This document shows positions 1 through 35,434 of a stretch of 35,434 nt of DNA, piece after piece. Both the position numbers and the translations under genes were made by a program. Source of the DNA: Caulobacteraceae bacterium (GTDB lineage Bacteria; Pseudomonadota; Alphaproteobacteria; Caulobacterales; Aquidulcibacteraceae); contig WRPF01000038.1 in the NCBI GenBank assembly GCA_009773335.1, positions 1 through 35,434 of the forward strand. The letters are read 5' to 3'. The notes under the pieces were generated by a model. The model was given only the letters and a program-made list of their open reading frames with translations. It ran no database searches and was not told the DNA's origin. Every line of letters starts with the position of its first letter. Positions within the stretch are counted from its first letter, which is position 1.

Positions 1-1001
1 GGCGCGACAGGCGCAAGCGGGCGCACGCGCGGGCGCGGCGGCGGCGCAGTGGGCGGCAGCGATGCGACGGTGGCCGGTACGCCCGAAGCAATCGGGATGG
101 GAAGACCCGCGTCCGGCACGAGCGCGCCTTCCGGCGCCACGATCGGCGCGAAAGGCATCAGGCGTACGTAGTCGATCGGGTGTTGAGACACCGAAAGCTT
201 CACGCGCCACAGGCCCTGCGCATCGCGGGTCGCCGCGCCGACGAGCAGGCCACGCGGAAACACCCCGCCATCGCCGGAGGTGACGATCCGTTCGCCTTCG
301 CGCAGCGCGCCGCTGGGCGCCTGATATTCGAGGCGTGGAGAATTGATCTCGGCGGCGCCCGTCTCGATGCGCGGCGCAAGCGAGGCATCGCCCGAGAGCA
401 TAGCGCGGGCGCGGCTCTGCAGGCCCATGACCGGGATCTTGGAGTTGAAATCGTCAAGGATCAGCACCCGCGACGAGCGCCGCCCGACCGCGACCACCCG
501 CCCGATGAGGCCGTTCTCGTTAAGGGCGATGTAGCCGCGCTCGACGCCATGGTCGGCGCCGGCGTTGGCCAGCAGCGTGCGTTTGAACGGCCCGCCGGCG
601 TCAAGGATGAGGCGCGCGGAAATGGTGCGGTCGCGCTGCGCGCCGACGCCGAACGCCTCCGGCGGCATCTTCAGCAGCGCCTCGTAGCGTTCCAGCCGTT
701 CGGCCAGCGCCATCGACGTCTCGCGCCACTGCCGGAGCTCGCGGTTTTCCTTCTCCAGCGCCTCGATGCGCCCGGTGGCGTTCCATGAATCGCCGACGCG
801 CTTGAAGAAACGGCCCGTCACGGCGGCGGGCCCCGCGCCCGCGCGCACGCCCGCGGCGGCCACATCGTCGCCCGCCGATACGCCGCCCTCGTCGCGCGTC
901 GCCAGAAACACCGCGCCGCCTGCGACCAGAACGAGCGCGGTGATTGCGCCGATGGTGATGCGGACGCCTGTGCGCTGCGCCCTGCTCCTGCGTCTCGCCA
1001 C
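1..1001 (-). CDS. mreC: Rod shape-determining protein MreC (3' end outside window)
   Basis: MreC is the periplasmic scaffold that links MreB filaments to the elongation peptidoglycan synthases. Translation from GTG at 1001-999 gives a short Arg-rich cytoplasmic start, one membrane segment (ITIGAITALVLVAGGAVFLA), then a coiled-coil stretch (IEALEKENRELRQWRETS) and the beta-rich MreC core, including NENGLIGRVVAVGRRSSRVLILDD and the late HPIDYVRLMPF motif. A Pro-rich tail (PPTAPPPRPRVRP) is still open at the left edge, so the C-terminus is missing. AAGGG lies about ten bases before the GTG, and I see no better ATG. It follows mreB by 63 bases on the same strand, the usual mreBC order. Identity is firm; the exact start is less so. 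Confidence 0.9.
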   Translation of the reverse strand, partial: MARRRSRAQRTGVRITIGAITALVLVAGGAVFLATRDEGGVSAGDDVAAAGVRAGAGPAAVTGRFFKRVGDSWNATGRIEALEKENRELRQWRETSMALAERLERYEALLKMPPEAFGVGAQRDRTISARLILDAGGPFKRTLLANAGADHGVERGYIALNENGLIGRVVAVGRRSSRVLILDDFNSKIPVMGLQSRARAMLSGDASLAPRIETGAAEINSPRLEYQAPSGALREGERIVTSGDGGVFPRGLLVGAATRDAQGLWRVKLSVSQHPIDYVRLMPFAPIVAPEGALVPDAGLPIPIASGVPATVASLPPTAPPPRPRVRPLAPVA

Positions 1002-1064
1002 GCGGTTTATCCCTTGCCCGTTGGGCCCTCGATCGGCCGGCTCACACGTCTAGCCGCTTCGCGC

Positions 1065-2191
<1,127 letters not shown>

Positions 2192-2387
2192 ACCCCCAAA
2201 GTCCCCGGCCCCGGAGCCCTCAAAGCCTTGCAGCGCATGGACAAAGAGCGGGTCGCAGTCCCGTCCGCAGCCACGACGGCCGGCGAATCAGCGCTTCGAC
2301 TCACACCTCACACGCGAGCAATGAGGCTGTGCATGAGCCCTGCGGCCGGCGCAAGGGTGCAACGGCAGGAGGTCTCCCCAACGTCAG

Positions 2388-2416
2388 CTTGCGCCCGCCG
2401 ACGCACCCTTTACGAT
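2388..2416 (+). promoter_or_regulatory. Possible promoter of the MoxR-type ATPase gene
   Basis: CTTGCG and TACGAT are separated by 17 bases. The -10-like box lies 25 bases before the ATG at 2442, leaving a short leader that contains the GAGAGG ribosome-binding site. This is a consensus match by eye only. Confidence 0.33.
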
Positions 2417-2441
2417 GACGGGAACGTCACGAGAGGACCGC

Positions 2442-3293
2442 ATGCGTTTCGAGGGCACATCGAACTACATCGCCACCGACGACCTGAAGGTGGCGGTCAA
2501 CGCCGCGATCACGCTGGAGCGCCCGCTCCTCGTGAAGGGCGAGCCGGGCACCGGCAAGACGGTGCTGGCCATCGAGGTGGCCAAGGCGCTCGGCTCGCCG
2601 CTCATCGAATGGCACATCAAGTCGACCACCAAGGCCCACCAGGGCCTCTACGAGTACGATGCGGTCATGCGCCTGCGCGACAGCCAGCTCGGCGACCCGC
2701 GCTCCACCGACATCAAGAACTACATCAAGAAGGGCAAGCTCTGGGAGGCGTTCGAGAGCGACCAGCGCCCGATCCTGCTCATCGACGAAGTCGACAAGGC
2801 CGACATCGAGTTCCCGAACGATCTCCTGCAGGAGCTCGATCGCATGGAATTCTATTGCTACGAGACCAACGAGACCATCAAGGCCAGGATCCGCCCGCTG
2901 GTGATCATCACCTCGAACAACGAGAAGGAACTGCCGGACGCGTTCCTGCGCCGCTGCTTCTTCCACTACATCCGCTTCCCGGATGAGGACACGATGAAGG
3001 CGATCATCGACGTCCACTTCCCGAAGATCAAAGGCCGCCTCGTCGGCGAGGCGCTGAAAATCTTCTACGACATGCGGAAAGTGCCGGGCCTGAAGAAGAA
3101 GCCGAGCACGTCCGAACTGCTCGACTGGCTGAAACTCCTGATGACCGACGACATCGATCCGGAAATCCTCAGGAACAAGGATCCGACGAAGCTGATCCCG
3201 CCGCTGCACGGCGCGCTGCTGAAGAACGAGGCCGACGTGCAGCTGTTTGAACGCCTGGCGTTCCTGGCGCGGCGGGAGCAACGGGGGAGCTAG
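2442..3293 (+). CDS. MoxR-type AAA+ ATPase
   Basis: This is a 283-residue AAA+ ATPase of the MoxR group, proteins thought to act as chaperones in maturation of partner complexes, often with a von Willebrand A (VWA) protein. Visible motifs are Walker A GEPGTGKT (residues 33-40), Walker B ILLIDEVDKAD (about 111-121), sensor 1 ITSNN (156-160) and the arginine-finger region DAFLRRC (166-172). The ATG at 2442 is chosen over the upstream ATG at 2415 because GAGAGG sits five bases before it. The usual downstream VWA (CoxE-like) gene is absent: the next gene is convergent and ends seven bases away. Family assignment is firm; substrate unknown. Confidence 0.9.
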   Translation: MRFEGTSNYIATDDLKVAVNAAITLERPLLVKGEPGTGKTVLAIEVAKALGSPLIEWHIKSTTKAHQGLYEYDAVMRLRDSQLGDPRSTDIKNYIKKGKLWEAFESDQRPILLIDEVDKADIEFPNDLLQELDRMEFYCYETNETIKARIRPLVIITSNNEKELPDAFLRRCFFHYIRFPDEDTMKAIIDVHFPKIKGRLVGEALKIFYDMRKVPGLKKKPSTSELLDWLKLLMTDDIDPEILRNKDPTKLIPPLHGALLKNEADVQLFERLAFLARREQRGS

Positions 3294-3300
3294 CCCCCCC

Positions 3301-4713
3301 CTACCGCGCCAGCGAAATCTCCACGCGCCGGTTCTGGATTTCACGGACGCCGGGACCGGTGGCGACCAGCGGCTCGCTTGAGCCGCGGCCCTCCGCTATG
3401 ATCTGGTCCGCTGGGAAGCCCTGAACAATGAGTGCATCGGCGACGGACTGCGCTTGCCTTTGCGAGAGACGAACGGCGTACGTTGGGGACATGCTCGTGT
3501 CCGTGTGTCCGGTGACCACGATCTTCGACAGACCGCAGAACTCGCGCAGTAAATTGAGCTGAGGCGCGGTCTGCCTGGCGAATGATTCAAGGACGGTCAT
3601 GGCTTCCGGCGTCACCACGGCGCTGTCGAAGTTGAAGAATACGTTCACCGGCACTCGGAGCTGCTCGCAGCGTTGCGCCACCGGAATGGCAGGCCCCGCC
3701 GAAGCGAGCGCCGTACGCGCCTCTCCGACATAGCGACCATTCGGAAAGGCCTGCAGATAGAGCCGGAACAGGGTGTCGCCGCCCAGCGTGCGCGCGGCGC
3801 CGATCACTACGTCTTCAGAAGCCGTCAACTCCGCACTCGCCGCCGTCGCACACGACGCCAGACACACCTGCCCGACGCTTGCGCTCTGGAACCACGGCGT
3901 CTGGCGCCCGCCGGTGGTCGTCTGCACTTCATCGCCGACAGAATCGAGTATCTGCAGCACCGTGCCGGGCTTGCCGATCCACGTCTTCAGCGCCGAGGTG
4001 AACGGGCTGTTGCGGCCGCCGCCATCCGACGCCGTATGTCCCGGCGCGGTTGCGAACGCGATGACCGTGCGCGGGGGCGCGGCGATTTCCGCGAGGCCGC
4101 GCGTCTGCGACGCGGAGCGTCCGATGCCACGCACGCGCTCTTCCCAGGGGTTGTTGCGGCAGGCGTCGAAGATGAGGAGATTCGCGCCCGGCGCGCGCAA
4201 CTGCTTGAGTTGCTCGCTGATTTCCGTCGTCGACACCGCCACACGACGCAGGATGGTCTGCACCTGGTTGGTCGGCATGCGTGCAAAATCCGCCGCCGGC
4301 AGGCGCGCGCCCACGGGAATGAGAAAATTCGCGCCGTCCACCTGGATGGCATGACCGGCGTAATAGATCACCACCTGCGCATCGTCGGGCGCTGCGGCCA
4401 CCTTCGTGCCGAAAGCGGCGAGGGCCGCACTCATCGTGCCGCCGTCGGCGTTGGTCACCAGATCCGCCTGGAAGCCGACGCGCATCAGCGCCTCGCGGAT
4501 GTCGGTCGCATCGTTGAGCGGATTGCGCAGGTCCGGCACGAAGCCCGCAGCTTCCGACGCCGCGATCCCGGTCGCGCTCGCATCGACACGCCCGTCGCCG
4601 TTGTAGTCGGCGTTGCCGATCACCAGCGCGAGCTTGGTCACAGGCGCCTGCGCGCTGCCCATCCCCGCCGCAAACACAACGCACGCCGCCAGAATCCGGG
4701 CAGTCCACCGCAT
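3301..4713 (-). CDS. Exported caspase-family (C14) protein fused to an OmpA-like peptidoglycan-binding domain
   Basis: A 470-residue protein with an N-terminal signal peptide (cleavage predicted after AQA, residue 23). A caspase/metacaspase fold follows, starting KLALVIGNADY, with the catalytic pair visible as His121 in YYAGHAIQVDG and Cys185 in IFDACRNNPW. Residues about 354-470 form an OmpA C-terminal domain (FNFDSAVVTPEA, VVTGHTDTS, LSQRQAQSVADAL, NRRVEI), which binds diaminopimelate in peptidoglycan through Asp/Arg residues of these motifs. The protease should therefore sit in the periplasm, tethered to the wall. AGGGGAG lies six bases before the ATG. Both catalytic residues are intact, so activity is plausible; target unknown. 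Confidence 0.9.
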   Translation of the reverse strand: MRWTARILAACVVFAAGMGSAQAPVTKLALVIGNADYNGDGRVDASATGIAASEAAGFVPDLRNPLNDATDIREALMRVGFQADLVTNADGGTMSAALAAFGTKVAAAPDDAQVVIYYAGHAIQVDGANFLIPVGARLPAADFARMPTNQVQTILRRVAVSTTEISEQLKQLRAPGANLLIFDACRNNPWEERVRGIGRSASQTRGLAEIAAPPRTVIAFATAPGHTASDGGGRNSPFTSALKTWIGKPGTVLQILDSVGDEVQTTTGGRQTPWFQSASVGQVCLASCATAASAELTASEDVVIGAARTLGGDTLFRLYLQAFPNGRYVGEARTALASAGPAIPVAQRCEQLRVPVNVFFNFDSAVVTPEAMTVLESFARQTAPQLNLLREFCGLSKIVVTGHTDTSMSPTYAVRLSQRQAQSVADALIVQGFPADQIIAEGRGSSEPLVATGPGVREIQNRRVEISLAR

Positions 4714-4812
4714 GACGATCTCCCCTTTGAAGGCGGAGATTAGCGGGTCTGTGTGGGGAATCCAGATAAGGATCTCTCTCGCCGGGGTGAGATCATCGCC
4801 AGACGCGCGCTC

Positions 4813-4855
4813 CTCTTTCTCCGAGTTTGCGGCGTGCGCCGCCCCGGAGAAAGAG
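4813..4855. repeat. Two-tier stem-loop in the caspase upstream region
   Basis: A perfect 11-base inverted repeat (CTCTTTCTCCG at 4813-4823 and its complement at 4845-4855) encloses a second five-pair stem (GCGGC, loop GTGC, GCCGC, 4829-4842). No T-run follows on either strand, so it is not a standard terminator. It lies about 100 bases upstream of the caspase start and could be an operator or a transcript structure. Confidence 0.55.
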
Positions 4856-4969
4856 ATTTGTGCCGCTTCTCAAAAGTGGGCGCGCGGAATTCGGGAAAAA
4901 TAGAGGGATAGATTTGGCCCATTCCCCCACCTTTCGCCGCGCCGGCCCATGGCCGCCAACAAATGCACA

Positions 4970-4991
4970 TGAATCTATCCGACCGGACTCC
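4970..4991 (+). promoter_or_regulatory. 22-base motif shared with 29916-29937, upstream of paralogous genes
   Basis: The 22 bases beginning TGAATCTATCC and ending CGGACTCC are identical in both copies. They contain the imperfect palindrome TCCGACCGGA. Similarity extends on both sides: an ATGGCCGCCA block about ten to twenty bases upstream, and a TGGGATCAT block downstream. The motif lies 54 bases before the ATG here and 42 before the other copy's ATG. It may be a promoter/operator or one end of a duplicated unit. Confidence 0.6.
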
Positions 4992-5045
4992 TGGCCATGG
5001 GATCATCGCTTTGTTTTCAACAGGCGATGGAGCCCAGGACCACCC

Positions 5046-5540
5046 ATGCAGATCCACAAACCCCTCCGCAGCAGCATCGAAAAGATCAGAACCCACGTCC
5101 GGTCCCTCCGGGTGTGGGGGCTGGAGGTGTATGCGTGGTGGGTGCTGGGGTTCGGCAATCGCGAGGAGCGCATCGATCTGCGCGGCGACATCCGTGACGC
5201 GCGCTGCGAGGTGCGTGAGCTGATCTTTCTGAGCATGGTCTCGCGCATGACGTTCCAGAAGCGCACGCGGCGATGGATGCGTCCGCCGTCCGCGCGCAGC
5301 GGCTTCCGCTACGCGCAAAGAAGGCTGAATCTCATCCGGCTCTACACGCGCGGCGTTCGATTGAAGACGCTCCGCGACATCCGCGATGTGCTGAACGATT
5401 TCGACCGCGTCGTGCAACGCGCCATCGCGCGGGTTCCGGAGGCGGCATGTACGGGCGGGCTCACGATTGTAGCGGCGCCTGCGTGCGCTTGCGGTTTCGC
5501 CGCGCCCGCACCCGCCGCCGAAGGCGCAGACACGTCATGA
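5046..5540 (+). CDS. Small basic helical protein of unknown function, paralogue 1
   Basis: I do not recognise this 164-residue family. The sequence looks all-helical and Arg-rich. A Trp-rich amphipathic or membrane-associated segment (SLRVWGLEVYAWWVLGFG) comes first, then a charged helix, then the block GFRYAQRRLNLIRL-YTRGVRLKTLRDIRDVLNDF, and an Ala/Pro-rich tail ending Asp-Thr-Ser. The protein at 29980-30456 is clearly paralogous: it shares SLR-W-LE--AW, GFRYA--R--L, TR-V, TL--R--LND and the DTS end. Upstream (4970-4991) and downstream (5550-5652) DNA is also shared. The start at 5046 has AGGA six bases upstream; the frame is open further up but without support. No HUH, DDE or other transposase motif is visible. 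Confidence 0.65.
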   Translation: MQIHKPLRSSIEKIRTHVRSLRVWGLEVYAWWVLGFGNREERIDLRGDIRDARCEVRELIFLSMVSRMTFQKRTRRWMRPPSARSGFRYAQRRLNLIRLYTRGVRLKTLRDIRDVLNDFDRVVQRAIARVPEAACTGGLTIVAAPACACGFAAPAPAAEGADTS

Positions 5541-5549
5541 CCTCCGAAA

Positions 5550-5652
5550 CAGGACCGCGGGCCTATGGCCCGCATTTTCAGTATTCAGGTCACGCGAGAT
5601 TCTGCGGAGTCTGGCGCCACCCGGGTATGCGGGCCATAGGCCCGCGGTCCTG
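5550..5652. repeat. Long palindromic element with conserved core, copy 1
   Basis: Arms at 5550-5575 and 5627-5652 are perfect 26-base inverted repeats. Each arm also contains its own palindrome, GCGGGCC-TAT-GGCCCGC. The 51-base loop holds a 25-base core (5592-5616) identical to 30508-30532, which can form a small hairpin AGATTC-TGCG-GAGTCT with one G-U pair. The element starts ten bases after the stop codon of the paralogue-1 gene. It resembles a pair of REP sequences in opposite orientation and could also stop transcription before tldD. Confidence 0.85.
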
Positions 5653-5766
5653 CTCGCCGACGCCGGCGCATTCCCGCACTGTTCACCCAAAAACCAGGCC
5701 ACATCCCGAAAGACGCCCTATATCATCCCCAAGACTCATCCCCCCGCCCCCATCCCGGAGACTCCC

Positions 5767-7185
5767 ATGGCCGATGGCCTCGCAGGCGCTAACGAAGGCG
5801 CGCCCCTCGATCTCGACGCCGCCCAGAAGATCCTCGCGGATGCCTCTCGCGGCGCCGATGACGGGGAGCTGTTCGTGGAGGACAGCCGGTCGGAGAGCTT
5901 CCTGTGGGACGACGGGCGGCTGAAATCGGCGAGCTATGACGCGAGCCAGGGCTTCGGCCTCAGGCTCGTGGCTGGCGAGCGCGCGGGCTACGGCCACTCC
6001 AGCGTGCTCGACGAGGACGCCGTGCGCCGCGCCGCCGACGCCGCGAAACTCGCGCTGCGCGGCCATTCCGGCACGCTCGACGTCGCCCCGCCCCGCACCA
6101 ACGCCAAGCTCTACCGCGACGTCGATCCCCTCGCCGCGCCCGGCTTCACCGACAAGACCGACCTCCTCGCCGAGATCGACGCCTATGTCCGCGCGAAGGA
6201 CCCGCGCGTGGTTCAGGCGACGGTCTCGATCGCAGGATCACGCCGCGCGGTGACCATCGTGCGCCCCGACGGCGAACGCTACGAGGACGCCCGCCCGCTG
6301 GTGCGGGTGAACGTATCGGTGACGGTGGAGAAGGATGGGCGGCGCGAATCGGGGTCGTCGGGAATCGGCGGGCGCGAATCGTATGAGGCGTTCATCGCGC
6401 CGGACCGCTGGAAGAAAGTCGCCGACGAAGCGCTACGCATCGCGCTCGTGAATCTTGATTCGATTCCTGCGCCTGCGGGCGAGATGGACGTGGTGCTCGG
6501 GCCGGGCTGGCCGGGCGTGCTGCTGCACGAAGCGGTGGGCCACGGTCTCGAGGGCGACTTCAATCGCAAGGAAACCTCTGCTTTTGCAGGCAAAATTGGC
6601 CAGCGCGTCGCGAGCCCCGGCGTCACCGTCGTCGACGACGGCACGTTTCATGACCTGCGCGGCTCGCTCACCATCGACGACGAAGGCACGCCGACTTCGC
6701 GCACGGTGTTGATCGAGGACGGGATTCTGAAGGGCTATCTGCAGGACCGGATGAATGCGCGGCTCATGGGAGTGTCGCCTACGGGCAACGGTCGGCGCGA
6801 AAGTTATGCGCACACGCCGATGCCGCGGATGACCAACACCTTCATGACCGCCGGCGACAAGGACCCCGAGGAGATTCTGCGTTCGCTGAAGCGCGGCGTG
6901 TATGCGGTGAACTTCGGCGGCGGCCAGGTCGACATCACATCGGGCAAGTTCGTGTTCCAGTGCACCGAGGCGTATCTCGTTGAAAACGGGCAGATAAAAG
7001 CCCCCATCAAGGGCGCGACGCTGATCGGCGACGGCCCCACCGCGCTCACCCGCGTGACCATGATCGGCAACGATCTGAAGCTCGACGAGGGCGTCGGCAC
7101 GTGCGGAAAAGGCGGCCAGAGCGTGCCCGTCGGCGTCGGTCAGCCGACGCTCTACATCCAGGGGCTGACGGTCGGAGGCCTCTGA
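5767..7185 (+). CDS. tldD: Metalloprotease TldD
   Basis: TldD, with its partner TldE/PmbA, forms a cytoplasmic zinc protease chamber that degrades unfolded peptides and matures some modified peptides. The 472-residue product has the family length. The zinc motif HEAVGH (residues 254-259) is followed by GLEGDFNRKETSAFAGKIGQ. The C-terminal part has the characteristic NFGGGQVDITSGKFVF and a GTCGKGGQSVPVGVGQPTL stretch whose Cys matches the third zinc ligand region. The ATG at 5767 has GGAG six bases before it. No partner pmbA is in the window. A perfect hairpin at 7194-7219 follows the stop. Confidence 0.96.
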   Translation: MADGLAGANEGAPLDLDAAQKILADASRGADDGELFVEDSRSESFLWDDGRLKSASYDASQGFGLRLVAGERAGYGHSSVLDEDAVRRAADAAKLALRGHSGTLDVAPPRTNAKLYRDVDPLAAPGFTDKTDLLAEIDAYVRAKDPRVVQATVSIAGSRRAVTIVRPDGERYEDARPLVRVNVSVTVEKDGRRESGSSGIGGRESYEAFIAPDRWKKVADEALRIALVNLDSIPAPAGEMDVVLGPGWPGVLLHEAVGHGLEGDFNRKETSAFAGKIGQRVASPGVTVVDDGTFHDLRGSLTIDDEGTPTSRTVLIEDGILKGYLQDRMNARLMGVSPTGNGRRESYAHTPMPRMTNTFMTAGDKDPEEILRSLKRGVYAVNFGGGQVDITSGKFVFQCTEAYLVENGQIKAPIKGATLIGDGPTALTRVTMIGNDLKLDEGVGTCGKGGQSVPVGVGQPTLYIQGLTVGGL

Positions 7186-7193
7186 GCGAATCC

Positions 7194-7219
7194 GGGTGCG
7201 TCAATTTTCTGACGCACCC
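7194..7219 (+). terminator. Hairpin after tldD
   Basis: GGGTGCGTCA (7194-7203) pairs perfectly with TGACGCACCC (7210-7219) around a six-base loop. It begins eight bases after the tldD stop. The following sequence is only mildly T-rich (CATCTTCTC), so it may be a weak terminator or an mRNA 3'-end stabiliser. Confidence 0.65.
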
Positions 7220-7256
7220 CATCTTCTCGACTCAGTTTGTTTGTGCGTTAAGCGCG

Positions 7257-7272
7257 ATGCGTTTCGACGCAT
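7257..7272 (+). promoter_or_regulatory. TTCG-loop hairpin in the leader of the Lys/Ala-rich gene
   Basis: ATGCGT and ACGCAT pair perfectly around a TTCG tetraloop. The hairpin ends one base before the GGGAG ribosome-binding site region (7273-7277) and 14 bases before the ATG at 7287, so it could set mRNA stability or translation. Confidence 0.45.
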
Positions 7273-7286
7273 GGGAGACTATAACT

Positions 7287-7397
7287 ATGGCGACGAAGAC
7301 TGCTCCGAAGAAAGCTGCTGCAAAGGCTCCGGCCAAGGCTGCGGCGAAAAAAGCGGCTCCCAAAAAGGCCGCCAAGAAAGTCGCGAAGAAGAAGTAA
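7287..7397 (+). CDS. 36-residue Lys/Ala-rich histone H1-like peptide
   Basis: The product is made almost only of Lys, Ala and Pro, in KKAA/KAPAK repeats after MATKTAP. This resembles the C-terminal tail of eukaryotic histone H1 and of bacterial H1-like DNA-binding proteins. Its charge suggests nucleic-acid binding in the cytoplasm; that is inference. The frame extends upstream to 7101 inside tldD, but the ATG at 7287 with GGGAG nine bases before it marks the start. Flanking signals support a separate gene: the tldD hairpin and a leader hairpin upstream, and a very strong terminator 24 bases after the stop. Confidence 0.8.
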   Translation: MATKTAPKKAAAKAPAKAAAKKAAPKKAAKKVAKKK

Positions 7398-7420
7398 GCT
7401 TCTTCATTGCGCGAAAATCA

Positions 7421-7456
7421 GGCGTCGGTCCGAACGGGCCGGCGCCTTTTTCTTTT
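7421..7456 (+). terminator. Strong Rho-independent terminator
   Basis: An 11-pair stem (7421-7431 with 7436-7446, two G-U pairs, loop GAAC) is followed directly by TTTTTCTTTT. It follows the Lys/Ala-rich gene. On the other strand it lies downstream of the methyltransferase gene ending at 7477. Confidence 0.92.
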
Positions 7457-7476
7457 CCCCTTCTGGATCAAGCATT

Positions 7477-8313
7477 TCATGCCGAAGCCGAAACGATCCG
7501 CGTTGCGCCCGTCATCATGACTCCGTCCGAGCCCACATGGGCGCTGAGCGCATCGCGCACCGCCGCCGTCACCGCCGCCCGCTGATCGTCCCCCACCTCG
7601 CGCATCATCGCCGAGACGGGCCCCACCTGCAGCGTCGTCGTCATCGCATCGTCAAGATCGGCGCCCACTGACATCGCCGCGTCGAACGGCGCGATCGTGA
7701 TCCGCGTGAACCCCGCTGTCTCGAGTATCTTGCGGACACGGTCGGCATCGGCGAACGCGAACGGCCCCGGCGCATGCGGATCGGGCGCGACCTTCGGCGG
7801 CCCGAGCACACGCATCGCCGCAAACGTCGGCACGCTCACCCACGGATTGTCCGCAAACGCCCGCCAGCAGACGAACGCCATCCGCCCGCCCGGCTTCAGC
7901 GCCCCGTGCAGATGCGCGAACGCCGCTGCGGGGTCGGAAAAGAACATCACGCCGAACCGCGAAAAGATCAGCTCGTGCGGCCCGCCGAGCGGCGCGACCG
8001 AGGCGTCGGCCTTCTCGAAGCGGACGTTGGCGATCGCGCCCGCACGCTCGTGCGCCCGCGCCAGCATCGGCGCCGAGACGTCGACGCCCAGCACGGCCCC
8101 GCCCGCGCCCACGGCCCTCGCCAACGCCAGGGTTGTATCCCCGCATCCGCACCCCACATCGAGCACACGCTCACCGGCCTGCGCCGCCGCCACGCGCATC
8201 GCCTCGTCGCCGAACGGCGCGATCAGGTGATCGAGCCTTTCCTGCTGTTGCGTCCAGCGCTGGCCCACTTCCTCGTTCCAGAACGCGATCTGTTCGTCAT
8301 TGTCGGCCGCCAT
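7477..8313 (-). CDS. Class I SAM-dependent methyltransferase
   Basis: A 278-residue cytosolic methyltransferase of the UbiE/small-molecule type; substrate unknown. The SAM-binding motif I is VLDVGCGCGDTTLALA, followed by the acidic motif II LGVDVSAPMLARAHERA, FEKADAS, and a post-motif region ELIFSRFGVMFFSDPAAAFAHLHGALKPGGRMAFVCWR. The frame is open far upstream through the divergent receptor gene, but MAADNDEQ at 8313 has GGAG six bases before it and begins the conserved part. It is transcribed away from the TonB receptor gene. Confidence 0.88.
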   Translation of the reverse strand: MAADNDEQIAFWNEEVGQRWTQQQERLDHLIAPFGDEAMRVAAAQAGERVLDVGCGCGDTTLALARAVGAGGAVLGVDVSAPMLARAHERAGAIANVRFEKADASVAPLGGPHELIFSRFGVMFFSDPAAAFAHLHGALKPGGRMAFVCWRAFADNPWVSVPTFAAMRVLGPPKVAPDPHAPGPFAFADADRVRKILETAGFTRITIAPFDAAMSVGADLDDAMTTTLQVGPVSAMMREVGDDQRAAVTAAVRDALSAHVGSDGVMMTGATRIVSASA

Positions 8314-8493
8314 GAAATGCTCCTGAAGCCTGGACCGTCGCGGTGCATCCGGACGCCCTGCGGCCTGCATCTCCATATCGTGGCGCATGCCCGATGGGAT
8401 CGGTGATTTGATCCATGTCAAATTGCGGCCACAATTTAGGTCTTCTCGATAAACAATAAAACGATAGTGTTCTTCGATAATCCGGGGAAGAAG
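8314..8493. promoter_or_regulatory. Divergent promoter region, methyltransferase / TonB receptor
   Basis: The receptor-proximal half (about 8415-8480) is markedly A/T-rich for this genome. It contains the inverted repeat AATTG-CGGCCA-CAATT at 8422-8437 and a GATAAA that could be a -10 box. A regulator-binding site for the receptor gene is plausible, but I cannot name the regulator. Confidence 0.35.
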
Positions 8494-10668
8494 ATGAAAA
8501 ACGCAGCGGCCCTGGCGGCGCTTCTGGCCATGACGGGGGTCGCGCATGCCCAGTCCCCGCCCGGCCCGGAGGCGCCCGGCCCCGGCGGCGGCGGCGAGTC
8601 TCCGGCCGTCCCCACGTCTCCGCAGGAGGCGGGAGCGCCCACGGCCGTCGATGGCCGCGTGACCTACCAGCCCGACTTCTTCGCCCAGTACACGCCGCAG
8701 ACGGCGCTCGACATGGTCCGGCGCGTGCCGGGCTTCTCCATCGACTCCGGCTCCGACCGGCGCGGATTTTCCGGCACCGCCGGCAACGTGTTGATCGACG
8801 GCGGGCGACCGAGCGCCAAGAGCCAGGGTCTGCAGGACATTCTCGGCCGCATCCCTGCAAAACAGGTGGTGCGCCTGGAGCTCATCCGCGGGGCCGCCTC
8901 GGGCGAGGCTGCGGGACAATCGGTGCTCGTGAACGTCGTGCGCACGGCGAGCGCGGGTTCCGGACGTTACGAGGCCGAAGCGGAAATCTCGGACTCGCAA
9001 CGCATCAGCCCGCGCGGCGAACTCTCGTACAACGGCCGGATCGGCCAGATGGAATTCACCCTCGGCGCGGACCGCTACATGGAGCAACGCCCGCTCGGCG
9101 GCATCCGCATGCTGCGTGATGGACAGGACAATCTGGTCGGCGCGCGCAGCGACTGGACGCCCCGCACCTATCGCGAAGCAAACGTGAATGGCGCGATCAG
9201 CACGCCGTTGTTTGGCGGGACATTCAACTTCAACGTCTCAGGCGGCCGCGAGAACTTCAAGACGGCGCTTGAATCCCAAGGCTTCACGGTCGCGCCGGTC
9301 AGCTCAGTCGTCTCGCCCGCAGGCCCCACGGTCGTCGCAGTCCCCGCAGACTCGTTCCGCCTCTCCATCGACGACCGCAATCGCGAGCGTGAGCTCAGCG
9401 CGGACTGGGAACGTCGCTTCGGCGATCTGACATTCAAGCTGGTCGCGCTCGACACGCGCGAGTGGGGCGGAAACGACGAGAGTACGCGCGTGCGTGACAA
9501 CGCCGGCGCGACCGCAGCGGTGGTGTCCCAGCGCACACGCTACGAAAGCTCCGAATCCATCGCCCGCGTCAGTGCCTCGTGGGCGGTCGCGCCGTCGCAC
9601 CGCATCGAGTTCGGCGGCGAAGGCGCGCTGAACACGCTCGATGCGGCCCTGTCGCTGACCGAGGATCTCGGCGCAGGCCCTTCCCCCATCGCGCTGCCTG
9701 CTGCGAACGTCACCGTGGAAGAGGAGCGCTTCGAGGGCTTCCTGACATACAACTGGAAAGTCTCGCCACGCTGGACAGTCGAGAGCGGCGTGACGGTGGA
9801 AACTTCCACCATCTCGCAGTCCGGCGACACCACGGCGAGCCGCACGCTCACCTACTGGAAGCCCAACGTACAGGTGTCGCGCCAGATCGGCACGCGCGAT
9901 CAGGCGCGCGTGCGCCTCTTCCGCGATGTGAGCCAGCTCGATTTCGGCGACTTCGTGAGTTCAGCGACGCTGGCCGACAACACGGTCGCGGCAGGCAATC
10001 CCGATCTGCGACCGCAGGCGACGTGGCGCCTTGAAGGCGTGTTCGACAAGCGCTTTGGCGAGAACGGCGCGGTCGCACTGACTGTCGCGCGCGAATGGAT
10101 CGAAGACGCGTCCGACCTCGTGCCGATCCTCGATCCACGTCCGGGTGCGCCAATCCCGATCTATTTCGATGCGCCGGGCAACATCGGCGAAGGCGAAGTG
10201 TTTTCAATACGCCTGACCGGCACGATTCCGCTGGGCGCGGTGCTGAAGGGCGGCCAGGTGAAAGTTGACCTCAACTGGTCGGACGCCGAAGTCACCGATC
10301 CGGTCACACACCGCACGCGCCAGATTTCGGGCTTCGCCGACACCGAAGCCAACATCGAGTTCCGGCAGGACATCACGGCGATGAAACTCGCGTGGGGTTT
10401 CGAGTTCTACAAGCGCGCGGAGGTGCAGTTCTTCCGCGTCGGCGAGTTGGAGACGTACGAGGAAGGTCCGCTCATGTTCGGCTTTGTGGAGTCCACCGCG
10501 ATCCGCGGCGTCAAGATGCGCGCGTTCGTCGAGAACATGCTCGACAGCGAGTTCAAGCGCGAACGCCGGTTCTACAGTCCCGACCGCAACGGCGCGGTGT
10601 TCCGTGATGAGGAGCGCGAACGCCAGTTCGGGCGCGTGTTCGGCGTCGAGGTCAGCGGCAACTTCTAG
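8494..10668 (+). CDS. TonB-dependent outer-membrane receptor
   Basis: A 724-residue outer-membrane receptor for energised uptake of an unknown ligand. A signal peptide (MKNAAALAALLAMTGVAHA) is followed by a Pro/Gly-rich linker, then a plug domain (ALDMVRRVPGFSIDSGSDRRGFSG, NVLIDGGRPSAKSQGLQDILGRIPAKQVVRLELIRG). A long beta-barrel of alternating aromatic segments ends in GVEVSGNF, with the terminal Phe typical of outer-membrane proteins. The start at 8494 is chosen over 8467 because the signal peptide begins there and GGGG lies six bases before it. No obvious TonB box. It ends just before the palindromic repeat at 10676. Confidence 0.92.
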   Translation: MKNAAALAALLAMTGVAHAQSPPGPEAPGPGGGGESPAVPTSPQEAGAPTAVDGRVTYQPDFFAQYTPQTALDMVRRVPGFSIDSGSDRRGFSGTAGNVLIDGGRPSAKSQGLQDILGRIPAKQVVRLELIRGAASGEAAGQSVLVNVVRTASAGSGRYEAEAEISDSQRISPRGELSYNGRIGQMEFTLGADRYMEQRPLGGIRMLRDGQDNLVGARSDWTPRTYREANVNGAISTPLFGGTFNFNVSGGRENFKTALESQGFTVAPVSSVVSPAGPTVVAVPADSFRLSIDDRNRERELSADWERRFGDLTFKLVALDTREWGGNDESTRVRDNAGATAAVVSQRTRYESSESIARVSASWAVAPSHRIEFGGEGALNTLDAALSLTEDLGAGPSPIALPAANVTVEEERFEGFLTYNWKVSPRWTVESGVTVETSTISQSGDTTASRTLTYWKPNVQVSRQIGTRDQARVRLFRDVSQLDFGDFVSSATLADNTVAAGNPDLRPQATWRLEGVFDKRFGENGAVALTVAREWIEDASDLVPILDPRPGAPIPIYFDAPGNIGEGEVFSIRLTGTIPLGAVLKGGQVKVDLNWSDAEVTDPVTHRTRQISGFADTEANIEFRQDITAMKLAWGFEFYKRAEVQFFRVGELETYEEGPLMFGFVESTAIRGVKMRAFVENMLDSEFKRERRFYSPDRNGAVFRDEERERQFGRVFGVEVSGNF

Positions 10669-10675
10669 GCGGGGG

Positions 10676-10785
10676 CTAGAGCATTTTCCGACGAAGTGGA
10701 TCCCGGTTCGTCGAAAGAAAATGCGACCAATCAATAACCTAGAGCCGGTTCCGATCCGATTCCATCGGATCGGAAACGGCTCTAG
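10676..10785. repeat. Palindromic intergenic repeat, copy A (bidirectional terminator-like)
   Basis: About 110 bases, closely similar to 31287-31392. The first hairpin pairs GCATTTTC/CGACGAA (10681-10695) with TTCGTCG/GAAAATGC (10707-10724). The second pairs 10741-10760 with 10764-10783 with one mismatch around a TCC loop. Both ends are CTAG. It lies between two convergent genes, and its right end supplies the TAG stop of the VirD4-like gene. This style of repeat is common between genes in alphaproteobacteria. Confidence 0.9.
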
Positions 10786-12170
10786 AAGAGCCCCGGCTCC
10801 GGCGGCTTCTTGCCCTTCGGCGGCGCGGGTTTGGGTTCTTCCTCGAACATGGGGTTCTGGTCGAACATGCCCTTGAACGGCGCGTCCTCAAGATAATCCG
10901 GCAAGCGGCAGGCGACCGCCTTCACGCCGCTGCGCGCGATGATCTGGCGGTCGGGCGCCATGTTGCGCAGGGTGTCGGCGTCGATGTCGCCGATGAGTTC
11001 GCTCGACTCCTTTGCCATCAGGTGATTGGCGACGCCGAAGAGCTGGAAGACGCCGGCGTTGTTGAAAATCGTGCGCCAGTCCTTCGGGTAAAGGCGCTGC
11101 AGCTGTGACAGATCCTGGAAGAACGGCCAGACCTGCAGACCATAACCGCGCAGCAGCGTCATCGACTGGCGCAGCGGCCCGAACTCGCCGAGCTGGGCGC
11201 ATTCGTCGAGCAGGAAGAGCGTCGAGCGCTTCGGGCGCCGCCTGCGACCCATCACCGTCAGCATCAGCGCGCCGACCCACAGCCGCAGCAGCGCGCCGTG
11301 GCTCTCCAGCTTGTCCGGCGGAATGATGATGTAGATCGTCATCGGCGCGCCTTCGCGCACCGCGTCGAGATCTATCGTGGACCGTGTAAGGGACCGCAGC
11401 GCGGAGTCCGAGTTCACGACCTTCAGATAGCTCTGCGCCGTGGAGAGAATGCCCGAGCGCGTCTGCTCGGTGATGGGCAGGAAGGACGAGATGTTCTGCT
11501 TGGAGAGCCGGTTCAGGTCCTCGTGGTTTTCCAGGAGCGTGTGCAGGTTGAAGACCGCGTCGTCGCTCATCAGCAGTTCGCGGACGCGGCCGAAGTGACG
11601 CTCGTTCGGCGTCGACGTTTCGGCGACCGCCGCGATCACGCCGCTCATCAGCGAGCGGCCCCAGTTGTCCCAGAAGGGTTCCTTGTGGAAGCCCGCGTCC
11701 CCCGCCAGCAGCGAGGCGAGCATTTCGGCGTCCGCATCCAGCAGCGCGCCGGGGCGATCGAAGAGATCGAACGGGTTGAGGCTGTCGGTGCGCTTGCCCA
11801 CCGCCTGGAAGGGATCGAGCAGCAACACCTGCTGGCCCATCTCGCGGCGGCGGCGCGCGGTGACGTGCCAGGTCTCGCCCTTGGGGTCGATGACGATCAC
11901 TGAGCCTTCAAAGCGCAGCAGGTTCGGGATGATGACGCCGCGGCCCTTGCCCGCACCCGTGGGCGCTATGGTCAGCAGGTGGCGGTCCTCGCCGTAGAGA
12001 ATGGGCTCTTCGGCCACCACCGGCGCGGCTTTGTTCGCAACGGCGGACGAGAAGCCCATGGCGGCCTTGTCGTCATCGGCGGCCTTCCAGCCGAGCAGAA
12101 GCTCCATCGCGCCCGGTTCCGGCGGCGGAGCCGTGCGCGTGGATGCGACGATTGCTCTTTTACGGGCCAT
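10782..12170 (-). CDS. Orphan VirD4/TraG-type coupling ATPase without membrane anchor
   Basis: A 462-residue protein of the type IV secretion coupling family, hexameric ATPases that pass DNA or protein to a secretion channel. Walker A is APTGAGKGRGVIIPNLL (Lys74), followed by IVIDPKGETW. Walker B is TLFLLDECAQLGEFGPL, with the family's later LQVWPFFQDLSQLQ and IFNNAGVFQLFGVAN motifs. The usual two N-terminal membrane helices are missing: the protein begins with a basic, Pro-rich soluble segment. No relaxase, other type IV genes or integrase flank it. AAGGAGG lies nine bases before the ATG. The stop codon lies in the CTAG end of the palindromic repeat. Confidence 0.88.
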   Translation of the reverse strand: MARKRAIVASTRTAPPPEPGAMELLLGWKAADDDKAAMGFSSAVANKAAPVVAEEPILYGEDRHLLTIAPTGAGKGRGVIIPNLLRFEGSVIVIDPKGETWHVTARRRREMGQQVLLLDPFQAVGKRTDSLNPFDLFDRPGALLDADAEMLASLLAGDAGFHKEPFWDNWGRSLMSGVIAAVAETSTPNERHFGRVRELLMSDDAVFNLHTLLENHEDLNRLSKQNISSFLPITEQTRSGILSTAQSYLKVVNSDSALRSLTRSTIDLDAVREGAPMTIYIIIPPDKLESHGALLRLWVGALMLTVMGRRRRPKRSTLFLLDECAQLGEFGPLRQSMTLLRGYGLQVWPFFQDLSQLQRLYPKDWRTIFNNAGVFQLFGVANHLMAKESSELIGDIDADTLRNMAPDRQIIARSGVKAVACRLPDYLEDAPFKGMFDQNPMFEEEPKPAPPKGKKPPEPGLF

Positions 12171-12291
12171 GCGTCAGCGCCTCCTTCGCGCGGGGAAGTA
12201 CCGACGTCCCCGTCCCGACTATAGAAGTACGCGCGGATTTAGCCATGAGTGCGGGCGATTTGGGCGCAGCGGCGCCGCATCCCGGCGCGAA

Positions 12292-12322
12292 CATGGCGAG
12301 TGGTTAATCACCACCCGCCATG
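12292..12322 (-). terminator. Hairpin downstream of the POT transporter gene
   Basis: CATGGCG pairs with CGCCATG, and inside it GTGGT pairs with ACCAC around TAATC, with one opposed base between the stems. It begins 11 bases beyond the transporter stop. No T-run follows, so it may work as a transcript-end stabiliser or a Rho-assisted terminator. Confidence 0.5.
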
Positions 12323-12333
12323 TCCGTGCGCCG

Positions 12334-14076
12334 TCAGTGGACGTCGGCCATCCACTTCTTGATGAAGGGCGAGAGCGCCAGCAGGATCACGCCCGCCACA
12401 AGTCCGGCAATGCCGACCTGCGTGAAGACCGTCACATAGCTCTGCAGCTGTCCCGCCGGATCGACGACCTGACCAGCGACGGTATCCTGCGAGGTGCGCT
12501 GCGCGATGATCGCCGCGAGGATGTGCGCCAGCGAACTCGACAGGAACCACACGCCCATCATCAGCCCGACGACGCGCGCCGCTGACAGTTTCGTGATCAT
12601 CGACAGCCCGACCGGCGACAGGAAGAGCTCGCCCGTCGTGTGCAACAGGTAGAGCAGCGCGAGGAAGATCAGCGGGACCTTGAAGTCAGGGCCGGCGAAC
12701 TGCGCGCCCGCGACGAGCACGAAGAAGCCGAGGCCCACCTGCAGCAGCGCGAGCGCGAACTTCACGGGCGTGGACGGCTCGAGCTTCTTCTTCGCGAGCC
12801 AGACCCACATCATCGAGAACGGGATGGCCAGCAACACGATGAAGCCGGCGTTGAAGCTCTGGGTCTGCGCGGCCGTCATGACGACGCCGGGCACAACCGT
12901 GAGATCCGTCGAGCGCTCCGCGAACAGCGACAGCGACGAGCCCGCCTGCTCGAACAGCATCCAGAAGATCACGCTGAACATGATCATCGCCAGCGCCGCG
13001 ATCATCTTGCCGCGCTCGACGCCCTTGAACGCGATCACCACGTAGGCGAACACGCCGATGAACAGCGCCGGCACCAGGATCGGCAGCGCATGCTCCATCA
13101 TCACGGTCTGCTGCACCAGCATCCACGCGGGAATGACCGCCAGGAGGCCGCCGATCCAGAATAGACCTTCCGTCATGGCGCCGATCGGCTTGGGCGGATC
13201 GGCCTTACCGTGCAGGTGCTTCTGGCCCATCAGATACTGGATAAGGCCGAAGAGCATGCCGACGCCGGCCAGGCCGAAACCGTACTTCCAGCCGTAGGTC
13301 TGGCCGAGATAGCCGCACGCCAGAGTCGCGAGGAACGCGCCGAGGTTGATGCCCATGTAGAAGATCGTGAACCCGCCGTCGCGACGGGGATCGCCCGGCG
13401 CGTAGAGCGAACCGACGGTCGTCGAGATGTTGGCCTTCAGGAAGCCGACGCCGACGATGATGAAGGCCAGCGAGAGATACAGTATCTGCTCGAACGGTAC
13501 GGAGATCGGGCCGATCTGCGCCACGTCGGGCCGCACGCTCAGCTTGTAGCCGGCGGACGGTATGAACGCAGGAAGTCGCTCGCCGGCGCCCGTGACGGTC
13601 ATGCCTTCAGCGCTAAACGTCACCGGAAACTCGGCGTCGCCAGTGATCAGGTTGAGTTTGCGGTCATCGCCGCGTCCATCGGCGACAACATCGTAGACGC
13701 CGCCATTGTAGGTCAGCTCCTGAACCGAGCCACGCCCCTCGAACGCCATGCCGAAGTGGCCGAGCACGAGGAAGAGCGCGCCGATCGTCACCGCCTTGCG
13801 GGCGCCCAGGAAGCGGTCCGCGATCACGCCGCCGATCACCGGGATGAGATACACGAGCGCGGCGTACGCGCCGTAGAGCCCTTGCGCCTTGTTGTCGGAG
13901 AACAGGAAGTGCTGGGTGAGATAGATCACCAGCAGCGCGCGCATGCCGTAGAAGGAAAACCGCTCCCACATCTCGGTGAAAAAGAGGGTCACCAGGCCGC
14001 GCGGGTGGCCCATGAACTGCGCGCCAGCATCCGGCGACTGCGGAGGCGTAGGAGCCCCCGTATCTGTTACGCTCAT
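12334..14076 (-). CDS. POT-family proton-coupled peptide transporter
   Basis: A 580-residue major-facilitator protein of the proton-dependent oligopeptide transporter family, importing di- and tripeptides across the inner membrane. The signature E35-M-W-E38-R39-F40 in TM1 (FFTEMWERFSFYGMRALLVIYL) is intact. YLIPVIGGVIADRFLGARKAV and the FTIFYMGINLGAFLATLACGYLGQTYGW block are also typical. An unusual hydrophilic stretch of about 80 residues (about 113-195) separates TM3 from TM4. GGGAG lies eight bases before the ATG. Confidence 0.93.
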   Translation of the reverse strand: MSVTDTGAPTPPQSPDAGAQFMGHPRGLVTLFFTEMWERFSFYGMRALLVIYLTQHFLFSDNKAQGLYGAYAALVYLIPVIGGVIADRFLGARKAVTIGALFLVLGHFGMAFEGRGSVQELTYNGGVYDVVADGRGDDRKLNLITGDAEFPVTFSAEGMTVTGAGERLPAFIPSAGYKLSVRPDVAQIGPISVPFEQILYLSLAFIIVGVGFLKANISTTVGSLYAPGDPRRDGGFTIFYMGINLGAFLATLACGYLGQTYGWKYGFGLAGVGMLFGLIQYLMGQKHLHGKADPPKPIGAMTEGLFWIGGLLAVIPAWMLVQQTVMMEHALPILVPALFIGVFAYVVIAFKGVERGKMIAALAMIMFSVIFWMLFEQAGSSLSLFAERSTDLTVVPGVVMTAAQTQSFNAGFIVLLAIPFSMMWVWLAKKKLEPSTPVKFALALLQVGLGFFVLVAGAQFAGPDFKVPLIFLALLYLLHTTGELFLSPVGLSMITKLSAARVVGLMMGVWFLSSSLAHILAAIIAQRTSQDTVAGQVVDPAGQLQSYVTVFTQVGIAGLVAGVILLALSPFIKKWMADVH

Positions 14077-14264
14077 CCGTTGTTCTCCCCCGCGCGTTAC
14101 AGCGCAGTCATTGACCCGCGACTGAACACGCCAGCGCGGGGCGTTTCAAGCGCCTTGCGCCGGTTGACTGGAACTGGAGATGAACGAGCGCCCGTTACGA
14201 GGGCACGAAATGCGGCGAATTCGCTTGAGCGGGCATCTTCATGCCGCACCTGCGAACACTGCCC

Positions 14265-14762
14265 TCACGCGCCCGGCCGATGCACCCACCAAAAGGCGTT
14301 GCTGCGGGCCGACGAGCCATCGAGATCGAAGCCGAGTTTTCTCAGGGTGCGGATGGACGCCTTGTTGGACATGGCGCAGCCGGCGATGATCTGGATCGCG
14401 CCGTGATCTTCCAGTCGCTTGATGACGGCGGCCGTCGCCTCCGTGGCGAAGCCCTGTCGCCGCCAGCCCGAAGCGATGGCGTAGCCGATCTCGAACCCTT
14501 CCCCGCCCCGCAGCGGCTCGAAGCGCACTTCGCCGATCAGCGATCGCGCGACTTCGTGAATGACCAGCATGTGCCGGGGCCTTGAATCGACGGTGGTGGA
14601 GCGGCCCGCGCCGAACACGTGCTCCCCGCGCCAGCCGTCGTCGATGGCGGCGTCGATGGACGCCTCAAGCGCCGCACGCCCCCTGTTCGCGGCCACGATC
14701 ACCTCGGCGGTGACGGGTTCGAGCCTCAGACGCTTCGTATAGAGCACATGAGAGAGCGACAT
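14265..14762 (-). CDS. GNAT-family N-acetyltransferase
   Basis: A 165-residue acetyltransferase of the RimJ/RimL-like GNAT group, which uses acetyl-CoA to acetylate amines. It starts with the typical TKRLRLEPVTAE, has IGEVRFEPLRGGEGFEIGYAIASGWRRQGFATEAT (acetyl-CoA-binding motif A, with the R-R-Q-G-F-A loop), and ends with NKASIRTLRKLGFDLDG (motif B). Substrate unknown. No Shine-Dalgarno sequence is visible before the ATG at 14762, so translation may be weak or leaderless. Confidence 0.85.
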   Translation of the reverse strand: MSLSHVLYTKRLRLEPVTAEVIVAANRGRAALEASIDAAIDDGWRGEHVFGAGRSTTVDSRPRHMLVIHEVARSLIGEVRFEPLRGGEGFEIGYAIASGWRRQGFATEATAAVIKRLEDHGAIQIIAGCAMSNKASIRTLRKLGFDLDGSSARSNAFWWVHRPGA

Positions 14763-14888
14763 GGATCAACAACGTGGGCTGCGTCGCGTGCGAGTGCAAG
14801 CACCTGTCGGCGCCCCCTCGCAGCGGCGCGAACGGCGGGCCGGCGGCGACAATCGGCCTGCGGCCTCGCCCATGAAGGGAGAAGCGAC

Positions 14889-16070
14889 GTGCAGCTGGTG
14901 AAGGCGACCGCCTACTCGATCCGTACGCCGCCGCCCAACTTCGGCGGCTACTTCTGGTACTTCGTGAAGCTTGAGACCGACACTGGCCTCACCGGTTGGG
15001 GCGAGACGGCGGTGCTCTTCAGCATGTACGGCGCCGAACGCGGCTTCGAGGGCCTCGTCGACGGTGTGTTCAACCGCTACCTCAAGGGCCAGAACCCGCT
15101 GAACCGCGACATGCTCAACAAGCTGATGTACGCGGGCCTTTCCTCGCAGCACGCCGACTACTTCATCGCCGGGATCATCAGCGCCTTCGACGTGGCGATG
15201 TGGGACATCTGCGGCAAGCAATTCGGCGCCCCGGTCTGCGATCTGCTCGGCGGTCGATACCGCACGCGCATCCGCACCTACACCTATCTGTACGAAATCG
15301 GCGGCGACGGCGATCTCGCATCCTCCGCCGCAAACTGGGCGAACAATCCCAAGCGCGTCGGCGAAATGGCGGCCGCGATCGTCGATCAGGGCTTCACCGG
15401 GGTGAAACTCGATCCGCTGCACTACGCGCTGCCGGGCACGCAACCGGTCGGCCCGTGGGAAATTCGCATGGAGGAATACGACCGCGCCGAGCGCACGATC
15501 GAGGCCATCCGCACGGCGGTGGGCAACCGCGCCGACATCCTCATCGGCACGCACGGACAGATCACACCCTCCGTTTCGCGCCGCCTCGCGAAGCGTCTCG
15601 AGAAATACGACCCGCTCTGGCTCGAGGAGCCGTGTCCGCCTGAAAACGTCGAAGAAATGGCGCGCATTGCGGCGAGCACCTCGATTCCCATCGCGACCGG
15701 CGAACGGCTCGCGCACATCCACGACTTCCACCGGCTGTTCGCCGCCGGCGCCTGCCATTTCGCCCAGCCGGATCTGGGCAGCTGCGGCGGCGTCACGGCC
15801 GCCAAGCAGATCGCGGCGCTGGCGGAGGCGCACTACATCTTGATGGCGCCGCACGTGTGGGGCGGGCCTGTGATCACTGCGGCGGCGATGCAGATCGACG
15901 CCAACGTGCCAAACTTCCTGATCCAGGAGAGCATTTACAAGTCGGGCGGCTTCTTCGACGAAATCGTCAAGGAACCGTTCAAGTGGGAAGGCGGAGACCT
16001 GATCCTCGACGACCGTCCCGGCATCGGGGTCGAACTCGACGAGGCGGCGCTGGAGAAATACCGTATCTGA
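14889..16070 (+). CDS. Enolase-superfamily (mandelate racemase/galactonate dehydratase-like) enzyme
   Basis: A 393-residue enzyme of the MR/MLE branch, which abstracts a proton next to a carboxylate in sugar-acid breakdown. The capping domain (residues 1-130) is followed by a barrel with GVKLDP (171-176), GTHGQ (220-224), WLEEP (244-248), ATGERL (269-274) and APHVWGG (320-326, His322 the probable acid/base). Glu ligands are present, but the position where galactonate dehydratase has the ligand Asp of DFHGR is Gly here, so the metal site differs. The frame is open from 14619, but GTG 14889 with GGGAG close upstream starts the conserved N-terminus. Substrate not assignable. Confidence 0.85.
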   Translation: MQLVKATAYSIRTPPPNFGGYFWYFVKLETDTGLTGWGETAVLFSMYGAERGFEGLVDGVFNRYLKGQNPLNRDMLNKLMYAGLSSQHADYFIAGIISAFDVAMWDICGKQFGAPVCDLLGGRYRTRIRTYTYLYEIGGDGDLASSAANWANNPKRVGEMAAAIVDQGFTGVKLDPLHYALPGTQPVGPWEIRMEEYDRAERTIEAIRTAVGNRADILIGTHGQITPSVSRRLAKRLEKYDPLWLEEPCPPENVEEMARIAASTSIPIATGERLAHIHDFHRLFAAGACHFAQPDLGSCGGVTAAKQIAALAEAHYILMAPHVWGGPVITAAAMQIDANVPNFLIQESIYKSGGFFDEIVKEPFKWEGGDLILDDRPGIGVELDEAALEKYRI

Positions 16071-16082
16071 CGCGCGGGCGTC

Positions 16083-17450
16083 TCAATACGCACACGCCTC
16101 GAACACCTTGGTCATGTCGCCCTTCCAGTCCGTGCGCCAGCGTTCGAGCAGGCGTTCGGCGGGGGTGAGGCCGGTGGCGACGATGTCGTCGAGTTCCGTG
16201 AGGAAATGCGTTTCGTCATCGCCGCTGGCGTTGAGGCGCGCGCGGCCCTTCAGGCCCTGCCGCGAGATCGCCAGCGCCTGTTGCGCCACATCGCGGGCGG
16301 TCATGCCGCGGATCGGCGCCTTGAGGCCGAGCACGCCGACGCTGCGGCGCAGCGCTTCGCGGTCTTCTGCAGTCCAGCACTTCACAAGACTCCACGCAGC
16401 TTCAAGCGCTGCGTCGCAATAGAAGATGCCCGCCCAGAAGGCCGGCAGCGCGCACAGGCGCGACCACGGGCCTGCATCGGCGCCGCGCTGCTCGATGTAG
16501 GTTTTCAGACGCACTTCAGGGAAGATGGTCGAGAGGTGATCCTCCCAGTCGGTCAGCGTCGGCTTCTCGCCCGGCAGGCCCGGCAGGCGACCGGCGAGGA
16601 AATCGCGGAAGCTCTGGCCCGCCACATCGATGTATTTGCCGTTCCGGTAGACGAAGTACATCGGCACATCGAGCGCGTAGTCCGCATACTGCTCGAAGCC
16701 GAAGCCCTCATCGAACACGAACGGCAGCATGCCCGTGCGGTCCGGATCGGTGTCGGTCCAGATCTGTGCGCGGTAGGACAGGAACCCGTTCGGCCGCCCT
16801 TCCATGAAGGGCGAGTTGGCGAACAGCGCCGTGACGATGGGCTGCAGCGCGAGCGAGACGCGCATCTTCTTGCGCATGTCATTTTCAGACGCGTAGTCGA
16901 GATTGGCCTGCACCGTACAGGAGCGGAACATCATCTGCCGGCCGAGCCGGCCGACCTTCGGCATGTAGTTGCGCATGATGACATAGCGCCCCTTCGGCAT
17001 GATCGGCGTTTCCTCCAGCGACCATTGCGGCGAGACGCCGAGGCCGAGGAACGCAATGCCGAGATTGCCGGCGACCTCACGCAGCTGCGACAGGTGCACG
17101 CCCACTTCCGAACACGTCTGGTGCAGGTGCTCAAGCGGCGCGCCGGACAGTTCGAACTGGCCGCCCGGCTCGAGGCTGATGGAGGCGCCGTCCTTCTTGA
17201 GCGCGATGACGTTCTCGCCCTCCATGACGCGCTCATAGCCGTATTTCTCGGCCAATCCGTTCAGGAGCTGGCGGATGCCGAACGGGCCCTCATAGGGCAC
17301 CGGGGAATGATCGGAGACGTGGAAGCCGAACTTCTCGTGCTCGGTGCCGATGCGCCAGGTTGTCGGATCGGGCTTGCAGCCGCGCTCAAAGTGCTCGACC
17401 AGCTCGGCATGGTTTTCGATCGGGCGCGCCCGTTCTTTCGTCTCGGCCAT
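16083..17450 (-). CDS. gshA: Glutamate-cysteine ligase (plant/proteobacterial type)
   Basis: This enzyme makes gamma-glutamylcysteine, the first step of glutathione synthesis, in the cytoplasm. The 455-residue product shows the family motifs [12 protein letters not shown] near the N-terminus, [40 protein letters not shown] and [12 protein letters not shown]. It belongs to the class found in plants and alphaproteobacteria, not the E. coli class. The start at 17450 ([10 protein letters not shown]) has GAGG seven bases upstream; the open frame above it is not conserved-looking. It follows rsmE by 94 bases on the same strand and may be cotranscribed. Confidence 0.95.
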
Positions 17451-17544
17451 GACGCTTCCTCTTCCCGTTTGAGCGAGGGATGTGGCGCCGGGGCGCCGCC
17501 GCCGCAAGGTCGCCGCAATTAGAAACGTGCTTACCAGTCGCCCC

Positions 17545-18303
17545 CTACCAGTCACCCCATGACGACTGGATGACGGCGAGCGCCGCGATCACCGCCGTCC
17601 CCGCGCGCAGAATTCGCGGACCGAGGGAAACCGGCACGACGTACGGCAGGCTGCGCAGCAGGCGGCGCTCCTCGGCGTCGAAGCCGCCTTCCGGCCCGGT
17701 GAGCAGCGCGAGCGCCGGCGCCCGCACGTCCCGCAACGCCTCGCCGACCGGTCGCGCGCGTCCCTGGGCTCCGCCCCATGCTGCGGACGGGTCGTCTGCC
17801 GCCTCGTCAGCATAGACGAGCGGCCTTTCCCCATCCCAGCCGTCGAGGATCCGGTGCAGCGGCAGCGGGGCTGCGATCTCCGGCACATCGAGACGTTCGG
17901 TCTGTTCGGCGGCCTCGATGGCGATTGCGCGCAGGCGTTCGAGGCGCACGGTCTCCGACACCGTGCGCCGCGTCAGCACCGGCTGCAGCGTGCGCACGCC
18001 GAGTTCGGTGGCCTTTTCCACGATGAGATCTGTGCCGTGCCGCTTCACCGGCGCAAACAGCAGCGTGAGATCGGGAGGGGCCGTCTGGGTCCGGGTCTGG
18101 GCGCCGATGGACAGGCTCGCGCCCCGCTTGCCGGCCTGCGCCAGAGTTGCAGCCCACTCGCCGTCCATGCCGTTGAAGACGCGCACCGGCGCGCCCGGCG
18201 CGAGCCGCATCACCGCCGTGAGATAGCGCGCCTGCCCCTCTTCCAGAGGAACTGCGGCGCCTGCGACGAGCGGCGCTTCGACGAAGAGGCGGGGAACGGC
18301 CAT
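17545..18303 (-). CDS. rsmE: 16S rRNA (uracil-1498-N3)-methyltransferase RsmE
   Basis: RsmE methylates U1498 of 16S rRNA with SAM. The 252-residue SPOUT-fold protein has a PUA-like N-terminal part ([28 protein letters not shown]), then [23 protein letters not shown], then the knot motifs [13 protein letters not shown] and [18 protein letters not shown]. The start at 18303 (MAVPRLF) matches homologues, though only AAGGA lies very close before it. The opposite-strand membrane protein gene begins 89 bases away, so the two share a promoter region. Confidence 0.95.
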
Positions 18304-18391
18304 GATCCTTGCTCGCCGAAGCGGCAGCCGGTTGCAAGCCGCCTTGACCTCGCCACCTATGGCGGGAAGGAAACCGCCCGGGAAGGAAACA

Positions 18392-19054
18392 ATGGCCAGA
18401 CCCGCACGGATCGACGTCCTCCAGGGCGATGTCACGAAAGTCCAGCTCACCTCGGAAACGCACGTGATCGCGGGCGCGAAGGGCCGTGCGCCGAAGAGCG
18501 AGATCGTCAACAAGATGCGCGTCTTCCTGCGCGAGCGCGCGGGCGGGCGCGAGACGGATGTGACGTTCGCCAACACCACGGTCGGCGTGCATGAGGGGCA
18601 TTCGATCACGGTGGGACGCGCGTTCGTGCTTGGCCGTCGGGCGCCGGTGCTGTTGACGCTCGTCAACGAATCCACCGGCCAGCGCGAGGAATTCGCCGAA
18701 GGTTTCAGCCGCGCCTTGCGCACCGAGACGTTCGGGCCGCGCTGGAAGGCGTTCGGGCTTTCGGCGGCGATCTTCTTCGTTGGCTGGCTGTGGAACGCGC
18801 TGTTCGCACAGCCCACGCCCGGCGTCTGGCGCGGACTGTGGCCGCTGTTTCTGGCGTTCCTGGCCTATCCGGCATTCTGGGCGGGCGTTGCGAGCCTCGA
18901 CGGTCTCACCCGCCTGCGCAGCGACGCCGCCGAGACGGCCCGCATCCGCGCCGAGATCGCCCGCCTCTCCGGCGGCCCGCGCGACGTGACGCCGTCCATC
19001 GCCGGCCCCACGAGCGAAACCGGCGCGATCACGATCCTGCCCCCGCCGCGTTAG
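18392..19054 (+). CDS. Two-helix membrane protein of unknown function
   Basis: I do not recognise this 220-residue protein. Residues 1-125 form a soluble, mixed-charge domain (DVLQGDVTKVQLTSETHV, TVGRAFVLGRRAPVLLTLVNESTGQREEF). Two membrane helices follow (about FGLSAAIFFVGWLWNALFA and LWPLFLAFLAYPAFWAGVASL), then a charged helix and a Gly/Pro-rich tail. The N-terminal half could be a small beta-rich domain displayed on the cytoplasmic side. The ATG at 18392 has GGAAGGA just upstream; the frame is open to 18302 but would overlap rsmE's start. The zinc-finger gene follows 11 bases after its stop, so the two may be cotranscribed. Confidence 0.75.
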   Translation: MARPARIDVLQGDVTKVQLTSETHVIAGAKGRAPKSEIVNKMRVFLRERAGGRETDVTFANTTVGVHEGHSITVGRAFVLGRRAPVLLTLVNESTGQREEFAEGFSRALRTETFGPRWKAFGLSAAIFFVGWLWNALFAQPTPGVWRGLWPLFLAFLAYPAFWAGVASLDGLTRLRSDAAETARIRAEIARLSGGPRDVTPSIAGPTSETGAITILPPPR

Positions 19055-19065
19055 AGGTTGCTCCG

Positions 19066-19299
19066 ATGAGTGTGCTGACTTGTAGCTGGTGTGGCGGCGG
19101 CCCCAATGACTATCGAAAGATCATAGCGGGTCCGGGAACACTGATATGTGACCAGTGCGTATTGAGATGCCTGACGGTGATCGCCGACGATAAGAATTGG
19201 CTAGATCGCGCAATATCCGATGCTCTACTTAAACACGCAGAAATTGACCTGATAGTTAGCCATCGACGATCCGCAGATGAGACGGACCCTCTCAGCTGA
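19066..19299 (+). CDS. Stand-alone ClpX-type C4 zinc-finger protein
   Basis: A 77-residue protein whose first 35 residues match the zinc-binding domain of ClpX: CSWCGG (Cys6, Cys9), then RKIIAGPGTLICDQCV (Cys28, Cys31). In ClpX this domain dimerises and recognises adaptors and substrates. Here no AAA ATPase follows, only a short helical tail (WLDRAISDALLKHAEIDLIVSHRRS). By hand count the gene is 121/234 G+C (about 52%), well below its neighbours, with four ATA, two CTA and one AGA codon, suggesting recent transfer. GAGG lies eight bases before the ATG. Role unknown; an adaptor or modulator of ClpXP is one possibility. Confidence 0.82.
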   Translation: MSVLTCSWCGGGPNDYRKIIAGPGTLICDQCVLRCLTVIADDKNWLDRAISDALLKHAEIDLIVSHRRSADETDPLS

Positions 19300-19336
19300 G
19301 CTTGTCGTTGGAACGACAATCGGCTTGGGTGCGGCC

Positions 19337-20710
19337 ATGCGCTCACTCTTCCTCGCCCTCGTCACCCTCGTCTTCATCGCACCGGCGCAGGCCGCCCCGC
19401 TCGATCCTGCGCTCGCGCGCGAGATCGATGCGGTCGCCAACGAGACGCTGCGCGCCTCGGGCGTGCCGAGCGCCTCCATCGCCATCGTCCGCGACGGCGA
19501 GATCGCCTATGCGCAGGCCTACGGACAGGCGCGGCGCGGCGTGCGCGCGACCACGGAGACGCGCTACGCCATCGGCTCGATCTCCAAGCAGTTCACCGCC
19601 GCCGCGATCCTCATGCTCGCCGAGGACGGGAGGCTGACGCTCGACGACAGGATCGATCCCTACGTGCCGACGCTTACGCGCGGGCGCGACATCTCCATCC
19701 GCCAGATCCTGTCGCACACCTCGGGCTATCGCGATTACTGGCCGCAGGACTTCGTGCCGGGCCTGATGGAGCGCCCCACCAACGCGCAGGCGACGCTGAC
19801 CCGCTGGGCGCGCATCCCGCTCGATTACGAGCCGGGCGCGGAATACCGCTACTCGAACACCGGTTTCACCATCGCGGGGCTGATCGTCGAGAAGGTCGCC
19901 GGCGCGCCGCTCCAACAGGTCCAGCAGCAGCGCATCTTCAACCGCCTTGGCATGACTGGCGTGACGGAGATCGACAGCGGTCCGCTCACGGGGCCGGTCG
20001 ATTCACAAGGGTTTGCGCGTTGGGCGGACGGGCCTGTGCGCCCCGCCGTGAAGGAAGGCCGCGGCTGGCTCTACGCCATCGGCGAACTCGCCATGCGACC
20101 GACGGATCTCGCGCTGTGGAACATCTCGCTGATGAAGGGAACACTGCTGAAGCCCGCATCTCTCACCGCGATGACGACATCGGTGACGCTGACCAACGGC
20201 CAGCCGGCGAACTACGGCGCGGGTCTCGATGTGCGCACCATTGGCGGCAAGCGCGTGTGGAGCCATGGCGGCGCGGTGTCGGGCTATCTCGCCAACAACG
20301 CCATCTACGCCGACGAGAACCTCGCCATCACGGTGCTCACGAACGGCGAGTTCGGCGGCGTGCAGGACGCGCTGACGGCGCGGCTCGGCTTCCTCTTGCG
20401 CGCGCAACCGCCGAAGGTGATCGCCGCGCGCGACATGCTCGCCCAGTTCCAGCGCGGCCAGATCGACCGCGCACGCTTCACGCCGAATGGCTCCGCCTAC
20501 TACACGGACGCCGCAGTCCGCGAACTCGCGCGCCTTCTCCGCCCGCTCGGGCCGGCTCGGCTCATCCAGCTGCAGGCGGACCGCCTGCGGGGCGGCCTCA
20601 CCGTGGAAGTCTACGCCGTCACCTTCGCGGACCGGCGCGCCACGATCGTCGCCCGCGCCGACCCCGCGACGGGCCGGTACGAGCAGTTCGTCGTCGACTT
20701 CGGCGCGTGA
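19337..20710 (+). CDS. Exported serine beta-lactamase-like hydrolase
   Basis: A 457-residue member of the class C beta-lactamase / D-alanyl-D-alanine carboxypeptidase-like / EstB family. A signal peptide (MRSLFLALVTLVFIAPAQA) leads to the catalytic S-x-x-K motif at Ser81-Lys84 (GSISKQF), the Y-S-N motif at 172-174 (YRYSNTGF), and SHGGAVSGY near the third active-site strand. A C-terminal extension follows the catalytic domain. Such proteins act in the periplasm as peptidases, esterases or lactonases; resistance activity cannot be inferred. The frame opens at 19277, overlapping the zinc-finger gene, but the signal peptide begins at 19337. The ribosome-binding site is poor. Confidence 0.9.
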   Translation: MRSLFLALVTLVFIAPAQAAPLDPALAREIDAVANETLRASGVPSASIAIVRDGEIAYAQAYGQARRGVRATTETRYAIGSISKQFTAAAILMLAEDGRLTLDDRIDPYVPTLTRGRDISIRQILSHTSGYRDYWPQDFVPGLMERPTNAQATLTRWARIPLDYEPGAEYRYSNTGFTIAGLIVEKVAGAPLQQVQQQRIFNRLGMTGVTEIDSGPLTGPVDSQGFARWADGPVRPAVKEGRGWLYAIGELAMRPTDLALWNISLMKGTLLKPASLTAMTTSVTLTNGQPANYGAGLDVRTIGGKRVWSHGGAVSGYLANNAIYADENLAITVLTNGEFGGVQDALTARLGFLLRAQPPKVIAARDMLAQFQRGQIDRARFTPNGSAYYTDAAVRELARLLRPLGPARLIQLQADRLRGGLTVEVYAVTFADRRATIVARADPATGRYEQFVVDFGA

Positions 20711-20755
20711 ACCGCCGAAGGGCCCCAACGCCTCCGATCAAAAGCACGTCGCGGG

Positions 20756-20781
20756 GGAACCATTTACCCCCGCTGCCGGTT
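20756..20781 (+). promoter_or_regulatory. EcfG (general stress sigma factor)-type promoter
   Basis: GGAAC at 20756-20760 followed by 17 bases and GGTT (19 bases to the TT) matches the alphaproteobacterial EcfG/RpoE2 pattern (GGAAC, 18-19 bases, TT). It lies about 50 bases before the receiver gene. GCGGGGG/CCCCCGC (20751-20757 and 20767-20773) forms an overlapping inverted repeat. Confidence 0.5.
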
Positions 20782-20831
20782 GTTGGGGGGATGCCTTCAA
20801 GGATGCGCGCTCCCGCGCGAGGTCCGACGGC

Positions 20832-21215
20832 ATGGCCCAGGTGGCAGTGGTGAGCGCAGTGCTGATCGTCGAAGACGAGGTGTTCACCCGGGAAATGGCC
20901 AAGATGCTGGTCGAGGAATGGGGCTACCATGCCCATTCCGCCAGCGACGCAGATGAAGCGTTCGCAGTGCTTCGGTCGCAGACGCCGATCAACGTGCTGT
21001 TCACCGACATCTATCTCAAGAAGCAGGTCCTCGGCGGGCTCGATGTGGCGCGCGAGGCCGTCAGACGCTGGCCGGACATCCGGGTCCTGTACACGACCGG
21101 CAACGCCGCGTCCGAAACACTGCGGGAACAGTTTGTCCCCGGCGCCGGTTTCATACCCAAACCCTATTCGCCGGATCAGCTCAAGGCAGCGCTGGACGGC
21201 CTGACTGTTCAATGA
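20832..21215 (+). CDS. Single-domain response regulator
   Basis: A 127-residue stand-alone receiver domain with no output domain. The acidic pocket is VEDE (Glu14, Asp15), the phospho-acceptor is Asp59 in VLFTDIYL, and the switch residues are Thr89 (LYTTGNA) and Lys110 in IPKPYSPDQL. Such proteins pass phosphate to other partners or act by protein contact. Its stop overlaps the start of the histidine kinase gene by four bases (ATGA), so the two are translationally coupled and almost certainly partners. The start at 20832 has GCGAGG nine bases upstream. Confidence 0.93.
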   Translation: MAQVAVVSAVLIVEDEVFTREMAKMLVEEWGYHAHSASDADEAFAVLRSQTPINVLFTDIYLKKQVLGGLDVAREAVRRWPDIRVLYTTGNAASETLREQFVPGAGFIPKPYSPDQLKAALDGLTVQ

Positions 21216-22606
21216 GCGAAAAACAGCCAAACGCCATGGTCGAAATCGCAGCCAGCGAAATCGTGGAGACCGTACCGAGCGCCCTCATCATCCTCGACAA
21301 CAATCTCATCATCACGTCCGCCAATCGCGCATTCTACCAGACCTTCCGCACCAGCAGCCGCGATACCGAAGGCTGCCTCATCTACGATCTCGGCAACCGC
21401 CAGTGGGACATCCCCGCGCTCCGCACGCTTCTGGAGAGCGTCATCCCGCACCGGACGTCGGTCGAGGGGTTCGAGGTGGAGCACGATTTCCCGACGATCG
21501 GGCTGCGCACCATGCTGGTCAACGCCCGCAAGATCTTCAGTCCCGGCAACACCGGCGCGATCCTGCTCGCCATCGAGGACGTCAGCGAGGAACGCGCTGC
21601 GCGCGCCGAGAGCAAACGCATCTGGCAGCTCACCCAGAGCATCGTCGACACGATCCGCGACCCGCTCGTGGTGCTCGAAGACAACATGACCATCGTGATC
21701 GCCAGCAAGGCCTTTCTGACCATGTTCGGCACGACGGAGGCCGAGACGCGCGGACGGCGCGTATCCGATCTCGGCCAGCACCAGTGGGACGTGCCCGCGC
21801 TGCGCAATCTCATGGACAAGGTGCTTCCCGAGAACACGCCCATCGAGAGCTTCGAGATCGAGGACGATTTCCCGGGCCTCGGCCGCCGGGTCTTCAACCT
21901 GAACGCCCGCAAGGTGTCCCAGCCGGGAAACCACGCCCACCGCATGCTGCTGGTGTTCGAGGACGTCACCGACCGCAAGCAGCGCGAACGCGACGCCGTC
22001 ACGCTCGCCAACGAGATATCCCACCGGATCAAGAACAACCTGCAGATCGTCGTCGGCCTCATCGCCTACGAAGTGAAGTGGACCGCCGCGCCCTGCGTGA
22101 TCGGCTACAAGGCGATGCAGGCGCGCATCGCCGCCATCGCGCAGCTGTACGACCTTATCTCACAGTCGAGCCACGGACCGACGGTCGCCATCGCCGCGTA
22201 CCTGCGCGAGATCGCGAAAGCCATGGCGGCGAGCCTGCTGGGCGATTCCTCCGGCGTCGACATAGAGGTCCAGGCCGAAGCGCTGGAAATCGATTCAGAC
22301 CGCGCGGTCCCCTTCGGCCTGCTCGTCAACGAACTTGCGACAAACGCAATCAAGCACGCCTTTCCCGACGGACGCGGACACATCGTGCTGCGGGTCGCCA
22401 GGGTCGGTGACGAGATCGAACTGACCGTCGCCGACGACGGCATCGGCATGGACGCGGCGGACCATGCGCGATCGCCGGACAAGCACGGCGCCGACTACGT
22501 CGCGATATTCCTGCGACAGCTGGGCGGGCGGACAATTCCCGCCGCATCGGACGCGCCGGGAACCACGGTGACCGTGCGTCTGCCCCTTCTCACGGGATCT
22601 GTCTGA
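21212..22606 (+). CDS. Soluble HisKA_2-type histidine kinase with two PAS domains
   Basis: A 464-residue cytosolic sensor kinase without membrane segments. Two PAS domains (about 15-128 and 140-258) are obvious tandem duplicates: both carry a DLGxxQWDxPALR block and a later FExExDFPxxGxRxxxxNARK block. The phospho-acceptor is His271 in EISHRIKNNLQIVVGL, the HisKA_2 signature. The ATPase part has the N box NELATNAIKHAF and DDGIGM, then GADYVAIFLRQLGG in place of the usual second Gly-rich box. Kinases of this group often feed the alphaproteobacterial general stress response, which fits the promoter ahead of the operon. Signal unknown. Confidence 0.93.
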   Translation: MSEKQPNAMVEIAASEIVETVPSALIILDNNLIITSANRAFYQTFRTSSRDTEGCLIYDLGNRQWDIPALRTLLESVIPHRTSVEGFEVEHDFPTIGLRTMLVNARKIFSPGNTGAILLAIEDVSEERAARAESKRIWQLTQSIVDTIRDPLVVLEDNMTIVIASKAFLTMFGTTEAETRGRRVSDLGQHQWDVPALRNLMDKVLPENTPIESFEIEDDFPGLGRRVFNLNARKVSQPGNHAHRMLLVFEDVTDRKQRERDAVTLANEISHRIKNNLQIVVGLIAYEVKWTAAPCVIGYKAMQARIAAIAQLYDLISQSSHGPTVAIAAYLREIAKAMAASLLGDSSGVDIEVQAEALEIDSDRAVPFGLLVNELATNAIKHAFPDGRGHIVLRVARVGDEIELTVADDGIGMDAADHARSPDKHGADYVAIFLRQLGGRTIPAASDAPGTTVTVRLPLLTGSV

Positions 22607-22627
22607 AGCAGTGCCCCCGCTCCGCGC

Positions 22628-24097
22628 TCAAGCGATCTCGTAGTCCGCCAGCGCCAATTCCTTCGTGCGCTTGGCATATTCCCGCGTGTGCCAGCCCCAG
22701 TTCTGGGTGATGCGGCCGCCGGCGGTCTTGTACCAGGAATGGCAGTGCGGATCGGCCCAGACGGTGCGGGCGAGCTTTTCCTGAAGCTCGGCGTTGAAGC
22801 GCGTCTGCGCGTCCGGTTTCACCTCGATCGATTTCGCGCCCTTGTCGCGCAGCTTCTTCAGCGCATCGACGGTGTAGCCGACCTGCTGCTCGATCATGAA
22901 GGTGATCGTGTTGTGGCCGAGATTGGTGTTGGGCCCGTAGAGCATGAACATGTTCGGGAAGCCCGCAGTGGTGACGCCGAGATAGGCTTCGGGCGTCTCC
23001 TTCCACATTTCCTGCAGGTGCACGCCGTTCCTGCCGATGACGTCCATCGACCAGTGCCAGCCTGTTGTTTCAAAGCCGGTCGCCCAGACGATCACGTCGC
23101 AGGGATGCTCGACGCCGTCTTTCGTCACCACGCCCGTGGGCGTGATGCGCTCGATGCCCTCGGTGACGAGCGAGACGTTGTCGCGTTGCAGCGCGGGGTA
23201 GAAGTCATCGACGATCAGCACGCGCTTGCAGCCGATGGGATAGTCCGGCGTCAGTTTCCTGCGCAATTCGGGATCGGTCACCTGCGCGTGCATGTGGTTG
23301 AGCGCCTGCTTTGTCAGCGCCGCGCGTCCCGCGTCCGTCCACTCGAACGCCTGCCAGAAGAAGCGGTCCGCGCGCTCGTAGATCAGCTCGCGGTTCATGG
23401 CGCCGAGGCGCATGGCCGCTTCGAGATCGGTGAAGAAGAGCGCCTTGTCCTCGTCGGTGATCTCCATGTCGTTGCGCGGGATGCACCAGTTTGGCGTGCG
23501 CTGGAACACGTCGAGATGGCCCGCGACCTTCGCCACTTCGGGAATAAGCTGCACCGCGCTCGCCGCCGAGCCGATGCACGCCACGCGCTTGCCCTTGAGA
23601 TCGACGGATTTGTCCCAGCGTGCGGAGTGGAAGGACGGGCCCTTGAAGCTGTCCTTGCCGGGGATGTCCGGAGTCGACGGACGGTTGAGCTGGCCGAGCG
23701 CGGGCACGATCACTTCCGCTTCGTAGCGCGTCCCCTGTTTCGTGGTGATGTTCCAGACGCCCTTGGCGTCGTCCCAGACCGCGCGCGTGGGCTCCTCGCC
23801 GAGCTTGAGGCTGGGGCGGAGCTGGAACTGGTCGCAGAGGTCTTCCGTGTAGGCCTGCACTTCCGGCGCGCGCGGGAAGAGGTGGCTCCACTTCGGATTG
23901 GGCGCGAAGGAAAATTCGTAGAGCGCCACGGGCGTGTCGCAGCAGCAGCCGGGATACTCGTTGTCGCGCCAGGTGCCGCCGACCTTTTCGGCCTTCTCCA
24001 GGATCGTCACCTCGTCGAAGCCGGCTTCCTTGAGCCTGATGGCGGCGCACAGGCCCCCGAGTCCGGCCCCGATGACGGCGACGCGTGGCTTCGACAT
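22628..24097 (-). CDS. Flavin-dependent Baeyer-Villiger-type monooxygenase
   Basis: A 489-residue FAD/NADPH enzyme that inserts oxygen next to a carbonyl or hydroxylates related substrates. The FAD-binding motif is VIGAGLGGLCAAIRL (residues 9-22), the signature F-x-G-x-x-x-H-x-x-x-W-D is intact at 151-162 (FKGPSFHSARWD), and the NADPH Rossmann motif is CIGSAASAVQLIPE, followed later by IVWATGFET. The start at 24097 has GGAGG six bases before it. Substrate (cyclic ketone, steroid or other) cannot be read from sequence. It ends 21 bases from the convergent kinase gene. Confidence 0.92.
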   Translation of the reverse strand: MSKPRVAVIGAGLGGLCAAIRLKEAGFDEVTILEKAEKVGGTWRDNEYPGCCCDTPVALYEFSFAPNPKWSHLFPRAPEVQAYTEDLCDQFQLRPSLKLGEEPTRAVWDDAKGVWNITTKQGTRYEAEVIVPALGQLNRPSTPDIPGKDSFKGPSFHSARWDKSVDLKGKRVACIGSAASAVQLIPEVAKVAGHLDVFQRTPNWCIPRNDMEITDEDKALFFTDLEAAMRLGAMNRELIYERADRFFWQAFEWTDAGRAALTKQALNHMHAQVTDPELRRKLTPDYPIGCKRVLIVDDFYPALQRDNVSLVTEGIERITPTGVVTKDGVEHPCDVIVWATGFETTGWHWSMDVIGRNGVHLQEMWKETPEAYLGVTTAGFPNMFMLYGPNTNLGHNTITFMIEQQVGYTVDALKKLRDKGAKSIEVKPDAQTRFNAELQEKLARTVWADPHCHSWYKTAGGRITQNWGWHTREYAKRTKELALADYEIA

Positions 24098-24242
24098 GGC
24101 GTTCCTCCCATTTTTCCCGGACCATAACACCAAGCGGCGACGGCGCGCAGCCGTACCGTAGCGTCAGTCTGCGCACGCGCCGGCCATTGCGAGCGTGGCG
24201 GAACCCGTGCAATTTTCCGGTACTGCGGGAGAGGGCGTGACA

Positions 24243-25442
24243 ATGCGCAAGCTGCAATCGGCATTGGCAGGCATTCTGGCGGCGCTCGCCGTCATCGCCA
24301 TCGGCGGCGCCCAGGCTGGAATGGGCGATCCTCGTTCATCGGCCCCGACCCGCTCACGCATCGTGATCCCGCCGCCCGCACCGCGGGCGCAGAGTGGATG
24401 GACGCAAATCGTCAATCCGGGCCCCCAGCCGCTCAAGATCTTCTACAAGGCAAGTACCGAGGACTTTGTCGCCGTCGCCACGCCGGAGAGCGAGACGCTG
24501 TTGTTGTCGGAAGGATTCCAGTTCGTGCGGACGGACGGACTGGTCATGCCCTGGCGCAGCTCGGACACCGTCGCGCTCAACCTTGTCCGTTGCCAGAGCT
24601 GGACGAACGGTCAGTCGCGGACGTCCTATGCAACCACGACGGCTCCGCCAAGCGTTCATCGTTGCGATGTCATCCGGGAAGAAGGCAGCGTCTACATCCA
24701 CCCCGCGCCGGACAGAATGGAACTCATTGCCTACTGGAACGGCGTGAAAGGCGAAAGCGCGCTCGGCGCGTTTCTCGCCGCCGAGACCCTGTATCGCAAT
24801 GCGTCCCTCGCACCCGGCAAAATCGAAGGATTCGTGCCGCGAACTGATCCGGACAGCGCATGGCGACAGCAACGATCGTTCTGGGATCCGATCGCTGAAG
24901 ACAATCTCACCGCGGCGGGGCCGGGTCTGACGGGGATCACCGGCTATGGGCAGGCCATTCGCAGCGGCCTGCATGCGTACGTGCGCGATGAAGGATTCGT
25001 TGCGACGTCCCCCGCGGCGGGCATGACGCCGCTCTACGCCTACTTTCGCCAGCACCAGCGCTCCAATGGATCGACGCGACGCGACTACTTTCTCGGCGCC
25101 ACGCCGCAGGCGGCTGCCGACGCGGCGGCGCTTGGATACGCGGTCATCACCATCGACGGCTTCTGCCATACGACGCAACAGCCGGGCGCCGTTCCGTTGA
25201 AGCGATACTGGCATGCGGGCCGAGGGGACTACTTCACACTTGCCTCCTCTGCCAGCGAAGCATCCGCCGTGGCCGCCGGATACCAGTATGTCGGCACGGA
25301 GTGCTATGTACCGCTGGCGCGGCCCGCCGAGACCCTGATGCTTCGTCCTCTGGGGCCGCGACAGACTCGCCCTCTGCCGAGGCGCTCGTTGCCGACTGCG
25401 CCGTCTCCGGTTCCGCTGCCGTCGACCAAGCCGCCGATGTGA
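24243..25442 (+). CDS. Exported protein with DUF5648-like repeats
   Basis: A 399-residue protein with a signal peptide (MRKLQSALAGILAALAVIAIGGAQA), a Pro-rich linker, and about five degenerate repeats of some 45-50 residues. The last is clearest: PLKRYWHAGRGDYFTLASSASEASAVAAGYQYVGTECYVP. It follows the pattern seen in DUF5648 repeats (LYR-Y/W-N..GDHFYT....E...A...GY...G). Others begin LKIFYKASTEDFVAVA, MELIAYWNGVKG and PLYAYFRQHQ. Such repeats occur in secreted surface or matrix proteins of unknown function. Several Cys suggest disulfides. The tail is Pro/Arg-rich. The ATG at 24243 has GAGAGGG upstream. Confidence 0.75.
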   Translation: MRKLQSALAGILAALAVIAIGGAQAGMGDPRSSAPTRSRIVIPPPAPRAQSGWTQIVNPGPQPLKIFYKASTEDFVAVATPESETLLLSEGFQFVRTDGLVMPWRSSDTVALNLVRCQSWTNGQSRTSYATTTAPPSVHRCDVIREEGSVYIHPAPDRMELIAYWNGVKGESALGAFLAAETLYRNASLAPGKIEGFVPRTDPDSAWRQQRSFWDPIAEDNLTAAGPGLTGITGYGQAIRSGLHAYVRDEGFVATSPAAGMTPLYAYFRQHQRSNGSTRRDYFLGATPQAAADAAALGYAVITIDGFCHTTQQPGAVPLKRYWHAGRGDYFTLASSASEASAVAAGYQYVGTECYVPLARPAETLMLRPLGPRQTRPLPRRSLPTAPSPVPLPSTKPPM

Positions 25443-25452
25443 GCATCAGTCA

Positions 25453-26202
25453 TCATGTCAGAGCATCGACTACCGGGGTCAGCATCGGCCCGATCTCCTC
25501 GTGCACCACCAGATCCGCCATGTCGTCGAGCGGCGTCGCCTCGCGGTTGACGATGACGAGTTTCGCGCCGGCGCGCTTGGCGATGACGGGGAAATTCGCC
25601 GCCGGCGTCACCACCAGCGAGGAGCCGAGCACGAGGAAGAGGTCGCACGCGCGGCTCGCAAGGTCGGCGTGCGCCATCGGGATGTCCGGCATCGGCTGGC
25701 CAAAGGAGATGGTGGCGGTCTTCACGAGGCCCCCGCACGCGCGGCACGTGGGGATTTCGCCGCGGTCGACGAAGACGGGGCGCAGGTCGTCGAGTTCGTG
25801 GCGTTCGCCGCAGTCGAGGCATTTCGCATAGCTCGCGTTGCCGTGCAGCTCGATGATCCGCTCCTCCGGCACGCCGCTGTCCTGGTGCAGGTTGTCGACG
25901 TTCTGGGTGATCACCGCGAACGCCTTGTCGCGCTCGACGAGGCGCGCGACCGCGTAGTGGCCCGCGTTCGGTTTCTTGCCGACCCAGCCGGCCGCGCCGC
26001 TGAACACACGGCGCCAGGCCTCGCGGCGCATGGCTTCGTCCGCGACGAAGTCCTGGAAGTAGATCGGGCTCATCCTGGTCCAGACCCCGCCGGGGCTGCG
26101 GAAGTCCGGGATGCCGGATTCGGTGGAGATGCCTGCGCCGGTGAACACGGCGATGTTCCCGGCGGCGTGGAAGAGGTCGCGGAGGCGGTCGGTCTGTGAC
26201 AT
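25453..26202 (-). CDS. NAD-dependent protein deacylase (sirtuin, Sir2 family)
   Basis: A 249-residue cytosolic sirtuin that removes acyl groups from protein lysines using NAD. Motifs visible are FTGAGISTESGIPDFRS (residues 20-36), ITQNVDNLH (98-106), the catalytic His120 in ELHGN, and a zinc site Cys128-x2-Cys131 and Cys153-x2-Cys156. LVLGSSLVVTPAANFP and IVNREATPLD complete the NAD-binding fold. It resembles bacterial CobB, though acyl specificity is not evident. It ends ten bases from the convergent repeat-protein gene and is divergent from uvrD. Confidence 0.94.
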   Translation of the reverse strand: MSQTDRLRDLFHAAGNIAVFTGAGISTESGIPDFRSPGGVWTRMSPIYFQDFVADEAMRREAWRRVFSGAAGWVGKKPNAGHYAVARLVERDKAFAVITQNVDNLHQDSGVPEERIIELHGNASYAKCLDCGERHELDDLRPVFVDRGEIPTCRACGGLVKTATISFGQPMPDIPMAHADLASRACDLFLVLGSSLVVTPAANFPVIAKRAGAKLVIVNREATPLDDMADLVVHEEIGPMLTPVVDALT

Positions 26203-26326
26203 GCCCCCAGACTAGCACGGACGACCACAGCCTCCCGGCGCGTCTGGGTCACCCCCGCCGCCGGCAGTCGGCCGGGTGAACCGTTCCCCGTTCGTGCTAT
26301 CTATGGTCATGAGAGCCGCCGAATCG

Positions 26327-28780
26327 ATGGACCCGAACCTCCCCATCTCCCAGCGCGCGAGCGCAGCCGCCCCCTACCTCGCCAAGCTCAATCCCGAGCA
26401 GCGCGCGGCGGTGGAGGCGCTGGACGGCCCTGTGCTGGTGCTCGCGGGCGCGGGCACAGGAAAAACGCGCGTGCTGACGACGCGGCTGGCGCACCTCCTG
26501 GCCACGGGCCGCGCGAAATCCTGGGAAGTGCTGGCGGTCACCTTCACCAACAAGGCCTCGCGCGAAATGCGCGAGCGGGTGGAGCACCTGCTCGGCCCCG
26601 GCGCGGGCGGCATTCGCTGGCTTGGCACGTTCCACTCGGTGAGCGCGCTCATGCTGCGCAAGCACGCCGAACTCGCGGGCCTGAAATCGAGTTTCACCAT
26701 CCTCGACACCGACGACCAGATCCGCCTGCTGAAGCAGATCATCGAGGCCGAGGGCATCGACGAAAAGCGCTGGACCGCGCGCGCGCTCGCCGGGCAGATC
26801 GATGCGTGGAAGAACCGCGCGCTCATCCCGCGCGACGTGCCGAAGGGCGAAGCGCATGCCTGGGGCGACGGCAAGGCGATCGCGATCTATGCGGCGTATC
26901 AGGAACGCCTGAAAATCCTCAACGCCTGCGATTTCGGCGACCTGCTGCTGCACGTCATCGACATCTTCAAGACCCGCCCCGACGTGCTCGCCGACTATCA
27001 CCGCCGACTGCCCTACATCATGGTGGACGAGTATCAGGACACCAACGTCGCGCAGTATCTGTGGCTGCGTCTGCTCGCACAGGGCTCGAACAATCTGTGC
27101 GTGGTCGGCGACGACGACCAGTCCATCTACGGCTGGCGCGGCGCGGAAGTGGACAACATCCTGCGCTTCGAGCGTGATTTCCCCGGCGCCAAGGTCGTGC
27201 GGCTGGAACGCAACTACCGCTCCACCGGCAACATTCTCGCGGCCGCATCCAAGCTGATCGACCACAACACCGGCCGCCTCGGAAAAACGCTGTGGACCGA
27301 GGACGAACCGGGCGACCGCGTGAAGGTGCGCGGCGTCTGGGACGGCGAGGGCGAAGCGCGCCTCATCGGCGACGACATCGAGCACTGGGTCTCCGAACGC
27401 AGGGAGCGCGGGTCTTCAGGCCCGCAAGCCGGCGCCGATGCGGGCCTGAAGGCCCGCGCTCCCGTCTATTCGCAATGCGCCGTCCTCGTGCGCGCGGCCT
27501 GGCAGATGCGCGCGTTCGAGGAACGCTTCCTCATGCTGCGCATCCCCTACAAGGTTATCGGCGGCCCGCGCTTCTTCGAGCGCGCGGAAGTGCGTGACGC
27601 GCACGCCTATCTCCGCCTCATCCGCAGCCCCGACGACGATCTCGCCTTCGAGCGCATCATCAACCAGCCCAAGCGCGGGCTCGCGGACGCGACGCTGAAA
27701 AAGCTGCACGCCGAAGCGAGCGCACGCACGCCGACGTTCAAACCCGACGAACCGCTGTTCGACATGCTCACCGGCGAGGTCACCGAGTATCCGGTTCCCG
27801 AAAACATCACCGCCTCGACGCGCTTCCGCTCCCTCACCGAGGCCGCGCGCGAGATCGTGAAAGGCGACGCGCTGCCGCTGAAGGCGCGCACGGCGCTGAA
27901 GGGTTTCCTCGCCGACCTCGACCGCTGGCGCGAGAAGCGCAAGCAGGTGAATCATGTGGAGCTCGCCGAAATCGTCCTCGACGAGAGCGGCTACACGGAG
28001 ATGTTGAAGAACGACAAATCCCCCACGGCGCAGACGCGGCTCGAGAACCTGAAGGAACTCGTGCAGGCGATGGGCCACTTCGACACGCTCGAAGCCTATC
28101 TCGAACACGTGGAACTCGTGCTCGACATCGACACGGGCGGCGGCGGCGATGAAGTGCATCTGTCGACGCTGCACGCAGCCAAAGGCCTCGAATGGCCGCT
28201 CGTCTTTTTGCCGGGCTGGGAGGAAACCGTGTTTCCCTCGCAGCGCTCGATGGACGAGAACGGCGTGAAGGGCCTCGAGGAGGAGCGCCGCCTCGCCTAT
28301 GTCGGCATCACGCGGGCGCGTCAGAGCGCGCGCATCTCCTTCGCCGCCAACCGCCAGATCTACGGCCGCTGGCAGAACGTGCTGCCCTCGCGCTTCATCG
28401 ACGAACTGCCGGAAGCCAACGTCGATGCGATTTCCGAAACCGGTTACGGCCGCGGCGGCGTCGGCGAGAGCGGCGCACGCTTTGAAGCCTACGCGCCAGG
28501 CGCAGGCTTCAACTCCGGCTACGAAAGCCCCGGCTGGAAGCGCGCGCAGGACAGGATGGGTGAAGGCAAGAGCTTCGGTCGCGCGCCCGCCATCGAAGGC
28601 GAAGCCCGCCTCGTGGCGAAATCCGCCGACAGCGACGCGAAATTTGCCGTCGGCGCGCGCATCTTCCACGACAAGTTCGGCTACGGCCGCATCCGCGCCG
28701 TGGAAGGCAACAAGCTGACGGTGGCGTTCGAGAAGGCGGGCGAGAAGAAGGTGATCGATAGTTTCGTGAAGGCGGCCTGA
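26327..28780 (+). CDS. uvrD: UvrD/PcrA-type DNA helicase with palindromic insertion
   Basis: An 817-residue superfamily 1 helicase moving 3' to 5', acting in repair and at stalled RNA polymerase. It has Walker A LAGAGTGKTRVL (Lys46), FTNKASREM, DEYQDTN (Walker B), VGDDDQSIYGWRGA, LERNYRST, LSTLHAAKGLEWP and YVGITRARQ. The C-terminus has the Tudor-like polymerase-binding domain of PcrA (GARIFHDKFGYGRIRAVEGNKLTV). Around residues 358-380 a Gly/Arg/Ala-rich stretch not typical of the family is encoded by a 62-base inverted repeat (27402-27463). Alternative starts lie at GTG 26276 and ATG 26303 and 26309; 26327 begins the part resembling homologues. Confidence 0.94.
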   Translation: MDPNLPISQRASAAAPYLAKLNPEQRAAVEALDGPVLVLAGAGTGKTRVLTTRLAHLLATGRAKSWEVLAVTFTNKASREMRERVEHLLGPGAGGIRWLGTFHSVSALMLRKHAELAGLKSSFTILDTDDQIRLLKQIIEAEGIDEKRWTARALAGQIDAWKNRALIPRDVPKGEAHAWGDGKAIAIYAAYQERLKILNACDFGDLLLHVIDIFKTRPDVLADYHRRLPYIMVDEYQDTNVAQYLWLRLLAQGSNNLCVVGDDDQSIYGWRGAEVDNILRFERDFPGAKVVRLERNYRSTGNILAAASKLIDHNTGRLGKTLWTEDEPGDRVKVRGVWDGEGEARLIGDDIEHWVSERRERGSSGPQAGADAGLKARAPVYSQCAVLVRAAWQMRAFEERFLMLRIPYKVIGGPRFFERAEVRDAHAYLRLIRSPDDDLAFERIINQPKRGLADATLKKLHAEASARTPTFKPDEPLFDMLTGEVTEYPVPENITASTRFRSLTEAAREIVKGDALPLKARTALKGFLADLDRWREKRKQVNHVELAEIVLDESGYTEMLKNDKSPTAQTRLENLKELVQAMGHFDTLEAYLEHVELVLDIDTGGGGDEVHLSTLHAAKGLEWPLVFLPGWEETVFPSQRSMDENGVKGLEEERRLAYVGITRARQSARISFAANRQIYGRWQNVLPSRFIDELPEANVDAISETGYGRGGVGESGARFEAYAPGAGFNSGYESPGWKRAQDRMGEGKSFGRAPAIEGEARLVAKSADSDAKFAVGARIFHDKFGYGRIRAVEGNKLTVAFEKAGEKKVIDSFVKAA
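27402..27463. repeat. Palindromic element inside the uvrD coding sequence
   Basis: Arms of 25 bases at 27402-27426 and 27439-27463 are inverted repeats with one mismatch, around a 12-base loop. Each arm contains its own near-palindrome of the form GCGGGCC-T-GA-AGGCCCGC. This is very like the arms of the element at 5550-5652 (GCGGGCC-TAT-GGCCCGC), but the conserved 25-base core is absent. It is read in frame as about 21 codons. Confidence 0.85.
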
Positions 28781-28783
28781 GGC

Positions 28784-29062
28784 TCATACAGGCCGGGCGC
28801 GCTTCGCATGAAGCACGGCGTCGATGATCACGTCGTCACCCACGACGCGGTAGTACACAAAGTACGGCGTCCGACGAACGATCATCCGTCGCGACACGCC
28901 ATCGGAAATCATTGGCCACAGCAATGGCGTCGCCGTCAGGTTACGTACGCTGGCGCGTATCCTCTTTTCGACAGCGACCGCTGCGCGAGGATTGTCGCGC
29001 CCGATCCATGACCGCATGTCGTCGATGTCCGCGAGCGCGGCACGCCGCCAGACGACTTTCAC
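28784..29062 (-). CDS. ParE/RelE-family toxin
   Basis: A 92-residue protein of the ParE/RelE plasmid-stabilisation fold: VVWRRAALADIDDMRSWIGRDNPRAAVAVEKRIRASV, then LLWPMISDGVSRRMIVRRTPYFVYYRVVGDDVIIDAVLHAKR. ParE members poison gyrase and RelE members cleave mRNA; the sequence looks more ParE-like. It starts at GTG 29062, overlapping the antitoxin stop by four bases (GTGA), so the pair is translationally coupled. It ends three bases from the convergent uvrD stop. Confidence 0.88.
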   Translation of the reverse strand: MKVVWRRAALADIDDMRSWIGRDNPRAAVAVEKRIRASVRNLTATPLLWPMISDGVSRRMIVRRTPYFVYYRVVGDDVIIDAVLHAKRARPV

Positions 29063-29277
29063 GCGCCGCCGCGTGCGAAGAACGCCTCGACTTCCTCCGC
29101 ATCGGCGAAATCGTCCGGCCCGGCAAGCCGCGCGGCGAGCACCTCAAGATGCCAGTCCGGCGCGTCCCGTGCAGCCGCCACTTCTTCCACGAGCACAACG
29201 AGTGCTTCTGAAAGCTCCTCCCGGCGCGCGGTCGGCAACCGCTGCAGGCGATCCACAAGAGTTTCGAGTTTCGTCAT
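29059..29277 (-). CDS. Putative antitoxin partner of the ParE-like toxin
   Basis: A 72-residue, mostly helical and acidic protein directly upstream of, and overlapping, the toxin gene, which is the classic antitoxin position. It begins MTKLETLVDRLQRLPTARREELSEALVVLVEEV and ends DDFADAEEVEAFFARGG. The tail could wrap the toxin. I see no clear ribbon-helix-helix or Phd motif, so its DNA-binding class is unassigned. The ATG at 29277 has GAGG close before it; an in-frame TTG at 29286 is less likely. The call rests mainly on context. Confidence 0.7.
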   Translation of the reverse strand: MTKLETLVDRLQRLPTARREELSEALVVLVEEVAAARDAPDWHLEVLAARLAGPDDFADAEEVEAFFARGGA

Positions 29278-29397
29278 GCGCCTCAAATACCATGACCGGA
29301 GGCTGACATGAAATCCTCTGATGGAGGTTTCGCACCGCCGCTTGCCCTCCCAACCCCCGCCAGCCTAGCCTCCCCGCACCACAAGGGAGCCCACGCC

Positions 29398-29817
29398 ATG
29401 AAACTCAAAGCGTTCGCCGTCGCCGCCGCCGTGGCCTGCGGTTCCATCCCCGCCCCCGCGCACGCAGCGCCCGCCGTGACGGTCGAGGTGTGCATCACCG
29501 ATGTCCGCGTGCAGACAGGGAATGCGCGCCACAGCCTGTCGGGCTTCGGCAAGATCCGCGACGGGCGGCTCTTCGCGTGGTCGATCGCCGCCACCGACAT
29601 GGCCGCAATCGTCGGCACGGCGTCGAGCATCACGCCAATCACCGCCGGCCCGGGCACGGGATATCTCGCGGGCGCCGAACCCGAACTCGTGCGCTTCGTC
29701 GAACGCGCCGCCGCCGACGGCGCGTGGCTGCGCATCAGCCTCGACGCGTCGACAGGCGCCTCGCAAAAGGCGAGCACCGTCGCGCGCGGGTATCCGGGAT
29801 CGGGGCGCTGCGGCTGA
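29398..29817 (+). CDS. Small exported protein of unknown function
   Basis: A 139-residue protein with a signal peptide (MKLKAFAVAAAVACGSIPAPAHA) and a mature part I do not recognise: a beta-like start (VTVEVCITDVRVQTGNARHSLSGFGKIRDGRLFAWSIA), a Gly/Ala-rich middle, and LRISLDASTGASQKAS near the end. Two Cys could form a disulfide. It is probably periplasmic. The frame is open to an ATG at 29308, but the 29398 ATG has AAGGGAG upstream and begins the signal peptide. Confidence 0.7.
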   Translation: MKLKAFAVAAAVACGSIPAPAHAAPAVTVEVCITDVRVQTGNARHSLSGFGKIRDGRLFAWSIAATDMAAIVGTASSITPITAGPGTGYLAGAEPELVRFVERAAADGAWLRISLDASTGASQKASTVARGYPGSGRCG

Positions 29818-29851
29818 CACCGCATCACGCCATCATTGCGGAAATGTAGGG

Positions 29852-29871
29852 GGAACGCGGACGCGCGTTCC
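29852..29871. repeat. Perfect 8-base inverted repeat
   Basis: GGAACGCG and CGCGTTCC surround GACG. It lies 34 bases after the small exported protein gene and about 45 bases before the shared 22-base motif. No T-run is present. It could be a weak terminator or an operator for the downstream gene. Confidence 0.4.
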
Positions 29872-29915
29872 ACGCTTTCGCGTACCCCGCGCCGATGGCC
29901 GCCATGAAACGCGTC

Positions 29916-29937
29916 TGAATCTATCCGACCGGACTCC
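29916..29937 (+). promoter_or_regulatory. 22-base motif shared with 4970-4991
   Basis: Identical over 22 bases to the motif ahead of the paralogue-1 gene, with flanking similarity on both sides. It lies 42 bases before the ATG of the gene at 29980. Confidence 0.6.
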
Positions 29938-29979
29938 GGCCCGTGGGATCATGGCGTCTTCACATCAGGTGAAGGAGCC

Positions 29980-30456
29980 ATGAAACACACACACCCGCCG
30001 AGACCCGACATCGCCAGAGTGAACGCCATCGCCCAGTCGCTACGACTGTGGGTGCTGGAGATCATCGCCTGGATCGCCGGGATCGCAGGCGTGAAATTCC
30101 GGCCCGACATTTCCGAAGAGATCTACGCCGCGAAACTCTGCGTGTTTCTCCACGCCGTGCATCGCTGCGATCAGCGCGGTCGCGGATTTGCGCGCAGGCA
30201 CTGGCGCGGCGCGGCGCCGGGATTTCGTTATGCGTTCAAACGCGGACAGCTTCGGGCGTTCACGCGCGTCGTGAAAATTCGCACTCTGACGAACCTGCGC
30301 AAATTGCTCAACGACATGGAGCCCGCCATCGCGCGGGTCGTGCGACAGCTGAAAAAGCAAAGCATCCACACCCACCTCGTCCCCGTCGCGCCCGGCGCGG
30401 ATACGTGCATCGCAGCGATTGCGAACATGGCGCCCGAAGAGTCGGACACGTCATGA
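29980..30456 (+). CDS. Small basic helical protein of unknown function, paralogue 2
   Basis: A 158-residue paralogue of the protein at 5046-5540. A hydrophobic helix near the N-terminus (SLRLWVLEIIAWIAGIAGV) could insert in a membrane. It is followed by an acidic/Cys-containing helix, an Arg-rich stretch (RRHWRGAAPGFRYAFKRGQLRAFTRVVKIRTLTNLRKLLNDM), a basic segment and a tail ending Asp-Thr-Ser. Sharing with paralogue 1 includes SLR-W-LE--AW, GFRYA, TR-V and TL--R--LND. The twelve bases spanning DTS and the stop are identical in both genes. GGAG lies just before the ATG. No known catalytic motif is visible. Confidence 0.68.
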   Translation: MKHTHPPRPDIARVNAIAQSLRLWVLEIIAWIAGIAGVKFRPDISEEIYAAKLCVFLHAVHRCDQRGRGFARRHWRGAAPGFRYAFKRGQLRAFTRVVKIRTLTNLRKLLNDMEPAIARVVRQLKKQSIHTHLVPVAPGADTCIAAIANMAPEESDTS

Positions 30457-30466
30457 TGTCGGCGAA

Positions 30467-30565
30467 CAGGACCGCCGGCGCCCTCGCCGGCATTCGGTGT
30501 CGAACCAACGCGAGATTCTGCGGAGTCTGGCGGCGCCCGCCCATGCCGGCGAGGGCGCGAACCGC
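30467..30565. repeat. Long palindromic element with conserved core, copy 2
   Basis: Inner arms at 30478-30493 and 30543-30558 are perfect 16-base inverted repeats; the outer flanks pair only partly. The arm sequence (GCGCCCTCGCCGGCAT) differs from copy 1, but the 25-base core in the loop (30508-30532) is identical, as is its distance to the right arm (ten bases). The element lies ten bases after the paralogue-2 stop and ends five bases before the GTG start of the pseudouridine synthase. Confidence 0.82.
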
Positions 30566-30570
30566 AGCGC

Positions 30571-31290
30571 GTGAACAAATGGCTCGCGCAGTCGGGCGTG
30601 TGCTCGCGGCGCGAAGCCGAGGCGCTGATTGCGGCGGGACTTGTGTCCGTCGACGGGCAGACCGTAAGCGATGCGGGCCGCAAGATCGAACGCGGCCAGA
30701 CGCTGACCCTGCAGGACGCCGGCGCCGCGCAGTTGCGCGCGCAGATGACCGTGGTGATCCACAAACCCGTCGGCGTCGTCTCCGCGCATCCCGAGCCGGG
30801 GCAGGTCGAAGCGGCAAAATTGCTGACCGCCGAAAATCTCTGGAACGGGCGCGGCGATATTCCGGCGAAGGACGCCTCCCTTCCCCCGCTCGGGCGCCTT
30901 GACCGGGATTCGCGCGGGCTGCTGCTGCTCTCCGAAGACGGCGTGCTCGCGAAGGCCGTGATCGGGCCGGACTCCACGCTCGACAAGGAATACCTCGTGC
31001 GCGTCGCCGGCCGCATCGACGACCGGAAAATCCACCTTCTCCGCCACGGCCTCTCGCTCGACGGCCGCACCCTGCGCCCCGCCACTGTCGAAGAGATCGG
31101 CCCGCAGCGTCTGCGATTCATCCTGCGCGAAGGCCGCAACCGCCAGATCCGGCGCATGTGCGAAAGCGTCAGCCTCGACGTCGTCGATCTCCTGCGCATC
31201 CGCATCGGCCCGATCGAGCTCGGCGATCTGCCAGAAGGCCAATGGCGCCCGCTCGGTCCCGGCGAGCGATCAGCGCTGCTGCGCGGCTAG
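30571..31290 (+). CDS. RluF-like rRNA pseudouridine synthase
   Basis: A 239-residue enzyme of the RsuA/RluB/RluE/RluF group, converting a specific rRNA uridine to pseudouridine. An S4 RNA-binding domain (NKWLAQSGVCSRREAEALIAAGLVSVDG) precedes the catalytic domain with IHKPVGV, GRLDRDSRGLLLLSEDG (catalytic Asp) and FILREGRNRQIRRMCE. The DKEYLVRV segment and the ending are most like RluF. GTG 30571 is the first possible start in the frame. It begins at the very start of the S4 domain, slightly short for the family, and lies five bases after a palindromic element. No good ribosome-binding site is visible. The stop lies in the CTAG end of the repeat at 31287. Confidence 0.9.
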   Translation: MNKWLAQSGVCSRREAEALIAAGLVSVDGQTVSDAGRKIERGQTLTLQDAGAAQLRAQMTVVIHKPVGVVSAHPEPGQVEAAKLLTAENLWNGRGDIPAKDASLPPLGRLDRDSRGLLLLSEDGVLAKAVIGPDSTLDKEYLVRVAGRIDDRKIHLLRHGLSLDGRTLRPATVEEIGPQRLRFILREGRNRQIRRMCESVSLDVVDLLRIRIGPIELGDLPEGQWRPLGPGERSALLRG

Positions 31291-31392
31291 AGCAATTTCC
31301 GACGAAGTCGGCGCCGGTTCGTCGCCAGAAAATGCGTTCAAACAAGAAGCTAGAGCCCCGATCCGATTCAATCGGATCGGAAATGGCTCTAG
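31287..31392. repeat. Palindromic intergenic repeat, copy B (bidirectional terminator-like)
   Basis: About 106 bases, closely similar to 10676-10785. The strongest hairpin pairs AGAGCC (31352-31357) with GGCTCT (31385-31390) and CCGATCCGAT (31358-31367) with ATCGGATCGG (31371-31380). Both ends are CTAG: the left end supplies the stop of the pseudouridine synthase, and the right end, read on the minus strand, supplies that of the DUF1254 gene. Confidence 0.9.
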
Positions 31393-32714
31393 ATCTTCGC
31401 GAGCGGCGGCAGCGTCCAGCGGCCATTGCGCAGATTCGCGCGCGGCAGATAGGCGCGGAATGTCACCCGGAACGGCCCGCGCGGCGCCGGCAGCCAGTTC
31501 GACGTATCGTCCGGCTGGTCCGCCGAAAGCATGATCGCCATCGATCCGTCGGCGTTCACTTTCAATCCTTCGGTGCGATTGCCGATCGCAAAACGGCGAA
31601 CCGGATTGTCGACGAAGAACAGCCGGCCATCCGCATCCGGTTCGTACATCGACAGCGACCAGAACGCATCGACCGGCGCGCCGCCCGCAGGCAACGAAAA
31701 CACATAGCGCGAGGCGCCGTTCAGCTCCGCGCCGGAAGCATCCCTGTCGGCAGACAAGTAAACCGCCTCCTCCGGCGGCAACGCGCCAAGCCCCGAAAGC
31801 GCGACCTGCGCGCGATAGGCGTCGTCATCGCCGAAATCGCCGGTGTTCGCAGCCGGATAGAGCCAGCCATCGACCTCGTGGCCCTTGCGTGCAAACCCCG
31901 CCTTCAGCTCAGCAAGCGTCTGCGTGATCGTTCCCTGCCAGAGCACGCGTTGAACTTCCGGCATCGCTTCCCATGTATCGGCCTCCACCGGCCCCAACCC
32001 CGTCGCGCGATATCTGGAAGCACGGGATGCCGGACCTGTCCCATGGCGCGAGCGCCACAGGCTTTCGTTGACGACGCCGAGGAAATTGTGCGCATCGCTC
32101 GCACTCGTCGGCGCCACGCGGCGCGGGATGAGCGGATCGGCAGTCACCGGCGTCATCGTGAATCGTTGCTGCACCGCCTTGGCCGCTTCGAGATCAGACG
32201 GACCATCGACGAGGATTCGCGCCAGCGCCCAGAGGTCCGTCGTCGGCGACCGGATGAGTTCCACGCCCGCAGGCGCCGCGCCGCGATAGCCGGGCCCCAC
32301 GATCCAGAAGCGTCCGCCGCGACCGCCCGTCGCGCGCGTGCCGATGATGCGGAAATTGTCGGTGAACGCCGACATGAACGCGACGCTGAAATAGCGGCCA
32401 AGCACGGATGGCGCGAAGACCTCGACGGGCCCGCCGGAAAGATCGATCCACGCGGAGGAATAGAGCGTATCGTTGTTCGGCGTCGTGACCGTGCGGGCCG
32501 TGTGATCAGACAACGTGCTACGGTGGCCAAAGCGATTGAATCCAGTGCCCGTCGTCGTCGCCCGCGCCGCGAGTCGCGCCATCTCATAAGGCGCAAAGCC
32601 ATACAGGAACGCATCGCGAATCGACGCGGGCGACTGCGCGAACGCACTCGGCGCGCCCAGCGCCAGAGCCGCCGCGCCCGTGGTCAGCGACTGTGCGAAT
32701 TGCCGTCTGTTCAT
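31389..32714 (-). CDS. Exported DUF1254/DUF1214 protein
   Basis: A 441-residue protein with a Tat-like or Sec signal (MNRRQFAQSLTTGAAALALGAPSAFA; the twin Arg is followed by Gln-Phe). The N-terminal DUF1254 region shows DAFLYGFAPYEMARL and TPNNDTLYSSAWIDLSGGPVEVFAPS. The C-terminal DUF1214 region has PVDAFWSLSMYEPDGRLFF-like text (PVDAFWSLSMYEPDADGRLF) followed by NRTEGLKVNADGSMAIMLSADQP and NWLPAPRGPFRVTFRAYLP. The two-domain order is typical of the family, whose reaction is not established. GGGAGG lies seven bases before the ATG. Confidence 0.9.
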   Translation of the reverse strand: MNRRQFAQSLTTGAAALALGAPSAFAQSPASIRDAFLYGFAPYEMARLAARATTTGTGFNRFGHRSTLSDHTARTVTTPNNDTLYSSAWIDLSGGPVEVFAPSVLGRYFSVAFMSAFTDNFRIIGTRATGGRGGRFWIVGPGYRGAAPAGVELIRSPTTDLWALARILVDGPSDLEAAKAVQQRFTMTPVTADPLIPRRVAPTSASDAHNFLGVVNESLWRSRHGTGPASRASRYRATGLGPVEADTWEAMPEVQRVLWQGTITQTLAELKAGFARKGHEVDGWLYPAANTGDFGDDDAYRAQVALSGLGALPPEEAVYLSADRDASGAELNGASRYVFSLPAGGAPVDAFWSLSMYEPDADGRLFFVDNPVRRFAIGNRTEGLKVNADGSMAIMLSADQPDDTSNWLPAPRGPFRVTFRAYLPRANLRNGRWTLPPLAKI

Positions 32715-32777
32715 TGAAGTCCTCCCCGCGTCTTTTCAGACCGGCTTAGGACGCCCCGGCGCAGACGCCAAGACCGT

Positions 32778-33959
32778 TCAGCGGCGCCAGGCGCGGATCG
32801 CGTCGATCACGCGGTCCTGATCGGCCTCGGACAGATCGGCGTGCATGGGCAGGCTGATCACGACGTCCGCCTTTGCATCGGTGACAGGCAAGCCGTTGCC
32901 GCCGACCGGATAGTCCCGGTACGGAACCTGACGGTGCAACGGGATCGGATAGTAACACGCCGTCGGCACGCCGTGGGCCTTGAGATGCGCAGCGAGTTCG
33001 TCGCGGCCCTGCACTTCGATGGTGTATTGCGCCCAGACCGAAACGCCGCCGTCGATCACGGTCGGCACGGCGTCGACCACATCGCGCAGGCCGTCGTTGT
33101 AGCGTTTTGCAATCCGGTTGCGCCACGCGATCTCGTCGGCGAACACGTTGAGCTTTTCAATGAGGATCGCGGCCTGTACGGTATCGAGACGGCTGTTCAT
33201 GCCGATGCGCATGGCCATGTATTTCGGATCGTGCTCGAACTTCGTCGCCGCGATGTCGGCGGCCGTCGCCTTGCCGTGGACCCGCAGCGAATCCATCAAC
33301 TCCGCAAGCCCTGCATCGTTGGTGAGCACAGCGCCGCCGTCGCCGTAGCAGCCGAGCGGCTTTGCCGGAAAGAAGCTCGTCGTGACGCAATCGGCCCAGT
33401 GCATCGGGTGCTTGCCGTCGAGCGTGCAGCCGAAACCCTGTGCACTGTCGGCGATGAGTTTGAGCCCGTGGGCGCGCGCGACCTTGGCGATCGCCGGATA
33501 GTCGGCTGGCTGGCCGAAGAGATCGACGGCGATGACGACCTTCGGCGTCAGTTTCCCGGCGGCCTTCACCTCGCGGATCGCGGCATCGAGACGATCTGCG
33601 TCCATGCAGTAGGTGTCGGCTTTCACGTCGACGAACACGGGAGACGCACCAGTCCACGGCGGCACTTCCGCCGTCGCGGCGAACGTGAACGACGGGCAGA
33701 ACACTGCATCGCCTGCGCCCACGCCCCAGGCCATCAACGGCAGCGCCAGCGCATCGGTGCCGTTCGCGCAGGAGACGCAATGCGCAGCCTCGCCGAACGC
33801 CGCCATCTGCTGCTCGAACGCGCGAACCTGCGGCCCCATCACGAACGCGCCCGAGTTGATGACGTTCATCACCGCCTCGTCGATGCGCGCGCCAAGGCGA
33901 TGGCGCTGGGCGAGGAGGTCGATGAAGGACAGCGGGCGGGTGGCGGCGGAAGCGTTCAT
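32778..33959 (-). CDS. DegT/DnrJ-family sugar aminotransferase (WbpE-like)
   Basis: A 393-residue PLP enzyme that transfers an amino group to a keto-sugar nucleotide. It begins SFIDLLAQRHRLGARIDEAV and has SCANGTDALALPLMA, AVDLFGQPADY, DSAQGFG (Asp171, PLP nitrogen) and the Schiff-base Lys200 in SFFPAKPLGCYGDGGA. The ending has YTIEVQGRDELAAHLKAHGVPTACYYPIPLHRQ. The pattern closely follows WbpE-type enzymes, which make UDP-2-acetamido-3-amino-glucuronate for surface polysaccharide. The divergent glycosyltransferase agrees with that. The start at 33959 fits homologues but lacks a clear ribosome-binding site; the frame is open to 34133. Confidence 0.92.
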   Translation of the reverse strand: MNASAATRPLSFIDLLAQRHRLGARIDEAVMNVINSGAFVMGPQVRAFEQQMAAFGEAAHCVSCANGTDALALPLMAWGVGAGDAVFCPSFTFAATAEVPPWTGASPVFVDVKADTYCMDADRLDAAIREVKAAGKLTPKVVIAVDLFGQPADYPAIAKVARAHGLKLIADSAQGFGCTLDGKHPMHWADCVTTSFFPAKPLGCYGDGGAVLTNDAGLAELMDSLRVHGKATAADIAATKFEHDPKYMAMRIGMNSRLDTVQAAILIEKLNVFADEIAWRNRIAKRYNDGLRDVVDAVPTVIDGGVSVWAQYTIEVQGRDELAAHLKAHGVPTACYYPIPLHRQVPYRDYPVGGNGLPVTDAKADVVISLPMHADLSEADQDRVIDAIRAWRR

Positions 33960-34205
33960 GGAGGGCGAATTCCGTGTGGGGCGGGCGAGCCGCGATGTGG
34001 CGGCTCCCATGCGGCGGTGGCCGACGGGGGTCAATCGGCTGCGCTGACGCGGATGGGGCCACGTAACAAACACCGCCCCGCAGGCCATGGCGCGCAACAA
34101 GTCCGCGCGCTTCCAACCCCGGCGTTGAAGCACAATGTGACCGCGCGGGTGCGCCTGACGCGCCCGGAGGTTGCGCGGTCGCGGGCAGCGGTGTTAGCCG
34201 CGCCC

Positions 34206-35434
34206 ATGGCTTCGCCCCTCGCTTCGGCCCTCGACGGCGCCCGTGTGCTCTACCGGCTCCTGCCGATGAGCCTGAGGCTCCCGGCTGGCCGGGCGATGCG
34301 GGCCGTACTCGAACCGGCGCTGGCGGCGCGGTTGCCGAAGGCCCAGACGGGTCTGCGTCTGCCGGCGAACGCCGCGACCCTGATCGGCCTCTTCAGCGCG
34401 CCGCTCGGCCACGGCACGGCGGCGCACCTGTGCGCTCTGGAACTGCGCGCGGCGGGCGTCGAAGTCTCCGAGATCGACGTGAGCGCCTCGGTCGGCGCGC
34501 CGGTCGAGACCATGACAGCGAACGCAAAGTCGAACGACGGCGCCGCCGTGCTGATGATGAATCCGGACACGGCGGTGCATGCGCTCTCGCGCGGCGCGGC
34601 GGACCTTGTGCGCGGACGGCGCGTGATCGGCTACTGGGTGTGGGAACTGGAGGCGCCGCCGTCTCACTGGCGCGTGGGACGCGGGCTTGTTCACGAGATC
34701 TGGACGCCGAGCGCATTTTCCGCCGTGGCCGCGCGCGCTGCGTTCGATGTTCCTGTTTCAGTGATTCCGCACCCGGCTGCGCTGCGGCCGCCCGTAACGC
34801 CGACGCCGGAATCGCGCGCGGCGGGGCGCAAGCGCATCGGCGTGGGCGCTGGCGATTTCGTCGCGTTCCAGAGTTTCTCGCTCGCCTCGAGCCTCGAACG
34901 GAAAAACCCGCTCGCCGCCATCCGCGCATTCCGCGATGCATTCGGCGCCGATCCGAAGGCGCATCTCGTCATCCGCATGAGCCAGGGCGACCGCTATCCG
35001 CAGGCGCGGGAAAAATTGCGCACCGCGGTGCGCGAAGCCGGTCCGGGCGTGACCCTGATCGAGGCCGCAGGCTACGACGAACTCATGGCGCTCTATGCCG
35101 CGTGCGATGTGTACATTTCGCTCCATCGCAGCGAAGGCTTCGGGCTGAATCTCGCCGAGGCGATGCTCGCCGAACGCGCCGTGATCGCGACGGGGTGGTC
35201 CGGCAATCTCGACTTCATGGATGGGGACTCGTCGGCATTGATCCCCGCGAAACTCGTTCCCGTGCGCGATCCGCAGCGCGTCTATTCGGTCGCCGGAGCA
35301 AGATGGGCGGAGCCGGACCATGACGCGACGGTTGAATCGTTGCGCCTTCTACGCGCCAATCCCGATTCGCGCGCGGCGATGGCGACGCGCGGCGCGGAAC
35401 GTGCGCGCGCCCTTCTCGGCGGCGGGGCAGCGGC
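34206..35434 (+). CDS. GT4-type glycosyltransferase (3' end outside window)
   Basis: At least 409 residues, open at the right edge. The N-terminal half has LIGLFSAPLGHGTAAHLCALELRAAGVEVSEID and the donor-side IGYWVWELEAPPSHWRVGRGLVHEIWTPS. The C-terminal half has the GT-B nucleotide-sugar site (FVAFQSFSLASSLERKNPLAAIRAF), then YAACDVYISLHRSEGFGLNLAEAMLAERAVIATGWSGNLDFM, with the E-x7-E motif of family 4. It is probably a cytoplasmic enzyme building a surface polysaccharide together with the divergent aminotransferase. The start at 34206 is the best ATG; the upstream ribosome-binding site is weak. Confidence 0.88.
   Translation, partial: MASPLASALDGARVLYRLLPMSLRLPAGRAMRAVLEPALAARLPKAQTGLRLPANAATLIGLFSAPLGHGTAAHLCALELRAAGVEVSEIDVSASVGAPVETMTANAKSNDGAAVLMMNPDTAVHALSRGAADLVRGRRVIGYWVWELEAPPSHWRVGRGLVHEIWTPSAFSAVAARAAFDVPVSVIPHPAALRPPVTPTPESRAAGRKRIGVGAGDFVAFQSFSLASSLERKNPLAAIRAFRDAFGADPKAHLVIRMSQGDRYPQAREKLRTAVREAGPGVTLIEAAGYDELMALYAACDVYISLHRSEGFGLNLAEAMLAERAVIATGWSGNLDFMDGDSSALIPAKLVPVRDPQRVYSVAGARWAEPDHDATVESLRLLRANPDSRAAMATRGAERARALLGGGAA

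Follow-up and report, generated by a model that had tools for sequence, protein, structure and literature searches.

A dispersed family of small basic protein genes with REPIN-like 3' hairpins, probably co-regulated with gene-transfer-agent genes and subject to concerted evolution

The analyzed window, a 35,434-nt stretch of a Caulobacteraceae bacterium genome (contig WRPF01000038.1), contains two copies, A and B, of a cassette that is dispersed through the same genome. These cassettes probably represent a gene family that is co-regulated with gene-transfer-agent (GTA) genes, tailed by REPIN-like hairpins, and under concerted evolution. Membership in a GTA regulon is the most likely interpretation because the promoters of the GTA-type portal gene and of the cassettes have matching genome-specific forms. 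The cassette would consist of an upstream box, a 78-nt spacing, AATCTATCCGACCGG at the -35 position, a weak -10, a gene for a small basic protein with the C-terminus Asp-Thr-Ser, and a REPIN-like hairpin whose core is fixed.

The features of the two copies are listed in Table 1. Copies A and B share AATCTATCCGACCGGACTCC upstream, GACACGTCATGA at the end of the gene, and a 3' inverted repeat around ACGCGAGATTCTGCGGAGTCTGGCG, the 25-base core; their proteins are 32% identical in local alignment. The box-like sequence of copy B falls below the cut-off of the box counts given below because it has 4 mismatches. Both blocks are present as the first-pass annotation had noted, and their recurrence far exceeds chance: 64 DNA matches to the 712-bp block lie in its own genome (some copies give more than one match, and the reverse strand of the hairpin is included), and the two window proteins have 53 and 54 matches there, none with internal stops and several being fragments at contig ends. 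One element of that description did not hold. The ATGGCCGCCA patch is no general part of the cassette because only 7 of 44 copies have GGCCGCCA, at most 1 mismatch allowed, in the 40 nt preceding the motif; the background rate is 4.7% of random 40-mers.

Table 1. Features of cassette copies A and B in the window
Feature	Position	Strand	Basis or remark
Upstream promoter box, copy A (AAATAGAGGGATA)	4898..4910	+	Exactly 78 nt before TATCC of the -35-like motif
-35-like regulon motif AATCTATCCGACCGG, copy A	4972..4986	+	Sequence and motif scan
Weak -10-like position, copy A	5001..5006	+	Inferred from spacing to the TATACT-type box of a G017 copy
Leader hairpin, copy A	5004..5029	+	Folding; weak, z -1.05
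CDS A, 164-aa basic protein, ends ADTS	5046..5540	+	Helical in a low-confidence model
REPIN-like 3' hairpin, copy A	5550..5652	+	26-nt perfect arms
Conserved hairpin core, copy A	5592..5616	+	Repeat and core scan
Upstream box-like sequence, copy B (ATGTAGGGGGAAC)	29844..29856	+	By reading; 78 nt before TATCC, 4 mismatches
-35-like regulon motif, copy B	29918..29932	+	Sequence and motif scan
Leader hairpin, copy B, pairs the start codon	29949..29983	+	Folding; z -5.6
CDS B, 158 aa, ends SDTS	29980..30456	+	ORF and protein search
REPIN-like 3' hairpin, copy B	30467..30558	+	Right arm truncated where rluB begins
Conserved hairpin core, copy B	30508..30532	+	Repeat and core scan
rluB-like pseudouridine synthase, first codons missing at the cassette junction	30559..31290	+	Name by reading; listed start GTG 30571

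The genome of the window (G000; 4,035,341 bases in 285 contigs) was compared with its genus-mate G001 and with further genomes, mostly drafts or MAGs. About 54 copies of the small basic protein gene were found in the 4.04 Mb of G000, contig-edge fragments counted, and 45 in G001. At an E-value of 0.001 the protein was found in five of 61 genomes: G000 (53), G001 (45), G002 (4), G017 (4), and G032 (1), which agrees with the earlier proposal of a lineage-specific unit. For detailed comparison, 52 copies of G000 beyond the two of the window, 38 of the 45 from G001 (the seven left out being contig-edge fragments), and all nine matches from G002, G017, and G032 were fetched. No match was found for copy A in a genome-contig collection, where the G001 copies matched only the G001 MAG itself, at 23 loci. 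Viral contigs (searched with G001 copies), phages (with copy A), and plasmids (with one G001 copy) gave no match. Among the open-access PMC papers listed, none reports such a gene family. The last four residues of 77 proteins from G000 and G001 are ADTS in 67, PDTS in 8, PNTS in 1, and SDTS in 1. A family member in G062 (L240) has a reading frame that extends beyond the usual Asp-Thr-Ser end.

The window proteins could be assigned to no known family, as the first-pass annotation had stated: Pfam, PHROG, NCBIfam, and PADLOC models gave no match, including those for anti-phage defence and phage families (PADLOC, PHROG) and for Y1_Tnp or any other transposase domain (Pfam, NCBIfam, PHROG). A PDB profile search returned weak matches (best E-value 0.0011), and an AlphaFold model built from two sequences was of low confidence (pLDDT 37.8). 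The cassette genes are under purifying selection, with a median dN/dS of 0.22 between nearest paralogues (n = 77). Judging from charge and co-regulation, the protein might be a nucleic-acid-binding accessory factor of GTA production, a tentative assignment.

The boundaries of the shared unit were measured in pairwise alignments of at least 300 nt among 41 G000 copies with 500-600 nt of flanking DNA. The 3' end is sharp, with 702 of the 712 alignments stopping by 140 nt past the stop codon. The median 5' end lies at the motif, and 198 of the 712 alignments begin more than 40 nt upstream of it. These boundaries support the suggested unit, which is sharply delimited on its 3' side and, for most pairs, at the motif on its 5' side.

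The core of the hairpin is cassette-specific. Exact matches to it number 27 in G000 and 35 in G001, and none was found in G002, G017, or G032; the pattern read backwards gave 0 matches in G000. Out of the 62 exact matches, 59 lie just behind listed copies (25 and 34), one lies behind L089, which is a 5'-truncated remnant, and two are near contig ends. A lenient form of the core is present in 46 of 49 G000 copies with a stop codon, about four of which (L062, L074, L077, and L082) are doubtful by reading, and in 37 of 37 G001 copies. The closed G000 copies L052, L084, and L085 have no core, and none was seen by reading in the four G002 copies.

The arms around the core are of several palindromic types. 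In G000 the arms of one copy fit each other, the longest complement averaging 16.8 against 10.0 after permutation, with a maximum of 13.3 in 5000 permutations (46 copies), while in G001 the pairing is not clearly better than permuted (11.3 against 10.2, maximum 12.4; 37 copies). The 120-nt stretches of copies A and B fold with -82.7 kcal/mol (z -9.8) and -67.1 kcal/mol (z -3.3), respectively. The two inverted REP-like arms, clear in G000 and weak in G001, resemble those of REPINs, and RAYT-type genes (PF01797) are present in these genomes, with 5 matches in G000, 1 in G001, 2 in G002, and 1 in G017. Sequence matching the arm of copy B was found in G002 as free inverted pairs and in G001 at scattered sites. 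To the extent of the available portion of the REPIN/RAYT report (Bertels and Rainey 2011, PMC3116915), the likeness covers both the 3' hairpin built from two inverted REP-like arms and the presence of RAYT-type genes. In contrast to that system, the cassette arms enclose a conserved core that is almost confined to sites next to this gene, and the cassette gene, present in about 50 copies, is no tyrosine transposase. It is quite possible, if short of probable, that the hairpin protects or ends the transcript in addition to taking part in recombination and forming a REP-type end. The loops, 63 of 83 of which fit YNCG, are suggestive of an RNA-specific UNCG loop. A coding role of the hairpin through an ATGA overlap is unsupported, since the distance from the stop to the core varies (mostly 52-59 nt, in some copies at least 82) and breaks the frame.

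The 22-base motif had been described as a part of the unit. It precedes nearly every copy, but it does not belong to this unit alone. With up to two substitutions, TATCCGACCGG was found upstream of 44 of 45 copies in G000, 32 of 32 in G001, 4 of 4 in G017, and 1 of 1 in G032, and upstream of 0 of 4 in G002, considering copies with both ends present. Exact sites of TCTATCCGRCCGG number 65 in G000, where the pattern read backwards gave 0 matches. They include 45 before listed copies, 2 (L162 and L169) before copies cut by contig ends, and 18 elsewhere, which rules out a motif exclusive to the cassette. Many free-standing copies of motif or core had been named as evidence against a single unit; these were found in part for the motif (18 of 65 sites), whereas 59 of the 62 cores stand beside the gene.

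The genes behind the non-cassette motif sites of G000 include a portal gene (Pfam, 7e-80), a terminase gene (2.4e-24 and 1.3e-22), and a DUF2793 gene (3.7e-27). By eye, the ORFs following the portal gene resemble prohead protease and capsid genes. The other sites precede four copies of a noncoding element, two members of a second small protein family ending in NSS, five contig-end repeats, a gene for an HTH protein (weak matches), and three other genes of no named kind, one of them cut by a contig end. The motif is, by its placement, a putative regulon promoter element in the -35 position, upstream of GTA-type portal and terminase genes as well as cassettes.

A portal gene was found in four of the five relatives searched, and the promoter form common to the portal gene and the cassettes is specific to the genome: CTATCCGACCGG in G000 and GCAATCCGACCGGGTC in G001. 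GCAATCCGACCGGGTC lies 101 nt before the start codon of the G001 portal gene, and CTATCCGACCGG occupies that place for the G000 portal gene. Promoter elements are shared between the family and GTA structural genes in G002 only in part. There, the form CAATCCGGGGGRTGA is found at the portal gene and at one of the four copies; the portal gene has CAATCCGGGGGGTGA and copy L092 has CAATCCGGGGGATGA, while L135 is similar and L090 and L091 differ more. In G062, CTATCCGACCGA lies about 1.6 kb before the portal gene on the same strand, ahead of a small gene. In G017 the portal gene was found, but the searched form of the motif was absent from the fetched stretch. The motif survey, genus g6 included, comprised 30 loci that were read, many of them chance matches inside coding sequence; three genomes of genus g6 have the motif ahead of an endolysin-like gene (one of these genes was tested and matched PHROG at 4e-22).

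A second promoter box, which the first-pass annotation had not noted, was searched upstream of the motif as AAATAGGGGGATA with up to 3 substitutions. Its spacing to the motif is exactly 78 nt at 18 of 64 sites in G000, 134 nt at 19 of 33 in G001, and 156-159 nt at 7 of 19 in G062. The box is also present at the portal gene (90 nt), the DUF2793 gene (88 nt), the HTH gene (79 nt), and three noncoding elements (78 nt) of G000. Controls were counted at 73-79, 83-89, and 152-160 nt, windows that were picked after the distances had been seen and that do not include the G001 peak at 134 nt. No match in any of the four genomes was obtained with the reverse complement or with one scrambled box, a second scrambled box gave 0 in G000, G001, and G017 and 5 in G062, and a near-shifted copy of the box matched often, as expected.

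With the TATACT of a G017 copy as the -10, the beginning of the box falls near -114 relative to the inferred transcription start. A Caulobacter GafY element has been placed at -123 to -113 in the available portion of PMC11150451. The position of the box is thus close to the published Caulobacter layout, which points to a putative link with GafA/GafYZ. According to the portions available, the GafYZ motif could not be predicted in Caulobacter (PMC9632790), and motif prediction was difficult, with one putative GafY element mapped at a single promoter (PMC11150451). The GTA accessory genes controlled by GafA/GafYZ (PMC11150451, PMC9632790, PMC9638019, PMC6363796) are like the cassettes in being dispersed and in sharing promoter elements with the GTA structural cluster, and the same portions of these four papers give about 20 GafY-bound regions and describe no general motif for the Caulobacter system. 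Unlike that system, the cassettes are about 50 copies of one gene family with a two-box promoter.

In the five genomes searched, a DUF6456 (GafA-type domain) gene was found in G001, G002, G017, and G062 and not in G000, and the fetched DUF6456 loci showed no motif. That no DUF6456 gene was found in G000 would suit a promoter that belongs to some other regulon, under an alternative sigma factor or a stress regulator, and that happens to take in GTA genes, as would the -35 position of the motif and its occurrence ahead of noncoding elements. Such a regulon is unlikely, as the targets that can be named are phage-type (terminase, portal, DUF2793, and the endolysin-like gene in the three g6 genomes) and the spacing of the boxes is close to the published GafY layout.

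The cassette copies were also compared between G000 and G001. Common flanking DNA was found for 14 pairs (14 G000 and 12 G001 copies with complete proteins), on both sides in 2 pairs and on one side in 12. Protein identity in these pairs is 34-44%, compared with 75-96% for the best match in a copy's own genome, and the nearest relative of every copy (77 of 77) belongs to its own genome. Four ordinary genes are 90-96% identical between G000 and G001, with dS of 0.35-0.51. Six pairs (L043, L044, L049, L051, L072, and L076 with their partners) look like the same sites because a single alignment covers the last codons, the hairpin, and the adjoining flank with no interruption. Since all 77 copies are nearest to a copy of their own genome and the flank-sharing pairs are 34-44% identical, either concerted evolution or replacement in place is indicated for the family. 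Paralogues are closer to each other than same-site counterparts are, with 12 of the 14 counterparts identified by one flank only.

Mosaic copies were recognized in two G000 clades (14 of 26 and 2 of 9) and in none of the 26 copies of the G001 clade. In the G001 copies L122, L108, and L099, the upstream flank of one G000 copy is joined to the downstream flank of another, and the flanks of L044 (G000) are on different contigs in both G001 and G002, away from the contig ends that face the cassette. These rearranged flanks suggest exchange between cassettes; errors in MAG assembly are an alternative cause. Gene conversion would be the process behind the likeness within genomes.

Duplication within an ordinary host family, kept for dosage, would instead attribute the clustering by genome to differential loss and fast evolution, and the hairpin to a REP-type 3' end that stabilizes mRNA. 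The purifying selection, the G001 clade devoid of mosaics, and the REP doublets that also stand behind four G000 noncoding elements and free in G002 would all be accommodated. This account appears improbable, because flank-sharing pairs have 34-44% identity against 90-96% for the four ordinary genes, because mosaics are found in G000, and because none of the 77 copies has a closer relative in the other genome, so that an implausible differential loss at every site would be necessary. Concerted evolution, the favored explanation, is a feature of multigene families such as rRNA operons. The cassettes resemble these families in that paralogues are closer within than between genomes, also where flanks match, and differ from rRNA-type families in that they are small, fast-diverging protein genes whose promoter is that of a regulon and whose hairpin arms vary.

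The spreading of the unit, proposed in the first-pass annotation, is supported at individual sites and opposed at others. At site B, no family match was found on the G001 and G002 contigs that hold rluB. By reading, rluB of both relatives keeps a longer N-terminus that is missing in the window, and the right arm of copy B stops at that point. The junction of copy B with rluB is derived, and insertion is its likeliest cause; only the right junction is shown because neither relative matches on the left flank. In G002, site A is empty, with about 100 bases in place of about 1,030 in the window. In G001, the promoter region at site A is similar (65 nt at 77%), and behind it stands a different small reading frame that ends in Asp-Asp-Ser-Ser; by reading, no single open frame was seen from the nearest start. 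A good part of the sites look old, with contents replaced or homogenised, because 14 G000 copies share flanks with a G001 copy.

The derived junction and the empty site A would also be expected of a selfish mobile cassette of a single gene, which borrows the GTA promoter, inserts together with the REPIN-like hairpin, perhaps helped by a host RAYT, and copies itself. The abundance of copies (about 54 and 45 per genome), the sharp 3' end with the 5' end mostly at the motif, and the REP-like arms in a genome with RAYT genes fit this model. It is nevertheless doubtful: the protein matches no transposase or other family, 14 G000 copies are flank-matched to a G001 copy, the genes have no internal stops and a dN/dS of 0.22, and a single decayed remnant (L089) was seen among the loci read.

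Under the preferred interpretation of a GTA-regulon family, the cassette proteins are probably made in GTA-producing cells, because their promoter is common to host GTA genes. Recombination between copies would homogenise the family in each genome, producing the patterns described above. The same recombination would swap hairpin arms and perhaps flanks, and new insertions would occur at a low rate (one derived junction, that of copy B). The cassette could also be a hitchhiker of the GTA, switched on only during GTA production, whose protein and hairpin mark or process nearby DNA for preferential packaging or recombination, so that cassettes overwrite each other across sites and cells; this seems quite unlikely, more so than the alternatives above, and we know of no smaller genetic parasite or partner of a GTA. 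If the GTA-regulon interpretation is right, the promoter provides a sequence-level signature for the GTA regulon in this bacterial family, and the fifty-copy protein family and the multi-copy structured RNAs are candidates for new participants in GTA biology. A dispersed family rewritten between two related species while its flanks stay conserved would then be a clear example of concerted evolution among short bacterial protein genes.

Several elements other than the cassettes were observed in the same survey. The cassette promoter also precedes multi-copy elements of about 300-540 nt that have no clear reading frame; they are found in G000 (L155, L160, L164, and L173) and at about 13 of the 19 motif sites of G062 (L230-L247). 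The consensus fold of seven G062 copies has -128.9 kcal/mol and 101 predicted pairs, of which 11 show changes on both sides. The four G000 elements are followed by a REP doublet without the core. No Rfam family matched the window or explained the noncoding elements; at ten noncoding-element loci, only glycine riboswitches and mmgR RNA scored above the cut-off, outside the elements.

At L166 and L172 (G000), L245 (G062), and the L145 site (G001), the same promoter precedes genes for second small proteins, which have a similar C-terminus (NSS, ADTS, or DSS). L166, L172, and L245 align with one another, and their comparison with the first family gave no support for homology (hhalign probability 1.6%). 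Five near-alike contig ends of G000 (L157, L159, L161, L163, and L171) start with the promoter motif, the remainder being cut by the assembly. A Y1 transposase-like gene (1287-1835 of L165) lies directly upstream of the GTA-type terminase gene in G000.

The window includes another dispersed repeat pair (10674-10809 and 31285-31416) with an internal palindrome (CTAGAGC...GATCCGATTC); the two copies are 78-84% alike, and related copies are present in G002. A 109-nt direct repeat (21385-21493 and 21766-21874; 72%) lies within a gene that reads like a sensor kinase, and presumably represents duplicated PAS-type domains.
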